From NCBI GenBank assembly GCA_943787485.1, contig CALSMP010000005.1, positions 62,001-126,000 of the forward strand: a stretch of DNA of 64,000 bases, in the 5' to 3' direction. This DNA is from an uncultured Luminiphilus sp. GTDB lineage: Bacteria > Pseudomonadota > Gammaproteobacteria > Pseudomonadales > Halieaceae. Within the stretch, counting starts at the first letter, position 1, and each line of letters begins with the position of its first letter. The position numbers and the translations under genes are program-made. This document shows, piece by piece, positions 1 to 64,000 of the stretch. Below the pieces are notes generated by a model, which saw only the letters and a program-made list of their open reading frames with translations, did no database searches and was not told where the DNA came from.

Positions 1-1704
1 ATCCGGATCAGTCCACCATGCTCGGAGCTGCGCCGCACCGACTCGGTTGTCAACTCGACCTGTTGCCAAATCAACCGTATTTTCCACCGGAGCCAGCGAG
101 CCATCAGGCAACAAGCGGCCTTCACCCGCCCAGGCGACATCATAAATCGCCTCCGTAGTCGTGCCATCGGGCAGTTGGGATCCTTTGACAATCTGAATAC
201 GATCCAAGTGCCCCGAATTTGGATCGGCCTGCGCCTCTATTAAAAACTGCGGCGCTGGTTTGGATCCCTTTTCATGATGCACCAGTTCTCCACCCATCGG
301 GACCGCATGGCCTTCCATATTGGCAGGGAAGTTTGCCGCATCTAACTGGCTCTCCTGGAGATTCCACCCTCCGTAAAGCCGCACGGCAATCCGAGGCCCG
401 CTGGTGGCGTAGACTTCACGACGACGCATGGCCGCCACAATACTTTCCCGGGTATTCTCCTCAGCCCAGACCGCTGCCAGGCCAGAGGCTGACATAGCCC
501 ATCCAAAAGTCTGATTGGCCGCATCCCCCCACCGCATCTTTTTGTTACGCGGGATGGAGTCGGTAGCCATCTTACCCTGAAAATTATCCTCATCCGCGCT
601 AGAGAGCCCTGTATGCGCGTCCGTAGAGCCGATAACACCGAATTGATAGGGGTTAACCCCTAGGGTCGAGGCCAGAGACAGGCCTCGGCGTAATGCCGGG
701 CGAATGTAGTCTCCGCCCCTCGGCTTGTACTCCTCGGGAGTGCGCTGAATATAGTAGGGGTATGTCTCAAAGTCTGCGAAGGGATCCTCAGGAGACAGTG
801 CCGGATGCGTCTCGGAGTCTCCCTTTATTTGCGTAATTTCTACAATCGGCTCCCAATAGCGACGCGTTTCTGCATAGCTCGCGCTCATCTCACCGCCCTT
901 GAGTGGCGCCATGGCAAACATGGCTCCCTTGGAAATATTCGAATTGTGGGGAATCGCAAGAAAATTTCCGTTGGTCGCCTCTGCAGTCTCGCCCAGCCAA
1001 GCCCATAAATCTTGCGGGAACGCGCTCTGATCTAATCCGAAGGGATCAAAGGTTTGCGCTCTCCCGGCGTCGAGGTCCGTTACCACAATGCGGTGCAGAT
1101 TGGCACCGCCCGGAATGGAGCTGTACTCCCAGCCGATTAACGCGGTGAACTGACCAGGCTTATTGTGTGAGTCGGCGGCCTCAGTAATCACTCGCCATGC
1201 ATCAACTTCAACCTGCAGTTGCGATGGAATACCCCCAAAACTGAGCCGTCGAGCAGCGGCCGCTGCCCGCGTGTCGGCAGTGGGCTCGGGCAGCGCATCG
1301 ATGAACAACAGGCGCGCTGTCTTCTTGTCGACGGCATCTTGTAAGACGGCCGATGCGTACCAAGCCCGCAAGCGTTGATATAGGCTCAGGCCGGTGGTGT
1401 CCACGCCGTTGAAATACACGCTTTGGGTCACCCCCAACAGCTCTGCATGGTCAGATAACACCAAAAAATCCAAGGGGGTCTTGAGTTGAACCCGATGCTT
1501 GTCCCATGGATGCTCAACTGGCATTCCTTTTGCAAACCGGTAGGCCACATCGGGAGTGGCCGACATATTATTGTTAACGAAGGCGTCGAAGGAGTAATTC
1601 GAATGCAGGTGGGTATCGCCCCAAAGTAACTGCTTGGGCTGCGCAAAAGCCACTGTTTCGATACCGCAGCATGTAACCAAAAATACGATGAGTAGTCGCT
1701 TCAC
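1..1704 (-). CDS. DUF3604 family secreted protein, 3' end outside the window
   Basis: The reading frame stays open from a GTG at 1704 to the left window edge, so the C-terminus is missing. Residues 1-21 form a signal peptide with a likely cut after AFA, which places the protein in the periplasm or outside. A DTHLHSNYS motif at about residues 30-38, resembling the first metal-binding motif of PHP-type phosphoesterases, and a later STDAHTG motif are typical of DUF3604. The visible part ends in an AWWTDPD stretch that in this family lies near the C-terminus, so probably only several tens of residues are lost. No enzymatic activity can be assigned. ATG is absent near the start; the GTG follows GAGAAGGA at a good distance. 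Confidence 0.85.
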   Translation of the reverse strand, partial: MKRLLIVFLVTCCGIETVAFAQPKQLLWGDTHLHSNYSFDAFVNNNMSATPDVAYRFAKGMPVEHPWDKHRVQLKTPLDFLVLSDHAELLGVTQSVYFNGVDTTGLSLYQRLRAWYASAVLQDAVDKKTARLLFIDALPEPTADTRAAAAARRLSFGGIPSQLQVEVDAWRVITEAADSHNKPGQFTALIGWEYSSIPGGANLHRIVVTDLDAGRAQTFDPFGLDQSAFPQDLWAWLGETAEATNGNFLAIPHNSNISKGAMFAMAPLKGGEMSASYAETRRYWEPIVEITQIKGDSETHPALSPEDPFADFETYPYYIQRTPEEYKPRGGDYIRPALRRGLSLASTLGVNPYQFGVIGSTDAHTGLSSADEDNFQGKMATDSIPRNKKMRWGDAANQTFGWAMSASGLAAVWAEENTRESIVAAMRRREVYATSGPRIAVRLYGGWNLQESQLDAANFPANMEGHAVPMGGELVHHEKGSKPAPQFLIEAQADPNSGHLDRIQIVKGSQLPDGTTTEAIYDVAWAGEGRLLPDGSLAPVENTVDLATGRVDNRVGAAQLRAWWTDPD

Positions 1705-1787
1705 GGTTTTATCCTTCTCTGGGGTTAGCATGGGAGGCTTTTGCACTCCGCTGTTTTATTATCATCTGATCGTCGCCTGAGCGAGGA

Positions 1788-2585
1788 TTAACGTCCTTTC
1801 CATTCGTAGGGCCGCTTTTCAAAAAAAGCGGCGACCGCGTTTGGGCTGTCCTCGCTGTTAATGCATTTTTCCTGCAGATGCGCTTCTTTCACAATAGATT
1901 CCGATAGCGAGCCTGTTGCGGCATAGCGCAGCGCCTCTTTGGTATAGCGCAAGGCAAGCGGTGAGCGTGAAGCAAGATCGGCGAGAAAAGCAGCAGCTTC
2001 TTGCCTAAAACTCTCGTCGGCAAACACCCTATTCACCATGCCCCATTCAAGGGCTTTCGCAGCAGGTATTTTCTCGCCCATGACCATCATCTCAAGCGCC
2101 CGCCTACTGCCAATGAGCCTCTCTGTCAGCCAGGTGGCACCACCATCAGGCACCAACCCAATACCAGCAAAGGGTTGATAGAGAAAAGCCGATTGCGCCA
2201 TGACGACAAAATCACAAGCCATTGCGTAGGAGTAGCTGATGCCAGCGCAAGGTCCGTTAACGGCGGCCACCCAAACCTTGGGCGCGTCGGCAATCGCCAA
2301 TACTGCGGGACCAAATTCATTAATTAAAGCGTCACGGGTGCGCTCGCCCATCATCAGACCACCCTGACCGTCATCCTCGGACAAATCGGCGCCTGCGCCA
2401 AAAGCTCTGCCCTCACCCGTCAGCTCAACGATTCGAATAGAATCATCGAGGTTAAGCTCTCTCGCCGCCGCCAACAGCTCTCTGCGCATGGTAGTGTTCA
2501 TAGAGTTGAGGGTGGACTGGCGATTGAAAGCCAGTCGCGCGACTGCGCCATCCCGCGAAAGCGTCAATGTTTCGTAATCAGTCAT
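1788..2585 (-). CDS. Enoyl-CoA hydratase/isomerase (crotonase) family protein
   Basis: This 265-residue protein has the usual crotonase length. It shows the oxyanion-hole region GRAFGAGADL (about residues 58-67), the second conserved block NGPCAGISYSYAMACD (about 110-125) and a PDGGATWL motif (about 146-153). The PDGG block with its aspartate is typical of PaaG-like isomerases rather than of classical hydratases, which carry glutamates there. It probably acts on an enoyl-CoA in the cytoplasm during fatty-acid or aromatic-acid breakdown. The substrate cannot be read from the sequence. It sits beside acyl-CoA ligase genes, which fits such a role. ATG start at 2585. Confidence 0.85.
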   Translation of the reverse strand: MTDYETLTLSRDGAVARLAFNRQSTLNSMNTTMRRELLAAARELNLDDSIRIVELTGEGRAFGAGADLSEDDGQGGLMMGERTRDALINEFGPAVLAIADAPKVWVAAVNGPCAGISYSYAMACDFVVMAQSAFLYQPFAGIGLVPDGGATWLTERLIGSRRALEMMVMGEKIPAAKALEWGMVNRVFADESFRQEAAAFLADLASRSPLALRYTKEALRYAATGSLSESIVKEAHLQEKCINSEDSPNAVAAFFEKRPYEWKGR

Positions 2586-2658
2586 AGCAAAATCCTGTAA
2601 AACGTGCCTTTGTTAAACGGGTTAAACGCCTATGGACGATGCGCCGACAACGTCTCGA

Positions 2659-3213
2659 TTAATTATCTACCAATGTCGTTGGTGCCGCCGGAGTGTACCG
2701 CAGCGTGCGATAACAATAACAGCATGCGTATTGGGCCCGGCCACGGGAGATCCGGTTATGTCGTGTGGTTGAAATATAATGCGGCCGACAACCACAGTGA
2801 TAAGGGTGCCGACGCTGCCTCCTGACTCGAACAAGAGACGCTTGCTCTGGGGTCAAACGGTAGGTGGCTGAGGGGTTACCCCCCATCATCATCATAAGCT
2901 CTCGCCATTCCTTACCGTGGGATTGCGCATTGTAATAGGCCATTTCGATCGCGTAATGACACACCTCATGGACAATAGTATCGCTCACGTGGTGTTCGAA
3001 ATCGGTAGCAAAAATATGTGGGTTAAACCGCAACCAACGTCTTGCTCCACGCCGACAATACATGCCGGCAGTACCGCCGGTGAGATCAAATTTTACGGAA
3101 ATTGATGCCAGCGTGATGTCTAGGTGCAGCGCCGCTCGCTGAATGTCGTCCAGAGCTTTTGCCACGACTTGACTACGCTGAGACTCCGACAGGTCTGGAC
3201 GGTCAGGTGCCAA
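2659..3213 (-). CDS. SprT-like zinc metalloprotease domain protein
   Basis: The 184-residue protein carries an HEVCHY (HExxH) zinc-protease motif at about residue 83, followed by a further histidine in SHGKEW, as in SprT/Spartan-like proteins. A C-terminal cysteine pattern (HCGC, then CCYC about 30 residues on) looks like the zinc ribbon of bacterial SprT. SprT family members are linked to DNA-protein crosslink repair in eukaryotes; the bacterial role is poorly known. It lies 8 nt downstream of the acyl-CoA synthetase stop-to-start order on the same strand, so it may be co-transcribed with that gene. The start at 3213 is the first in frame. Confidence 0.8.
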   Translation of the reverse strand: MAPDRPDLSESQRSQVVAKALDDIQRAALHLDITLASISVKFDLTGGTAGMYCRRGARRWLRFNPHIFATDFEHHVSDTIVHEVCHYAIEMAYYNAQSHGKEWRELMMMMGGNPSATYRLTPEQASLVRVRRQRRHPYHCGCRPHYISTTRHNRISRGRAQYACCYCYRTLRYTPAAPTTLVDN

Positions 3214-3221
3214 ATCCTACC

Positions 3222-4925
3222 TCAATCTGCGCTGGCAATATCAAGCACGTCTTTAAGCTCTCGCTTTAAGAATTTTCCGTTGGCATTGCGCGGCAGCGGC
3301 TCAGAGAGAAACCAGATGTATCGGGGTACCTTAAAAGCCGCAAGCCGTGTAGCCAGATGCTCACGCAGTGCTGCAGCATCCAGCATGGCAAACTCTCTGA
3401 GGTGTACCGCCGCACCCACCTCTTCTCCCAAGCGCTCATCCGGCACTGCAAAGGCGACGCACTCAAGCACCGCTGGGTGATCAAAAATAGCATTCTCCAC
3501 TTCGGCGCCGTAAACATTTTCGCCGCCCCGCAAGATCATATCTTTGGCTCGGTCCACCAGATAAAGGAACCCGTCTTGATCGAAGTAGCCAATATCACCG
3601 GTGTGCAACCAACCATCAACAATGGTTTCAGCAGTCGCCTCTGCTCGATTGAGATAGCCCTTAATTACGGGAGTGCCCTTTACACAAACTTCACCGACCT
3701 CTCCCGCCGGCATATTTTCCCCGTTTGCCCCTATCACGCGGCCCTCTAACGAGGGCACAAGGGGTCCCGCACTCGCTGGGCGTTCAAGAAAAATATCACC
3801 CGCGATGTAACTGATGATGCCGCAAACCTCGGTCATCCCATAGCCTTGCGTGGGCTTTGCTCGGGTAGTGGCCTCAGCAACTTTGCCGACGAGATCGGGC
3901 TGCATGGCCGCGCCGCCTCCCCCCATAGCACTCAAGCTACTCAAATCATAACTATCGCGGTCTGGGTGGGATAAAATCTCCCGCGTCATCATAGGCACGG
4001 CGCTCATGGTCGTGACGCTCTCCGCCTCGATCAGCCGCATCGCCTCCACCGTATCCCACTTGTACATCAAGACGAACTTCCCGCCGGCAACACTACCCCC
4101 TTGCAAAATACAGTTATTGGCCGTGACGTGAAAAAGTGGCGTTGCAATCAACGCGGTTGGGGGCGGTGCACTAATCGCCGCATCAGGCTCTTCACCCAAC
4201 TCGAATGCACGTGCCGTGGCATAGATCGACCCCATGGCCGCAACACTCATGATATTGGCAACACACCCTCGATGGGTTAGTTGGGCCCCCTTGGGCCGTC
4301 CGGTTGTACCCGATGTGTAAAATATGCAGGCGTCGGAGTCGGGATCAATCGTCACATCCGGAAGCTCGCCTCCGCCCGCAATGGCCTGCTGCCAGTCGGT
4401 CCCTGCCACAGAGCTATTCTCTGTGCGTACAGTAACCACGTCTATCGTCGGAAAGCTCTCCCTGATAGTGGCGAAAGTCTCCAAGCGACGATCATCTGCA
4501 ATTAGCAAAGTCGGGGTAGAATCTGCCAGCGCATAGGCCATCTCGTCCGCGACCCACCAAGCATTCATGCCAACCACGGCGGCACCCACAGCATTAATAG
4601 CCCAATGGGCAAGCATCCATTCCGGATAATTTCGCATCGCAATAGCCACCCGGTCTCCGGGCTGAACGCCCTGACGTTGCAGCCAACACGCAAACGCGGC
4701 TACTTGCTCCGCCGCTTGGGTATAGGTGAGTCGCTCATCCTCGTAGATTAGGTATTCCGCGTCACCATACCCCGCCGCGAGGCGCCATAGGTCCGTCAAT
4801 GAACCCGGCGCATTTACGTATCCCAGCAGGGACTGCCCTCGTACCTCTACTCGCCCTACCTCTAGTAAGGTGCCCGGCGCGGTTACCAACTCACGGGCTG
4901 CATTAAAATGATCAATTCGTGCCAT
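3222..4925 (-). CDS. AMP-binding acyl-CoA synthetase
   Basis: This 567-residue ANL-superfamily enzyme would activate a carboxylic acid to its CoA thioester via an acyl-adenylate. Visible signatures are the P-loop-like YTSGTTGRPKG, the QGYGMTE adenylate motif, the WLHTGDIG motif and the C-terminal NANGKFLK lysine motif. The open frame runs further upstream to 5285, but that extension overlaps the start of the divergent phosphotransferase and lacks family similarity. I therefore choose the ATG at 4925 (MARIDHFNAAR). The chain length of the substrate is unknown. The gene is divergent from the phosphotransferase at 5146, leaving a 220-nt shared promoter region. Confidence 0.88.
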   Translation of the reverse strand: MARIDHFNAARELVTAPGTLLEVGRVEVRGQSLLGYVNAPGSLTDLWRLAAGYGDAEYLIYEDERLTYTQAAEQVAAFACWLQRQGVQPGDRVAIAMRNYPEWMLAHWAINAVGAAVVGMNAWWVADEMAYALADSTPTLLIADDRRLETFATIRESFPTIDVVTVRTENSSVAGTDWQQAIAGGGELPDVTIDPDSDACIFYTSGTTGRPKGAQLTHRGCVANIMSVAAMGSIYATARAFELGEEPDAAISAPPPTALIATPLFHVTANNCILQGGSVAGGKFVLMYKWDTVEAMRLIEAESVTTMSAVPMMTREILSHPDRDSYDLSSLSAMGGGGAAMQPDLVGKVAEATTRAKPTQGYGMTEVCGIISYIAGDIFLERPASAGPLVPSLEGRVIGANGENMPAGEVGEVCVKGTPVIKGYLNRAEATAETIVDGWLHTGDIGYFDQDGFLYLVDRAKDMILRGGENVYGAEVENAIFDHPAVLECVAFAVPDERLGEEVGAAVHLREFAMLDAAALREHLATRLAAFKVPRYIWFLSEPLPRNANGKFLKRELKDVLDIASAD

Positions 4926-5145
4926 CGATACTCCAAATACCGGTCGCTGATACTCGACATAACAGGCTTCAGCGAACATCATCACTAAGCCCTTCAAGAG
5001 CGCCTGTGGCTCGTAAGTGCGCCTGCGGCTTGCCAGCCGGAGCATACCCACAGCATACTGAAGGTTCAAATATTTCCGTGTCGAGTAGGCGTTGCACTGG
5101 GGCATTGCCGGCTCTCGACCGCTGAAACGGAGCAACTCTCGGGTA

Positions 5146-6162
5146 ATGGACACGCAAACGCTGGATACCACACACCTTAAGGACTGGCTCGAGCAGCACA
5201 TCGGCAAGTTTGATGGCCCTGTTCTGGCCGAGAAATTCGCCGGGGGGCAGTCAAATCCTACATTTAAACTGACCGCAGGCGGCAACCGCTATGTCCTCCG
5301 ACGCAAGCCGCCTGGCAATTTGTTAGCTTCAGCCCACGCGGTAGACCGGGAATTTAGAGTGATTTCTGCTTTACAAGCCACGGACGTGCCAGTACCGCGG
5401 TCAATCGCGCTGTGCGAGGACGAGAGTGTCATTGGCTCGATGTTCTATGTTATGGAACACCTTGAAGGCAGAGTTTTTTGGGATCCCGCCGTCCCAGAGG
5501 TAAGTAACGAAGACCGTGCCGCTATTTATGATGACATGAATCGTGTGCTCGCCGGCCTGCATCAAGTGGATATCGAGCAAGTGGGTCTCACTGACTATGG
5601 CAGACCCGGAAACTATTTCGAGCGGCAGGTCAGTCGCTGGACCAAACAGTACCGTGCCTCAGAGACCGAGTCGATCGCCGCTATGGAGCAGCTCATCGAA
5701 TGGCTGCCACTCAACATGCCTGAGGACGACGGCAGAATAAGCTTGGTTCATGGGGATTACCGTTTAGATAATGTGATGTTTCACCCCACCGAACCCCGTA
5801 TTATCGCTGTCCTGGATTGGGAGCTGTCCACCCTAGGCAATCCGATTGCGGATCTGGCGTATCAGGTGATGGCCTGGCAACTTCCACCCCAAGGCGGTTT
5901 GGTCGGCATGGCCGGAGTTAACCGTGATGCACTGAAAATTCCATCTGACCATGCGTACATCAAGGCCTATTGCGATAGAACCGGCCGCGATGAGATCAAG
6001 CACTGGAATTTCTATCTGGTGTTTTGCTTCTTTCGGCTTGCTGCAATCCTTCAGGGAGTCAGAAAGCGCGGGCTTGACGGAAACGCCTCCAGCGCGGAAG
6101 CCATTGAGCGCGGCAATTTGACCACTCCTCTCGCCGAACTTGGCGTGTCGTTTATTGGCTAG
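5146..6162 (+). CDS. Phosphotransferase family protein (ACAD10/11-like APH domain)
   Basis: The 338-residue protein is an aminoglycoside-phosphotransferase-fold kinase. It shows the catalytic HGDYRLDNVMFH loop and the metal-binding DWE motif (VLDWELSTLGNP), and an N-terminal FAGGQSNPTF nucleotide-binding stretch. Bacterial members of this subgroup usually lie beside acyl-CoA dehydrogenase or ligase genes and match the kinase domain of human ACAD10/11, which phosphorylates 4-hydroxyacyl-CoA. A role in hydroxy-fatty-acid breakdown is thus plausible but inferred. The frame opens at 5092; I choose ATG 5146 because similarity begins there and it avoids overlap with the divergent synthetase leader. 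Confidence 0.82.
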   Translation: MDTQTLDTTHLKDWLEQHIGKFDGPVLAEKFAGGQSNPTFKLTAGGNRYVLRRKPPGNLLASAHAVDREFRVISALQATDVPVPRSIALCEDESVIGSMFYVMEHLEGRVFWDPAVPEVSNEDRAAIYDDMNRVLAGLHQVDIEQVGLTDYGRPGNYFERQVSRWTKQYRASETESIAAMEQLIEWLPLNMPEDDGRISLVHGDYRLDNVMFHPTEPRIIAVLDWELSTLGNPIADLAYQVMAWQLPPQGGLVGMAGVNRDALKIPSDHAYIKAYCDRTGRDEIKHWNFYLVFCFFRLAAILQGVRKRGLDGNASSAEAIERGNLTTPLAELGVSFIG

Positions 6163-6176
6163 ACACCTGCCCTCCC

Positions 6177-7833
6177 CTAATGGGTCACGCGAGCGTTGCC
6201 GGCCTTTAGCGCTCGGGATTGCCGGGTCTGATTTTGATTATTCCTTTTTTTCGAGGCCGTGCCGTTTGAGCCAGCCCTGAGCGCGTCAAGCTGCGCCTTA
6301 GTCGGCGGCGGTCTCCGTCGAGACGAACGCGGACGTCGATATTTTCGCGCATCCGGCCTGAGATCCCCGTACTCAAATCGGTACAAAATTTCTTCTAGAG
6401 TCCGCGATATCATCGTGCAACGTCTTATGGCTTCTACCTTTTCAAAGCAGGCTTGTTCACCGTAGCGAACGATCTCAAGTAACTGCTTGTCATCAACATG
6501 GGACAACAGCCTTAAAGGGTTAGCAAGACGGAAGCTGGGTATGATGTTGATATCCCCTGTGTACTCTTGGTCCATTAGCGCATGCAGACCATGCATCATC
6601 ATATTGAAGCGTGGCCAGCTGTCTCCTTGCCGCTGTGCTATACCCCGGTAAAAATTAAGCACCTCTCTGCCCAAGCCGACGCCAAAGGTACCGGCAGCCT
6701 TCGAAAGCGGGTGCTTATCCTCGCCCTTGGAAAGAAATGCCGTCGCTATCGGATTGACCATACTCACGATGTAGTGATTGGTGCTGAAGAGACGGGAAAG
6801 ACGTTTTGCCGGCAGATCATCTGCGACGGAGCCATCGACCCAGCGACGACCCGGGAGGTACGGTTGTGCTTCCCCATCAACATTCTTCGCCATGAGCATC
6901 ACTGGGGGGAAGACACCCGGGACGGCACAAGAGGCCATCACCGCGGCGCGAATGTACACATTGGGGGATGTCACCGCATTGAGCAACCGAGACCGTTGGT
7001 GCGGCTCAGCTGGGGCTACGGTGATACTGACCTGGCGTCCGGTTTTTGCATAGGCCTCTTCAAAAGTCATATCCGGGACCAGACGCGCCACGAGCGCCTC
7101 AAGGTCGGCCAACGAAATATGAGACCCACCGCCAAGCATGCGGCGAAAAAAACTCGCCTCCTTATTGGCTTCGCGATGAAGAATTGCAGGGTCCTGCAAA
7201 TTCAGCAGCTCTTCGTCGTCAAGACAGGCTAGAACACCAGCCACCAGCGCGCCTGCACTAGAGCCCGAGATTACTCTGGGCAGCAACCCCTGCGCCGTGA
7301 GCACATTAACCACGCCAAGATGGAGAAAACCCAGCACGCCCCCCGCCGCTCAGCATAAGGGCGGAACGGCCAAAGCAGGTATTCGCCCTATAAAAGAACT
7401 CGAGTTTTTGCTGAACAGGAATCACGTCCTCATCGAGCTCAGCCAGTAATCGAAGGGACGCGTCAATCTCGTCGATGTAGTCTTCGATCAATCGTTTGGT
7501 GCCACATTTGGCCATTCGGTAAAGCACACTTTGGCCCATGCCCCCCATATTGCCGTGGATTCCTTCGTTCAGCGCAAATAGCAGTCCTTGATAATCCTTC
7601 TTGCGCCGTAGTGCCTTTAAACGGTCACATCGCAATCGAATCTGCGCGTGGTCATAGAGGTCTGTCTCTTCCTCTTCTCGCCAGCTATCCATGCCGCTCG
7701 TGCTGTCGTGCTCGGCAGCAATGGCGTACCAATCCTTATAGTTACCAGCGCCTTTTAGGCGCGCCTCGATGTTTTTCAGCTGACGTTTAGTGCCCACAAA
7801 TACCTCGGTTGGCAAGACGTGACGTGCGATCAT
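6177..7833 (-). pseudogene. Patatin-like phospholipase (DUF3336 + patatin) split by a frameshift
   Basis: Two overlapping frames make one protein. The first (7833 down to about 7340) is a DUF3336-type N-terminal domain ending in GRSALMLSGG. The second (from about 7337 down to 6177) continues with LGFLHLGVV, the nucleophile elbow GSSAG and the DGS catalytic aspartate (RRWVDGSV). The junction is a run of six C at 7339-7344 (six G in the gene). With five G the frame reads MLSGGGVLGFLHLG, exactly the oxyanion and glycine-rich block expected. The intact enzyme would be a lipid acyl hydrolase of about 550 residues with a basic, low-complexity C-terminal tail. A sequencing error is as likely as a true mutation. 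Confidence 0.82.
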
Positions 7834-7931
7834 TATACTCGCGTCGCGATAGGGTAGACTAATGCCTCAAATCGACGCCAATTATAGCTAGAGCTATGAA
7901 TATTTAATTAAAACAACAGCTTGGATAGAGG

Positions 7932-9311
7932 ATGATGAGTGATTTCGTAGGATACGCGGGGCTGCTCGCCAGTGTTTTTTTACTGATTTGGTTGGCTCTA
8001 CGCGGCATCGATATTATTTTCGCCGCTTTACTTAGCGCAATCGTGATCATTCTGACCAATCAACTGGCCTTCGCCGAATCGCTGCTTTCCGGGTTCGCCT
8101 TGGGTAAACTCGGGGCTTTTACATTTGCAGGAAAGTTTTTTTTACTGTTTGCGGCCGGCGCTATTTTTGGACGGGTTATGGGCGACTCAGGCGCCGCCGC
8201 CTCAGTGGCCCTCGCCTTGATCCGGCGAATGGGAGCCGAAAAGGCGCTCATCGTTACCACCCTCTCCTGCGCGTTACTAACCTACGGTGGTGTGGTGGTG
8301 TTTGTCGTCATTTTTGCAATGTACCCTCTTGGGCTGCAGCTGCTGAAAGAAGCCAACATTCCCAAGCGCCTTTTCTGTGCCGCATTGGCACTGGGAGCCG
8401 GCACATTTACCCTGACCGCTCTCCCAGGCACCCCATCAATTCAAAATGTTATCTCCGCCACGGCACTAAATACCAGCCTGTTTGCGGCGCCCTGGCTTGG
8501 CATGATTGGTGGCATCACCATGTTTGCTTTGGGACTCTGGTACCTAGAGACACAGCGCCGACTGGCCCATGATCGTGCCGAGGGCTTTGAGCCCGGACCA
8601 CGCGACCAGCTTATTGACGTAAACGCCGAACCGCTTCCCCACTGGGTCCTGGCCGTGTCGCCGCTGGTTGTCGTTCTGGGCACTATTATGCTTCCGCGGC
8701 TTTTTCTCGCTGCAGGCGCGGCCGTAACGGGGAGTGCAGCAGAGCTACTCGAGTTCGCCAACAATCAGCCGGTTGTCTGGCCGAGCATCGCACTTTTACT
8801 GGGGAGCGTTCAGGCGGCTCTGCTTTTCCCCAGAGTCCGATACCGGGCCCTTTTGGTGATGGGTCGAGGGACGCAGGATGCCATCCTCCCATTGATTAAC
8901 ACCGCCGCGGTAATAGGCTTCGCTGGGGTCGTCACTCAGACCCAGGGTTTTCAAACCTTCCTCACCCTCGCGATCGACTCGGGCCTGCCTCCGCTGCTCT
9001 CCGTGTTTGGATCGATCAGCTTGATCTCAGCCATTACGGGTTCAGCCTCTGGCGGTTTGCAGATATTCATGCAAACGCTTGGGCCACAATATCTTGAAAT
9101 GGGCCTTGAGCCTGAAGTCCTGCACCGGGTTGCCACGATTGCTAGTGGTGGCTTTGACTCTCTGCCCCACTGCGGCGCGGTGGTAGCAATGCTCACAATT
9201 ACCCAGCTGACCCACAAGCAGGCTTATCGCGACGTTGGCGTGATCACTGTGGTCATTCCCGTGATTGCAACGCTGGTAACGATTGGCGCCGCGAGCTTGG
9301 GTATCCGCTAG
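7932..9311 (+). CDS. GntP-family permease
   Basis: The 459-residue protein is almost entirely hydrophobic, with around twelve predicted membrane segments and a hydrophilic loop near residues 195-240. The pattern and the conserved ALPGTPSIQN and SGSASGG-like stretches match the GntP family of proton-coupled carboxylate/gluconate transporters, whose members also import D-beta-hydroxybutyrate. The substrate is not evident. Lipid genes on both sides suggest an organic acid linked to fatty-acid metabolism. Two adjacent ATGs (7932, 7935) are possible starts; GGAT and AGAGG lie just upstream. It is head-to-head with the patatin gene and tail-to-tail with the next ligase (3-nt gap). Confidence 0.8.
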   Translation: MMSDFVGYAGLLASVFLLIWLALRGIDIIFAALLSAIVIILTNQLAFAESLLSGFALGKLGAFTFAGKFFLLFAAGAIFGRVMGDSGAAASVALALIRRMGAEKALIVTTLSCALLTYGGVVVFVVIFAMYPLGLQLLKEANIPKRLFCAALALGAGTFTLTALPGTPSIQNVISATALNTSLFAAPWLGMIGGITMFALGLWYLETQRRLAHDRAEGFEPGPRDQLIDVNAEPLPHWVLAVSPLVVVLGTIMLPRLFLAAGAAVTGSAAELLEFANNQPVVWPSIALLLGSVQAALLFPRVRYRALLVMGRGTQDAILPLINTAAVIGFAGVVTQTQGFQTFLTLAIDSGLPPLLSVFGSISLISAITGSASGGLQIFMQTLGPQYLEMGLEPEVLHRVATIASGGFDSLPHCGAVVAMLTITQLTHKQAYRDVGVITVVIPVIATLVTIGAASLGIR

Positions 9312-9314
9312 CGC

Positions 9315-10856
9315 TTAAGCGTCCCGATTTCGGTAGGCCTCCATCAAGTGCCGCTTATAGAGCTTTCCGTTGTCCATACGCGGCAGCTGCTCCATAAAAT
9401 CGAGCGACTTGGGCACCTTGATTGTCGAGAGCCGCTCCTTCATCCAGGCAATCAGTTCGGCGGCAAGATCATCGGTGGCGTCCGACCAGTTTGCGGGCTG
9501 GACGACAGCCTGCACAACCTCGCCAAACTCCTCATCGGCAATTCCAAACACCGCCACGTCAGCAACTTTTTCATGACCAATTAAGAGGTTTTCAATTTCT
9601 GCGGGGTACACATTGACACCGCCAGTAATAATAGTGAAGTTCCGGCGGTCTGTTAGGTATAAGAACCCCTCTGCATCCAAGTAACCCACGTCGCCGATCG
9701 TGGTCCAACCATTGGCATTATAAGCCTCTTTAGTTTTGGTCGGTTCATTGTGATATTCAAAGGCATTATGAATATCTGAAAACCATATTGTTCCGACCTC
9801 CCCCGCGCCGAGCTCGTTGCCGTCATCGTCGAGAATGTGTGGCACACCGAACAGCGCTTTTCCAACCGATCCTTTATGCTCAAGCCAAGACGCGGAGTCT
9901 ATTAGAGTAAAACCGGCGCCCTCGCTGGAGGAGTAATACTCAACAATAACCGGGCCCCACCATTCAATCATTTTTTCTTTTACATCAATCGGGCAAGGCG
10001 CTGCCGCGTGAATGGCTACTTGCATTGAGGATAGATCAAATTGGCGCCTGATTGCCTCATCAAGCTTTAGCATGCGCACAAACATAATGGGAACCCACTG
10101 GCTATGGGTAATTCGATACGCCTCGATAAGCTCAAGCGCGCGAACCGCGTCGAACTTCTCCATGATCACCGACGTACCGCCGGTATCTAGGACTATCATG
10201 TTGTAGTGTAGAGGCGCAGCATGGTAGAGCGGCGCCGGCGAGAGATAGGTTGTTTCGGACCCAAATCCAAACGCGGCTCCGATCGAGGTGGTCAACCCAA
10301 GTGGCGCATCCCACTGGTCTGTATGCGGCGGGAGGAATATTCCCTTTGGCTGGCCGGTAGTGCCAGAGGAATAGAGCATCGTGGCCCCCATCATTTGATC
10401 ATCAATCGGCCGTGATGGCAGCAAGTCGATCGCTTCCTCATAGGATTCGAACCCTTCGTAGACACCACCAACCATATAAAAGTGGCCGACCCCTGGCGCC
10501 TCAGACACCATCATCTTGGCTACCTCGGCTAGACTCGAAGACGCTATGAAAAGTTTGGCTCCGCAGTTCTCAAGGATGTAAGCGGTCTCGTCCTTCTTCA
10601 GGTGGGTACTGATCGGCGTAAAGATAACGCCCGATCGCATGGCAGCAGCCGCGACTTCGAGGAACTCCCGACAGTTGACCAGCATCATGGCTACATGATC
10701 TCCGGGGCCAACACCACAAAGACGAAACAGATGAGCGACCTGATTGCTGCGCGCGTCCAACTCGCCGTATGTGACGACCTCCCCAGAGTTGGCCATGATG
10801 TAGGCTGGTTTTTGTGGTGTTTCAGCTGCCGTCACGGACAGATGTGGCATGGTCAC
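9315..10856 (-). CDS. AMP-binding acyl-CoA synthetase
   Basis: This 513-residue ligase has the YSSGTTGQPKG P-loop, the YYSSSEGAG adenylate-binding motif, the TIGDVGYLD motif and the C-terminal catalytic-lysine block MDNGKLYK. It would form acyl-CoA from a free acid, ATP and CoA in the cytoplasm. It resembles ligases often annotated as long-chain or bile/steroid-acid CoA ligases, but the substrate is not determined. It is distinct from the synthetase at 3222-4925. It is transcribed divergently from the D-glutamate/5-oxoproline operon, sharing a 156-nt intergenic region. Starts at 10856 (MTMPHL) or 10850 (MPHL) are both possible. Confidence 0.87.
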   Translation of the reverse strand: MTMPHLSVTAAETPQKPAYIMANSGEVVTYGELDARSNQVAHLFRLCGVGPGDHVAMMLVNCREFLEVAAAAMRSGVIFTPISTHLKKDETAYILENCGAKLFIASSSLAEVAKMMVSEAPGVGHFYMVGGVYEGFESYEEAIDLLPSRPIDDQMMGATMLYSSGTTGQPKGIFLPPHTDQWDAPLGLTTSIGAAFGFGSETTYLSPAPLYHAAPLHYNMIVLDTGGTSVIMEKFDAVRALELIEAYRITHSQWVPIMFVRMLKLDEAIRRQFDLSSMQVAIHAAAPCPIDVKEKMIEWWGPVIVEYYSSSEGAGFTLIDSASWLEHKGSVGKALFGVPHILDDDGNELGAGEVGTIWFSDIHNAFEYHNEPTKTKEAYNANGWTTIGDVGYLDAEGFLYLTDRRNFTIITGGVNVYPAEIENLLIGHEKVADVAVFGIADEEFGEVVQAVVQPANWSDATDDLAAELIAWMKERLSTIKVPKSLDFMEQLPRMDNGKLYKRHLMEAYRNRDA

Positions 10857-10940
10857 TTCCTCTTGTTAATTTCCGGCACCTCTGGAGCAGAGGCTGTCAC
10901 AGGCTCCCTGAGCAGCCGTGCGATGCATTTCTCGCGCATC

Positions 10941-10970
10941 ATACTGCGATTTTGAGGTAGTCTGCAGTAT
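10941..10970. promoter_or_regulatory. Candidate operator: inverted repeat ATACTGC-N16-GCAGTAT
   Basis: ATACTGC at 10941-10947 and its exact reverse complement GCAGTAT at 10964-10970 flank 16 bases. The half-site centres are 23 nt apart, about two helical turns, as expected for a dimeric regulator. The site lies between the divergent acyl-CoA synthetase and the D-glutamate/5-oxoproline operon, about 45 nt upstream of the operon start. No regulator gene is nearby, so its identity is unknown. A seven-base inverted repeat can also occur by chance. Confidence 0.35.
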
Positions 10971-11012
10971 CGTAGGGCCCTGCACTCAGGGTTTTTTCAT
11001 GGAGCACTACGG

Positions 11013-11813
11013 GTGACGAAGCTCGACAGCAACGCTACACCTCGACAATGGCGCCGCTTAATTCGCGAGGGCGGCTACGACGCGCCAACTAGCGGGCTTT
11101 GTGGCGGATTTTTGCAATGCAACCTGGTAATCCTCCCTCGGGATGCCGCGGATGAATTCGAGGATTTTTGCCTCTCCAACCCCAAGCCATGCCCGCTTCT
11201 TGCTAAAAGCACAACACCAGGAGATCCATCACTACCCAGTCTCGGTGAGGGCATTGATGTGCGCTTCGACCTGCCCCGCTACCGGCATTGGCAAGCAGGC
11301 AAGGTCGTTGATGAACTTGCGTCCATTGAACACCTTTGGAAAGACAACGACGTGGCTTTTGCCCTGGGCTGCTCGTTTTCTTTTGATCACGCGCTAGGGA
11401 AAGCGGGGATTGATGTCAGGCATGTTAGTGAAGGGTGTAACGTACCTATGTACCGCACCTCAATTACCTGTGAAAAGGCTGGGCGGTTCTGGGGTGACAT
11501 GGTCGTGAGCATGCGCCCTATGACATCGAAAGATGCCATCAGGGCGATCGAGATCAGCACGCATTACCCCGAGGCGCATGGTGCGCCTGTTCACCTGGGC
11601 GATCCGACTCTTATCGGAATTAATGACCTGAAAACCCCTGACTTTGGCTCTGCCGTTAGTCTCAAGACCGGTGAAATACCTGTTTTCTGGGCGTGTGGAG
11701 TCACGCCACAAATAGTGCTAGAAAATGCACAACTTCCGATTGCATTTACCCACGCACCCGGACACATGCTGATCACGGATAAAACCCACGAGGATCTTTA
11801 TGAAATCAGTTAA
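11013..11813 (+). CDS. UPF0317/DUF1445 protein, D-glutamate cyclase N-domain homologue
   Basis: This 266-residue protein belongs to the YcsI/UPF0317 (DUF1445) family, seen from the RDAADEFEDFCLSNPKPCPLL-like block near residues 45-65, the CSFSFDHAL motif and the C-terminal FTHAPGHM motif. Mammalian D-glutamate cyclase (DGLUCY), which turns D-glutamate into 5-oxo-D-proline, consists of this domain followed by a DUF4392 domain; here DUF4392 is a separate gene at 14233 in the same operon. Bacterial members are often called putative hydro-lyases. The start is GTG 11013, with GGAG eight bases upstream; an ATG at 10998 in the same frame meets a stop at once. It is the first gene of the operon and overlaps pxpA by 14 nt. 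Confidence 0.85.
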   Translation: MTKLDSNATPRQWRRLIREGGYDAPTSGLCGGFLQCNLVILPRDAADEFEDFCLSNPKPCPLLAKSTTPGDPSLPSLGEGIDVRFDLPRYRHWQAGKVVDELASIEHLWKDNDVAFALGCSFSFDHALGKAGIDVRHVSEGCNVPMYRTSITCEKAGRFWGDMVVSMRPMTSKDAIRAIEISTHYPEAHGAPVHLGDPTLIGINDLKTPDFGSAVSLKTGEIPVFWACGVTPQIVLENAQLPIAFTHAPGHMLITDKTHEDLYEIS

Positions 11814-12588
11814 ACAGGTGGTTAGCAGAAGCCGTCGGAAGACTGCGCCGCAAGAAAAGAGAAAAATACTGATCAATTGTGATCTTGGCGAGAGTTTCGG
11901 CGCCTGGAAAATGGGGTGCGATGAAGACATTATGCCGCACGTCGATTGCGCCAATATTGCCTGTGGTTTCCACGCAGGAGATCCCAGCGTTATGCGCAAA
12001 ACGCTGTTGCTTGCCAAACACCATAAAGTCGAGATTGGCGCCCACGTCGGTTATCCGGATTTGCAGGGGTTTGGACGTCGCTCAATGCAACTCAGGGGAC
12101 AGGAACTAATTGATTGCATTCACTACCAAATGGGAGCCCTCGACGGCATTGCCCGCTCTCACGGATTGCGTCCCACCTACTTCAAACCCCACGGCGCACT
12201 TTATAACGATATGGTCTCAGATCGGATGCTCACCGAAACCGTAATCAAGGCGGCGTCCACCTGGTTCAGGGGGGCCGACCTTGTAGTCATGGCGACAGCA
12301 AATGACAAAAAAACCGTGCAAATGGGCATCGAGTATGGCGTTACCCTTCGATTCGAAGCATTTGCGGATAGGGGCTATAGCTCGAGCGGCGCGCTGATTC
12401 CAAGAGGCGAAGCAAATGCGGTGCTGGTTACCGAGGCTGCGGTAGAGCAAGCGATTGCCATTGCGAATGGCCAACTGAAAAGCCAGTCTGGAAAGCGACT
12501 CAACATTCTGCCTGATACGGTGTGCGTTCATGGGGATACCCCCAACGCGGTAGCGATGGCTGCGGCGATCCGCCAGGCACTGGTCTGA
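11800..12588 (+). CDS. pxpA: 5-oxoprolinase subunit PxpA (LamB/YcsF family)
   Basis: PxpA is one of three subunits of the ATP-dependent 5-oxoprolinase that opens 5-oxoproline to glutamate. Family marks are NCDLGESFGAWKMG (about residues 26-39), ANIACGFHAGDP (about 51-62), GAHVGYPD, YFKPHGALYND and the C-terminal VCVHGD. The length of 262 residues is usual, with about 20 extra basic residues at the N-terminus. A later start at the first conserved block has no good codon. The ATG overlaps the end of the UPF0317 gene by 14 nt, which suggests translational coupling. The name LamB/YcsF refers to an Aspergillus lactam-utilisation gene and has nothing to do with the maltoporin. Confidence 0.93.
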   Translation: MKSVKQVVSRSRRKTAPQEKRKILINCDLGESFGAWKMGCDEDIMPHVDCANIACGFHAGDPSVMRKTLLLAKHHKVEIGAHVGYPDLQGFGRRSMQLRGQELIDCIHYQMGALDGIARSHGLRPTYFKPHGALYNDMVSDRMLTETVIKAASTWFRGADLVVMATANDKKTVQMGIEYGVTLRFEAFADRGYSSSGALIPRGEANAVLVTEAAVEQAIAIANGQLKSQSGKRLNILPDTVCVHGDTPNAVAMAAAIRQALV

Positions 12589-12599
12589 CGAATCGACGG

Positions 12600-13280
12600 G
12601 TGGAATTATCGAGTAGCCCAGCGGGGCTTAATGGATTAAATCTCAGGCTGTCGGGGGATCCGGGACCGGCGATGACTGATTATTTGTGTGGGCTATCTGA
12701 CCATCTATGCGCAGCTAATGAAGGTTTTGTTGTCGACCGAGTCATTGGGTACAGATCCCTTACGCTCTTTTTCTCTGGGACCATCACAGACTATACCGAC
12801 ATACTTACCGCAGCGGAACAGTACCGGCATGAGGCGCGATCAGTCACAGAAACGAGCGAACTCATCCGGCTACCGGTATGGTATTCGGAAGAATCGGGCT
12901 CCGATCTATTGCACGTTGCGCAGTACTGCGACCTCAGCGTAGATGAGGTCATTACCCTTCACACGGAAACAATATACGTGGCAGCCGCCACCGGATTTGC
13001 GCCAGGCTTCGCTTATCTTGGCTACACCCCTGAGCCTCTTAAAATGCCCCGCCTCGACACGCCACGACGCGTCGTACCAGCAGGAAGTGTCGCCATCGCT
13101 GACCGGCAAACGGCAGTCTACCCATCATCGTCACCGGGTGGGTGGAGATTGATCGGACGCTGCCCCACCCGCCTCTTTTCCCTCGACTGGGATCCTCCGG
13201 TAAAAATACAGGTAGGGGATCGTGTTCAGTTTTACCCCATTTGTCAGAACGAATTCGCGGCGCTCGGTGGATCCCCGTGA
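12600..13280 (+). CDS. pxpB: 5-oxoprolinase subunit PxpB (KipI family)
   Basis: The 226-residue protein matches PxpB/KipI, which pairs with PxpC (KipA) in the 5-oxoprolinase complex. The conserved core runs through ATGFAPGFAYLGY (about residues 129-141), PRRVVPAGSVAIAD and YPSSSPGGWRLIGRCP. The frame is open from 12522, inside pxpA, but family similarity begins only after about 12600. I choose GTG 12600, 11 nt after the pxpA stop. The ribosome site is weak, so reading may depend on coupling to pxpA. The stop overlaps the pxpC start by four bases (GTGA). Confidence 0.9.
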   Translation: MELSSSPAGLNGLNLRLSGDPGPAMTDYLCGLSDHLCAANEGFVVDRVIGYRSLTLFFSGTITDYTDILTAAEQYRHEARSVTETSELIRLPVWYSEESGSDLLHVAQYCDLSVDEVITLHTETIYVAAATGFAPGFAYLGYTPEPLKMPRLDTPRRVVPAGSVAIADRQTAVYPSSSPGGWRLIGRCPTRLFSLDWDPPVKIQVGDRVQFYPICQNEFAALGGSP

Positions 13281-14236
13281 ACAGCTTTCGGATCATAGAA
13301 GCCGGTCTCTCGACCACGATTCAGGACACGGGCCGACTGGGACTACTTGGCGCAGGTATCACCCAAGGCGGTGTCACCGATCCTTTTATGATGGCACTCG
13401 CGAATACTTTGGTTAGCAACCCGCCCGATGCAGCCGTGCTCGAATTGACCCTGGGTGCGCTTCAGCTCGAGGTCACCGGTGCCTTTTCAGTTTGTCTCAC
13501 CGGAGCACCTTGCGAGCTCGCTATTAATGGGAGCCCCGCAGACATGGCTGGGCCGCATCATGTGGCAACAGGAGATTTGGTTACGGTGGGTAAGTGCCAT
13601 CAGGGAATCTACAGCTTTCTGGCGATATCCGGGGGTATTGATACGCCGCCGGTTCTTGGCAGCCGAAGCACCGTCGTCAGAGAGAGCCTGGGCGGGCTTG
13701 GCGGGCGTCGATTGCGCGTGGGCGATATCCTCGCGCTGGGTGATAGCCCCGGCGTTGGCGATACAAAAAGGACCAGGCGCGATGCCGGCAGCGCTGGGAT
13801 TGTCTCCGAATTAGAGTCCTGCCTTACGCTGCGCTTTATTCGGGGGTTTGATTGGGAAGATTGTGCGCCCGAGGCGGCGGAAGGTCTCCTTGAGTCTGAA
13901 TTTTCTGTGGCAAGCGACTCCAATCGAATGGCAATACGCCTAACGGGTGGTCATCTTCAGACCGGAATTACAGAGGCGTGGTCTGAGGCCACCTGCTATG
14001 GCTGTATTCAGGTTCCAACAGACGGCGAGCCATTTATTCTCATCAATGACCGGCAAACGATGGGGGGATATCCTAAGCTAGGAGCCGTGATAGCAACTGA
14101 CTGTGTGCGCCTGACACAAGCCCGGGCGGGCACCCGAGTCACTTTTCAGGCGATCACCCTTGAGGAAGCAAAACATCTGGCTTGGCTTGAAGCGCACTAT
14201 CAGGAAACCTTGCAGCAGGCTTTGAACCAACCATGA
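13277..14236 (+). CDS. pxpC: 5-oxoprolinase subunit PxpC (KipA / biotin-dependent carboxylase-like)
   Basis: The 319-residue protein has the family opening AGLSTTIQDTGRLG at residues 8-21, then GGVTDPFMMALAN, a self-fold with ISGGID near residue 118 and the late FILINDRQTMGGYPKLG block. It partners PxpB in hydrolysing ATP and 5-oxoproline. Homologous folds occur in urea amidolyase and allophanate hydrolase, but the adjacent pxpA points to 5-oxoprolinase. The frame is open from 13142, but the GTG at 13277 inside GTGA is the natural coupled start, and MNSFRIIEAG is the expected N-terminus. The stop overlaps the next start by four bases (ATGA). Confidence 0.92.
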   Translation: MNSFRIIEAGLSTTIQDTGRLGLLGAGITQGGVTDPFMMALANTLVSNPPDAAVLELTLGALQLEVTGAFSVCLTGAPCELAINGSPADMAGPHHVATGDLVTVGKCHQGIYSFLAISGGIDTPPVLGSRSTVVRESLGGLGGRRLRVGDILALGDSPGVGDTKRTRRDAGSAGIVSELESCLTLRFIRGFDWEDCAPEAAEGLLESEFSVASDSNRMAIRLTGGHLQTGITEAWSEATCYGCIQVPTDGEPFILINDRQTMGGYPKLGAVIATDCVRLTQARAGTRVTFQAITLEEAKHLAWLEAHYQETLQQALNQP

Positions 14237-15066
14237 CAGCGCCTTTAGCAGAGCTCAGCAACCATCTAGAGTCGCTTCTCGTCGCCGAAAATCATCGAGG
14301 CATGAAGTCCCTGCGAGAAGCGCTTCCACCAGGCTCTTATCTCCGCGCGGCTGAGCTGCTTAATAACGCTAAAGGCAACGTTTTTATTATTACAGGCTTT
14401 CCGATTGCTGGCACCTTTGAAACCGACGGCCCCCCGGGAGCATTAGTCATTTATGACCACCTAGAGGCTCTCGGCGCGACGCCTTGGATTGTTGCTGACT
14501 CTGACCTCGTTGCTGCACTTGCCGGTCGCGTTCGGGCTCTGACAGTTCCTGAGGGCTCTCACGCTAACCAGCTGATTGAACGCCTCTCGCCCGCACTGAT
14601 TGTCGCCATAGAGCGACCCGGCGAGGCGGCAGATGGCAGGTTCTACAACATCAGGGGCATTGACATATCAGGGCGATGTCACTCTGTCGCTCCGCTACTG
14701 GCTGCTGCAGACTGCCCAATTATCGCGATCGGAGATGGCGGCAATGAGGTTGGCATGGGTAAGGCCCTGACGGCTACCGAGGCACTGCCAATCACCCCCT
14801 CCGTTGTTACATGCGACGAGCTGCTGGTCGCTGATGTTTCTAACTGGGGCGCGTATGGGCTTGTGTTGCTGAGCGCCTACGCACTAGATCCAAAGAATTT
14901 ACCTAATATTAACCCAGCTGCCCTGCTATCTTTCGTCGTGAGCTTGGGGGCGGTCGATGGCGTCACAGGGCGTTGCGAGACCACCGAAGATGGATTGAGC
15001 CCAGAAAAAACATCAGCATTGCTTGAGAAGTTGACAGCCTTGTTTAATTCGGACGTTCACGTATGA
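14233..15066 (+). CDS. DUF4392 protein, D-glutamate cyclase C-domain homologue
   Basis: This 277-residue protein is a stand-alone DUF4392 domain, the part of mammalian DGLUCY to which the cyclase activity is ascribed. Visible marks are ITGFPIAGTFETDGPPGA (about residues 53-70), a nucleotide-fold-like stretch to about residue 100, the IAIERPG motif and IAIGDGGNEVGMGK (about residues 170-183). It would interconvert D-glutamate and 5-oxo-D-proline in the cytoplasm. It starts and ends within four-base ATGA overlaps (with pxpC and the transaminase), so it is firmly part of the operon. The family call is strong; the substrate in this organism is inferred from the family and the neighbours. Confidence 0.85.
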   Translation: MTAPLAELSNHLESLLVAENHRGMKSLREALPPGSYLRAAELLNNAKGNVFIITGFPIAGTFETDGPPGALVIYDHLEALGATPWIVADSDLVAALAGRVRALTVPEGSHANQLIERLSPALIVAIERPGEAADGRFYNIRGIDISGRCHSVAPLLAAADCPIIAIGDGGNEVGMGKALTATEALPITPSVVTCDELLVADVSNWGAYGLVLLSAYALDPKNLPNINPAALLSFVVSLGAVDGVTGRCETTEDGLSPEKTSALLEKLTALFNSDVHV

Positions 15067-15932
15067 CAATCGCCTACCTCAATGGTGACTATTTACCGCT
15101 GGAACAGGCCTCGATCTCCCCAATGGACCGAGGCTTCTTATTTGGTGACGGCATTTATGAGGTCATACCCAGCTACGGCGGCCGGTTTGTCGGCTTTGAT
15201 CGCCACTTCGATCGCCTGACCGCCGGCCTCTCTTCCATCAGCTTGAAAAGCCCCTTCTCTGCCGTGGCGCTAAAGAACCTTCTTGAAGAACTCATTAATG
15301 CTAATGCAACTCTCGACACAAGCGGTGGACTTGGCCTTTATCTCCAGGTTACCCGTGGCACCTCCCCCAAACGTAATCACCAGTTTCCCAATTCAATCAC
15401 CCCCACGGTTTTTGCTTTCACCTTCGACATACCACCTCCAATAGCTGGCAATGTTGACAAGGCTCACACTTTTTCAGTCGTGACTGGAAGGGATTTACGC
15501 TGGCAGCGATGCAACATCAAGTCGGTCTCTCTGCTAGGAAACGTGCTGCATATGATGGAGGGCGTTGCCGAGGGAGCAGAAGAAATTTTACTATTCAACG
15601 AGAGGGACGAACTCACTGAAGCGTCCACCAGTAATGTATTTATTGTGCGCGATGGATCCATTAGAACCCCCAACCTTGATCATCAAAAGCTGGGGGGCAT
15701 TACCCGAAATATGCTGGTGGATATGCTCCGGAAGCATAGTACGCTATCTGTAATCGAGGGAACTGTTAGTCGTGCTGACGTGTCATCAGCTGACGAAGTG
15801 TGGCTCACAAGCTCAACCAAGGAAATCTCACCCGTGGTACAAATCGATGGCGAGCTCGTTGGCGCTGGAAGGCCAGGCCCGGTGTGGTCAGAAGCCCAAA
15901 CCCTGTTTGACCGCTACCGCTTTGACTACTGA
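15063..15932 (+). CDS. D-amino-acid transaminase (class IV PLP enzyme)
   Basis: The 289-residue protein is a fold-type IV aminotransferase. The block DLRWQRCNIKSVSLLGNV around the PLP-binding Lys153 is the signature of D-alanine/D-amino-acid transaminase rather than of branched-chain or PabC enzymes. MDRGFLFGDGIYEV near residue 21 and LTEASTSNVF complete the family pattern. It would exchange amino groups between D-amino acids and 2-oxoglutarate, giving D-glutamate. In the operon this is the feeding step for the cyclase. ATG 15063 overlaps the preceding stop; the next gene begins 8 nt after its stop. Confidence 0.9.
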   Translation: MTIAYLNGDYLPLEQASISPMDRGFLFGDGIYEVIPSYGGRFVGFDRHFDRLTAGLSSISLKSPFSAVALKNLLEELINANATLDTSGGLGLYLQVTRGTSPKRNHQFPNSITPTVFAFTFDIPPPIAGNVDKAHTFSVVTGRDLRWQRCNIKSVSLLGNVLHMMEGVAEGAEEILLFNERDELTEASTSNVFIVRDGSIRTPNLDHQKLGGITRNMLVDMLRKHSTLSVIEGTVSRADVSSADEVWLTSSTKEISPVVQIDGELVGAGRPGPVWSEAQTLFDRYRFDY

Positions 15933-15940
15933 GCATTATC

Positions 15941-17011
15941 GTGGCGAGACCTAGCTACTTTGACATCGACCTCAGGGCGCTAGAGCACAATGTTCGCCTG
16001 ACAAAAAAACGGGCAGCCAACAAAAAAATCTGCGCCGCCGTAAAGGGCGATGCTTACGGGCATGGCCTCATTCCTTGTGCCGAGATAATCGCCCCCCATG
16101 TCGATAGCCTGGCCGTGGCTTTTTGTGAGGAAGCATCAGCCTTGCGCCAGACCGGCGACCTGCCACGAATAGTGGTCCTCGAAGGTCCGTTTGATTTAGC
16201 GGATGCAAGATTCATCGCTGACAACGGTTTAGATTCAGTAGTACATTCAGCGTATCAGGTAGAGCTTTTGTTCAGTGCGCGATTACCAGCCAGATCGACG
16301 ATATGGTTAAAGCTCGACAGCGGGATGCATCGACTAGGGCTAGAGGACGGCGAAATTACCGCCCAACTCAAGCGCCTCGAGAGCAACAACCACAGCAACA
16401 TAGGACTAATGAGTCACTTAGGCGATGCTGAATCCGTCGACTCCGCAATGACTCAAGCGCAGCTTGTACGGTGGTGCGCAGCCGTAGACAAACGCTCGCT
16501 GCCAACCAGCCTGTTGAATTCAGCCGCGATCCTTCATGGCTATGACACAAAATCAGATTGGGTGCGTCCCGGTATTATGCTTTACGGCGCCGCAGACCTC
16601 CCTACCGAGCATGAGGATCGACTGCTGCCAGTCATGCATTTTCGATCAGCCGTAATGGCACTGCGCTGGATCAATGAATCCGAGGTTGTGGGTTATGGCG
16701 GCCGCTGGCAGGCGAGCAAACCAACTCGTGTTGCGACAGTACCGGTTGGTTATGCCGATGGATATCCACGCACAGCGCGCAATGGAACCCCCGTCTTGAT
16801 TGATGGCGTTGAATGTCCACTGATCGGCAGGGTATCGATGGATATGATTACCGTCGATGTCACCGCGCTAGCCTCGGTGGAAGTCGGTAGTGAAGTAGAG
16901 CTATGGGGAAGCAGCTTGGCCGTCAACACCGTCGCCCAACATGCTGGTACCATCGGTTATGAATTGCTCACGCGGTTGCCCGCGCGCTGCCCGAGACGTT
17001 GGAGTCGTTGA
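15941..17011 (+). CDS. alr: Alanine racemase family protein
   Basis: This 356-residue fold-type III PLP enzyme has the lysine block AAVKGDAYGHG (Lys35), a LDSGMHRLG loop, the VRPGIMLYG motif and VPVGYADGYPR, all typical of alanine racemase. Near the end TIGYELLTRLPAR matches the family. It interconverts L- and D-alanine, or possibly other amino acids. Position in a D-glutamate operon suggests a catabolic or broad-range racemase beside a separate biosynthetic Alr/MurI, but that cannot be decided here. Start is GTG 15941. It is the last gene of the tight operon; ppx follows after about 40 nt and could be read through. Confidence 0.88.
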   Translation: MARPSYFDIDLRALEHNVRLTKKRAANKKICAAVKGDAYGHGLIPCAEIIAPHVDSLAVAFCEEASALRQTGDLPRIVVLEGPFDLADARFIADNGLDSVVHSAYQVELLFSARLPARSTIWLKLDSGMHRLGLEDGEITAQLKRLESNNHSNIGLMSHLGDAESVDSAMTQAQLVRWCAAVDKRSLPTSLLNSAAILHGYDTKSDWVRPGIMLYGAADLPTEHEDRLLPVMHFRSAVMALRWINESEVVGYGGRWQASKPTRVATVPVGYADGYPRTARNGTPVLIDGVECPLIGRVSMDMITVDVTALASVEVGSEVELWGSSLAVNTVAQHAGTIGYELLTRLPARCPRRWSR

Positions 17012-17055
17012 ATGCCGCGCAAAGATCATGATGATTGCACTAAATAGGAATGCTT

Positions 17056-18576
17056 GTGGTCGCTAGCGCCAATTCAGTCCCGGATGGAAGCCTTCTTGCC
17101 GCGATAGATTTGGGCAGTAATTCGTTCCATCTGATTGTCGCCCGCTTAGAGCACGGGGAGATCAAACCTGTGCATATGCTGGGAGAGCGAGTGCAATTAG
17201 GCGCCGGTCTTGAGCGGGGGCGCTTGGCGCCCGATGCCATGGACCGAGGGCTGGATTGCCTCGCACGGTTTGCTCAACTTTTGGAAAGCATGGATTTAGC
17301 TGGTGTTCGAGTTGTCGGGACCAATGCGCTACGACAGGCCAAAAATCGCCGAGAATTTACCCGCGCCGCGGAAAAGCTACTTGGGGTTCCCGTTGACGTG
17401 GTATATGGCCGTGAGGAAGCGCGGCTAATTTATCTCGGTGTTGCGCACACCCTAGCCGACGACGAAGCGAGCAGATTAGTGGTCGACATTGGTGGCGGAA
17501 GCACCGAATTTATTGTCGGAAGACGTTTCGAACCGCAACGACTGGTGAGTCTGCAGCTAGGGTGCGTTAGCTATGCACAAATGTTTTTCCCCGAGGGCAT
17601 TATCACCTCGAAAAACTTTAAGCGCGCCTATGAACATGCACTTGTCGAAGTGTCCCGTATCAAAAAACACTACCGCGCCCAGCATTGGGCCGAAGCCGTT
17701 GGCTCGTCAGGCACGCTTCAGGCCATCGAGTTACTCGTCCAGCATGCAGGCTGGCTTGAGAACGGTATCGACAGAAAATCCCTCGAGAAGCTGCGGAAAA
17801 AGCTGCTCAAATACCAACATGCCGATGAGATTGACCTCGAGGGACTCAATGACAAACGAAAGCATGTGATCACCGCCGGCGTTGCTATCGCCATGGCAAT
17901 TTTTGACGGCCTCGCCATTGAAATCATGCGCACTTCAAAAGGGGCCCTTCGTGAGGGACTTATCTACGACCTCGTCGGTCGACTGTCTCATGAGGACGTG
18001 CGTGAGCGGTCCATTGCCGCGATGGTATCGCGCTACGGCGCCGATGAAGGCGCCAGTCAGCTGGTGAGCGATCGATTAATTTGGCTAGCGCAAAGTGTAA
18101 AATCGGCGTGGGGATTAGACGACAGCCAAATCGAGCTCGCGGCTTGGGCGGGGCGCTGCCATGAAATAGGAACCGCGATTTCGCAGAAACACTACCACCA
18201 CCACTCCGCCTACCTCATTGAAAACACAGATATGCCAGGGTTTTCTCAAGATGAGCAGGAAATAATGGCGGTGTTCCTGAGGGGACAACGCGGCAAGATT
18301 GCCGCAGACTTGTTGTCCACCGTAGCTGACGAAGCTCGCGACAGCTTGGGGAAACTCACGGCCTTACTCAGGATAGCCGTTATGTTTAAGTGGAGCGAAT
18401 CCACTGAGGACTTTGACTCCCTGTCAGCGGTACCGGAAAAGAATAAGATCGTGATTTATGTCCCACTCGGCTGGCGAAAGCGTCACCCTCTGACCCTCTG
18501 GGAGATCAAAACATCGAAGAGCATCTTGGCTAAGCTCGGTGTGACCGTCACGCTTCGGAACAAGCGCGATAATTAG
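17056..18576 (+). CDS. ppx: Exopolyphosphatase / pppGpp phosphohydrolase (Ppx/GppA family)
   Basis: The protein of about 506 residues has the two ASKHA phosphate loops, DLGSNSFHL near residue 17 and DIGGGSTEF near residue 145, followed by the HD-like C-terminal region with GRCHEIGTAIS and HHHSAYLIEN. It cuts terminal phosphate from polyphosphate or pppGpp; the sequence alone does not separate the two. An ATG at 17050 is in frame, but AGGA (17046-17049) touches it; GTG 17056 is better spaced. A strong terminator follows at 18585. Confidence 0.9.
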   Translation: MVASANSVPDGSLLAAIDLGSNSFHLIVARLEHGEIKPVHMLGERVQLGAGLERGRLAPDAMDRGLDCLARFAQLLESMDLAGVRVVGTNALRQAKNRREFTRAAEKLLGVPVDVVYGREEARLIYLGVAHTLADDEASRLVVDIGGGSTEFIVGRRFEPQRLVSLQLGCVSYAQMFFPEGIITSKNFKRAYEHALVEVSRIKKHYRAQHWAEAVGSSGTLQAIELLVQHAGWLENGIDRKSLEKLRKKLLKYQHADEIDLEGLNDKRKHVITAGVAIAMAIFDGLAIEIMRTSKGALREGLIYDLVGRLSHEDVRERSIAAMVSRYGADEGASQLVSDRLIWLAQSVKSAWGLDDSQIELAAWAGRCHEIGTAISQKHYHHHSAYLIENTDMPGFSQDEQEIMAVFLRGQRGKIAADLLSTVADEARDSLGKLTALLRIAVMFKWSESTEDFDSLSAVPEKNKIVIYVPLGWRKRHPLTLWEIKTSKSILAKLGVTVTLRNKRDN

Positions 18577-18580
18577 TCAA

Positions 18581-18605
18581 AAAACCCTCCTAATCGGAGG
18601 GCTTT
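18581..18605. terminator. Bidirectional terminator between ppx and etfA
   Basis: CCCTCC (18585-18590) pairs with GGAGGG (18596-18601) around a five-base loop. Four A precede and CTTTC follows, so the hairpin can end both the rightward ppx transcript and the leftward etf transcript. The two genes converge here. Confidence 0.75.
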
Positions 18606-18631
18606 CTTGGCCACAGGCTATGCAATTCAGT

Positions 18632-19561
18632 CTAAATTGCCGCTTCAAATTCAGGTAACGCGGTAAAGAGATCGGCAACCAAGCCATAGTCGGCGACCTG
18701 AAAGATGGGCGCATCCTCATCTTTGTTAATCGCCACAATAACTTTGGAATCTTTCATACCCGCGAGGTGTTGGATGGCGCCCGATATTCCGACAGCGATA
18801 TAGAGATCCGGCGCCACGATTTTGCCGGTCTGACCGACTTGATAATCATTTGGCACAAAACCGGCATCCACCGCGGCACGGGAAGCCCCAATAGCGGCGC
18901 CCAGCTTATCCGCAATACCCTCAAGCAGCTGGAAATTATCGCCATTCTGCATACCCCGACCACCCGAGATGACCACCGACGCTGCGGTCAGCTCTGGCCG
19001 GTCTGATACGGCGACTTCCTCACTGACAAAACTGGATAGCCCCGCATCATGAACGGAGGCGACGGCCTCTATGCCAGCACTGCCCCCTTCCGCAGAAACA
19101 GCGTCAAACGCCGTTGTACGTACGGTGATGACCTTCTTTGGGTCTGAAGATTGCACCGTTGCTATCACGTTACCGGCGTAAATCGGTCGCGTGAAGGTAT
19201 CAGCGCTTTCCACTGAAATGACATCGGAGATTTGCGCCACATCGAGGAGCGCGGCGACGCGAGGCATCGTGTTTTTGCCCGCCGTCGTAGCGGGGGCAAC
19301 GATATTGTCATACTGGGCGCCGATTTCAGCGATAAGCAATGACACATTCTCGGCTAGCTGATTCGCATAGGCCGCGTTGTCTGCGCACAGTACTTTACCA
19401 ATATCCGGCACCTGCGCCGCCGCTTCAGCGGCTCCCCCACAATCAGCTCCCGCCACCAGAATATCCACTGCAGCACCCATCGCTTGTGCCGCGGCAACGG
19501 CATTCAGGGTTGCGACCTTGAGGCTTGAATTATCGTGTTCGGCAATTACCAATGTGCTCAT
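18632..19561 (-). CDS. etfA: Electron transfer flavoprotein alpha subunit
   Basis: EtfA binds FAD and, with EtfB, carries electrons from acyl-CoA dehydrogenases to ETF-ubiquinone oxidoreductase. The 309-residue protein has the C-terminal FAD domain with [31 protein letters not shown] and the ending [16 protein letters not shown]. The ATG overlaps the etfB stop by four bases (ATGA on the minus strand), so the two are one operon. The redox chain fits the several acyl-CoA genes in this window. Confidence 0.96.
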
Positions 19562-20310
19562 GAGATCACCTTCGCTTCATTCTTCAATTTGTCAACCAGC
19601 TGCGCCACATCCTCAACTTTGATACCCGCCGAACGCTCGGGGGGCGGTGCGACGCGCAACTGAACCAAGTGAGTCTTAAGTTCGACACCCAGATCTGCTG
19701 GCGTCGTCACGTCAAGCGGCTTCTTTTTGGCCTTCATAATGTTAGGCAGAGACGCGTAGCGCGGCTCGTTCAAGCGTAAATCCGTGGTCACTATCGCAGG
19801 CAGGTTCAATTTGAGGGTTTGCAAACCGCCGTCCACCTCACGCGTGACCAAGATCGATTCGCCATCAATTGTGATCTCGGAAGCAAATGTGCCCTGCGCC
19901 ATACTCGCCAACGCACCTAGCATCTGGCCGGTCTGATTGTTATCACCGTCAATGGATTGTTTACCCAAAATGACGAGCTTGGGCTGCTCCTTATCAACGA
20001 CGCCTTTGAGAAGCTTTGCTATCTCTAGCGGCTCCGGGCGGCCCTCTACCTCCACATGAATACCTCGATCAGCACCCAAGGCAAGCGCTGTCCTGATCTG
20101 CTCTTGGCACGCCTTATCACCAACCGATACGACCACCACCTCTGAGACGGTACCTGCTTCCTTGAGCCGAACTGCCTCTTCTACCGCAATTTCACAAAAG
20201 GGGTTGATCGCCATTTTAACGTTGTTTAATTCGACGTCGGACCCGTCGGCCTTTGCGCGAACTTTAACGTTGTAATCAACGACCCGCTTGACTGCCACCA
20301 ATGCTTTCAT
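19558..20310 (-). CDS. etfB: Electron transfer flavoprotein beta subunit
   Basis: The 250-residue EtfB has the N-terminal [18 protein letters not shown] and the AMP-binding and recognition-loop region [18 protein letters not shown] (about residues 117-134). The recognition loop near residues 188-205 ([16 protein letters not shown]) is the site that docks to acyl-CoA dehydrogenases. It is the first gene of the etfBA pair and is divergent from ETF-QO at 20555, with 244 nt between them. Confidence 0.96.
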
Positions 20311-20450
20311 AGTCTCCTCGGATGCTTATAGAGTTGATGCGATTTTGCGGCGCGCAGTGTAACATACTCAAAGTTCAAAAAGCCCCCGGTAACAGCATGC
20401 TTTTGGCTTAAGCATCGGGTATCTATGGGGTCAAAATCCGTCGCCTAGGT

Positions 20451-20481
20451 TTGGTCTCTAGGGATTACAGTCCCCTATAAT
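20451..20481 (+). promoter_or_regulatory. Candidate sigma-70 promoter of the ETF-QO gene
   Basis: A perfect -10 box TATAAT lies at 20476-20481, 74 nt before the ETF-QO start. TTGGTC at 20451-20456 could be the -35 box, but the 19-nt spacer is longer than ideal. The rest of the 244-nt divergent region shows nothing I can name; I found no PsrA-type GAAAC/GTTTC site. Confidence 0.4.
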
Positions 20482-20554
20482 CTGTAAGGATTGACGGTTT
20501 TAACAGCAGCAACCGGCCTTTTAGGATGGCCCGATTTGGCATGAGGAGCCTCGC

Positions 20555-22207
20555 ATGGAACGTGAATCAATGGAATTCGATGTCGTCATCGTTGGAGCGG
20601 GCCCTGCTGGCCTGTCCGCGGCGATCCGAACCATGCAGATTGCCGAGAAACAGGGGCGTGAAACCAGCGTTTGTGTCGTAGAAAAAGGATCGGAAGTAGG
20701 CGCTCATATCCTCTCTGGTGCCGTGCTCGAGCCGCGAGCGCTGAATGAACTGCTACCTGACTGGAAGGCGAAAGGTGCGCCGCTAAACACGGCGGTGACC
20801 GACGATACCTTCTTTTTCTACACCAGCGGTAAGTCAGCGATCAAACTGCCCAACTTTTTAATCCCAAAGCCGACCCATAACGAGGGTAACTATATCGTTT
20901 CCATGGGTAACGTCTGCCGCTGGCTCGCCGAACAAGCCGAGGGCATGGGCGTTGAGATTTATCCTGGATTCACCGCCGCGGAGATCCTTTACCACGATGA
21001 CGGCAGTGTCAAAGGAATCGCAACGGGTGAAATGGGGGTCGGCGCGGACGGCACGGAAAAAGACAGTCACGTCCCGAGCATGGAGTTGCATGCGAAATAC
21101 ACGCTGTTCGCCGAGGGCTGTCGCGGGCACCTCGGGAAACAGCTGATGAGTCAATTCGGGCTCTCCGAGGGAAAAGACCCCCAGCATTACGGCATCGGTA
21201 TTAAAGAAATCTGGGAGATTCCTGCCGAGCAGCATGAAGAGGGAAAGGTCGTGCACGGGCTAGGATGGCCTCTGTCAGAGAGTAAATCCTCAGGAGGTGC
21301 CTTTCTCTATCACGCCGAGAACCACCAGGTGTACATTGGTCTCATCACTGATTTGAACTACAGCAACCCCCACGTTAGCCCTTTTGAAGAATTTCAGCGC
21401 TGGAAAACGCACCCGGAGACCCAAAAGATTCTCGCGGGAGGGACCCGAATAGCCTATGGCGCACGCGCTCTTGCTAAAGGGGGTTGGAATTCACTTCCTA
21501 CCATGCACTTCCCGGGCGGTCTTTTGATTGGCTGCGATGCCGGCACGCTAAACAGTGTGAAAATCAAAGGAAACCATACGGCGATGAAGAGCGGCATGCT
21601 AGCCGCTGAAACTGTAATGGAGGCATTACAAACCGAGGGAACGCCTTCCGCAGATTTAGCGGGCTATCAACAAGCGCTGAAAAAATCCTGGCTGGGCAAG
21701 GAACTCTATACCACGAGAAACTTTGCTGGGTTCATGCATAAGTTCGGCTACATGGTGGGAGCGGGCCTTGTGTGGCTGGATCAAAATCTGTTTGGGGGCC
21801 GTCTGCCTTTTACCCTGCATGACACGAAACCTGACCATGCCTGCCTGACCCCAGCTGCTAGCGCTAAAACCATCAGCTACCCGAAGCCTGATAATGTGCT
21901 CACCTTTGATCGACTGTCATCGGTGTTTTTATCAAATACTAACCACGAAGAGGATCAGCCCTGCCATCTCACCCTGGTGAATCCCGATATTCCTATCCAG
22001 GAAAACTTACCCACCTATAACGAGCCCGCGCAGCGCTATTGCCCTGCCGGGGTCTACGAAATTGTGGAGGAGGCGACCGGACCGCGCTTTCAGATCAACG
22101 CCCAGAACTGCGTGCATTGTAAAACCTGTGATATCAAGGACCCGGCGCAAAACATCACCTGGGTAACCCCAGAGGGCTTTGGAGGCCCCAACTATCCCAA
22201 TATGTGA
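20555..22207 (+). CDS. Electron transfer flavoprotein-ubiquinone oxidoreductase
   Basis: The 550-residue membrane-associated enzyme takes electrons from ETF and passes them to ubiquinone. Near the N-terminus is the FAD motif VVIVGAGPAGLSAAIR. The C-terminal ferredoxin-like part holds the 4Fe-4S ligands in CPAGVY and CVHCKTCDIKDP, with the usual ending WVTPEGFGGPNYPNM. GAGGAG lies six to seven bases before ATG 20555; a second ATG at 20570 is also possible. It works with EtfBA, encoded divergently. Confidence 0.96.
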   Translation: MERESMEFDVVIVGAGPAGLSAAIRTMQIAEKQGRETSVCVVEKGSEVGAHILSGAVLEPRALNELLPDWKAKGAPLNTAVTDDTFFFYTSGKSAIKLPNFLIPKPTHNEGNYIVSMGNVCRWLAEQAEGMGVEIYPGFTAAEILYHDDGSVKGIATGEMGVGADGTEKDSHVPSMELHAKYTLFAEGCRGHLGKQLMSQFGLSEGKDPQHYGIGIKEIWEIPAEQHEEGKVVHGLGWPLSESKSSGGAFLYHAENHQVYIGLITDLNYSNPHVSPFEEFQRWKTHPETQKILAGGTRIAYGARALAKGGWNSLPTMHFPGGLLIGCDAGTLNSVKIKGNHTAMKSGMLAAETVMEALQTEGTPSADLAGYQQALKKSWLGKELYTTRNFAGFMHKFGYMVGAGLVWLDQNLFGGRLPFTLHDTKPDHACLTPAASAKTISYPKPDNVLTFDRLSSVFLSNTNHEEDQPCHLTLVNPDIPIQENLPTYNEPAQRYCPAGVYEIVEEATGPRFQINAQNCVHCKTCDIKDPAQNITWVTPEGFGGPNYPNM

Positions 22208-22226
22208 GCCGCAAACTTATAGCTTG

Positions 22227-22817
22227 TCAGGCCAGCTTAAAAGCAATTCCATTGCTGGTTACAACGCCATTTACATCGACTCTTTCAGCAAGGCGATACC
22301 AGGCCGCGCGGGTAAACAGCGCTGTTAGGCCATTATCCAGGGTTACATAGGCCGCGCCGGCGGCTTTTGGCTCAAAAGCGAGGGTGTGCCGGCTGTCCAG
22401 TGGAATTTGCCCGCCGGTATTAAGGGTCAGGATGAGGGTCTCCGGTGACCTACCTGCGAGAGGCTCAGCATCAACTACCCTCAAAGGATGCATAACGACC
22501 GCCACTACCACCTTCTCGACGGGCGTAACCAGATAGTACTCGCCATCACCCTCGATCCGAAGAATGCTTGCAAACAAGTTAACGAGTTCTTGGCGCCTGA
22601 TTGGGGCACCGGCGTGCCACCAAGATCCGTCAGCCCGGATCTCCATGCCGATATCGCCACAATGCGTCGGATTCCACAAACCCACCGGCGGTGAGGGCCG
22701 GCTGGTGATCCGGTCCGGCCCTTCGAACATGTCGTAGTGAGCACCATCGGCACCCAATTCAGCGGCGATCGCCGCAAGCCCGCCTAGAGACGCTGGCTTT
22801 TCCTCCCCCGGATTCAA
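22227..22817 (-). CDS. DUF1285 domain protein
   Basis: The 196-residue protein matches DUF1285, recognisable from VGLWNPTHCGDIGMEI, the DGSWWHAGAPIRRQELV block and YLVTPVEKV. Members are proteobacterial and of unknown function; the fold is thought to be two related beta-rich halves. A TTG at 22817 is the start, with GGGGAG six bases upstream, 15 nt after the ppiD stop, so it is likely co-transcribed with ppiD. It converges with ETF-QO, with only 19 nt between stops. Confidence 0.78.
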   Translation of the reverse strand: MNPGEEKPASLGGLAAIAAELGADGAHYDMFEGPDRITSRPSPPVGLWNPTHCGDIGMEIRADGSWWHAGAPIRRQELVNLFASILRIEGDGEYYLVTPVEKVVVAVVMHPLRVVDAEPLAGRSPETLILTLNTGGQIPLDSRHTLAFEPKAAGAAYVTLDNGLTALFTRAAWYRLAERVDVNGVVTSNGIAFKLA

Positions 22818-22832
22818 CCCCAGCTCCCCAAG

Positions 22833-24707
22833 CTATCGAATAACAATGTCAGCGTTTTGACGAAGTGCCATACGATATTCGAGCAGGGAAAGCTGGCCCT
22901 GTACCTCTCCAAGTTGGCTGACAAGCTGATCAGCCTCCCCCGGCACCAGGCTCGCGACGTTTCCAGGCGTTACGCGGGCCAGCTCCACAATGGCTACGTC
23001 ACCCCCCGGAAGCTCTACCTTATCGATCGTTGCGGGGCCGGCGGTTTGCATATCAAAAGCGAGCCTGACAACTTCCGGGGGCAATAACCCCCCAGAACGT
23101 CGGGCACCCAGTTCTACCCGCCACTCATAACCATCGGTGTTTGCGATTTCCTCGAGGGTTTCACCTGCGCTGACTCGCCGCCTAACCTCACCCACAAGAT
23201 TCTGGTACGCCTCATCGGTGGCTGTCGTTTCAAGCTCTACCCGAATGTCATCCTCCACCTCATTGAGTGACAATCGTCGTGAAGGCAGCTTCTGATTTAT
23301 TCGGGTCACCAGGAAACGATTACCCGATAGCTCTAACACAGCCGAATTATTGCCCAACTCATAAACCTCTTCTTCGAACAACGCGTCTCGAGCAGCGGCA
23401 TCATCGAAAACCCCTGAACCGGCCGAGCGGCTAATGCCCGAAGCACTTTGGACCAATAGTCCTAGAGCATCAGCGGGTTGCTTTAAATCACCAGCACTGA
23501 AAACCATCTCTCGGAGGCTTTCAACCGTTGCAAGCAGTACTTGCTCAGCCTCGGATTGCTGAATTGCTAGCTCTAACTCTGCTCGCAAGGCCGTATAGTC
23601 CGGTGCGTCAGTGGCCACGCGCTCTTCTACGCGGATAAAGTGAACCCCCGCGTCGGTTTCAACGGGGGAAGAAATTTCGCCGATGCCGAGTTCGGCAATG
23701 GCCGCTTCCATAGGCTCTGGAAACACCGAGCCATCGGTAAAGCCTAACTGGCCACCAGTGCTGGCAGAGCCAATGTCATCCGACGTCTCCCCAGCAATGA
23801 CAGAAAACTCTTCGCCAGACGCCAGTCGAGCTGCTACGTCGTCGATGCGGGTCGCATACTCTTCGGCGCTCTCGTTATCACGTTGGACGAGTAAGATATG
23901 TGCCACGCTAGTCTGCTCGCTGACCTCATAATCCGCGGCGACGTCATCAAATTGTGCGTCAACCACTTCCTGGTCAACCGGCTGTATAAAATCCTCACGC
24001 GACAGCAAAATGTAGTCGGCGACGACCTCCTCTTCGGTGGTATATCGCTGTAGATTGCTTTGATAGAAAGATGAAACGTCCTCAGCGGTCACCGCAATTG
24101 ACCCTTGAATAGCCTCGCTAGGTACAAGCAGATATCTGACATCCCTCTCCTCTGCCCCCACCACCGCAGCCAGTTCAAGCTCCCGTGCCGTGGTGAAATC
24201 TGATGCTGAAACCGCGACTTGCAACTGGTTCAGCATGATCTGCTGGGCCTGCTCTCGGCGAAACCGCTCGGGGGTGTATCCCGCGTTAGCCAGAACCACT
24301 TTGTATTGATCGGGATCAAATTGGCCGCCCACCATAAAGGCTTCGATGCTAGCGACCAGCTCGCCAATAGTACGGCTCGACGCAGCAAGGGCCTTTGCCT
24401 CTGCCTGCTGTAGCAGCAACGTGCGCTCTATGAGTCCCTCGAGCGCACGGGGGCTTATCCGATCATCATCCAGCATCGCTGGGTCGACACTGTCGCCGAA
24501 AATTTGCATCAACTGGCGCTTTTGGTTTTCGACGGCGATTTGCAGCTCCTGCGGCGTGATCTCCACACCGTTAACATCAGCAACAGAGGTGCCACTGCCT
24601 CCAAACAAGACTGACTCTAGGCCAAAACCTGCAAAGGAGAGCACGATAAGTAGGACCAAAACCCGGGCCGCCGTACTTTGAGCACCCGATCTCAAGGATT
24701 GCATCAT
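22833..24707 (-). CDS. ppiD: Membrane-anchored periplasmic chaperone/peptidyl-prolyl isomerase PpiD
   Basis: PpiD is held by one N-terminal membrane segment (VLVLLIVLSFAGFGL, about residues 16-30) and works at the exit of the Sec channel on newly exported proteins. The 624-residue protein has a SurA-N-like region after the anchor and a parvulin domain at about residues 265-360 (AHILLVQRD, GGQLGFTDGSVFPEPM, GVHFIRVE). Its place after lon and hupB is the usual gammaproteobacterial order. ATGs at 24707 and 24704 are equivalent choices. Confidence 0.92.
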   Translation of the reverse strand: MMQSLRSGAQSTAARVLVLLIVLSFAGFGLESVLFGGSGTSVADVNGVEITPQELQIAVENQKRQLMQIFGDSVDPAMLDDDRISPRALEGLIERTLLLQQAEAKALAASSRTIGELVASIEAFMVGGQFDPDQYKVVLANAGYTPERFRREQAQQIMLNQLQVAVSASDFTTARELELAAVVGAEERDVRYLLVPSEAIQGSIAVTAEDVSSFYQSNLQRYTTEEEVVADYILLSREDFIQPVDQEVVDAQFDDVAADYEVSEQTSVAHILLVQRDNESAEEYATRIDDVAARLASGEEFSVIAGETSDDIGSASTGGQLGFTDGSVFPEPMEAAIAELGIGEISSPVETDAGVHFIRVEERVATDAPDYTALRAELELAIQQSEAEQVLLATVESLREMVFSAGDLKQPADALGLLVQSASGISRSAGSGVFDDAAARDALFEEEVYELGNNSAVLELSGNRFLVTRINQKLPSRRLSLNEVEDDIRVELETTATDEAYQNLVGEVRRRVSAGETLEEIANTDGYEWRVELGARRSGGLLPPEVVRLAFDMQTAGPATIDKVELPGGDVAIVELARVTPGNVASLVPGEADQLVSQLGEVQGQLSLLEYRMALRQNADIVIR

Positions 24708-24778
24708 GACTATATTCTTCCAATTCGCGCCACGAGCTCATGGCGGCAAGCGTACTCCGAAGACCGAAGCACAATTAC

Positions 24779-24800
24779 AAAAAAAGGCGCCGAGGCGCCT
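24779..24800 (-). terminator. Rho-independent terminator after hupB
   Basis: Read on the minus strand, AGGCGC and GCGCCT form a six-base GC stem around a four-base loop, followed by seven T. The flanking GGCGCC copies on the left and right allow alternative pairings. It separates hupB from ppiD. Confidence 0.75.
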
Positions 24801-24858
24801 CCCATCAGCGCCTCATCAAAGAGGCGCCATTATAAACCCTACTACAGAGAAGGTTAGC

Positions 24859-25131
24859 TTAGTTGCAAGCGTCCTTCAGCGCCTTGCCCGCCTTGAAGCT
24901 GGGGGCATTTGAGGCGGCTATCTGGATGGTATCACCCGTGCGGGGGTTTCTGCCCTCACGCGCAGCCCTGTGCTTCACCGCAAAGGTGCCAAAGCCTACA
25001 AGCGAAACGGTTTCCTGTTTGCTTAACGCAGACGTAATAGCGCCCAGCGCAGCATCAAGAGCACGACCAGCGGAGGCCTTGGACAAGTCAGCTTCGGTGG
25101 CGATAGCATCAATCAGATCGTTTTTATTCAC
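24859..25131 (-). CDS. hupB: DNA-binding protein HU-beta
   Basis: The 90-residue protein is a complete HU/IHF-type nucleoid protein: [11 protein letters not shown] opening, the dimer core, and the DNA-arm motif [11 protein letters not shown] choose GTG 25131 because the protein family begins with MNK and GAGGG stands eight bases before it; the open frame extends 13 codons further upstream without similarity. Neighbouring lon and ppiD are the usual context. The last residues KALKDACN include an unusual cysteine. Confidence 0.95.
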
Positions 25132-25292
25132 GGAGTTATCCCTCTTTGTTGTTTGTGCTTCGGATAGCACTGTTTGTTACGGCCGGATTTACAGGTTATA
25201 CCGCGCTTTAGCTTAGGGTCAACGGCAAACAGCCAATTTTTGAGCCTATATCACGGTTTCTGAACTAAACTATCCCAGTAAGCTATTAACCG

Positions 25293-27707
25293 CTAATGCG
25301 CGGGGGGGCGAACCTCAGTCTCTGCAGTGTCTATCGCGCTAGATGATACCGCCGGGTCAGCTAAGTAGGCTTCATCCGACAGAGGATCTGGAACACGCTC
25401 AAGTGCTACCGCCAAGACTTCATCGATCCACTTCACGGCTTTGATATCGAGATTGCCCATGATGTTATCGGGGATCTCGGCGAGATCACGTTCGTTCTCT
25501 TTCGGAATAATCACTGTTTTAATACCGCCCCTGCGAGCCGCGAGTAGCTTCTCTTTCAGGCCCCCGATTGGGAGCACCTCGCCCCTCAAGGTGATTTCAC
25601 CGGTCATGGCCACATCCGCTCTCACAGGAATCTGTGTGGCGATGCTTACCAGCGCCGTGCACATGGCAATACCCGCGGACGGACCGTCTTTTGGGGTTGC
25701 ACCCTCGGGTACATGGATATGCACATCATGCCGGTCATGGTAAGCCGCTGGCACACCGAGCTGCTGGGATCGAGACCGCACTACCGTCATGGCTGCCTGG
25801 ATAGATTCCTGCATGACATCACCGAGGGAGCCCGTCTTGACCTGACGCCCCTTACCGGCGACTGCGGCGGCCTCAATGGTAAGCAGCTCTCCGCCTACAG
25901 AGGTCCAGGCGAGGCCTGTTACCTGACCCACATGATTTTCTTCCTCGGCGATACCAAAATTAAACTTTCTCACGCCAAGGAGATCAGCCAGCAGTTCACT
26001 ATCGACTGTCAGCGGCCCCTGTGATTCTCCGGTCGCAAATCGCTTGACCATTTTTCGGCACACTTTCGCGATCTCTCGCTCGAGGGCTCTTACTCCAGCC
26101 TCTCGCGTGTAATAACGGATGACGTCGAGCAATCCCTGCTCGTCGATCGTCATTTCACCCTGCTTTAATCCGTTCTGTCGCAGCTGCTTCGGTAGCAGGT
26201 AACGCGCACAAATATTGAGCTTCTCATCTTCCGTGTAGCCCGGCAGCCTGATCACCTCCATTCTATCGAGCAGAGGCCCCGGTATATTCATGGTGTTTGA
26301 CGTACAAACAAACATAACGTCAGAAAGATCGTAGTCGACCTCAAGATAATGGTCATTGAAGGCATGATTCTGTTCTGGATCGAGCACTTCCAGCATCGCT
26401 GACGCGGGATCGCCTCGGTGATCCATCCCCATCTTGTCTATTTCGTCGAGGAGAAACAGCGGATTTCGCACACCCGACTTGGCCATTTTCTGAAGTAACT
26501 TTCCAGGCATTGAGCCAATATAAGTTCTTCTGTGGCCACGAATTTCAGCCTCATCGCGCACCCCGCCCAACGCCATACGAACGAATTTTCGATTAGTGGC
26601 GCGCGCCATGGATTCCCCGAGAGACGTTTTACCCACTCCCGGTGGCCCCACCAAGCAAAGCACAGGCCCTTTAATCTTGCGAACACGCTTTTGGACCGCA
26701 AGATACTCTAGGATTCGATCCTTTACTTCTTCCAGGCCGTAATGGTCCTCGTTGAGAATCTTAGCTGCACGGGGTAGATCGTGCTTTATCTTACTGCGCT
26801 TCTTCCACGGTACGCTGACCATCCAATCAATGTAGCCACGAACAACCGAGGCTTCCGCCGACATTGGCGACATCATTTTAAGCTTGCTCAGTTCCGCCAC
26901 AGCTTTTGACCGCGCTTCCTCCGGCATCTGAGCCTCGTCGATACGCGCTTGGAGGTCGTCAACTTCGTTGGGGGCGTCATCCATTTCCCCAAGCTCTTTT
27001 TGAATCGCCTTCATCTGCTCATTGAGATAATACTCCCGCTGGCTTTTCTCCATCTGTTTCTTTACCCGACCTCGGATTCGCTTCTCGACCTGAAAAAGGT
27101 CGATTTCTGCGTCCATGAGACCAAGCAGATGGTTGAGGCGTTCGCGCAATGAGGCGATTTCCAGGATGCGCTGCTTTTCTTCCAAGTCTACGCTCATGTG
27201 AGCGGCGATGGTGTCAGCCAAGCGGCTGGGTTCGTCGATTCCGGACAGCGAAGTCAGCACTTCGGTGGGCACTTTCTTACTCATACCCACATACTTCTCG
27301 AACTGCTCAACAAGCGTATTGACGAGCTCCTTTGCCTCGTCTGCTAACAGCTCCTCGGTTTCAATTTGCCGGCAATGGGCTATCGTGAAGTCCCCGTCGT
27401 CGTTCATCGATTCAATCGCGGCGCGAAACTCCCCTTCGACAAGAACCTTGATGGTGCCATCAGGCAGCTTGAGAAGTTGCAAAATATTGGAGACCGTGCC
27501 GACCTGGTAAAGATCGTCGACACTCGGGGCGTCGTCAGATGCATTGCGCTGCGCAACCAGCAGAACCTGCTTGTCACCCCGCATAGCCTCTTCTAGCGCT
27601 TCGATCGACTTTTCGCGACCCACAAAAAGTGGCAGCACCATGTGGGGATATACCACAACGTCTCTAAGGGGCAATAGGGGCAGCTCGGTGGCAACGACGT
27701 CAGTCAT
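25293..27707 (-). CDS. lon: ATP-dependent protease Lon
   Basis: Lon is the cytoplasmic AAA+ serine protease for misfolded and regulatory proteins. The 804-residue protein has the N-terminal LAN domain (LPLLPLRDVVVYPHM), a Walker A GPPGVGKTSLG near residue 355, Walker B LFLLDEIDKM, and the protease domain with Ser677 in DGPSAG and a lysine about 43 residues later in GGLKEKLLAA. A heat-shock-type promoter stands upstream at 27735-27762. Gene order clpX-lon-hupB is conserved. Confidence 0.97.
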   Translation of the reverse strand: MTDVVATELPLLPLRDVVVYPHMVLPLFVGREKSIEALEEAMRGDKQVLLVAQRNASDDAPSVDDLYQVGTVSNILQLLKLPDGTIKVLVEGEFRAAIESMNDDGDFTIAHCRQIETEELLADEAKELVNTLVEQFEKYVGMSKKVPTEVLTSLSGIDEPSRLADTIAAHMSVDLEEKQRILEIASLRERLNHLLGLMDAEIDLFQVEKRIRGRVKKQMEKSQREYYLNEQMKAIQKELGEMDDAPNEVDDLQARIDEAQMPEEARSKAVAELSKLKMMSPMSAEASVVRGYIDWMVSVPWKKRSKIKHDLPRAAKILNEDHYGLEEVKDRILEYLAVQKRVRKIKGPVLCLVGPPGVGKTSLGESMARATNRKFVRMALGGVRDEAEIRGHRRTYIGSMPGKLLQKMAKSGVRNPLFLLDEIDKMGMDHRGDPASAMLEVLDPEQNHAFNDHYLEVDYDLSDVMFVCTSNTMNIPGPLLDRMEVIRLPGYTEDEKLNICARYLLPKQLRQNGLKQGEMTIDEQGLLDVIRYYTREAGVRALEREIAKVCRKMVKRFATGESQGPLTVDSELLADLLGVRKFNFGIAEEENHVGQVTGLAWTSVGGELLTIEAAAVAGKGRQVKTGSLGDVMQESIQAAMTVVRSRSQQLGVPAAYHDRHDVHIHVPEGATPKDGPSAGIAMCTALVSIATQIPVRADVAMTGEITLRGEVLPIGGLKEKLLAARRGGIKTVIIPKENERDLAEIPDNIMGNLDIKAVKWIDEVLAVALERVPDPLSDEAYLADPAVSSSAIDTAETEVRPPAH

Positions 27708-27734
27708 AAAAATCTCCGGATCTCTCCCCAGTAT

Positions 27735-27762
27735 ATGGGGATACTACGCGGATTTTGCAACC
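27735..27762 (-). promoter_or_regulatory. Candidate sigma-32 heat-shock promoter of lon
   Basis: On the minus strand GTTGCAAAA (from 27762) is followed, 13 nt after TTGCAAA, by CCCCAT (27740-27735), close to the sigma-32 pattern CTTGAAA-N13-CCCCAT. It lies about 30 nt before the lon ATG, between clpX and lon. E. coli lon also has a heat-shock promoter. Confidence 0.6.
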
Positions 27763-27810
27763 GCGGCCCAACAGAAAAAAGGGCTCCTAGGCCAGTTGGC
27801 CAGAACTCGG

Positions 27811-29091
<1,281 letters not shown>

Positions 29092-29188
29092 TACGTCCTT
29101 CCTAGCTAGGGCTTTCGCATAGAGTTACAGCCCAAACCTTGATCGGTTTCTGGCCGTAATGCAAGTCTTGGGGCTAAATTGGGCCGTA

Positions 29189-29824
29189 TCAGGCGTCGGG
29201 CGCCGCTGCCCGGCTGTTGACCACTTCATCGACGAGGCCGTAGTCACGGCTTTGCTCGGCGTCCATAAAGCGGTCACGCTCGGTGTCACGCTCGATAACA
29301 TCAAGCGGTTGACCGGTGTGCTCGGCCATAAGCCGGTTCAGGCGTTCGCGGATAATAAGGATCTCCTTTGCCTGAATGTCGATATCGGTCGCCTGTCCCT
29401 GCGCACCGCCTGATGGCTGGTGAATCATCGTTCTCGCATTGGGCAGGATGTAGCGTTTGCCTTTGGCACCACCACTCAACAAAAAAGCGCCCATCGATGC
29501 CGCCTGCCCCAAACACATAGTGCTGACGTCAGGCTTGATGAACTGCATGGTGTCGTAAATTGACAGACCCGCTGTGACCGAACCGCCAGGGCTGTTGATG
29601 TAAAGATGGATGTCTTTGTCAGGGTTTTCTGACTCCAGAAACAGCAATTGGGCAACAATCAGATTGGCCATGTTGTCTTCCACCGGCCCGACCGCAAAGA
29701 TCACGCGTTCTTTAAGCAGCCGGGAATAGATGTCAAAGGAGCGCTCGCCTCTGGACGTTTGCTCGATGACCATCGGGATTAGCCCGAGATTATCTACTCG
29801 CTGTGGTGCTGTGTCGTAACTCAT
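29189..29824 (-). CDS. clpP: ATP-dependent Clp protease proteolytic subunit ClpP
   Basis: The 211-residue serine protease forms the barrel partner of ClpX. The catalytic serine is in [11 protein letters not shown], the histidine in [10 protein letters not shown], and the aspartate in the following [11 protein letters not shown] region. A short propeptide-like stretch precedes [19 protein letters not shown]. The gene begins 23 nt after the trigger-factor stop, so the two are probably co-transcribed. Confidence 0.97.
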
Positions 29825-29847
29825 TGGTTTCCTCTCGTTGGTCCGGG

Positions 29848-31173
29848 TCAGCCCTGTGAGGGGCGCGCCGCTGCCAGCGCATCTTGGTAAGAACTCGCCT
29901 TTTCTTCAATCACAGCCGTCTCGAGAACCTTCTCCACAACCTGGTCTTCAAGCACTCGGGATTCGATCTGTCCCAATTGCTCGTTTTCTGAATAATACCA
30001 GTTGATCACCTCTTGGGGGTCTTGATACGTAGAGGCTATATCCTCGATCAGCTCCTTAACTTTAGCGGGATCGGCGCGCAACTCCATCTTGCCAATCATT
30101 TCACCCAGCAATAAACCCAACCTAACGCGACGCTCGGCCTGCTCCTTGAACATTTCGTCGGGCAACAACGACTTGAGGTCCATCTCAGCGGAAGGTTGGC
30201 CTCCAAACTGCTGGAACATCTGGCCTCGCATCCCATCAACCTCTTGGGCTATTAGACTACCGGGAACATCGATATCGGCATGCGCTGCCAAAATAGCATC
30301 CATCACCTGGTTTTTGGTGTGGGTTTGCACCGCATTACGAAGCTCGCGCTCCATGTTTTTCTTCACTTCGTCGCGGAAGACGGATTCACCCCCCTCCTCG
30401 ACACCGTAGCTTTGGAACAGCTCGTCATCGAGTGGTGCCAACTCCAACTGCTTGACTGCCTTACAGCTGATCTTGAACTGAGCTGCGACCCCCTGAAGCT
30501 CTTCACTGCCGTAGTCGTCGGGGAAGGTCACATCAAGAGTTTTTTCCTCACCGGCCTTCATGCCGATAATTCCCTCTTCAAACCCAGGGATCATTTTGCC
30601 TTGGCCCAACTCCAGGGTTTGGTCTTCCGCTGTACCGCCTTCAAATGCCTCACCATCCCGCGTTCCTACAAAATCTACGACAACGGTGTCTCCCGACTCG
30701 GCTGCCTGATCGACTTCTTTTAACTCGCCGCGCTGCTTACGAAATATTTCGATGATGTCATCTACATCTGCGTCCGTGACCTCGGCCACTGGTTTTTCAA
30801 CGGTAAACCCGGCAACCTCTTTGATCTCGAGACTTGGAAATATCTCAAACGTCGCGGTGTACTCAACATCTTTGCCCGCCTCGAAGTTTCTGGCTTCGAT
30901 GCGTGGCTGCCCCGCTGGTCTGAGGTTTTCTGAGATGACCGCCTCCTGAAATGACTGACTGATGACCTCACCAATCACTTCCTGACGTACACCCGCTCCA
31001 AATCGCTGCTGCATCACCTTCATGGGCACCTTGCCCGGGCGAAAACCGGGGAGCCGCACATTCCTGGCAGCATCACGTAGCTTTTTCTCTACCGCGCCGT
31101 CGACACGATCTGAGGGAACGCCTACCGTCAGCCGGCGCTCCAACCCCGATGTTGTTTCGATGGAAACCCGCAT
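29848..31173 (-). CDS. tig: Trigger factor
   Basis: Trigger factor is the ribosome-bound chaperone and prolyl isomerase. The 441-residue protein shows the ribosome-docking signature GFRPGKVP (about residues 43-50), the FKBP-like domain ([20 protein letters not shown]) at about 160-245, and a helical C-terminal chaperone region. It is the first protein gene of the tig-clpP-clpX-lon group and follows tRNA-Leu on the same strand. Confidence 0.97.
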
Positions 31174-31241
31174 TAAAATCTCCTGAAATCTTGATCTAAA
31201 TCGCTGACACTATGTTTTGCAGACGCTCCGACGCCCCAAAA

Positions 31242-31326
<85 letters not shown>

Positions 31327-31907
31327 AGAACCACAAACACAGAGCAACTCGGCGCTTGACGCCAAATCTGAGGGCGCGGATATTCGCACAGGCTCCGGTT
31401 GCATGCAATGGCGAGGACTACACAAACTGCGGGCTCTCATCCGGCCACCCTCTGCCCGTAATAGCCCTGCTCATATTAAATATAAAAAACAGTGAGTTAG
31501 CATCATTTGATAAAGCCATTTAGAAGTACGTACGTGTCACATTGAACGCAGTCAACAACCGTATTTCCAGCCCAAAACAAACTCAAACTGCGAATAGCGC
31601 TGGACACCGCTACCCAATCGGGCATACTGAGGATGTCGTCTGGCCACTAGCGCAGTCAGTCGATGCTGGACATCCCAAGTGTTCAGCGAGGGCCCTGCCT
31701 CTAGAAGCAGGCCTTCAAATTTTATACTCCTTCGAGTCTTTGGTTGGGCCCCTCCGGGGCCCTTTTTACTTTTCGTGCGCTCTCGTTTTCGCGCTCTCCA
31801 GTGTTGGGAGAACGCTCGGCAGTCACGAGGAGGACCGTCGCTAAGCCTCAGGCCTGACTCTGGACAGTTTATGCATGCCGTGCTCGGAACCCCCGCGTCG
31901 AGAGGGA
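31327..31907. other. 581-nt intergenic region between tRNA-Leu and pilZ
   Basis: I see no convincing protein gene here: the possible frames lack family similarity, and one of them simply covers the tRNA. The stretch must hold the tRNA-Leu promoter at its left end. Near the middle is a strong rightward terminator (31746-31767), which implies a short rightward transcript of unknown nature. A near-palindrome CCTGCCTCTAGAAGCAGG lies about 50 nt before it. No tatD gene, which often follows pilZ in relatives, is present. Confidence 0.5.
31746..31767 (+). terminator. Strong orphan terminator
   Basis: GGGCCCC (31746-31752) pairs perfectly with GGGGCCC (31756-31762) around TCC, followed by five T. 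It is oriented rightward, yet no rightward gene lies upstream, so it may end a small RNA. On the other strand no T tract follows, so it is not a clear terminator for pilZ. Confidence 0.65.
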
Positions 31908-32252
31908 CTACATCGTGTGGGTCGGACGCTCCGAATTCAGTGCACCCCCTAAGTGATTTTCAATCTTGGCGTTTGCCGAGGTATCTTGCGAGGAAAACTG
32001 AACACCCACTCCAGCCTCTCGATTTCCTTGAGCGCCAGAGGGTGTCACCCATACGACCCTGCCTGCTATGGGGATTTTCTCAGGGTCGTCCATAAGTGTG
32101 AGCAACATAAACACTTCATCGCCGATGCTGTAGGGCTTCGGTGTGGGGACAAAGAGGCCGCCGTTTTCCAAAAAAGGCATGTAGGCAGCATAGAGCACAG
32201 CCTTGTCCTTGATCGTCAGCGAGAGAATGCCCTGTCTATTATCTTCACTCAT
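31908..32252 (-). CDS. pilZ: PilZ domain protein
   Basis: The 114-residue protein matches the PilZ of type IV pilus assembly, identified by its LENGGLFVPTPKPYSIGDEVFMLL core, the VVWVTP strand and GVGVQF. This subgroup is needed for pilus biogenesis and usually lacks the RxxxR arginines for cyclic-di-GMP; I see no such motif at the N-terminus. It follows holB by 57 nt, the usual order in pseudomonads and relatives. Confidence 0.88.
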   Translation of the reverse strand: MSEDNRQGILSLTIKDKAVLYAAYMPFLENGGLFVPTPKPYSIGDEVFMLLTLMDDPEKIPIAGRVVWVTPSGAQGNREAGVGVQFSSQDTSANAKIENHLGGALNSERPTHTM

Positions 32253-32309
32253 GACGCCCCCCTAACATGAAAGCGCGCTAAATCCCTAGCTAGCATAACA
32301 CGCAGCGTG

Positions 32310-33269
32310 TCAAGCCGATATGCTTCCCAGTAGTTGACAACAGTCTCTCACCATCAAGTCACGACTCAAGTTAAGTCCACGCCGATGCGCGGATAGAAAA
32401 CGAAGCACCTTGTCTCTCGCCCTTAAGGCGCGCTGTGCCAAACGACTATTCCCGGGCCGGCTTTCGCGAACACGGCTCTCCAAAGCCTGATTCATCAGTA
32501 ACAGCAGCGCATCAGGCTCCCATTTGTTGAGCTGGTCCGCCGCACTATTAGGGGTAATCTTGCCCTCAATAAGGCTGACACAAAGCGCTGCGGCAGTCTC
32601 CCATTCGTCAAGAAGATTCAGCTCCAATAACTGCAATGCGGTCATGGGCTGCTCAGGCGCCAGCGCAATCGCTCGAGCACAGTCCGTCACGTTGAATTGA
32701 GAATGCTGCTCAAGCCACAGCCTCGACTCACTTTGAGTCGGAGATGGCAGGACAAAAGTTTGACACCGAGATCTGACCGTGGCCGGCAAGTCACCAGGTC
32801 TTTCAGACACCAGCAAAATGATTGCATTCCCCGATGGCTCTTCAAGGGTTTTCAGTAGAGCGTTAGCAGCGCCCGTCGTCATCGCCTCAGCCGGCGACAC
32901 AACAAGCACTTTACGCTCGCCATAGCCGGCGGTCTGCTGCAAAAAACGGATGGCATCTCTAACGGGATCAATACCTATTGCCCGCTTCCCCTCTTCCGGA
33001 CTCAGGTGGCGTAAATCGCCGTGGTTACCCGCCTGGAACAGTAAGCAACTGTCGCAGCGTCCACAGGCATGTCCTCGTTTGTTAACGCACAACAACTGCG
33101 CTGTCAGCCAGGAAGCACTCGCCGTTTTGCCCGTGCCCCGTGCTCCCGAAAGCAAGACCGCATGGGGAATTTTTCCTTGCGCGGCCAGGCCCACCAATCG
33201 CTCTATTGCCTCTCGATGCCAAGGCATTAGCGAGGTGGCTTGAGCCTCAGAAAGCGCCTGGTCATCCAT
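32310..33269 (-). CDS. holB: DNA polymerase III subunit delta'
   Basis: Delta' is the rigid stator of the sliding-clamp loader. The 319-residue protein shows the AAA+ fold with LLSGARGTGKTAS near residue 40, the four-cysteine zinc module (CVNKRGHACGRCDSC), the sensor region LLKTLEEPSGNAIILL and the SRC motif (TVRSRCQTF). The start overlaps the end of tmk by eight bases. Confidence 0.93.
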   Translation of the reverse strand: MDDQALSEAQATSLMPWHREAIERLVGLAAQGKIPHAVLLSGARGTGKTASASWLTAQLLCVNKRGHACGRCDSCLLFQAGNHGDLRHLSPEEGKRAIGIDPVRDAIRFLQQTAGYGERKVLVVSPAEAMTTGAANALLKTLEEPSGNAIILLVSERPGDLPATVRSRCQTFVLPSPTQSESRLWLEQHSQFNVTDCARAIALAPEQPMTALQLLELNLLDEWETAAALCVSLIEGKITPNSAADQLNKWEPDALLLLMNQALESRVRESRPGNSRLAQRALRARDKVLRFLSAHRRGLNLSRDLMVRDCCQLLGSISA

Positions 33270-33909
33270 GATCTAACCACCGCGTTAACTGGGCGTTTAA
33301 TGTGCTACTGACCTCCTCGAGTGATTTTGCCGCATCGACAACAATCCATCGCGCAGGCTCTGCCTTAGCACGGCTCAGGTACCCCTCCCTAACTCGATTG
33401 AAAAACGCAGCTTCCTCTAACTCAAAGCGGTCCAACTCGGCGCGTTTTTGGGCTCGTTCCAGCCCCACTAAAGGATCAAGGTCGAGTAGCACCGTCACAT
33501 CGGGTCGTCGCTTGCCTTGAACGAGTTGCTCAAGCGTCGCTATCGCTGGTAGGTCGATGCCTCGACCAAATCCCTGATAGGCATAGGTGGCGTCGGTGAA
33601 CCTATCACAAAGCACCCACTGGCCCGCGGCCAGTGCCGGTTCGATGACGGTGCTTATATGCTGTGCACGGGCCGCAAAAATCATGAGCAACTCGGCCATC
33701 GCCACGGGCGGTTCCAGTTCTGGATTAAGCAGCGATGTTCGCAGCATTTCACCTAGGGCCGTGCCACCGGGCTCACGCGTGATGCATACCTCGAGGCCGC
33801 GACTTTCCAAGATTGACTGTATCAACCCCATGTTAGTGGTTTTGCCGACGCCCTCCCCACCCTCTACGGTGATGAATCTGGCGCTGACTCGGTTTTCCTG
33901 AAGGCTCAT
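33262..33909 (-). CDS. tmk: Thymidylate kinase
   Basis: The enzyme phosphorylates dTMP to dTDP. The 215-residue protein has the P-loop VEGGEGVGKTTN, the DRF motif in LCDRFTDATYAYQG and the TREPGGT loop, all standard for TMK. It sits between mltG (8 nt upstream) and holB (overlapping), forming a compact operon with the fab cluster genes. Confidence 0.96.
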   Translation of the reverse strand: MSLQENRVSARFITVEGGEGVGKTTNMGLIQSILESRGLEVCITREPGGTALGEMLRTSLLNPELEPPVAMAELLMIFAARAQHISTVIEPALAAGQWVLCDRFTDATYAYQGFGRGIDLPAIATLEQLVQGKRRPDVTVLLDLDPLVGLERAQKRAELDRFELEEAAFFNRVREGYLSRAKAEPARWIVVDAAKSLEEVSSTLNAQLTRWLDHG

Positions 33910-33917
33910 ACCAAAAC

Positions 33918-34949
33918 CTAATTAGATGCGGGCGTTGATCGGTAATCTTCCCGGCGGTTGAGCTGGTAGCGTCGCACGTTTTCATTGTGCTCTTCCAGCG
34001 TTATGGCGAACGCGTGACGGCCATCACCCGTCGCAACAAAATACAAGCTCTCACCTTCCTTTGGGTGCAGTACCGCCCTAATACTATCTCGACCTGGCAG
34101 TGCAATAGGAGTCGGGGGAAGTCCCTTGTGCTGATAGGTGTTCCAAGGATTTTTAGCATCTCTCAAATGCTTCCGCGTCAAATTACCCCGGTACTCCTCA
34201 CCAAGGCCATAAATAACGGTTGGATCGGTTTGAAGCCTCATCCCCAGCCTGAGGCGCCGGGTGAACACACCGGCAATCTCCGGGCGCTCCTCAGCGACAG
34301 CAGTCTCACGCTCCACGATGGAGGCCAAAATAAGGGCTTCATACGGCGAAGCAACAGCAGCCGAAGACGCTCGTTCATTCCACTCCTGCTTCAAGACATC
34401 AAGCATCGATTGATGGGCTCGCCTGAGAATATCGAGGTCGCTGTCACCGGCAATGAACCGGTAGGTCTCGGGAAGAAACCAGCCTTCTAGACCGGTATCG
34501 AGCACTACCTCATTGCGCAGGCGCGCGTCATCCACGTCGGCGATCACCGATTGAAGCTTGGGTGTTTGGCTCAGTCGTGTTATCGCCTGTCTCAGGGTTA
34601 TACCCTCAGGCAGCGTAACGGAATAACTTATCACTTCTCCCCGACGCAATAACATCAGCAGGTCTGTTGCAGTGGCTTGAGCTGGAACTGTGTACTCACC
34701 GGCTTTAATGCCCCGATCCAACCCGTTCCATTGTGCCCATAAGGACACAAGCTTCGGGCGAGGAAGCCAGCCTTGGTCCGATGCTCGGCCAAGCACCCCG
34801 ATCAGGCTGTCACCCTTTTTTACCTCAAACACCCGATCCGAAGCCAGATTCGGTAGTGGCCGGGATAATTCGGCCTGAAGCCACATCCACCCAGCAACTA
34901 ATAGAAGGCAACAACCACAGACCGTCACAAGGAGTGCACGGTGTGTCAT
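33918..34949 (-). CDS. mltG: Endolytic murein transglycosylase MltG
   Basis: MltG cuts nascent peptidoglycan strands to stop their elongation. The 343-residue protein has one N-terminal membrane segment (LLVTVCGCCLLLVAGWMWL), a LysM-like stretch (FEVKKGDSLIGVL) and the YceG domain with the catalytic glutamate in ASIVERET, plus QTDPTVIYGLG and NPWNTY. The frame is open further upstream, but ATG 34949 overlaps the pabC stop in ATGA and puts the membrane anchor at the N-terminus. Confidence 0.94.
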   Translation of the reverse strand: MTHRALLVTVCGCCLLLVAGWMWLQAELSRPLPNLASDRVFEVKKGDSLIGVLGRASDQGWLPRPKLVSLWAQWNGLDRGIKAGEYTVPAQATATDLLMLLRRGEVISYSVTLPEGITLRQAITRLSQTPKLQSVIADVDDARLRNEVVLDTGLEGWFLPETYRFIAGDSDLDILRRAHQSMLDVLKQEWNERASSAAVASPYEALILASIVERETAVAEERPEIAGVFTRRLRLGMRLQTDPTVIYGLGEEYRGNLTRKHLRDAKNPWNTYQHKGLPPTPIALPGRDSIRAVLHPKEGESLYFVATGDGRHAFAITLEEHNENVRRYQLNRREDYRSTPASN

Positions 34950-35794
34950 CTTAAAGTCGCTCCACAATCGTTCCAATCGTGTATCAGCGGCCGCAACCGC
35001 TCTGCAGCCGCTGTCGAGGCAAAGCCTATATCCGCTACCGATTGAATCGAGCGAATGCCAACAACCGCGTTGCAAAGAAAAGCCTCATCGGCGCCCCGGG
35101 CGATCTCCTCGGTACATGGCTCCACCGCCACTTCATACCCCGCGCTTGTTGCCAGAGTGGAAAGAATCAACTCTCGGCGAGTGCCTGCTATCCCCATGTC
35201 ATCAACGGGTGGTGTCATCAATCGCGTACCCAATCTCAGAAATAAGTTACCGCTGCCCGCGGAAACCCAACGTCCTTCTGCCGAGCTCATTAACGCATCA
35301 TCGTAGCCCTGCTGATGCGCCCAAGATGTCGCAACGACTTGTTCTGCTCGGGCGAGAAGCTTGGCCCCGTGAAAGAAAGGCTGGGACGCATAGCAAATGG
35401 GCGCAATGCCCATTCGGGCTGGTGCGAGGGGCGGCTCAATCTCCCCAGGCACAAATCGAGACACCAGTCGAGTAGGAAGGCCCGACAAAGCCCTATAGCC
35501 CCGCGGTCCTGATCCCCGGGTAAGTGTGAGTCGCAGAACACCGCAGGCTTCCCAGTCAATCGCTCTAAGCCACTCTAGTGCGTCTAATAAGGCCTTTTCG
35601 GCGGTCTTTGCTGGTGAATCAAATCCGAGACAGGACAGTCCGGCGGCCAGGCGAGCGCGGTGGAGGGAAAAACAAGCGGGAAGGCCAGCCTTCACCCGCA
35701 TAGTCTCGAACGCACCGTCTGCAAGATTGAACCCGCGATCGTCTATTGGTACCTCGGCCCCCTCGACACCATCCACCCAGGAGCGTTCAGTCAT
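34946..35794 (-). CDS. pabC: Aminodeoxychorismate lyase
   Basis: PabC releases pyruvate from aminodeoxychorismate to give p-aminobenzoate for folate. The 282-residue fold-type IV PLP protein has DDRGFNLADGAFETMRV near residue 18 and the lysine block GAKLLARAEQVVA. The residues after it (RWVSAGSGNLFL) differ somewhat from the common EGTMSNLF form. I choose ATG 35794, 10 nt after the fabF stop; the frame extends upstream into fabF without meaning. It is distinct from the D-amino-acid transaminase at 15063. Confidence 0.88.
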   Translation of the reverse strand: MTERSWVDGVEGAEVPIDDRGFNLADGAFETMRVKAGLPACFSLHRARLAAGLSCLGFDSPAKTAEKALLDALEWLRAIDWEACGVLRLTLTRGSGPRGYRALSGLPTRLVSRFVPGEIEPPLAPARMGIAPICYASQPFFHGAKLLARAEQVVATSWAHQQGYDDALMSSAEGRWVSAGSGNLFLRLGTRLMTPPVDDMGIAGTRRELILSTLATSAGYEVAVEPCTEEIARGADEAFLCNAVVGIRSIQSVADIGFASTAAAERLRPLIHDWNDCGATLR

Positions 35795-35804
35795 ACCGGA
35801 GAGG

Positions 35805-37049
35805 TCAGCCGGTGAAACGGCTAAAGATGAGCGACCCGTTGGTTCCGCCAAAACCGAACGAGTTACTGAGGGCGTGGTCAATCCGCCGCTCTTGCGCTGT
35901 GTTAGGAACGTAATTGAGGTCGCACCCCTCACTTGGTGTTTCTAGATTGATTGTTGGGGGCGCCACGCCATCACGGACTGCCAGGATACTAAACACGGCT
36001 TCCACCGCTCCAGCTGCGCCCAAGAGGTGTCCTATCATGGACTTCGTCGAGCTCACGGCAACGTCACCTGCTACCGATCCGAACACAGATTTGACCGCCA
36101 TCGTCTCGGCCAAATCGCCTGCCAAGGTCGAGGTGCCGTGGGCATTGATATACCCCACCGCCTCTGGATCCAAACCCGCGTCGGCCAAAGCATTGGCCAT
36201 CGACGTAGCCGCACCGCGTCCGTTCTCTGGTGGCGATGTCATGTGATAGGCATCGCCGCTCATGCCAAACCCGGTAACTTCTGCATAAATCTCGGCGCCA
36301 CGGGCTCGCGCTGTATCGAGCGATTCCAGAAGGAGAACCGCGGCGCCATCACCCAGTACAAATCCATCGCGATCCGCATCCCAAGGGCGCGAAGCGGCCT
36401 GCGGATCATCATTACGGGTGGAAAGTGCCCTCGCCGCGGCGAAACCACCGAGACCTACCGGGGTAGTTGCCATCTCTGCTCCCCCTACCAACATGGCGTC
36501 GGCATCTCCCGATGCAATGAGTCTTGCGCCTAAACCGATGTTGTGGGTTCCCGTGGTGCAAGCGGTAACGACAGCGAGGTTTGGTCCTCGCATGTTGTAC
36601 ATGACGCTTAGGTTACCGCTGATCATATTGATGATGGCACCGGGCACAAAAAACGGAGACATCTTGCGTGGGCCGGTTGTGTTGATCACCTCATTGCTTC
36701 TTTCGATGGATCCTATTCCGCCGATGCCCGAGCCAATCGCACAGCCTACCCGCTGGCAATTTTCATCAGTCACCTCAAAGCCACTGTCACGCAGTGCCTG
36801 AATGCCAGCGACCATTCCGAACTGAATGAACGGATCCATACGCTTAGCGTCTTTAGTCGGAATGTAGCCTTCTGCGCTGAAATCCTTTACCGAGCAGCTA
36901 AAGCGGGTAGTGAACGCGTCGGTATCAAATGCGGTAATCGGCGCCGCGCCGCTCACGCCTTGCGTGATAGCCGACCAACTGCTCGCCACATCCAAGCCCA
37001 CCGGCGTAACGGCGCCCAGGCCGGTAACAACGACCCGATGTCCTTTCAT
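35805..37049 (-). CDS. fabF: 3-oxoacyl-ACP synthase II (KAS II)
   Basis: FabF elongates acyl-ACP by condensation with malonyl-ACP. The 414-residue protein has the active-site cysteine in [10 protein letters not shown], the two histidines in [11 protein letters not shown] and [12 protein letters not shown], and the [10 protein letters not shown] ending. ATG 37049 ([10 protein letters not shown]) gives the standard length; the frame opens eight codons earlier. A terminator lies between acpP and fabF. Confidence 0.95.
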
Positions 37050-37160
37050 AGATCCTGTCTCCGTTTCACACACTTCCCCAGGTGTTGTGCTCTAAGACAT
37101 TGCCCCAGCGGCCGTAGTCGCCATGTGGAAACAAGGCGAGTCTGTGGCCAATGCTGATAC

Positions 37161-37193
37161 AAAAAAGCCGCCCTACTCGGTAAGACGGCTTCG
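37161..37193 (-). terminator. Terminator between acpP and fabF
   Basis: On the minus strand AAGCCGTC pairs with the GGCGGCTT side (one GU pair) and six T follow. It would trim acpP transcripts so that the abundant acyl carrier protein is made in excess of FabF, as in other bacteria. Confidence 0.65.
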
Positions 37194-37213
37194 ATGCTAA
37201 GCCGTTTGGCTAA

Positions 37214-37450
37214 CTAGGCGAGATTTTCGTTGATGTAGTTGATCGCCAACTGTACGGTCGTGATTTTCTCTGCCTCTTCATCCGGAATCTCGGTCTCGAA
37301 CTCTTCTTCGAGAGCCATGACCAATTCAACCGTATCGAGGGAATCGGCGCCAAGGTCGTCCACAAACGATGCCTCGTTACGCACTTCTTCCTCTTTGACG
37401 CCGAGCTGTTCGGCAACGATTTTCTTGACGCGATCTTCAATGCTGCTCAT
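37214..37450 (-). CDS. acpP: Acyl carrier protein
   Basis: The 78-residue acidic protein carries the growing fatty acid on a phosphopantetheine arm attached to the serine of [10 protein letters not shown]. Sequence and length are standard. AAGGAAG precedes the ATG. It lies between fabG and fabF, as usual. The leader upstream is unusually GC-rich, with a CCCCCGCGGGGG palindrome extended to eight G at 37490-37504. Confidence 0.98.
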
Positions 37451-37553
37451 GGTTCCTCACTTCCTTTCAAGTTGATGAAGGGCCACCCGCCCCCGCGGGG
37501 GGGGATTTTACCCGTAAATGCTCCAATAATGGAAAACTAATGATTGGGGCTTT

Positions 37554-38294
37554 TTACCCCATATACATGCCGCCGTTGACGTGCAGGGTCTCTCCGGTGA
37601 TATAGCCCGCCGACTCCCCCGCTAAAAACCCAACGGTTGCCCCGATTTCTGACGCGTCGCCCAGCCTGCCAAGAGGGATCTGCGAGAGCATCAGCTCGCG
37701 ATTAGCCTCGGGAAGATCCCGCGTCATATCAGTGTCAATGAAGCCCGGCGCTACCGTATTAACGGTGATGGATCTAGATCCCACTTCCTTAGCCAGTGCC
37801 CGGGTGAATCCTTCAACCCCCGCCTTAGTGGCTGCATAGTTGGTTTGACCGGCATTTCCCATGGAGCCGACAACTGATGAGATCGTTATAATTCGGCCCC
37901 ATCGCGCTTTCGTCATGCCCCGCAAACAGGCTTTACTCAGTCGGTAAACAGCACTTAGGTTGGTCGCAACAACGTCGGTCCACTCTTCTTCTTTCATCCT
38001 CATAAGAAGGTTGTCCCTTGTGATACCTGCATTGTTGACCAAAATGAGCGGCGCACCAAAACGCTGCTCAATTTCAGCCAGAACCGACGCAATGCTCTCG
38101 GGATTGGTGACATTGAGAAGGAGCCCGGCTCCACCTTTCGGTCCGAGCCAACTTTCTATTGCATCCGCTCCCGCGGCTGACGTCGCGGTTCCAACAACGC
38201 TATGCCCAGCCTCTGCTAATGCCTCGGCAATCGCCTTTCCGATACCTCGACTCGCACCAGTGACCAGGGCCACCTTCTCGCTTTCATTATTCAT
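37554..38294 (-). CDS. fabG: 3-oxoacyl-ACP reductase
   Basis: FabG reduces 3-oxoacyl-ACP with NADPH. The 246-residue short-chain dehydrogenase has TGASRGIG, NNAG, and the catalytic Ser-Tyr-Lys in ISSVVGSMGNAGQTNYAATKAG-like order, and ends with HVNGGMYM. The ATG at 38294 overlaps the fabD stop in ATGA; the longer open frame to 38420 lies inside fabD. Confidence 0.95.
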   Translation of the reverse strand: MNNESEKVALVTGASRGIGKAIAEALAEAGHSVVGTATSAAGADAIESWLGPKGGAGLLLNVTNPESIASVLAEIEQRFGAPLILVNNAGITRDNLLMRMKEEEWTDVVATNLSAVYRLSKACLRGMTKARWGRIITISSVVGSMGNAGQTNYAATKAGVEGFTRALAKEVGSRSITVNTVAPGFIDTDMTRDLPEANRELMLSQIPLGRLGDASEIGATVGFLAGESAGYITGETLHVNGGMYMG

Positions 38295-39247
38295 GGGCTT
38301 GGTTCCCCAATGACTGTATTGAGTGCCACCTGCAATTGATCCGGAGTCTCGATCACAAAGCCCTCCGCCTCTGGCGCTATTCGTCGTGTCAGACCTGTAA
38401 GTACTCTTCCCGGCCCGCATTCAATAAAGCGCCGGCACCCCATTCCCATCATGGTTGCCATGCACCCTGTCCAGCGCACTGGAGAGACAACCTGATCGAC
38501 CAATAACGTCCTAATAGCCTCTGCATTAATCTGAGCCTCACCGTTAACGTTGCTGATCACGGGAATAACAGGATCTTGTACCGGCATCTCAGTCAGGGCA
38601 GCCTGCAAAACCTCCGCTGCGTGCTGCATCATGGGCGTGTGAAACGGTGCACTGACGGGCAGCGGCAGGACTCGCTTTGCGCCCTCGGCCTTGAGCGACT
38701 CCGCGGCCATGCTGACGGCCCCCGCTTTTCCGGCGATCACCACTTGCCCCGGCGAATTAAAATTGACCGCGAGCACTGGCAGCCCCGTCTGCTCGGAGAC
38801 AGCGTCACACACTTGATTGATCAATGCGTCCTCGAGGCCTATGACTGCCGCCATCGCGCCTTCCCCGACGGGAACCGCCGCCTGCATAGCTTCTCCGCGC
38901 AAGCGAACCAGCCGAACGGCATCGCCGAACTCTAAAGCCCCTGCCGCCACAAGCGCAGAGAACTCCCCCAGGCTGTGACCCGCGGCCACCACCGGCATTG
39001 GGCCATCTTGCTGTTGCCACACTCGGAAAAGAGCAACGCTAGCGGTCAGGATAAGCGGCTGGGTGTTTTCGGTCAGCGCGAGAACGTCAGAAGGTCCCTG
39101 CTGTGCCATCTGCCACAAATCCAAACCCAGCTCATCGGATGCTTCGGCAAAGGTTGTCTTGACAACGGAGTGCAATTCGCCCATTTCCGACAACATGCCG
39201 ACGGCCTGCGAACCCTGACCCGGGAATACAAACGCGAGTGATGTCAC
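38291..39247 (-). CDS. fabD: Malonyl-CoA:ACP transacylase
   Basis: FabD loads malonate from CoA onto ACP. The 318-residue protein opens with FVFPGQGSQAVGM, has the nucleophile serine in AGHSLGEFSAL, the FNSPGQVVIAG block and the catalytic histidine in SAPFHTPMM. The start is GTG 39247. Upstream lies rpmF, 130 nt away, and neither plsX nor fabH stands between them. Confidence 0.95.
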   Translation of the reverse strand: MTSLAFVFPGQGSQAVGMLSEMGELHSVVKTTFAEASDELGLDLWQMAQQGPSDVLALTENTQPLILTASVALFRVWQQQDGPMPVVAAGHSLGEFSALVAAGALEFGDAVRLVRLRGEAMQAAVPVGEGAMAAVIGLEDALINQVCDAVSEQTGLPVLAVNFNSPGQVVIAGKAGAVSMAAESLKAEGAKRVLPLPVSAPFHTPMMQHAAEVLQAALTEMPVQDPVIPVISNVNGEAQINAEAIRTLLVDQVVSPVRWTGCMATMMGMGCRRFIECGPGRVLTGLTRRIAPEAEGFVIETPDQLQVALNTVIGEPSP

Positions 39248-39377
39248 CTAACCCCTCCCAGGTTCATCATCAAAGGACACATAGCCCACGTTCCTCGTGC
39301 CCGCTCCGTCTGCCCTGCAATCAGCCCCTTACAACAGCTTGCTCAGCCAGGGCTTGGGCGGGTGGATAAAGCGTACG

Positions 39378-39560
39378 TTAGTCGTCTTCGCCGAGATTCA
39401 GCACTTTCTTGCCTCGATAGAAGCCATCGGCGCTGACATGGTGACGCCGGCGAGTCTCGCCCGAGGTCTGGTCGACGGTCAACGTCGATCCGTCCAGTGA
39501 GTCGTGAGCGCGACGCATGCCGCGACGTGACCGGGTCTTTTTGTTTTGCTGCACTGCCAT
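39378..39560 (-). CDS. rpmF: 50S ribosomal protein L32
   Basis: The 60-residue protein starts [17 protein letters not shown], the L32 signature, and ends in the YRGKKVLN block. I choose ATG 39560; the frame extends 25 codons upstream without similarity. It follows yceD by about 50 nt, the conserved order yceD-rpmF before fatty-acid genes. Confidence 0.96.
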
Positions 39561-39609
39561 AATCGCCTCCGTTGCCAACTGACGCCCCGTAAGGCAATCC
39601 CAGTTGCAG

Positions 39610-40164
39610 TTACTTTGTATTGAGCCCTTGATCATCAGGCTTCAGAGAAGCCAAGATATCGAAGGGATTCTGTTTCTCTGGCCCGTCGATCCTTCGATCC
39701 ACCGACAAATCATCACCTTGCACGGCGAGGCCAACTTGCCGGCCGCATTCTGTATCACCGTGGTAGCTGTATGAGGGAAGAAACAACAACAGCTCCTCCT
39801 CCACCAACTGCCATAAATCAAGCTCGGCCTCAGTCACCAGTGGCTCATAACGAATTGGCAGCTGAGCCGCCTGATCGTCCGTCCATACCACCGCCAAACA
39901 GCTGAGCGCATCGACCGGCACCGTCACCGGTGTCAAACAACGCTGACAGGCCACGTCCACCGCTCCACAAACTCGTAGCTCTAACACGTAGCGTGCTTCT
40001 TCATCTTTAAAGCAGCGGGCCACTACATCAAATGGTCGCGAAACGGATACAATCAGCCCTGACAGACGTGGAAGCCGATCCACTGGGAGCGAGCCCGAAA
40101 TCGTGACTTCGCGCGCCGCCAGCGTTCGCACCTCAACCGTCTTTGGCAGTGCCCCTGTCGTCAT
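39610..40164 (-). CDS. yceD: YceD (DUF177), 23S rRNA accumulation protein
   Basis: The 184-residue protein has the DUF177 cysteine pattern [12 protein letters not shown] around residues 73-84 and the [10 protein letters not shown] block. E. coli YceD and its plant homologue are needed for 23S rRNA accumulation; the mechanism is not settled. It is the first gene of the leftward rpmF-fab operon and is divergent from yceF at 40241, with 76 nt between them. Confidence 0.9.
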
Positions 40165-40240
40165 GGGCGCGGATCATACGGATGGCCCCCAACCCTGTCA
40201 AAATTAAATACAGGTAATTCAAAGGGTTTGAGACAGTAAT

Positions 40241-40837
40241 ATGACACACAAAGGACTGCCCTCGGAGCTGATTTTGGCCTCAAGCTCGGTCTACCGCCGG
40301 CGGCTGCTGGAGCGGCTAGGCCTGACCTTCACGACGGCAACGCCCTCCATCGATGAGACCACCCGGCCTGGCGAGTCCGCGCAATCCCTCTCTAAGCGCT
40401 TGAGTCGCGAGAAAGCTCAGGTTATTTCGACGAAGTCAGGTGATCCACTTGTCATTGGTGCTGATCAGGTGGCGGCGTGTGAAAATCGGCTGCTGGGCAA
40501 GCCGGGAAGCGCCGCGGGGGCAATAGAGCAGCTCTCATTCTGCGCGGGTAGGTATGTTGTCTTTTTCAGCAGCATAGCCCTGTGGCGGCCTGCGCAAAAT
40601 CAGCTCATTGAAGCTACCGAAACGGTCGAAGTCTCTATGAGAGCGCTAGAATTAGCAGAAATAGAAGCTTATGTCGCCAAGGATAAGCCACTCGATTGTG
40701 CTGGCAGTTTTAAGGTTGAATCATTGGGCATTGCGCTGTTTCGATCCGTGACAGCCCGAGACCCCACAGCGCTTGAAGGACTGCCGCTGATCACGGTTTC
40801 GGCCATGCTGCGGGATGTTGGCTACGCCATCCCGTAA
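40241..40837 (+). CDS. yceF: Maf-type nucleotide pyrophosphatase YceF
   Basis: The 198-residue protein belongs to the YceF (Maf-2) group, which hydrolyses modified nucleotides such as 7-methyl-GTP. Visible are ILASSSVYRRRLLERLG near residue 9, IDETTRPGE, the catalytic GADQVA and the LDCAGSFKVESLG block. In relatives it lies beside yceD and rluC, as here. It converges with rluC, with a 6-nt gap between stops. Confidence 0.92.
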   Translation: MTHKGLPSELILASSSVYRRRLLERLGLTFTTATPSIDETTRPGESAQSLSKRLSREKAQVISTKSGDPLVIGADQVAACENRLLGKPGSAAGAIEQLSFCAGRYVVFFSSIALWRPAQNQLIEATETVEVSMRALELAEIEAYVAKDKPLDCAGSFKVESLGIALFRSVTARDPTALEGLPLITVSAMLRDVGYAIP

Positions 40838-40843
40838 GACACT

Positions 40844-41806
40844 TTATTTCCCTGTGGGCAGCACCTCAAGCACCCGACTGAGTTCAGGCGGCAGATCGCT
40901 CTCAAGCCGAATAGATACCCCATCCAAATCGAAGGACAGGTGTGCCGCGTGCAAAAATAGGCGGGATAGGCCGATAGAAGCCGCCAAAGACTCGGCGGCA
41001 GGATTTGAATACTTTGGGTCACCAAGTATCGGAAAGCCCGCTTGACGACAGTGCACCCTGATTTGGTGGGTCCGCCCGGTGATAGGCTTTGCTTCAATCA
41101 GGGTCGCCCCTTGATATCTTCGCAACACCTGAAAACGCGTGTGGGCTTTTTTGCCCTCGAGGGAAACTCGGACCAGCCGCTCGCCGGAAGGCAACGCATA
41201 TTTTTCGAGGGGCGCCTCAACGTGACTCAGGGAAGCCGGCCAACGCCCCGCGACCAAACACTGATAGCGCTTATCAACGCCATCACGGCGCAAGAGTCCA
41301 TGGAGTTCTCTCAAGGCACTGGCACGGCGCGCCACCATAATCAGCCCAGAGGTGTCTCGATCCAGGCGATGAACCAACTCCAGGTATCGCTCCTCGGGAT
41401 ACATAACCCGCAGTGTCTCGATCAAACCGGCATCAATGCCGCTGCCTCCATGCACCGCAAGTCCTGCCGGCTTATCGAGAACCAACAATAACTTCTCATC
41501 CAGCACCACCCGTTCGCGCAAGGTCTTCACCCATTTGCGCGAGGGCCTTCGGAACTCTCGCTCCTGCTCAACGAATGGGGGAATTCGAATGACATCACCA
41601 GCGCTCAATTTGCTCTCGGGCTTTGTGCGACCTTTATTAACCCGGACCTCTCCTTTGCGGATAGCGCGATATAGGCGAGGCTTGGGGACCCCCTGCAACG
41701 ACCTCATCAGGTAGTTGTCCAGCCTCTGTCCAGCTTCCGGCTCGGAGACGCTCAGATACCGCACCGACGGGCTGCCTCTGGGATTTTGGTCTTTTTTTTC
41801 TGCCAA
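40844..41806 (-). CDS. rluC: 23S rRNA pseudouridine(955/2504/2580) synthase RluC
   Basis: The 320-residue protein has an N-terminal S4 RNA-binding domain (GQRLDNYLMRSLQGVPK, GEVRVNKGR) and the RluA-type catalytic block HRLDRDTSGLIMVARR with its aspartate. The late TGRTHQIRVH motif is also typical. The start may be TTG 41806, ahead of a run of eight A, or GTG 41764; similarity supports at least residue 16 onward. It is divergent from rne, the usual arrangement. Confidence 0.92.
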   Translation of the reverse strand: MAEKKDQNPRGSPSVRYLSVSEPEAGQRLDNYLMRSLQGVPKPRLYRAIRKGEVRVNKGRTKPESKLSAGDVIRIPPFVEQEREFRRPSRKWVKTLRERVVLDEKLLLVLDKPAGLAVHGGSGIDAGLIETLRVMYPEERYLELVHRLDRDTSGLIMVARRASALRELHGLLRRDGVDKRYQCLVAGRWPASLSHVEAPLEKYALPSGERLVRVSLEGKKAHTRFQVLRRYQGATLIEAKPITGRTHQIRVHCRQAGFPILGDPKYSNPAAESLAASIGLSRLFLHAAHLSFDLDGVSIRLESDLPPELSRVLEVLPTGK

Positions 41807-42285
41807 TTGAATAACTTACCGTTTGGTGATACTTTCGCGGCCACTGAGGACTTCCTTTTAGAGAAGTTGTGGCCAACCCGACGCGATTATGGCGCAACGG
41901 ATGTGGGCCGAGCGCAAGCAGACAGTAGCTTGATGCGCCGTTGCTGACCAGTTCTTTTACGCAGCGTGCTGCTTCTGGACAGTAAAGTCCTCAGCAAATG
42001 AATTGGAGGCTGATCCGTCACTTCTGCCGACTCCGGGGTCACTGAGGACTACTAATCCCCGTTTGAATCCAGGCGTGACCAGGCCAAATAAAACCGCGAT
42101 GACACAGACGCGGTGCGAACTTAAAGGGTCGTTGCAGTGACGGCCCAAAATGTGAAGCAAGCCGAACGTGAGCGTAAGCCTCGTTCGCTACCCCTCAATC
42201 GCTGGGGAGGTAACCTGCCTGCACGCAGGGGAACCGCTGGTTCTCGCGCACCGTGTTCAGTGGCACCGCCAACTGGACAGTTGTT
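41807..42285. other. 479-nt rluC-rne divergent region with a long rne leader
   Basis: No protein gene is supported here. The stretch should contain the rluC promoter and the rne promoter and untranslated leader. Near the rne start are two GC hairpins, CCCC/GGGG at 42191-42207 and CCTGC/GCAGG at 42214-42229, the second extendable by GGT/ACC. In E. coli the structured rne leader is bound by RNase E itself to limit its own synthesis; a similar role here is inferred. Confidence 0.5.
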
Positions 42286-45090
42286 ATGAAAAAAATGTTA
42301 ATCAACGCGACACAGCGCGAAGAAGTGCGTGTCGCTCTCGTTGATGGCCAGCGACTTTACGATTTAGACATCGAAAACCGCGCCCGCGTTTCGACCAAAG
42401 CCAACGTTTACAAAGCCAAGGTAACCCGCGTCGAGCCAAGTCTTGAAGCCGCCTTCGTCGACTTTGGCGCAGATCGACACGGCTTCCTTCCCCTCAAAGA
42501 AATTGCGCATCAGTACTATCGCAGCTCCGCTCCAGCAGGAGACGGACGTGCCCGAATCAAAGATGTGTTGAAAGAGGGTACAGAAGTAATCGTTCAGGTG
42601 GATAAGGAAGAGCGCGGCACCAAAGGCGCGGCGCTCACCACCTACATCAGTTTGGCCGGACGCTACATGGTGTTAATGCCGAACAACCCGAAGGCCGGCG
42701 GCATCTCTCGCCGCATCGAGGGCGATGACCGAAGCGAGCTCAGGGATGCCCTGGCTCAGCTGAATATCCCCGATGGTATGGGCGTCATCATCCGCACAGC
42801 GGGGGTCGGACGATCCGCCGAGGAGCTTCAGTGGGATTTAGACTACCTGCTGCAGCTTTGGGGCTCCATTGACACGGCTGCCAACGAAAATAAGGCCCCG
42901 GTGCTTCTGTTTCAAGAAAGCGATGTCATTATTCGGGCAATTCGCGACTATTTACGCGACGATATCGATCAGGTTCTCCTGGATGATAAAGTCGCTTGGC
43001 AGCAGGCTCATGACTTTGTCTCGATGGTGATGCCCAAGTATCAGCAGCGCATCAAACTCTACGAAGATGCTACCCCGCTGTTCAATCGCTTTCAGGTAGA
43101 AGGCCAAATCGAAACGGCGTTCCAGCGAGAGGTTCGCTTGCCATCGGGTGGATCTATTGTTATCGACCCTACCGAGGCTCTGATCTCCATCGACATTAAC
43201 TCGGCGAGAGCGACCAAAGGCTCGGATATTGAGCAAACCGCGTTGCAAACCAATCTCGAGGCAGCGGATGAAATTGCTCGTCAGCTGCGGCTGCGCGACA
43301 TGGGCGGTTTAATCGTGATTGATTTCATCGACATGAGCGCCAACAAAAATCAGCGCGCCGTTGAAAACCGTATTCGCGACGCCCTCGAAATCGACCGCGC
43401 GCGGGTACAGGTTGGACGAATCTCTCGCTTCGGTCTGCTTGAAATGTCCCGCCAACGGCTGCGGCCCTCACTGGGGGAGACCAGTGCGATTGTCTGCCCA
43501 CGATGCACAGGCCAAGGCACGATAAGAGATACTAAGTCATTAGCATTGTCTATTTTGCGGCTTCTACAAGAAGAAGCTGGCAAGGAGAGGACTGCTGAAG
43601 TTCGCGCCTTGGTGCCTGTGGATGTCGCCGCGTTCCTGCTGAACGAAAAGCGCAGTGCGGTCAACGAAATCGAAACATCTGGAAATGTCCGGGTTCTCAT
43701 TGTCCCCAATCCACACCTGGAAACCCCCCATTTCGAAGTCATTCGACTGCGGGACGATGAAATTGAGGAAGATCCAGCCGCTAGCTACGAGATTGAGCTG
43801 GATATCCCGGATCCAATCGCGATTCGTGATGACGCCGACGTCACACCGGCCGCTCCTCAGGCGCTTGTCCGCGGTGTAACACCTCAGCAGCCCGCACCGG
43901 CGCCTGTGCAAGTGACAGCTGATGTAGTCGCCTCGGCAACCGTTGCGGCCAATCCCGAGAAAGGAAAATCGCCCGGTATTTTGGGTAAAGTTTGGTCCGC
44001 GTTGTTTGCTCCAGTGGCGGATGAGGCTACTGATCAAGAACCAGCGCCCGAGGCGGAATCAAACAAGCAGGATCGAGAAACAGAGGACGAGTCACGTAAG
44101 GGAAATCGCGGCAATCGTAACCGAAATCGAAACCGATCTGAGCCACGAAACCGCGGCCGCGCTGAAGAAGACACAAGCGACGAAGAATCGGCCAATGCTC
44201 CTGTGGAGTCAAATTCACAGCCAGAAGACGGTGACGACGAGGATCGACCAAAGCGTAGCCGGCGGCGGCGCGGTCGACGTGGCGGTCAGCGACGACGCGA
44301 TGATGATGAGGGCCTACCCCAAGCTTCTGAAGAGGCCGAGGCTGATGCTGACGAAGCAGCGACTGAGGGCAACGACGAAGGGCTTGATGAGGCTCCTCGA
44401 CACAGGCCCGCCGAGATGCGCAGCGAGGGGCGACGGCGGCGTCAGCGAGGACCGAGGCCGGAAGCCTCATCCACATCCGCTGAAGCGCCGGCAGCTGATG
44501 ACATTACAGTTCAAGCATCTGCAAGCATGGAAACGGCGCTGGATGAGCCTATAGCGGCTCAAGCGCTAGCCGAGCCAAGCGACGGGTTAGCTGATGCAGC
44601 GAAACTCCCCCAACAAATCGACGTGCCAGCTCCCGCTCAGCAAGCGGCGGATGAAAACTTGCAAGAGCTCTCTGCAGTAAATGATGAAGAGCCTACTGCT
44701 GACGTGAGCGAGGCATCTGCTACAACCATGGCGTCAGAGGTGCAGGCAGGAGCTTATGTAAGCAATACTGACGCGACCTCGACCTCGGAGGCGGCTAACG
44801 TTGGCTCCCTTACCACTCCAGCAGCACCCGTGGCTGATCAAGGTGGCTTGGACAGCAGTGGTCGCGCGGTGAATGATCCGAGAGTAGCAGCCAAACCCAT
44901 CCTTACCGTCGAGGTGCACACCACTCTCTCAACTCTCTTTTCTGGGCACGAGGCACCGCCGGTGAGTGTCGTGGATCGAAATATCCCACGGGCCAGCAAC
45001 GATCCTCGCGGCCCCCGCTCGGGGGAGGTGGAATCAGCACTGCTGGCCGACTCTGACCCCCATGACGTTCCTGACGCGGTAAATCAGTAA
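42286..45090 (+). CDS. rne: Ribonuclease E
   Basis: RNase E makes the first cuts in mRNA decay and in rRNA/tRNA maturation. The 934-residue protein begins [19 protein letters not shown], followed by the S1 domain, the catalytic aspartates in [10 protein letters not shown] and IDFIDM, and the zinc-link CPRC at about residues 405-408. The C-terminal half is low-complexity: arginine-rich RNA-binding patches ([33 protein letters not shown]) alternate with long acidic, alanine-rich stretches, so partner-binding sites are not obvious. ATG 42286 is the family start; the frame opens 11 codons earlier. Confidence 0.96.
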
Positions 45091-45097
45091 CCCGTTG

Positions 45098-45122
45098 AAA
45101 CGGCCCAAACGGGCCGTTTTTT
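45098..45122 (+). terminator. Terminator after rne
   Basis: AAACGGCCC (45098-45106) pairs perfectly with GGGCCGTTT (45111-45119) around AAAC, with the T run continuing to 45122. It begins 7 nt after the rne stop. Confidence 0.85.
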
Positions 45123-45151
45123 CTATGACACCGAAAAGAGTTGGCCGAGAC

Positions 45152-45179
45152 TTGAACCCATCGGATGCATCGCTATAAT
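45152..45179 (+). promoter_or_regulatory. Sigma-70 promoter of tRNA-Ser
   Basis: TTGAAC (45152-45157) and a perfect TATAAT (45174-45179) are separated by 16 nt. The -10 box ends 9 nt before the mature tRNA, and a GC-rich GCGCGCTCC discriminator typical of stringently controlled stable-RNA promoters follows. Confidence 0.75.
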
Positions 45180-45188
45180 GCGCGCTCC

Positions 45189-45276
45189 GGTGGGCTGGCT
45201 GAGTGGTCGAAAGCGGCGGTCTTGAAAACCGTTGAGGAGTGATCCTCCGTAGGTTCGAATCCTACGCCCACCGCCA
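45189..45276 (+). tRNA. tRNA-Ser (anticodon UGA)
   Basis: The 88-nt class II tRNA has acceptor GGTGGGC pairing with GCCCACC, anticodon loop CTTGAAA (anticodon TGA), a long variable arm (GGAGTGATCCTCC), the T loop TTCGAAT and an encoded CCA end. It reads UCA and related serine codons. Confidence 0.96.
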
Positions 45277-45310
45277 CACAACACGCTGCTGCTTTCAGCG
45301 ATTCTACGGA

Positions 45311-45330
45311 AGGGGCAATCGCCCCTTTTT
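45311..45330 (+). terminator. Terminator after tRNA-Ser
   Basis: AGGGGC (45311-45316) pairs with GCCCCT around AATC and is followed by four further T. It ends the single-tRNA transcript. Confidence 0.8.
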
Positions 45331-45588
45331 GTGTGACTGAGACATCAACAATTGACGAACGTAGCAGGTGCGGAGCTTGACGGAGAGGCCCTTCCACTGT
45401 GTGAGCGGCTATAGGTGAACTTCCGATCAAATAACATTCAAGATTGACCACACATCATCTTCGATGGGCAACGACCAGCGTACACGGGTACCAAACAACA
45501 AACCTGTCCGTGAGCCGACACCTTATCGCCTACTGTACGGCCTCCTCCTTGCCCCCTAAAGCGTCACTCCAACTAATGGCCTAGAGCA
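45331..45588. other. Intergenic region before the P450 gene
   Basis: The whole gap from tRNA-Ser to the P450 start is 312 nt. Beyond the terminator I see no gene, repeat or clear promoter. The P450 promoter should lie here. Confidence 0.4.
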
Positions 45589-46725
45589 ATGAGAGACACC
45601 GATGACAAAACGCGAGCAGCAGACGAATGGCTGGACCTCAGCACATACCTGCCCTCCATAACTGGGTTTGCTCAAGCGAGTGAATTACTGAATGACCCGC
45701 GACTCAAGGCGGATTACCACAGTCTGTTTGCCGCAGTCGGGGCTAGTCAGGGACGGGCCGGGGAAGCAGGAAAGCGGAGTTTACTGAATCTCAATGGCGA
45801 GGAGCACAAAAGACTCCGATCCAAAGTGGCGCCGGAGTTCCGTCCCAGATCAGTCGATAGAATACGCCCTTTTGCCCACAACACGGCCCATAGCTTGTTT
45901 CGTGAATTACCTGAATCACAGTTTTTTGATTTTATGGGGCTGTTCGCCAAACCTTATACCGAACGAACAACCGGTGAATATATCGGTTTCCCTGCCACTG
46001 ATCTTGACTCACTCACATCGGCCATTGATCAAATCAATGAGGCCGTTGGCGATTTAGCAAACCGCGCCTCCGATTTCGATGCTGGCTGTACAGAATTACT
46101 AGACTATGCAATACAAGCACTCATTGAGCGCAGAGACCGACCTACCGATGACGTACTCGGACATCTCGCTCAGCTTATCGCTACTTCAGAAATCGATGAG
46201 CTCTTCGCCGCAAACTTGATCGTTACCTTACTTTCTGCCGGGTTGGAGCCCACCATCTTGCAGATGGGATTGATTGTTGAAGAATTCAGCAAACGGCCTG
46301 AGGTATGGGACATGCTGGCTGCCAACAACGATCTGGTCCCAGCAGTGCTGGAGGAATTGCTGCGCCTTCGCTCGACCAATCAGGGCGTAGTGCGATCGAT
46401 CGACAAAGACGTGGCGCTACAGGGCGTCCATTTTAAAAAAGGCTCACAGCTATTAGTCAATATTGCAGCGGCTAACCAGGATTGCCGCCGTTTCGCAAAA
46501 CCCGACTCCTTCGATCTAGCGGCCAACCGCGGCTCGCATTTGGCTTTTGGGTTCGGTCCACACCATTGTTTGGGGGCTCCGCTTGTAAGAGCACAATTAC
46601 AAGAGGCCATCACTGTTCTAATCAACGAGGCACATTGCCCTCGGGTGATAAATGTTCACTCGAAAACCGGCACAGGCCTTGTCGGTCCTCTCAAACTGAT
46701 CATAGAGATGACGTCGCGGAAATGA
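45589..46725 (+). CDS. Cytochrome P450
   Basis: This 378-residue soluble bacterial P450 has the I-helix motif AGLEPT, the ExxR helix (EELLRLR) and the haem-binding loop FGFGPHHCLGAPL with the ligand cysteine. It is slightly shorter than most bacterial P450s, mostly at the N-terminus. The substrate cannot be read. No ferredoxin or reductase lies beside it, so it must use redox partners encoded elsewhere. ATG 45589 is the first in frame. It converges with the MauG-like gene. Confidence 0.9.
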   Translation: MRDTDDKTRAADEWLDLSTYLPSITGFAQASELLNDPRLKADYHSLFAAVGASQGRAGEAGKRSLLNLNGEEHKRLRSKVAPEFRPRSVDRIRPFAHNTAHSLFRELPESQFFDFMGLFAKPYTERTTGEYIGFPATDLDSLTSAIDQINEAVGDLANRASDFDAGCTELLDYAIQALIERRDRPTDDVLGHLAQLIATSEIDELFAANLIVTLLSAGLEPTILQMGLIVEEFSKRPEVWDMLAANNDLVPAVLEELLRLRSTNQGVVRSIDKDVALQGVHFKKGSQLLVNIAAANQDCRRFAKPDSFDLAANRGSHLAFGFGPHHCLGAPLVRAQLQEAITVLINEAHCPRVINVHSKTGTGLVGPLKLIIEMTSRK

Positions 46726-46890
46726 GCTTAAAGAAGCACAATTCCTGAGATTAGGTTACGTTCGGTTTGGCTAGTCGCCACCCTTTTATTTGCGTCTTGA
46801 AGTGCAGGCAAAGCACCTGGCTTAGCACCCTTTGACAGTACCAATACTTGCATCCTAACTCAGGCTCATTAAATCGTTCTTCACCCTGAA

Positions 46891-48279
46891 TTAACGAAGA
46901 TCCCCTATACCACCGGCTCTTGCCTGCTGCGCGAGAAGATCGATACTGGGCGCCCGAAGCGACTCTAAAAACGCTATGAGCGAGTCCTGCTCACTTGCGG
47001 TTAGCCCCAGCGGTCGAATACGCGCATCCTGCTGCGGATCGCCTCCTCCACCCTCGTTGTAGAAAGCGATTACCTCCTTTAAATTCGGAATCGAGCCATC
47101 ATGCATATACGGCGCTGTTGCGCTCACATTGCGCAACGTTGGTGTTCGGTAACGCCAGCGGTCCGATTTATTACCCGTTACCTCCGAACGCCCCTGATCC
47201 GACAACACCTCGGTCTCCAGTGAAACCGAGGGCTTTATGTATATCCCTGGAGCAAGCTGGACACGGTGGGGTTGCTTATCGGCATTCTCTCGCCGAAATC
47301 CCACACCGGTATTGTGGAACCTGCCGTCAGCGAACATCGCCGAATGCGATTCCAGCGTGTGACAAGCAGCGCAGCCAGCCTGTAAAAAAATGACAAATCC
47401 CTTTTCTGCCTCTGGAGAAAAATCGGCCCGCGCTAATCTACCTCGGTGCTCAGAGCTGTCACGGTTTCCACTGTGGCCAGTTGTTCCATCACCCGATGCC
47501 GCTCCAAAGTACCAAAGATCAAAGGGTGACGTACCCGCAACAAGAGACCGCTGATAGGACGCCAGCGCCAGACTAAGCGTCCGTTCCGTAAGCCCCTCTT
47601 CATAAAGGTTGGCAAACTGATGACCATACTCTGGCATCGCGGCGATTCGGGCTATCACCTCGGCACGCGAATCATTTGCCATTTCGTTGGCCGCGAGCAG
47701 CGGAGACCAGACTTGATTCTCGAGGGAAGATTCACGCCCGTCGAGAAACAGATTCTCTCGAAACGCCACGTTGTAAAGAGATGGTGCATTGCGGCGAACC
47801 GACCGACCTTCATGACCCACCGGTGTGGCGAGCTCATTTTGGGTAAAACCCTGCTCGGGGATGTGGCACATACCGCAAGACAGTGTGGCATTAGCTGATA
47901 ATCGGCGATCAAAAAACAGCGCGCGGCCCAAGGCAACCTCCTCGGGTCTCAGACCACCTTTAAGGGGTGGAAGCCCCAGGCGGAATTCTAAGGCCTCATG
48001 AATGCCTCCTTGGTTAGCACCTTCCTCTAAAACCGTATTGGGGAGCACCAAAGGCACAATCGCCTCCGAGTGCGTGACAAAAGAGGAAGACTCGTAATTC
48101 TCGCGGCTATCGCCTAAACCCACGCGGTGTCGAGTGTCGCGCTCACCGCCAATGCCTCCGCTACTCGCAGCTTGTTCGGCCATCGCTTCCAAGGCGACAA
48201 AAACCAATAACCCAAACGCAAGGCTGATAAAGACCCGAGAAACCGGGGGGGTCGACTTCGCGAGTGAGAGTGCTAGCAT
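46891..48279 (-). CDS. Dihaem cytochrome-c peroxidase / MauG-like protein
   Basis: The 462-residue protein has a signal peptide (cut near AMA, residue 34) and two c-type haem sites, CGMCH near residue 136 and CAACH near residue 305, so it acts in the periplasm. The layout is that of bacterial dihaem peroxidases and MauG, which matures a tryptophan-derived cofactor. In published work on the methanethiol oxidase MtoX of Hyphomicrobium a mauG-like gene lies beside mtoX and a SCO gene, as here. A maturation role for MtoX is plausible; simple peroxide removal is the alternative. The ATG lies only 36 nt from the divergent mtoX start. Confidence 0.85.
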   Translation of the reverse strand: MLALSLAKSTPPVSRVFISLAFGLLVFVALEAMAEQAASSGGIGGERDTRHRVGLGDSRENYESSSFVTHSEAIVPLVLPNTVLEEGANQGGIHEALEFRLGLPPLKGGLRPEEVALGRALFFDRRLSANATLSCGMCHIPEQGFTQNELATPVGHEGRSVRRNAPSLYNVAFRENLFLDGRESSLENQVWSPLLAANEMANDSRAEVIARIAAMPEYGHQFANLYEEGLTERTLSLALASYQRSLVAGTSPFDLWYFGAASGDGTTGHSGNRDSSEHRGRLARADFSPEAEKGFVIFLQAGCAACHTLESHSAMFADGRFHNTGVGFRRENADKQPHRVQLAPGIYIKPSVSLETEVLSDQGRSEVTGNKSDRWRYRTPTLRNVSATAPYMHDGSIPNLKEVIAFYNEGGGGDPQQDARIRPLGLTASEQDSLIAFLESLRAPSIDLLAQQARAGGIGDLR

Positions 48280-48315
48280 GCTTCCAGAATAACATCAAAC
48301 ACAGGGGCCACCATC

Positions 48316-49665
48316 GTGCATAAAACTATCATTGGATTGCTATCATTTTTAGTCCTCTTGTCGTCGGCAGGAGTGCGCGCCGATGAAACCTGTATGTCCC
48401 CCTACATGGCCAAAATTGTGGGGCAAGAGGACTACGTCTACATCTGGACGCTTGGCATGGAGGGTGTCGGTGACGGCGAGGACAAACTTGTGACTGTCGA
48501 CGTCAACCCCGACTCAGAAAGCTATGCGCAAGTCGTGCACAGCATTTCCATGGGCGGACGCCATGAAGCACACCACTCGGGCTTGACCGACGATCGTCGC
48601 TATCTTTGGGCTTCTGGACTGGACACCAGCAAAATCTTTATCTTCGATGTACATACCGACCCAGGCAAACCGCGACTGCACCGCACGATTGATGACTTTG
48701 TCGCGACGACCGACGGCATCGTGGGACCACACACGAACTATGCCCTCCCCGGCCGCATGCTCATTACTGGCTTATCCAATAATCGCGACCACGGCGGTCG
48801 CACTGGCATGGCGGAGTACACCAACGCAGGAGACTTTATCTCCAGCGTCTGGATGCCGACAGATGATAATCTACAAGGCGCCATAAAAAGCGGCAATTAT
48901 GCCGATGGTTATGGTTACGACGCGCGCGCCCTGCCCCGTCGCAATGCATTGGTCACATCGTCATTCACAGGCTGGAACAATTACATGATGAACCTGGGGA
49001 AAATGATGGGTGACGCTGAAGCCATGAAGCGCTTCGGCAATACCGTCGTGATTTGGGATTTGCATGCTCGAACCCCCAAGAAGATTCTCGATGTCCCCGG
49101 CGCCCCCCTCGAAATTCGTTGCGCCTGGGGTTCGCAGTCGAACTACTGCTTTACCACCACGGCATTGACCTCAAAAATCTGGCTCATCTATGAAGACGAC
49201 GATGGTGAATGGCAAGCGAAGGCCGTCGCCGATATTGGCGATGCGAGCAAAATTCCGCTTCCTGTCGATATTTCGATCTCAGCTGATGATGATCATCTGT
49301 GGGTCAACACGTGGAACGATGGCAAAGTGCGCCTGTTTGATATCTCTGATCCCCATGCCCCCAGCCAGATCTTCGAGCAACAGATTGGCGAACAAATCAA
49401 CATGGTGTCGCAGAGCTGGGACGGTGAGCGCGTCTACTTCACATCATCTTTGCTGGCCAACTGGGACAAGACTGCTTCAGCGGAGGGCAATGATCTGCAA
49501 TATTTCAAGCTCTTTTCGTGGGATGGCAAAACACTGACCCCCGAATTCAGCCTGGACTTTGTCGAAATGGGACTGGGGGCGCCCCATCAGATGCGATTCG
49601 GCGCGCACGCCCTTTACGCCAGTCAGCCAGTGCCGAGCAAGACTATCGCCCAAACCGAGCATTAA
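48316..49665 (+). CDS. mtoX: Methanethiol oxidase (SBP56 / selenium-binding protein family)
   Basis: The 449-residue protein matches the SBP56 family, whose bacterial members are copper-dependent methanethiol oxidases turning methanethiol into formaldehyde, sulfide and hydrogen peroxide. Residues 1-22 form a signal peptide (cut near VRA), as in periplasmic MtoX. Family marks include CMSPYMAKIVGQEDYVY near the start, the histidine-rich GGRHEAHHSGLT (likely metal region), LVTSSFTGWNNY and the late GAPHQMRFG. The start is GTG 48316. The SCO-like gene follows three bases after its stop, and the MauG-like gene is divergent. Confidence 0.9.
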   Translation: MHKTIIGLLSFLVLLSSAGVRADETCMSPYMAKIVGQEDYVYIWTLGMEGVGDGEDKLVTVDVNPDSESYAQVVHSISMGGRHEAHHSGLTDDRRYLWASGLDTSKIFIFDVHTDPGKPRLHRTIDDFVATTDGIVGPHTNYALPGRMLITGLSNNRDHGGRTGMAEYTNAGDFISSVWMPTDDNLQGAIKSGNYADGYGYDARALPRRNALVTSSFTGWNNYMMNLGKMMGDAEAMKRFGNTVVIWDLHARTPKKILDVPGAPLEIRCAWGSQSNYCFTTTALTSKIWLIYEDDDGEWQAKAVADIGDASKIPLPVDISISADDDHLWVNTWNDGKVRLFDISDPHAPSQIFEQQIGEQINMVSQSWDGERVYFTSSLLANWDKTASAEGNDLQYFKLFSWDGKTLTPEFSLDFVEMGLGAPHQMRFGAHALYASQPVPSKTIAQTEH

Positions 49666-49668
49666 AGG

Positions 49669-50433
49669 TTGAGATCGGCATTCCTCCGGCCAGCAGTTGC
49701 CCTGATTGCAGGCCTTCACCTGTTGTCTCTCCCCATCACTTCGATAGCATCTGAAGAGCACAGGACCACGGCCCACCTGCCAGAACCCACGATGCATGAA
49801 GCCATGCATGCTTCGCCCCCTGAGAAGCCCGCGATTCTAGCGCCGGGGTACGGCCCATTGTCCTTCGTTGCACCACAAGCCGGTAGCTACCGGTTACCTA
49901 GCTTTGGTGAGGCTCCTAACGGTGAGGTATTAGGTGAGGATGGAGAACCCTGGTCTCTGCACGATGCCTACGGCGATAAAGTCGTCGTGCTGAGTTTTAT
50001 CTTTACCACCTGTCACGATATCAACGGCTGCCCCCTAGCGACCTACGTCATGCAGCAAGTTCAATCTGCCCTGCAGCGTGACCCCAAGATTGAGGATAGC
50101 GTTCGTTTGGTCAGCTTCAGTTTTGACCCTGAGCTGGATACGCCAGAGGTCATTTCTGCCTACGGCAACCATTTTAGATCCCCAGACTCTGACTGGGTAT
50201 TTCTGACAACTACGGGGACTGAAATGCTTCAGCCAACCCTTGATGCCTACGGCCAGTGGGTCATCCGCGACTATGATGAGAGCGGTGCCTATCTTGGGAC
50301 TATATCCCATATTTTGCGGGTATTTCTCATCGACAAGCAAAAGCGTATTCGCAACATCTACAGCACCTCATTCCTCCACGCGGATACCGTTTTCAACGAC
50401 ATTCAAACCGTACTGATGCAACCTGATCCTTAA
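49669..50433 (+). CDS. SCO1/SenC-like copper chaperone or thioredoxin-fold protein
   Basis: The 254-residue exported protein has a signal peptide (cut near SIAS, residue 28), a His/Met-rich stretch (EPTMHEAMHASPPEK) and a thioredoxin fold. SCO proteins bind copper through CxxxC plus a distal histidine; here the cysteines are in TTCHDINGCPLA, spaced CX5C, while the histidine is kept in ISHILRVFLID. It probably delivers copper to MtoX, as proposed for the SCO gene of mtoX loci. The only usable start is TTG 49669, three bases after the mtoX stop and in the same frame, so translation is likely coupled. Confidence 0.78.
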   Translation: MRSAFLRPAVALIAGLHLLSLPITSIASEEHRTTAHLPEPTMHEAMHASPPEKPAILAPGYGPLSFVAPQAGSYRLPSFGEAPNGEVLGEDGEPWSLHDAYGDKVVVLSFIFTTCHDINGCPLATYVMQQVQSALQRDPKIEDSVRLVSFSFDPELDTPEVISAYGNHFRSPDSDWVFLTTTGTEMLQPTLDAYGQWVIRDYDESGAYLGTISHILRVFLIDKQKRIRNIYSTSFLHADTVFNDIQTVLMQPDP

Positions 50434-50608
50434 CGATCACCCAGCACTCCTTCGCCTCTCAAACGATGATCATGCTACTCTGCGCGTGGATTAAACTCGA
50501 CGCGGTCGCTGGCGGTCGTCGCCAATAACCGCAGGGCCTCAAATACCATTCTGAAACTCAGGCAGGCGGACGGAGTCCTGAATGGGGTAACACCCGACGG
50601 AGCACGAC

Positions 50609-51919
50609 ATGGCAGGACCAGATTACCCAAAACTCGACACACTAGCGCTGCACGCGGGCGCGCAGCCCGACCCCAGTACCGGCGCGCGCGCGACGCCCAT
50701 ATATCAGTCCGCCTCTTTTTGCTTCCCGGATTCTGACTACGCCGCCTCGCTATTCAATATCGAGCGTGCCGGGCATGTGTATTCTCGCCTGAGCAACCCT
50801 ACCAATGCCGTGCTTGAAGAGCGCATCGCCGCGCTTGAGGATGGCGTGGGTGCCATTGCCACGGCAAGCGGTCAGGCTGCACTGCATCTCGCCATCATGA
50901 CGCTCATGGGTACTGGGTCACATATCGTGGCCTCGGCTGCCCTGTATGGTGGTAGCCATAATTTAATGGCATATACCCTACCGCGCTTTGGTATCGAAAC
51001 CACGTTTGTTGACCCGAGAGATCCCCAAGCGTTCAAGAGTGCTATCCAGGACAATACCCGCTTGGTGTTCGCGGAAACTGTGGGTAACCCAGGGCTCGAC
51101 GTTCTTAACATACCCGAGGTGGCAGACGTGGCGCACGCCGCCGGGTTGCCGCTTATGGTCGATTCAACCTTTACAACCCCATATCTCATCAAACCGTTTT
51201 CACTCGGCGCTGACATCATCATGCACTCAGCGACAAAATTTTTAAGCGGGCACGGCATTGTCATTGGTGGGCTGTTGGTCGATGGCGGTCGATTTGACTG
51301 GGATGCGTCAGGAAAATTTCCGACCCTGACCGAGCCCTATGTTGGCTTCCATAATTTGGTCTTCACCGAGGAATTTGGCCCGGCCGCCTTTATTCAACGC
51401 GCGCGCAAAGAGGGGCTTCGGGACATGGGGGCCTGCATGAGCCCCACGACGGCTTTTCATATTCTTCAAGGCATAGAAACCCTTGGGGTAAGGATGGCCC
51501 GTCACGTCGAAAACACGCGCGAGATCGTCGAGTTCCTCTCGGCCCATGAGACGGTCTCACGAGTGGGCTACCCTGAGCTGCCCGGACACCCCGACCAAGA
51601 ACTTGCGCAGCTACTACTACCCAAAGGCTGCGGCGCCGTATTTAGTTTTGACCTCCGTGGTGACAGGAGCGCCGGTATCGCCTTTGTCGATGCACTCAAT
51701 CTTTTCTCTCATTTGGCCAACGTGGGCGATGCGAAGTCTTTGGTAATCCATCCCGCTAGCACCACGCATCACCGAATGGATTCCGATGCATTAGCCGCCG
51801 GGGGAATAGGTGAAGGTACTATTCGGCTCTCTATTGGTCTCGAGGACCCAGCAGATCTTATTGGTGACCTGACCCAAGGCTTGCGTGCAGCGGCCAAAAC
51901 AATGCAGGCAAAGGGTTGA
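50609..51919 (+). CDS. metY: O-acetylhomoserine sulfhydrylase-type PLP enzyme (Cys/Met metabolism)
   Basis: The 436-residue protein belongs to the Cys/Met PLP family, closest in pattern to O-acetylhomoserine aminocarboxypropyltransferase. Marks are LALHAGAQPDPSTGARATPIYQSASF near the start, the YSRLSNPT loop and the PLP lysine in HSATKFLSGHG. It would join O-acetylhomoserine with sulfide to homocysteine, or with methanethiol to methionine. That suits its place after mtoX, which both consumes methanethiol and releases sulfide, but the 175-nt gap means it may have its own promoter. I see no SAM riboswitch in that gap. Confidence 0.85.
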   Translation: MAGPDYPKLDTLALHAGAQPDPSTGARATPIYQSASFCFPDSDYAASLFNIERAGHVYSRLSNPTNAVLEERIAALEDGVGAIATASGQAALHLAIMTLMGTGSHIVASAALYGGSHNLMAYTLPRFGIETTFVDPRDPQAFKSAIQDNTRLVFAETVGNPGLDVLNIPEVADVAHAAGLPLMVDSTFTTPYLIKPFSLGADIIMHSATKFLSGHGIVIGGLLVDGGRFDWDASGKFPTLTEPYVGFHNLVFTEEFGPAAFIQRARKEGLRDMGACMSPTTAFHILQGIETLGVRMARHVENTREIVEFLSAHETVSRVGYPELPGHPDQELAQLLLPKGCGAVFSFDLRGDRSAGIAFVDALNLFSHLANVGDAKSLVIHPASTTHHRMDSDALAAGGIGEGTIRLSIGLEDPADLIGDLTQGLRAAAKTMQAKG

Positions 51920-51923
51920 TCCG

Positions 51924-52714
51924 ATGAAATTCGACTTGAACAACGAGATCGTTTACGCCTACACCAATTCCAAGACCTATGACCCCGCACTGTCGACGGT
52001 TATCTTTGTTCACGGTTCCGGCATGGACCATACCGTCTGGACACTTGCCTCAAGGCACTTCGCGCGCCATCAAAAACAACGTCCTCGCAGTTGGACCTGC
52101 CCGGCCACGGTCGATCGGGGGGCGATCCACTTGCCTCTGTCGAAGCCATGGCGGATTGGGTTCATAACATTATGAATAAACTCGGCGTTAAAACAGCCAA
52201 GGTGGTGGGTCACAGCCTCGGGAGCTTGATTGCCCTAGAGCTGGCCGCTCAGTATCCAGATCGGGTTGATGCGATTGCGCTCGTGGGCACAACCGCTCCC
52301 ATGCCTGTATCAGACGCCATACTCAATGCGGCGGAGGCGAATGACCACGCGGCTTTTGACATGTTGACCCAGTGGGGATTCAGCAAGCGACATCAGTTTG
52401 GCGGCAATCGAAATTCAGGCATGTGGATGATTGGCAACACCCTGAGACTTTATGAACGCTCAAAGCCCGGCGTGCTATTCCACGATATGGCCGCCTGCAA
52501 CAACTACCTTGACGGCTTGACGAAAGCGTCGGACATCCGATGCCCCGCCCTGATGGTGCTCGGCGCCGAGGACCGACTGACCCCGGTACGGTCAACCAGC
52601 GGCTTACAGAGCGCCCTGCCACACGCCGATATCTGCGTACTGGAAGGCGCAGGGCACACCATCATGGTTGAAGCCCCCAACGCCATGCTCGATGCGCTGC
52701 ATCGAATACTGTAA
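51924..52714 (+). pseudogene. Alpha/beta hydrolase interrupted by two single-base insertions
   Basis: The N-terminal part (ATG 51924, MKFDLNNEIVYAY) carries the oxyanion region VIFVHGSGMDHTVW. The rest, in another frame, has DLPGHGRSGG, the nucleophile elbow GHSLGS and the histidine in GAGHTIMVEAP. Between 52070 and 52095 the coding frame shifts twice: dropping one A of the run at 52072-52076 and one G at 52093-52094 restores ARHQNNVLAVDLPGHGRS, the expected family sequence. The intact protein would have about 262 residues and act on an unknown ester or similar substrate. It begins 4 nt after metY, as if in one operon. Confidence 0.82.
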
Positions 52715-52871
52715 TTACTGCCAATCCATACGCATAGCGCTACCCGCTTTGCCTCATGACAAAGCCGAGATTGCTATGTCAGATGAACTTAGACTTGGCG
52801 AATGACAACAGGGACTTGTCATTTGACGCCTAGCGCGCCTATAGCATCCAGAGGGCGATAGTGAGAAACGG
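52715..52871. other. Intergenic hairpins between the hydrolase and M28 peptidase genes
   Basis: Two convergent genes end here. AATGACAA (52801-52808) and TTGTCATT (52816-52823) form a perfect eight-base hairpin with a seven-base loop, and GCTTTG/CAAAGC form a smaller one near 52746-52765. Neither is followed by a T run, so they are weak terminator candidates. Confidence 0.4.
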
Positions 52872-54293
52872 TTAATCGACTTCCCGCCAACCCCAATCCG
52901 AGAGGCCGCTGTTCGCCGCTATCCACGCAAAGACCACATAGGCGGCAACGCTTTGATCGAGATTAGCTGCTGATACTTTGTCGAGGGTGTCATCCGGCGT
53001 GTGGTGAAGGTCGAAATAGTCTCGTCCATCCTGAACAAAGCGAAAGGCCGGCATGCCCTCCGCCATCATAGGTGTTAAATCGGGCCCTGAACTGGACACG
53101 CTGTTGGCACCGGGCGCGATACCAAGAGGCTCGACCAGACCCGCGATGAGCGCCACCAGTGGCTCGGCCTCTGCACTGACGCGACTTGTGATTTGCCATA
53201 TTTTGCCCGCCCCAAAATCACTCTCGGTGCCCATGACATGGTCTCTAAGCTGGCTACGATGACGCTCAACATAGGCCTTTCCTCCCAATAGACCGACCTC
53301 CTCCGCACCCCATAAGATGAGACGAATCGTGCGTTTGGGGCGCTGCCCGCTTGCCAAGATCATCCTGGCTGCCTCCAGAGTAATCGCGACACCCGCTCCG
53401 TCATCAATCGCTCCAGTCCCCAGATCCCAGGAATCCAAATGCCCTCCGATTACCACCACTTCGTTAGGGAGCTCGGTTCCTATGATGTCGGCTATGACGT
53501 TGCCAGATTCAACCTCGCCAGTGAATTTCGGCTGCAAATTAAGTCGCACGCTGATGGGCTCTGGTCTACTCAGCATCCGCTCAATCTGATCGGCATCGGG
53601 GTTCGACAGCGCCGCGGCTGGAATCTGATTGATCCCGGCCTCGTAGGTCATTGAGCCAGTGTGCGGCATACGATGACTGTCAGTACCGATTGACCGAATC
53701 AGTAGCGCACTTGCCCCTTTGGCGGCGGCTATACTCGCGCCCTCGCGCCGAAGCCGACCGAAGTACCCATAATGCGATCCGTCTTGGGTCGACCGCATGG
53801 CATGACCGACATAAACAATATCGCCACCCAAGGAGTTATCGGGGAGAGACTCCAGCTCTGCGAGGGTTGTAAATCCCATGACTCGGCCACTGACTCCCTC
53901 GCTTGGTGTGGCCACAGAACCCCCCAAGGTGGTGACGATAAGCGGCTGTGGATAAGGCGCCACCACTTCAGCAACCTCGACCCCGCGCTCCCACCCTGAA
54001 ATGCTGAAAGGTTCGATGCGCACATTGTCAAAGCCGAGCGTCCTCAGTTTCTCCACAGCCCAATCGCGGGCCCGCGCCTCCTGCGTCGATCCCGCTAGCC
54101 TTGGGCCAACCTCCGTCGTTAGGCTCTCCAACCATGTGTAAGCTTGGGTTCCCTCGCGCGCTAGATCGCGCATTTCTCGCGCCGAATCGATGACGCTGTT
54201 ATCCACCAAGGACCCTGAATCAGCCATTCCAGAAAAAGAAAATAAAGTTAAAAAACAGATTGTTACTGAGTTTAATTTGAGAACTTTAGACAT
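52872..54293 (-). CDS. Secreted M28-family zinc aminopeptidase/carboxypeptidase
   Basis: The 473-residue exported protein has a signal peptide (cut near GMA, residue 24). A protease-associated domain interrupts or precedes the M28 catalytic domain, whose zinc ligands are visible in order: GGHLDSWD, GAIDDGAG, GAEEVGL (catalytic and metal glutamates), ESDFGAG and LHHTPDD. The overall plan resembles carboxypeptidase Q-like and leucine aminopeptidase-like M28 enzymes, which cut small peptides in the periplasm or outside. ATG 54293. It is divergent from the SIMPL gene. Confidence 0.9.
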   Translation of the reverse strand: MSKVLKLNSVTICFLTLFSFSGMADSGSLVDNSVIDSAREMRDLAREGTQAYTWLESLTTEVGPRLAGSTQEARARDWAVEKLRTLGFDNVRIEPFSISGWERGVEVAEVVAPYPQPLIVTTLGGSVATPSEGVSGRVMGFTTLAELESLPDNSLGGDIVYVGHAMRSTQDGSHYGYFGRLRREGASIAAAKGASALLIRSIGTDSHRMPHTGSMTYEAGINQIPAAALSNPDADQIERMLSRPEPISVRLNLQPKFTGEVESGNVIADIIGTELPNEVVVIGGHLDSWDLGTGAIDDGAGVAITLEAARMILASGQRPKRTIRLILWGAEEVGLLGGKAYVERHRSQLRDHVMGTESDFGAGKIWQITSRVSAEAEPLVALIAGLVEPLGIAPGANSVSSSGPDLTPMMAEGMPAFRFVQDGRDYFDLHHTPDDTLDKVSAANLDQSVAAYVVFAWIAANSGLSDWGWREVD

Positions 54294-54604
54294 GGGGGTT
54301 TACTCGGTCAGTGGACTCCGTGGGGGCGAAGTGTGAGATGGGGCGCCGGTTTAGGCAAGCGAAAAAGCCCCAGCCAAACACCCCTTTGCTAAGCACCGTC
54401 ATGCTAAGCACCCCTTGCTAAGCACCGTCATGCTAAGCACCCCTTGCTAAGCACCCCTTGCTAAACGCGGCACTCAAAGAATGCTTGGCCAAAATGGCAA
54501 TATGGCAACACACTGGAACTCAGTGGACTGCACTCCACTCCAACTGACTGCGCTATTGTGTCTATCGACCCTAGCGGCGTTAACAAACAACGGAGATCCG
54601 AGCC
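54294..54604. other. 311-nt divergent region with a tandem repeat
   Basis: This gap separates the M28 peptidase and SIMPL genes. It holds the GCTAAGCACC repeat array at 54388-54459 listed separately. Outside the array I see no gene. GGAG stands about nine bases before the SIMPL start. Promoters of both genes must lie in or beside the array. Confidence 0.45.
54388..54459. repeat. Tandem repeat of GCTAAGCACC-type units
   Basis: Five head-to-tail units each begin GCTAAGCACC. They come in two forms, a 15-mer ending GTCAT (54388-54402, 54417-54431) and a 14-mer ending CCTT (54403-54416, 54432-54445, 54446-54459). The order 15-14-15-14-14 means a 29-nt pair is repeated exactly twice, then the 14-mer once more; a decayed sixth copy (GCTAAACG) follows. 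There are no spacers, so it is not CRISPR. Confidence 0.95.
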
Positions 54605-55369
54605 ATGGTAATGATTCCAGAGACGACCGAAGGCGGTAAGGGGCGGTCCCCGGACCTTATTCGTTGGACGGGTGTCCTTTTCACGCTGATGTTGAGCCTC
54701 TGGCTGACAGGACTTGCACAAGCCCAAGAGTCGCCCGCTATCACCATGCAAGGCGCCGGCGAAGTGCCTGTGACACCCGACACCGCAGAGCTTTCGGTCG
54801 GGTTTGCCGAGCGCGGTTGGGACATCGCCGCCCTAGAAAAAGTACTCGACGAGCAGGTCACAGCACTGGTCGAGGCGTTACTGGCATTGGGGATCGAGAG
54901 CGACTCGATAAACACCGCCCACCTCAGCATCAACCCCGCCTCGCGCTACGACCAGAATACACGGCAGGTAGTACAGGAAGGCTTCGATGTCACACGAAAT
55001 GTCTCGTTCACCGTACACGCCATCGATCAACTCGGTGCTGCGCTGTCGGCCGTAACCGCGCAAAAGGTAACGCAGGTCAGCCCACCACGATTGCTCGCTT
55101 CTGGCTATGAGACCGCCTATCGAGAGGCGCTGTCCCTTGCCGTTACACAGGCGCGAGAAAGAGCCGCCGCGGTAGCCGCGGCGGGCGGATTTCAACTGGG
55201 CGATATTGTCAGGGTCAACCCTACCGCCACGCTGAGCAGACCAATGCCTGAGGGCAGGATGGCGTTAGCGTCGGCCGATAGCGGCACGTATAGCCCCGGG
55301 GAGATGGTGGTTGGGGCACAGCTCACAGTCACATTTAGCATCATTCACCCGGCAGAGACCGCCGACTGA
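54605..55369 (+). CDS. SIMPL (DUF541) domain periplasmic protein
   Basis: The 254-residue protein has a signal anchor or signal peptide at about residues 22-41 (likely cut near AQA) and then a SIMPL/DUF541 domain. The domain shows MQGAGEVPVTPDTAELSVG, IESDSINTAHLSINP and a late ARERAAAVAAAGGFQLGDIV. E. coli YggE is a member and affects oxidative stress; no biochemical activity is agreed. Two ATGs (54605, 54611) are possible. YccA follows 137 nt downstream. Confidence 0.85.
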   Translation: MVMIPETTEGGKGRSPDLIRWTGVLFTLMLSLWLTGLAQAQESPAITMQGAGEVPVTPDTAELSVGFAERGWDIAALEKVLDEQVTALVEALLALGIESDSINTAHLSINPASRYDQNTRQVVQEGFDVTRNVSFTVHAIDQLGAALSAVTAQKVTQVSPPRLLASGYETAYREALSLAVTQARERAAAVAAAGGFQLGDIVRVNPTATLSRPMPEGRMALASADSGTYSPGEMVVGAQLTVTFSIIHPAETAD

Positions 55370-55506
55370 GCCCTTTACCCGCCGGTGCAAAGGCCTATTT
55401 GGCCCTAAGTCATTCAGGATTAGCGCATTAATGAGACTTGGAAAGTGGGGGCAGTGACCCTATTATAAAGGTATCGGAAGTAACCAATCCTAGAAGAGGC
55501 AGACGA

Positions 55507-56190
55507 ATGACCGATAAACAATTGTACGGTGCTCAGGTAGCCACCCACTCAGGGCAAGGCGTTGCTAGCACCAATAAGGTACTCAAAAACACCTATATGT
55601 TGTTGGGCATGACACTGGCGTTCAGCGCCCTTACGGCCGGCGGGGCTATGGCTCTCAACCTGTCTCACGGCGTCGCTCTGGTATTGATGTTGGTGGGCTT
55701 TGGCTTGCTCTTCGTCGTGAATCGCATGGCCGATACCGCCAAAGGACTGCCCGCTATCTTTGCCTTCACCGGCGTGATGGGCGCATCCCTGGGTCCCATG
55801 CTGAACTATTACCTCGCGCTGCCAGGCGGTCCGAGTATGGTCATGCAGGCGCTGGGCGGTACGGCGCTCGTCTTTTTTGGGCTGTCAGCCTATGCACTCA
55901 ACAGTCGCAAGGACTTCTCCTATCTCGGCGGCTTCTTGATGACGGGCTTAATCGTCGCAATCGTCGCGGGCATTGCCAATATTTTTCTGGGCATTCCTGC
56001 GCTATCGCTGACCCTCTCAGCGGCTGTCGTCATGATCATGTCGGGTCTGATTCTGTTTGACACCAGCCGTATCGTGAATGGCGGAGAAACCAACTACATT
56101 CGCGCGACGGTGTCGCTGTATTTGAACATCTACAATTTGTTTATCAATCTGCTGCACTTGATAACCGCATTCACCGGCGGCGATGACTAA
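55507..56190 (+). CDS. yccA: Bax inhibitor-1/YccA family membrane protein
   Basis: The 227-residue protein has about seven membrane segments and the family end motif FDTSRIVNGGETNYIRATVSLYLNIYNLF. E. coli YccA interacts with FtsH and protects SecY under stress. I choose ATG 55507 (MTDKQLYGAQVATHS), with AGAGG upstream; the frame opens 23 codons earlier. It precedes the tusDCBE genes, as in pseudomonads, but a terminator separates them. Confidence 0.9.
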   Translation: MTDKQLYGAQVATHSGQGVASTNKVLKNTYMLLGMTLAFSALTAGGAMALNLSHGVALVLMLVGFGLLFVVNRMADTAKGLPAIFAFTGVMGASLGPMLNYYLALPGGPSMVMQALGGTALVFFGLSAYALNSRKDFSYLGGFLMTGLIVAIVAGIANIFLGIPALSLTLSAAVVMIMSGLILFDTSRIVNGGETNYIRATVSLYLNIYNLFINLLHLITAFTGGDD

Positions 56191-56210
56191 GACGCCGGAC
56201 CACTTCGAGA

Positions 56211-56233
56211 CCCCGGCACTGCCGGGGTTTTTT
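56211..56233 (+). terminator. Terminator after yccA
   Basis: CCCCGGC (56211-56217) pairs with GCCGGGG (56221-56227) around ACT, followed by six T. It lies directly before tusD, so tus genes need read-through or a promoter within the hairpin region. Confidence 0.85.
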
Positions 56234-56247
56234 ATGGGAGCAGTACG

Positions 56248-56580
56248 TTGAAGTACGCTCTCATCGTTTTACACAGCCCAGATATTCCAGCGAGCCAGCA
56301 AAGAACCGAGGGGCTTGCCGCTGCACTTTGCGCGGCTGGACACACGCTACAGCGGGTGTTCTTTTACGGCGAGGGCACCCGGATTGGCCTACCAGAAGCG
56401 AGCGCAGCGCAGCACACCTGGGCCACGCTTGCTGACACTGGCAAAACAGAACTGGCGGTGTGCAGCGCTTCAGCTGAACGACACGGCGTACACCACTCAC
56501 CACTACCCTTTGTATTCGCCGGGCTGGGCACGCTGATGGAAGCGGGCTTTGAGTGCGACAGGATTATTACCTGTGTCTAA
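56248..56580 (+). CDS. tusD: Sulfurtransferase complex subunit TusD
   Basis: TusD is the persulfide-carrying subunit of the TusBCD complex, which relays sulfur from TusA to TusE for 2-thiouridine in tRNA. The 110-residue DsrE-fold protein has the active cysteine in LAVCSASAERHGV. The start is TTG 56248, after GGGAG; the nearby ATG at 56234 is in another frame. It opens the tusDCBE-trmA-phhB operon. Confidence 0.88.
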   Translation: MKYALIVLHSPDIPASQQRTEGLAAALCAAGHTLQRVFFYGEGTRIGLPEASAAQHTWATLADTGKTELAVCSASAERHGVHHSPLPFVFAGLGTLMEAGFECDRIITCV

Positions 56581-56938
56581 GCCAACCACGTGGCTCGTTC
56601 AGCTTACACGCGGACTTGAGGCGAGCGACACCCTCGCCCTGGGACTGGACTGCATCCTTGCCTGCGGTGCTTTTGGCCAATCGGTAAGCGTTGTCCTGCG
56701 CCACAACGCTGCATCGTTGGTTCACGAAAAAGCTTCCGACCAGACTACTGGCAGAAATTTTTTCCGCGAGTTGCACTCCCTGCCCCTTTACGAAATTGAT
56801 CGTATTTTTGTACTCGCAGAGGATGTAGCTACCAATACCCCAAAAATCAAACAACTCGAAGATCTCGCTATCGACTACATCACCCATAAAGATTTGCGAT
56901 TGATGATCAGCGTCAGTAAACACGTGGTGTCATTCTGA
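56573..56938 (+). CDS. tusC: Sulfurtransferase complex subunit TusC
   Basis: The 121-residue DsrF/TusC protein has the expected length and fold, with LACGAFGQSVSVVL and LYEIDRIFVLAED. I choose GTG 56573, which overlaps the tusD stop (GTGTCTAA). It forms the TusBCD heterohexamer with its neighbours. Confidence 0.87.
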   Translation: MSKPTTWLVQLTRGLEASDTLALGLDCILACGAFGQSVSVVLRHNAASLVHEKASDQTTGRNFFRELHSLPLYEIDRIFVLAEDVATNTPKIKQLEDLAIDYITHKDLRLMISVSKHVVSF

Positions 56939-57198
56939 TGGCATTGCACCTTGTGTACTCGTTGGACGTGCTACCAGCCTGTTTGTCGACATGCGGTGCC
57001 ACGGACGCCATCCTGATCCTCGCGCATCCCGACGCTCACATGGGTGGTCACGCGGAGAATGCTCCGCCCTGCACGGTCTATGTCCTTGCCGACTCCGCGC
57101 AGGAAACCTCCGCCACACTGAATGACTGGCCCCGTATAAGCACTGAGCAGTGGGTACAGCTCACAGTCGCCCATCCACAGATCGTTAGCTGGTACTGA
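56938..57198 (+). CDS. tusB: Sulfurtransferase complex subunit TusB
   Basis: The 86-residue DsrH/TusB-type protein starts at an ATG that overlaps the tusC stop (TGATG). Similarity is modest, but length, the VYVLADSAQE strand and its place between tusC and tusE support the call. The C-terminal QIVSWY is a usual TusB ending. Confidence 0.82.
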   Translation: MALHLVYSLDVLPACLSTCGATDAILILAHPDAHMGGHAENAPPCTVYVLADSAQETSATLNDWPRISTEQWVQLTVAHPQIVSWY

Positions 57199-57200
57199 CA

Positions 57201-57527
57201 ATGGCCAAGCCAACACTTGACTCGCTCTGCGACCAACACGGCTATCTCAAGGACTGGACGTCATGGGATGCGCCTATAGCTGAATCATTCGCCGGACTCG
57301 AGGGCATCACACTGACAGAGGCGCACTGGGAAATCCTGCGCTTATTGCGCGACTATTTTGCCTGTTATCAAGCATCTCCCGCCAACCGCGCGCTGGTTAA
57401 CTGGGTTAAAAAACAAACGGGTCCGAGCAAAGGCAATTCCATCTACCTGATGACCCTCTTCCCAGGAAGTCCGACGCGCGTTGCGAGTCGCATCGCCGGC
57501 CTACCAAAACCTAAAAACTGCCTGTAA
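57201..57527 (+). CDS. tusE: TusE/DsrC family sulfur-relay protein
   Basis: The 108-residue protein accepts sulfur from TusBCD and passes it to MnmA. The C-terminal GLPKPKNCL holds the sulfur-accepting cysteine one residue from the end. Only this cysteine is in the C-terminal arm, matching TusE rather than DsrC, which has two. The ATG lies 2 nt after the tusB stop. Confidence 0.92.
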   Translation: MAKPTLDSLCDQHGYLKDWTSWDAPIAESFAGLEGITLTEAHWEILRLLRDYFACYQASPANRALVNWVKKQTGPSKGNSIYLMTLFPGSPTRVASRIAGLPKPKNCL

Positions 57528-57534
57528 ATCATCG

Positions 57535-58635
57535 ATGCCACTTCGCCACATTCAACCAGAGCGCTATGACGGCCTACTCACAGAGAAAGCCGATCATTGG
57601 CAGTCGACCCTGTCTGCTCTGGGCGCACCCACAGCTAACGTGTATCCGTCACCTCCGACGGGCTATCGACTCCGCGCCGAATTCAGAATCTGGCACGATG
57701 GCGATGATTTGAATTACGTCATGTTCTCGCCCGACCAACCCAAAGACCCGGTGGTTATCTCCAACTTCATGATTGCAAGCCCAGTAATACAGGCTGCCAT
57801 GGAGCCCCTTCGGCTCAGGTTGCAATCCCGAGAGGTCCTGCGCAAGAAGCTTTTTCAGGTAGAGTTTTTGAGTACGCTAGCGGGCGAACTTTTGGTCTCG
57901 CTTATTTACCACCGCCCAGTGGATGACGCCTGGGAGGACGCCGCGCGGCAGCTAGCAGCGGACATCAACGCATCAATCATTGGGCGCAGTCGCAAACAAA
58001 AGCGTGTGATCGGTCAAGATTGGGTACGCGAAACACTGCGTGTCAACGACCGGTCCTTCCACTACACCCAACCGGAGGGGGCGTTTACTCAACCTAATGG
58101 ATGGGTCAATCAGCACATGCTTGAGTGGGTCACGTCTCAGACCCATGATCAGAATGCCGACCTACTTGAGCTGTACTGCGGTGTTGGCAACTTCACGCTG
58201 CCGCTTTCACATTTTTATCGGCGAGTACTCGCAACGGAGCTGTCAAAATCCGCCACCCGCGCGGCGACAGAAAATCTTGCTCTAAACAACATCACCAATG
58301 TGGAATTTGCCCGGCTGTCTGCCGAGGAGGTGACGCAGGCGATCCGAGGGGTCCGGGAGTTCCGGCGTTTGGAACACCTGAGAAACCCACTCCGCGACTA
58401 CCGATTTACCACCCTTTTTGTCGACCCGCCAAGGGCCGGCCTAGACCCCGAAACCCTGGCGCTGGCCAGTAGCTTCCCGCGGTTAATCTACATCTCATGC
58501 AACCCCACGACCCTGAGCCGCGACATCGAGATGCTTAATCAGACCCACGCGGTGAGCCATCTCGCTTTTTTCGATCAATTTCCCTACACCCATCATTTGG
58601 AGGTAGGCACCGTCCTAAGGAGGAAAAGTCTATGA
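57535..58635 (+). CDS. trmA: tRNA (uracil(54)-C5)-methyltransferase
   Basis: TrmA makes ribothymidine at position 54 of tRNA. The 366-residue protein has the SAM motif [16 protein letters not shown], a VDPPRAGLD motif and the catalytic cysteine in [11 protein letters not shown] with the downstream [11 protein letters not shown]. The length equals that of E. coli TrmA. ATG 57535 follows tusE by 7 nt; the open frame begins earlier inside tusE. Confidence 0.95.
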
Positions 58636-58913
58636 GTCTGTTACCAGAGGAAAAAGTAACCCACTGGCTCACCAGCCGCACGGCTTGGCGGCTCGAAGAC
58701 GGCAAGCTCTTTTTGAGCCTCAAGTTTCAGGATTTCAGTATGGCCTGGGGATTCATGTCTCGGGTAGCTCTTTTGGCCGAGCAACAGGATCATCACCCCG
58801 AATGGGTTAACGTCTATAACCGGGTCGATATTGCCCTGGTCACCCACGACGCAGGGGGTATTACAGAGAAAGATCTTGCGTTGGCTGAGAGTATCTCTGG
58901 CCTCTTAGGATAA
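58632..58913 (+). CDS. phhB: Pterin-4a-carbinolamine dehydratase
   Basis: The 93-residue protein dehydrates 4a-hydroxytetrahydropterin. The core [21 protein letters not shown]-like block holds the catalytic histidines. The ATG overlaps the trmA stop in ATGA. No phenylalanine hydroxylase gene is seen in the window, so it may serve a distant one or another pterin reaction. Confidence 0.92.
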
Positions 58914-59771
58914 TCAGCTATTGATGAACTCGCCAATGGCCTCGGCTACCCCGGGCTCATTGAGCATGGGCGCGTGCCCAATATGGGGAACCTCGAGGTA
59001 GACCAGTCCGGGGTGTCGTGCCCGCATCTGCGCAGCACACGCTTCATCGAGAAGATCACTCGTACCCCCTCTTATCAACATCAGAGGAAGATCCCTCAGC
59101 CCGTCATATAAGGGCCAAAGATCCGATAACGCATCATCGCCGCCTGCAGCCTTCATGGGTGCTGAGATAAGGGGGTCATAATCGAGGCAAACGTCACCAT
59201 TTCGCTCGGAGCACATGCGATGAGCGAAGGCTTCCCAGTCTGCTCGCGTGTAATGGGGAAACACCGTCTGATTGCCCACCTGAATATAATCGGTCGCCGC
59301 CGACCAGTCGGGAAAGCACATCGAAGACCCCACGTACTGCTTAATCCGATCTAAGCCCTTCTTAGCGATTTCTGGGCCAATGTCATTGATCACCAAGTGG
59401 GTCAAAAGCGAAGGGGCTAACGCGTGCAAGCCGAAGGCCATCAGCCCCCCCATCGAGGTACCCACCAGCGCGCAAGAATGGATGCCCAGATGCCCTAGCA
59501 GAAAGATCATGTCGGCGATGTAGGTCGGCGGGATGTACCGACTAGGCTCGGGATCCCAAGCGGAGTTTCCGCGCCCGCGCTGTTCGGGCACGACTACGCG
59601 ATGCGTTTTTTGCAATAGAGGTGCCAGATCCGCAAAGTCACGGCTATTGCGGCTCAGGCCGTGCAAACAAAGCACCACCGGTGCGTCCGCAGAAGGGCCC
59701 AGATAGTCCCGCGCATACAAGGTGAGTCCGTCAGGGACCTCATAAAAAACATCGCTAAAGTTTTTGGTCAC
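58914..59771 (-). CDS. Alpha/beta hydrolase
   Basis: The 285-residue cytoplasmic protein has the oxyanion region LCLHGLSRNSRDF, a nucleophile elbow GTSMGGLMAFG and the histidine in IGHAPMLNEP. PEQRGRGNSAWD is the usual strand-4 loop. The substrate is unknown. It ends 1 nt after the phhB stop on the other strand and lies 9 nt downstream of the dUTPase gene, with which it is probably co-transcribed. Confidence 0.85.
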   Translation of the reverse strand: MTKNFSDVFYEVPDGLTLYARDYLGPSADAPVVLCLHGLSRNSRDFADLAPLLQKTHRVVVPEQRGRGNSAWDPEPSRYIPPTYIADMIFLLGHLGIHSCALVGTSMGGLMAFGLHALAPSLLTHLVINDIGPEIAKKGLDRIKQYVGSSMCFPDWSAATDYIQVGNQTVFPHYTRADWEAFAHRMCSERNGDVCLDYDPLISAPMKAAGGDDALSDLWPLYDGLRDLPLMLIRGGTSDLLDEACAAQMRARHPGLVYLEVPHIGHAPMLNEPGVAEAIGEFINS

Positions 59772-59780
59772 CTGTCCGTC

Positions 59781-60500
59781 CTATTTCGGTGATTGCTCGT
59801 GGACTTTTTCCTTGCCCATGCTCATTTCGATGCCGATGCCGTTATCGATACCCATAAGGCAACTGATTAGGCTCTCGCTCACCCTAAACCGGGATAACGC
59901 TCGCTGAGCGCCTGGTATACGTCGTCGGGAAAGGACGGTGAATCCGCGTTTAAGCGAGGCCATGAGCTCGGTCAGATGCTCATTATCCTCACGTCCCGCC
60001 CACTCCTTGACGTAAGTCCCCTCTTTATAGCCGTGATCTTGTCGAAAAAAATTGAGCACGTTTTTACCGACATAATGGCGATAGAGATCCTCAAAGCTAA
60101 GGCCACAAGCCAGCATAAGCTGAGCAAAACACGGGACAGAAAACGACTTGGTGTGCAGCGAGTCAAGGGCGAGCGCCTCGGTCGCCAAACGCACATCGCT
60201 GGTCTCAGGCTCCGCGTGATACAAATCCACTTCGATGCGGCGCGCCAACGCATCAAGATCGGCAGTGGCATCAAACAAGGCTGACATGCCGAAGTGCCAA
60301 ATATCGACCACCTCCAACCGAACCTGATCCATATCGGCTTCTTGTTTTTTCCACCACTTATAACCGACGTGATCGATGAGTTCTCCGCATTCAATCCAAA
60401 CCGCCCGGTACCATTCAAACTGCTGGTTAATCCAATCTGTATGCACCCGGGTATTCATCCGGTCCTGCATGCTCAACATGGTTTTCAGTGCTACCTGCAT
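59781..60500 (-). CDS. Dimeric (all-alpha) dUTP diphosphatase
   Basis: The 239-residue protein is of the all-alpha NTP pyrophosphatase type. The metal-binding residues lie in WIECGELIDHVGYKWWKK and the following RLEVVDIWHF, and an FFRQDHGYKEGTY block occurs near residue 157. This dUTPase type, unrelated to trimeric Dut, occurs in some marine gammaproteobacteria and phages. It removes dUTP and supplies dUMP. Confidence 0.82.
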   Translation of the reverse strand: MQVALKTMLSMQDRMNTRVHTDWINQQFEWYRAVWIECGELIDHVGYKWWKKQEADMDQVRLEVVDIWHFGMSALFDATADLDALARRIEVDLYHAEPETSDVRLATEALALDSLHTKSFSVPCFAQLMLACGLSFEDLYRHYVGKNVLNFFRQDHGYKEGTYVKEWAGREDNEHLTELMASLKRGFTVLSRRRIPGAQRALSRFRVSESLISCLMGIDNGIGIEMSMGKEKVHEQSPK

Positions 60501-60731
60501 GAATACGTCACTCTTCTAGAAAAACTGTCATCGACCTTAGATCGAACATGGTTATGTCCAAACCGGATGCCGCGATAGCGCCGTCAAGCGCCCCACTCGG
60601 TTACAATACACCCGTCAGCGGGCCAAACCAACGCGAACTGACCTTACCCGCCTCCCACTAGAAGCAGGTGGTCTCGTTTTGTAATCACGCCGACGAGCTC
60701 AAAATACTTCCTCCTAGGTAACCATACTACT

Positions 60732-61151
60732 ATGTCCAATCAGCGGATTATTGATCGCCTCAACACCCACAAGCCGGGCTTCTTAACACTACTTGGTGGC
60801 GAAATCACCGACTTCGATAGTGACAAGAAAATCTGCACGTTTACTTTTTACGTGCCTTTTGATTTTTGCCATACTGGCGATGTTGTACAGGGTGGCTTTG
60901 TGACCGCGATGCTGGACGCCGCCATGGCCCACGCGATCTTCGGATCGGACCCCAGTGTAGCCCGACTCTCAAGTCTTGAAATCAGTACTCGGTATGAGAA
61001 CGCCACGCGGGGCCAAACACCACTCACCGTAAAAGGCTGGGTCACCAAGGCAACCAAGAGTATCGCCTTCATGTCGGGCGAAATCCGCGCAGCGGATGGG
61101 CAGCTGTGTGCATCAGCCCAGTCTGTTGCCAAAATCAGTCGTAAAGACTGA
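60732..61151 (+). CDS. PaaI-type hotdog thioesterase
   Basis: The 139-residue protein has the hotdog pattern VQGGFVTAMLDAAMAHAI near residues 56-73, with the catalytic-type glycine and aspartate, and LEISTRYENATRGQ after it. It probably hydrolyses acyl-CoA thioesters. ATG 60732. The 231-nt stretch before it and the 214-nt stretch after show nothing else I can name. Confidence 0.85.
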   Translation: MSNQRIIDRLNTHKPGFLTLLGGEITDFDSDKKICTFTFYVPFDFCHTGDVVQGGFVTAMLDAAMAHAIFGSDPSVARLSSLEISTRYENATRGQTPLTVKGWVTKATKSIAFMSGEIRAADGQLCASAQSVAKISRKD

Positions 61152-61365
61152 TGGGTAACGCCTAACAGGATCACAGCTGAACCCGCGATTGGCGCATTGC
61201 CTCTGCCTACCGAGTTTTATCGTATTTAAAGTCCCCCTCATCTCATGTCGGCTCCGCCCCGATGCCGTGGGTGGGGTATCTTTACCCCTCGTCCCAGCGG
61301 CCTAATGATTGGCTGCCCTAATAACGCGCCTAAAACACCGCGCTCATGACACTCGGAGAGCATCT

Positions 61366-63357
61366 ATGAAACGCTTTGTCTCGCTAGTCGGCTGTTGCTT
61401 CGCTCTAGCTCTAACCAACACCACGCAGGCCCAAACCGAATGCGGTGGCGCCGTAACTGTAGGGGGTAGCACGATCTCCGTCGCAAGTGAGGCTGGTAAT
61501 GACACCGCCAACCTGCAATGCGCCCTAGATGTGGCTATCGAAAACAGCATTTCGAGCATTCAGCTCTCAGGCAGCGCATACAGTATTGATAGCGTGAGCG
61601 CTGTCGGCTTTAGGGGGTCAATCTCTGGTGTGAGCAAGGCTAACACGGTGGTAACGCTGAACGCCGCTGGCGTAGCCTGTGCTGAAAATGATCCTAGCGC
61701 TCTTCGGTTTTATGTCGGCGCCCCCACCATTGAGCGCATGACGATTAACGCTGAAGAGCTCTGCGGTAGCACCGGAGGCCAGGCTTCGGCGATTGGCTTT
61801 TACAGCAACGCAAACAAGTGCTCAGATGACCGTACCGTATTCGGCAACGTTGACCGAGTCGTGATTAACGGCCCCGGAGCTAGCGCAACAGACTTGGTCA
61901 GTGCCGTGAGTATGACCAAAGCTAACTCGTGCGATGACATTGTTTTGGGCACATTGAAGGTGAACCGGTCGGAAATCTCGGGCCTGTCCCACGGCGTGCT
62001 CACAAGTATTGGTGGCGAAGGTCAGGTGGACATTAACTTTAATACCTTCACCAACATGGGCACCTCCATTGCGATTGCCAACGCCAACCAAGGCTCATCG
62101 ATCGCGAGTAATACCATCAATTTTAATGACACCGAGAACTTTGCTAGCGTAGCTGGCTTCGGTGTAACCGGAATCTTGGTTGGCGGGGACGCCAACGCGC
62201 CGTCTCTGAACCTCACCAGTATTAAGAAAAACACGTTTAAGAACGGTAATGCCGGGGCAGCGGGTTACGCCGTATTAGTCGGCCAGGAGGGCAACAAGGT
62301 TGCGCATAGCATGTGGGTATCGAGCAACCGCTTTGAGGGTGTAGAGGTAACGACGACACGCGCGCCCCACAGGAACAGCACAGCGTCTGCTTCAGCCGCG
62401 CTTCCACAGGACCCTCTCAGCTACCAGAGCGACTTCGAGTCCTTTACCTCGCTTGAGGGCTGGAGTGCCTACATAAATGTGTTTGATGAGGATTGCAGCA
62501 GCTATCGTTATGGCTATGCCTACGAAATTGGCGCAGGTGATCCGGTCCAGGTCGCCGTAAGAGCCGATGGAAGTGACGGTAAAGCGCTCAATGTCTTTAG
62601 CGACTACAACAACGCCGAGGGCGCTACTGCTTGTATTGAAGCCAACGTATTTAGAGAAGTGACGTTGACCAGCCGCATGATCGGCGACTATCGCTGGAGC
62701 TATAACGCTGAAGAACCCGAAGCCGTGGGTTCAAAAACCTTTGCCCAGTTCCGCTTAATTGATCCAAGCAACAATTACGCTTTAGCCGCAGAATCTATCG
62801 TCCCCACCGCAGGGAGTGAGGACGTGCAAAGTGTCGAAATTTCCTTAGACGACTCTCAAATAGGCATGCTCATGCAGTACGGCTTCTCCACGAAGTCTGT
62901 GAACCAAGAAAATTCGGGCATGCTCTATGACAACGTGGTGCTTGAAGCGATAGGGGATGCTGGCGGCGGTGGTGGCGGCGGCGGCTCCGAGCCTGCCGGT
63001 GGTGGCACTGGTTACGGTGTCGCTATAATCGACACGGACGGCTCTATCGTAAGCGGCAACCGCTTTGTGGCTGGTGCAAACGCTTGGGTTGCCGCCAACG
63101 GTGCGTCCTTGGGTCCGGTCTCTGGCATGTCGATCGTTGACAATACGTTCGCGGGGTCGACCGCCGGAACCGATATAGCTCTGGGAGCCGATACAGCAAA
63201 CGGTGTGGTTGGCTCTGGGCAAAACAGCCCGACCTATAGTGATGATGGAAGCAATGATGTTTTGGAGGGCTCACCGGTGAGCACCGACACTGACGCGATG
63301 ACGACAGAAATCAGCGCTCAGTTCGCTCTCGAATGGGGCTTGATCACAGGTCAATAG
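61366..63357 (+). CDS. Large secreted beta-helix protein with an inserted module
   Basis: The 663-residue exported protein has a signal peptide (residues 1-22, cut near TQA). Residues about 23-340 contain repeated short beta strands with GxxxNxF and SGNRF-like turns, as in right-handed parallel beta-helix proteins. At about 350-528 comes a different block starting DFESFTSLEGW that looks like a jelly-roll or carbohydrate-binding module. A glycine-rich linker (about 529-546) follows, and beta-helix-like turns (VSGNRFVAGANAW, SIVDNTFAGS) resume to the end. No catalytic residues are clear, so polysaccharide binding or cleavage is only a guess. ATG 61366 has GGAGAG upstream. Confidence 0.75.
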   Translation: MKRFVSLVGCCFALALTNTTQAQTECGGAVTVGGSTISVASEAGNDTANLQCALDVAIENSISSIQLSGSAYSIDSVSAVGFRGSISGVSKANTVVTLNAAGVACAENDPSALRFYVGAPTIERMTINAEELCGSTGGQASAIGFYSNANKCSDDRTVFGNVDRVVINGPGASATDLVSAVSMTKANSCDDIVLGTLKVNRSEISGLSHGVLTSIGGEGQVDINFNTFTNMGTSIAIANANQGSSIASNTINFNDTENFASVAGFGVTGILVGGDANAPSLNLTSIKKNTFKNGNAGAAGYAVLVGQEGNKVAHSMWVSSNRFEGVEVTTTRAPHRNSTASASAALPQDPLSYQSDFESFTSLEGWSAYINVFDEDCSSYRYGYAYEIGAGDPVQVAVRADGSDGKALNVFSDYNNAEGATACIEANVFREVTLTSRMIGDYRWSYNAEEPEAVGSKTFAQFRLIDPSNNYALAAESIVPTAGSEDVQSVEISLDDSQIGMLMQYGFSTKSVNQENSGMLYDNVVLEAIGDAGGGGGGGGSEPAGGGTGYGVAIIDTDGSIVSGNRFVAGANAWVAANGASLGPVSGMSIVDNTFAGSTAGTDIALGADTANGVVGSGQNSPTYSDDGSNDVLEGSPVSTDTDAMTTEISAQFALEWGLITGQ

Positions 63358-63373
63358 CCAAGAGCGCTAGCGT

Positions 63374-63411
63374 AAAAGGGCTGCCAGAGTCGCCTCTCGC
63401 AGCCCTTTTTT
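63374..63411 (+). terminator. Terminator after the beta-helix gene
   Basis: AAAAGGGCTGC (63374-63384) pairs with GCAGCCCTTTT (63399-63409), the inner AGAG/CTCT extending the stem, and T continues to 63411. It lies 16 nt after the stop. Confidence 0.88.
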
Positions 63412-63625
63412 GTAACGTAAATCTGCATATTTAGTAACGTAACACTGATTGCATTTACTGCTGAGTCTCGGCCCTGGGGCTTTTAACGCTCTCTGGCTCC
63501 CATATCGGGGCAGAGATCACGCACAACGCCATAGTCTGATACGCTACTCGGGCCGTTCGCCCGCTTGAGTCTCCCCCGACGCTTCAATAGCCGGGTACCG
63601 CGCTCTTATAAAAAGGAGATCATGA

Positions 63626-64000
63626 ATGGAACCCCTAACACTAGCCGCAATACTCTTGATGTTGTTTGCCTTTTCACTCATTTCAAAGCGCACCGAAGGC
63701 ACGATCATCACAGCGCCTATTCTATTTGCTGGGGCTGGGTTTCTGGCGAGTAAAGACTACCTGGGCGTTGTTCACATCAACGTTGAACACCACACCATAC
63801 ACACCATCGCCGAGCTTACTCTCATCCTGCTGCTGTTTGCCGACGCGTCACGCATCAAATTCCAGCTGTTGGGGCGTCAGCACAACCTCGCACTTCGTAT
63901 GCTTGTTATCGGGCTTCCATTAACCATTTTGTTTGGCACCGGCATCGCGAACGCCCTTTTCCCTAATTTATCCATCTGGGAAGCTGGCCTTCTAGCCGCC
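63626..64000 (+). CDS. NhaP-type cation:proton antiporter, 3' end outside the window
   Basis: The frame runs from ATG 63626 open to the right edge (125 codons). The hydrophobic start MEPLTLAAILLMLFAFSLI and the ELTLILLLFADASRIKF block are typical of CPA1 sodium/proton antiporters. AAGGAG at 63613-63618 is a strong ribosome site seven bases before the ATG; an ATG at 63622 is in another frame. Most of the protein is missing, so the exact subgroup is unsure. Confidence 0.85.
   Translation, partial: MEPLTLAAILLMLFAFSLISKRTEGTIITAPILFAGAGFLASKDYLGVVHINVEHHTIHTIAELTLILLLFADASRIKFQLLGRQHNLALRMLVIGLPLTILFGTGIANALFPNLSIWEAGLLAA

Follow-up and report, generated by a model that had tools for sequence, protein, structure and literature searches.

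A conserved Luminiphilus operon that probably joins D-glutamate-making and D-glutamate-removing genes

Gene content of the operon

The window, a stretch of 64,000 nucleotides from an uncultured Luminiphilus species, was analyzed by open reading frame (ORF) reading and family scans, which revealed seven consecutive ORFs on the plus strand between positions 11013 and 17011. The first gene (11013..11813) encodes a DUF1445/UPF0317 protein (PF07286, D-Glu_cyclase, 216.7 bits), whose mammalian homologue is the N-terminal half of D-glutamate cyclase. It is followed by the genes for 5-oxoprolinase subunits A, B and C: pxpA (11800..12588; PF03746, 288.8 bits; best NCBIfam model PRK05406.1-5, above cut-off), pxpB (12600..13280; PF02682, 191.3 bits; TIGR00370, 155.5 bits, above cut-off) and pxpC (13277..14236; PF02626, 257.6 bits; TIGR00724 above cut-off), so that the three families adjoin one another in both Pfam and NCBIfam. 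The fifth gene (14233..15066) encodes a DUF4392 protein (PF14336, GLUCM-like_C, 208 bits), homologous to the C-terminal half of the mammalian cyclase and to TON_0340. The last two genes are dat (15063..15932; PF01063, class IV aminotransferase), encoding a probable D-amino-acid transaminase, and alr (15941..17011; alanine racemase N and C domains; TIGR00492, 310.5 bits with a cut-off of 168), encoding alanine racemase.

All seven gene products exceed the curated Pfam cut-offs and, judged from these matches, the identities of all seven genes hold. The junctions along the operon are -14, +11, -4, -4, -4 and +8 nt, in line with the initial annotation, which had described seven genes in order that overlap or lie at most 11 nt apart. 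The GTG start codons of pxpB (12600) and pxpC (13277) were chosen by us, the mechanical ORFs opening earlier at 12522 and 13142; the PxpC family match starts at about residue 50 (NCBIfam) or 72 (Pfam) of the longer ORF. PxpC passes the broader model TIGR00724 and reaches 220 bits with the equivalog model NF045499, far under its cut-off of 500. An Rfam search for a leader RNA or attenuator gave no match up to E 1 across positions 10500-17300, and promoter- and terminator-like sites were about as frequent as in shuffled sequence.

Conservation of the gene set

Every one of the 26 Luminiphilus loci retrieved with DUF4392 has all seven genes together on a single strand. At order level, in a sample of 244 genomes, 25 of 34 loci do, so the genes are not chance neighbors. 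The conservation in other genomes on which the initial annotation had staked its reading was thus found. The named loci, the 80 best among 586 confirmed candidates, are skewed toward near relatives; 29 of them carry all seven on one strand, and 56 do so when Alr is not required. A chance neighborhood is ruled out by this conservation across genus, order-level and named loci, although the three sets partly overlap (L178 and G245 are one contig) and contig ends truncate some of the loci.

A dat gene that adjoins DUF4392 or lies near it, with the strand shared, was seen in 32 of the 34 loci at order level and in 68 of the best 80 named loci. In 2 and 12 loci, respectively, Dat is not nearby, some of these being cut by contig ends, and the five upstream genes are present with no Dat nearby in 10 of the 80. 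Fisher tests on the locus counts take no account of relatedness. DUF1445 was found somewhere in the genome in 34 of 35 DUF4392 genomes, and 26 of 60 DUF1445 genomes lack DUF4392. No description of the seven-gene set as a single pathway was found among the matches listed in the open-licence PMC literature, which agrees with the initial annotation but is no proof of absence.

Neighboring genes were identified in part (15 by eye, 10 by Pfam and 8 by NCBIfam, partly the same genes), and no conserved transporter or peptidase was among them. A gene for a GntP/CitMHS-like carrier at 7932-9311 was considered as the module's carrier and rejected, as it occurs in 1 of 26 genus loci with the module versus 9 of 14 without it. 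In one locus of Pseudoalteromonas lipolytica (L249), a glycoside hydrolase family 3 gene lies directly upstream on the same strand.

The DUF1445 and DUF4392 proteins

The DUF1445 protein matches NCBIfam PRK05463, "putative hydro-lyase", above cut-off, and has the solved relatives 2pif and 3db9. Its predicted model (pLDDT 89.8) matched 2pif in Foldseek with an E value of 2e-32 and was otherwise only weakly like the NrpR-like protein MJ0159 (3nek, TM 0.39-0.46). The DUF4392 protein scores 111 bits with TON_0340, and its predicted model (pLDDT 93.8) matched TON_0340 chains and, weakly, resembled DHH/RecJ-type phosphoesterases in fold. The metal-site acids Glu-63, Asp-65, Glu-127, Asp-168, Glu-172 and Asp-253 do not vary across the 23 sequences aligned. 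The fold matches settle the chemistry of neither protein.

According to the available part of the mouse study (PMC5339696), mouse D-glutamate cyclase converts D-glutamate to 5-oxo-D-proline and makes no L-glutamate, which matches the product named in the initial annotation. The same part of the report describes a "racemase homology" of DUF4392 based on one T. lienii protein that itself contains DUF4392, and for this reason the racemase name is probably circular. It was set aside, also because racemase activity was absent from the recombinant mouse protein in those data (PMC5339696). In the available text on TON_0340 (PMC5132392), the protein has an acidic two-metal site and is labeled a Mn-dependent phosphatase with a natural substrate unknown to its authors.

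Supply of D-glutamate

Glutamate racemase MurI (TIGR00067) was above cut-off in none of 25 Luminiphilus genomes, some of which are near complete (G000, the genome of the window, is 89.7% complete), and in none of the 10 members of the family within the order sample. Weak matches of 25-28 bits to the MurI model were seen in 7 of the 25, far under the cut-off of 147. In the 244 order genomes, where a genome without a listed match was counted as MurI-negative and Fisher tests ignore relatedness, MurI is missing in 41 of 66 Dat-positive versus 30 of 178 Dat-negative genomes and present in 25 of the 66. Twenty-seven of the 35 DUF4392 genomes in this sample lack MurI, all of them with Dat, and the other 8 have it.

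The operon alr is the sole alanine racemase match in G000, and the operon dat its sole close D-amino-acid transaminase. Lys-35 and Tyr-271 of Alr, which we take to be the catalytic lysine and tyrosine, are present in 49 of 49 aligned sequences, as are Arg-104, His-106 and Lys-153 of Dat. Dat is best matched by D-amino-acid-transaminase models, yet stays under their curated cut-offs (TIGR01121, 229 of 277 bits; PRK06680, 235 of 320 bits). Its closest solved relatives are 4pbc and 4m0j, whose depositors named them D-amino acid aminotransferases. The window Dat agrees at each residue with the canonical D-amino-acid-transaminase motif given in Table 2 of PMC10003956 (F26 Y31 [VA]33 [KRPT]35, xYxQ and RxH), reading FGDGIYEVIP, LYLQ and RNH. 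Because MurI was detected in 0 of 25 genus genomes and G000 has one Alr and one close Dat, both in the operon, Alr and Dat are probably foremost biosynthetic and supply D-alanine and D-glutamate for the wall.

Two PxpABC types and a clade without the five-gene module

In 14 Luminiphilus genomes that form one clade, the five upstream genes are missing as a block at the site and Dat-Alr is kept. A ligase gene lies beside Dat in 13 of these 14 loci; the remaining one, L102, begins at a contig end. The clade was read from a site tree of 48 of 49 loci plus the window (L159 had too few of four genes), built on the site's own genes and not a species tree, and in the 14 genomes DUF1445 was searched within the locus stretches only. 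The persistence of Dat-Alr in the absence of DUF4392 likewise indicates a probably biosynthetic first role for the pair. Since these genomes live without the module, removal of D-glutamate would not be essential.

The module-less clade has a different PxpABC, located next to an Nramp-type gene. PxpA in sister species is of the pxpT type, from which the operon PxpA separates as a lineage of its own (split support 1.0). Fifty-seven genus genomes have PxpA, of which 51 divide into 35 with PxpA on the DUF4392 contig and 16 with PxpA elsewhere with an Nramp-type gene; none has it in both places, so the two PxpABC types behave as if they were mutual stand-ins. A tblastn search with an Nramp protein as query found the gene in all 16 loci with the other PxpABC type and in 0 of 60 retrieved DUF4392 loci; ORF reading and family scans found none in the window. 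The clade with the pxpT-type cluster in place of the module offers a natural control.

Comparison with known systems

Both halves of mammalian D-glutamate cyclase (DGLUCY/C14orf159; mouse 9030617O03Rik; PMC5339696, as far as available) have homologues in the operon, where they are two unfused genes with pxpABC between them and with dat and alr in the same operon. A published table (PMC11580864) already counts 6 cases in gut bacteria in which homologues of the human enzyme are split over neighboring genes; a pxpABC, dat or alr context is not mentioned in the part of that paper available. The pxpA-pxpB-pxpC order is common to the operon and to pxpTABC of Corynebacterium glutamicum, described for 5-oxo-L-proline utilization in the available text of PMC13274462. 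Unlike that cluster, which itself occurs in the 16 sister genomes, the operon has no Nramp-type pxpT (60 of 60 DUF4392 loci), its PxpA is of the other lineage, and DUF1445, DUF4392, dat and alr are additional.

Bacillus subtilis, a control genome, shares DUF1445 (YcsI) in its ycsFGI-kipIA region, where the YcsI gene presumably lies beside pxpABC. DUF4392 had 0 matches in 14 control genomes including B. subtilis, and we know of no dat-alr pair in that region. As in a plain Dat and Alr supply of D-glutamate and D-alanine for peptidoglycan, dat and alr are adjacent and MurI is not above cut-off; here, however, the supply genes come after a D-glutamate-cyclase/5-oxoprolinase module. TON_0340 of Thermococcus shares the family and the six metal-site acids with the operon DUF4392 protein, but is a stand-alone archaeal protein (PMC5132392).

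Interpretation

The Luminiphilus operon is conserved and combines genes that probably make with genes that probably remove D-glutamate. The supply enzymes Alr and Dat and the removal or repair proteins DUF1445, DUF4392 and PxpABC may together form a D-glutamate node, a reading to which we give about even odds (roughly 0.5). Alr would convert L-alanine to D-alanine, and Dat would transfer its amino group to 2-oxoglutarate, yielding D-glutamate for the cell wall, because the lineage shows no classical glutamate racemase. DUF1445 and DUF4392 together would turn surplus D-glutamate into 5-oxo-D-proline, and the operon PxpABC, of a separate lineage and with no uptake gene adjoining, would re-open intracellular 5-oxoproline at the expense of ATP. 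PxpABC may act in the organism on the D-lactam, on the L-lactam or after an inversion; if it opened the D-lactam, cyclase and PxpABC would form an ATP-wasting cycle. The MurI and Dat genome counts, the DUF4392-Dat linkage, DUF1445 in 34 of 35 DUF4392 genomes, the absence of the block with Dat-Alr kept, the separate PxpABC lineage with no Nramp-type gene found near it and the action of the mouse cyclase on D-glutamate argue for this reading. Dat staying under the curated cut-offs, a DUF4392-Dat link that is not absolute, MurI in 8 of 35 DUF4392 genomes and in 25 of 66 Dat genomes, the weak MurI-model matches in 7 of 25, possible other D-glutamate sources, the ATP-wasting cycle if PxpABC opened the D-lactam and a module dispensable in 14 genomes argue against it.

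The initial annotation had instead proposed salvage, in which D-amino acids from outside, such as marine organic matter, or from wall turnover serve as a source of nitrogen and carbon, Dat yielding D-glutamate, the cyclase halves 5-oxoproline and PxpABC L-glutamate. The gene identities, the operon-like layout, the conservation and the common D-glutamate theme are supported, and a candidate gene exists for each enzyme from D-amino acid through D-glutamate to 5-oxo-D-proline; the glycoside hydrolase gene of L249 could hint at wall salvage. The draining role fared less well: the neighbors identified include neither a conserved carrier nor a conserved peptidase, no Nramp-type gene was found in the 60 retrieved DUF4392 loci, the GntP/CitMHS-like carrier lies mainly in module-less loci, and the Dat-Alr pair persists where the module is absent. 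The route to L-glutamate skips a stereochemical step, as the mouse product is 5-oxo-D-proline (PMC5339696) and PxpABC is described for 5-oxo-L-proline (PMC13274462), both as reported in the parts available. L-Glutamate would thus require inversion of the lactam, and salvage appears unlikely. To our knowledge, no protein of the operon has a lactam-inverting activity.

It is similarly doubtful that one transcript serves two unrelated purposes, with Alr-Dat working for the wall and the cassette repairing 5-oxo-L-proline formed spontaneously from L-glutamate or L-glutamine, DUF1445 and DUF4392 being accessory. The spontaneous formation of 5-oxo-L-proline (available text of PMC13274462), the either-or distribution of PxpA in the genus, DUF1445 without DUF4392 in 26 of 60 genomes and the 10 of the best 80 named loci with no Dat near the five genes agree with such a division. 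The wide DUF4392-Dat linkage and the D-glutamate activity of the fused mammalian homologue in the available mouse data (PMC5339696) speak against it.

With about the same low probability, the five-gene module could be an ATP-driven one-way return from D-glutamate to L-glutamate that stands in for the reverse MurI reaction. DUF4392 and DUF1445 would cyclize D-glutamate, and one of them or the operon-lineage PxpABC would also handle the inversion. If so, MurI-less bacteria would separate the making of D-glutamate (Alr-Dat) from its un-making (the module), with both in one operon.

Least probable is a module run in reverse for D-lactam repair or use, with 5-oxo-D-proline opened to D-glutamate for the wall or for Dat, which with pyruvate would give 2-oxoglutarate and D-alanine for conversion to L-alanine by Alr; by our reasoning it uses all genes and needs no inversion, and the acidic two-metal site (PMC5132392, available part) and weak DHH/RecJ-type fold match are compatible with a hydrolase, but the activity demonstrated for the mouse enzyme is in the cyclizing direction (PMC5339696, available part), and a cell would hardly need two different systems that open a lactam to the same product.

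Bacterial homologues of both cyclase halves had no assigned role in the papers found. The operon links them to a distinct PxpABC lineage and to D-glutamate supply enzymes in bacteria with no detected glutamate racemase, which makes the roles of DUF1445 and DUF4392, the lactam enantiomer opened by PxpABC and the disposal of D-glutamate in the absence of MurI directly testable.

D-Glutamate may also come from a source other than MurI or Dat, such as the MurD2/MurL epimerase route, with MurL or a second MurD-type enzyme, or a DapF that racemizes; one MurD was above cut-off in G000. The DgcN pathway of D-glutamate was set aside for the genome of the window, as DUF1611 (PF07755), which we take to be the DgcN family, had 0 matches in G000. 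Among the 25 genus genomes, seven exceed the DUF1611 cut-off, and three of these seven (G249, G258 and G264) also have DUF4392-type loci in the retrieved set.

Gene content and favoured reading of the operon

The seven genes at 11013-17011 all lie on the plus strand, in the order DUF1445 (UPF0317), pxpA, pxpB, pxpC, DUF4392, dat, and alr, with junctions of -14, +11, -4, -4, -4, and +8 nt. All seven products passed the Pfam cut-offs for DUF1445 (PF07286), PxpA, PxpB, PxpC, DUF4392 (PF14336), class IV aminotransferase, and alanine racemase, respectively. The alr product also passed the NCBIfam alanine racemase model at its curated cut-off, and D-amino-acid transaminase (Dat) was the top-ranked NCBIfam model for the dat product, with a score below the cut-off. 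The latter carries the canonical D-amino-acid-transaminase motif described in an excerpt of PMC10003956, its residues R104, H106, and K153 are kept in all 49 aligned sequences of the genus and family, and its closest solved structures, 4pbc and 4m0j, were both deposited as D-amino acid aminotransferases. The six metal-site acids of TON_0340, an archaeal DUF4392 protein, are all kept by DUF4392 in 23 of 23 aligned sequences; by nearest named relatives, the host groups with an uncultured Halieaceae bacterium (61% identity in DUF4392) and with Luminiphilus MAGs. For the predicted model of the DUF1445 protein (11013-11813), the sole low-E fold match outside its own family was the NrpR-like MJ0159 (3nek, E 9e-6, TM 0.39-0.46). 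NrpR is a sensor of 2-oxoglutarate, which like glutamate is a five-carbon diacid.

We read the operon, at a probability of about 0.5, as a D-glutamate node that combines supply and removal or repair. Alanine racemase (Alr) and Dat would provide D-glutamate, and the five-gene module from DUF1445 to DUF4392 would act on it. The parts, namely the D-glutamate cyclase halves, PxpABC, Dat, and Alr, are already known, and an excerpt of PMC11580864 counts six cases in gut bacteria where the human cyclase has a split homologue encoded by adjacent genes. Neither the seven-gene combination nor its tie to genomes without the classical glutamate racemase MurI was found among the matches listed in the open-licence literature.

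Conservation of the gene set

In a profile search, PF14336 exceeded its cut-off in 35 of 244 sampled genomes of the order and in 35 of 57 genomes of the genus Luminiphilus. All seven genes were close together on a single strand in each of the 26 genus loci with DUF4392 examined and in 25 of the 34 examined at order level. The remaining nine lacked Alr (L115, L117), Pxp and Alr (L121), PxpB and PxpC (L127), DUF1445, PxpB, and PxpC (L129), PxpA, Dat, and Alr (L132), or a nearby DUF1445 (L136), or had a solitary DUF4392 (L131) or DUF4392, Dat, and Alr only, at a contig end (L145). Among the named loci (best 80 of 586 candidates, some interrupted by contig ends), 29 had the complete set, 27 lacked Alr only, 10 lacked Dat and Alr, and 14 lacked other members; the hosts include Rheinheimera, Marinobacterium, Amphritea, Neptunomonas, Cocleimonas, and Thiothrix. 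Within the Halieaceae, Halioglobus is an example of a culturable bacterium with the cluster. DUF1445 is present in 60 of the 244 order genomes, 26 of them without DUF4392, and accompanies DUF4392 in 34 of 35 genomes, at a separate place in three (G003, G103, G134). It is also present in the control genome of B. subtilis, where the gene lies beside pxp genes.

Several loci have a LysR-type regulator gene between DUF4392 and dat (L116 and L118 by eye, L234 by Pfam), and one cluster of such regulators is common to 8 of 20 loci examined; the regulator is possibly a sensor of D-glutamate or 5-oxoproline.

Salvage of external D-amino acids is an unlikely function, as there is no conserved carrier or peptidase among those neighbour genes that were identified. 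In its favour, a glycoside hydrolase family 3 gene (L249 of Pseudoalteromonas lipolytica, 5532-7412) lies directly upstream of DUF1445-pxpA-DUF4392-dat, a possible link to wall turnover.

Two types of PxpABC

A search with PF03746 detected PxpA in 51 of the 57 genus genomes; 35 carry it on the same contig as DUF4392 and 16 elsewhere, and it was not found in the other six (54-88% complete). No genome has PxpA in both settings, and none of the 16 has DUF4392. Their clusters (L260-L275) all contain pxpA and pxpB, 15 contain pxpC, and one contig ends; an Nramp-family gene lies upstream of the pxp genes in all 16 (two cut, four Pfam-checked), resembling pxpTABC of C. glutamicum as described in part of PMC13274462. 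DUF1445 gave no match in these 16 stretches, nor did the Nramp gene in 60 DUF4392 loci searched. A PxpA tree separates the 16 from 123 DUF4392-linked sequences, the window's included, with support 1.0. Identity to the window PxpA is 35-39% for the 16; among DUF4392-linked sequences it is 43-50% at order level (n=30) and 39-64% in the named set (n=66, from the best 80 of 586 loci). The best NCBIfam model was PRK05406.1-5 for three operon-type and PRK05406.1-3 for two other-type proteins. Judged by sequence, the operon PxpABC is a lineage of its own without an uptake gene, which fits a substrate produced intracellularly.

The mutual replacement of the two types also fits a common housekeeping role. 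This exchange between genomes would suit two unrelated services sharing one transcript, an arrangement we regard as doubtful given that DUF4392 and Dat are linked in 32 of the 34 loci at order level and in 68 of 80 named ones (best 80 of 586).

Source of D-glutamate

MurI (TIGR00067) was above the cut-off in none of 25 genus genomes searched, compared with 9 of 13 non-genus genomes in the same draw; seven genus genomes gave only weak matches, scoring 25-28 bits where the cut-off is 147, and the 10 genomes of the family within the order sample gave no match. In the order sample (n=244), MurI was absent from 41 of 66 Dat-positive and 30 of 178 Dat-negative genomes (p about 3e-11, which is overstated because the genomes are related), and Dat without MurI occurs in 17 family-level groups. 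Among the 35 order genomes with DUF4392, eight have MurI and 27 lack it, all 27 with Dat. The window's own genome (2.67 Mb, 23 contigs, 89.7% complete) has a single alanine racemase, located in the operon, and one close Dat, besides two remoter aminotransferases (30 and 25% identity). Wall D-glutamate and D-alanine are thus probably supplied here by Dat and Alr, although D-glutamate may alternatively come from MurL, from an additional MurD, or from a DapF with racemising activity, mentioned in an excerpt of PMC5885031. A close Dat was not found in eight genus genomes (54-94% complete; G250 and G263 among them), and the five of these searched for MurI had none above the cut-off, so that assembly gaps or another D-glutamate source are possible.

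Stereochemistry of the module

The mouse D-glutamate cyclase, a fused DUF1445 and DUF4392 homologue, converts D-glutamate to 5-oxo-D-proline, with neither L-glutamate formation nor racemase activity, according to part of PMC5339696, and PxpABC of C. glutamicum is described for 5-oxo-L-proline in an excerpt of PMC13274462. A route from D- to L-glutamate therefore needs an inversion, which the initial annotation left unaddressed when it drew a chain from D-glutamate via 5-oxoproline to L-glutamate. Should PxpABC open the D-lactam, cyclase and PxpABC would form an ATP-burning circle. A bolder reading, an ATP-driven return path from D- to L-glutamate substituting for MurI, appears improbable. Reverse running, from 5-oxo-D-proline to D-glutamate and then by Dat and Alr to 2-oxoglutarate and L-alanine, avoids the inversion problem and is the least probable of these readings.

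Probable natural loss of the module

In 14 genus loci (L092-L105), Dat, Alr, and Ppx keep their usual order and the five genes are absent; the acyl-CoA ligase gene adjoins dat in 13, and L102 ends at that point. A tree built from Dat, Alr, ligase, and Ppx places these loci in one clade (support 1.0) nested among module-bearing lineages, and a single change is enough to explain the distribution. Loss is the simpler reading, since the module is also present in all nine outgroup loci (in L136, DUF1445 is missing from the site). The clade still carries 5-oxoprolinase genes, of the Nramp-linked type.

On contig C8 of the genus genome G253 (99218-104334), DUF4392, alr, and pxpA are each in pieces in differing frames, from either assembly frameshifts or operon decay. 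In the window, a GntP/CitMHS-like carrier gene (7932-9311), below both models' cut-offs, precedes the divergent acyl-CoA ligase gene; such a carrier occurs in 9 of the 14 module-less genus loci and in 1 of 26 module-bearing ones.
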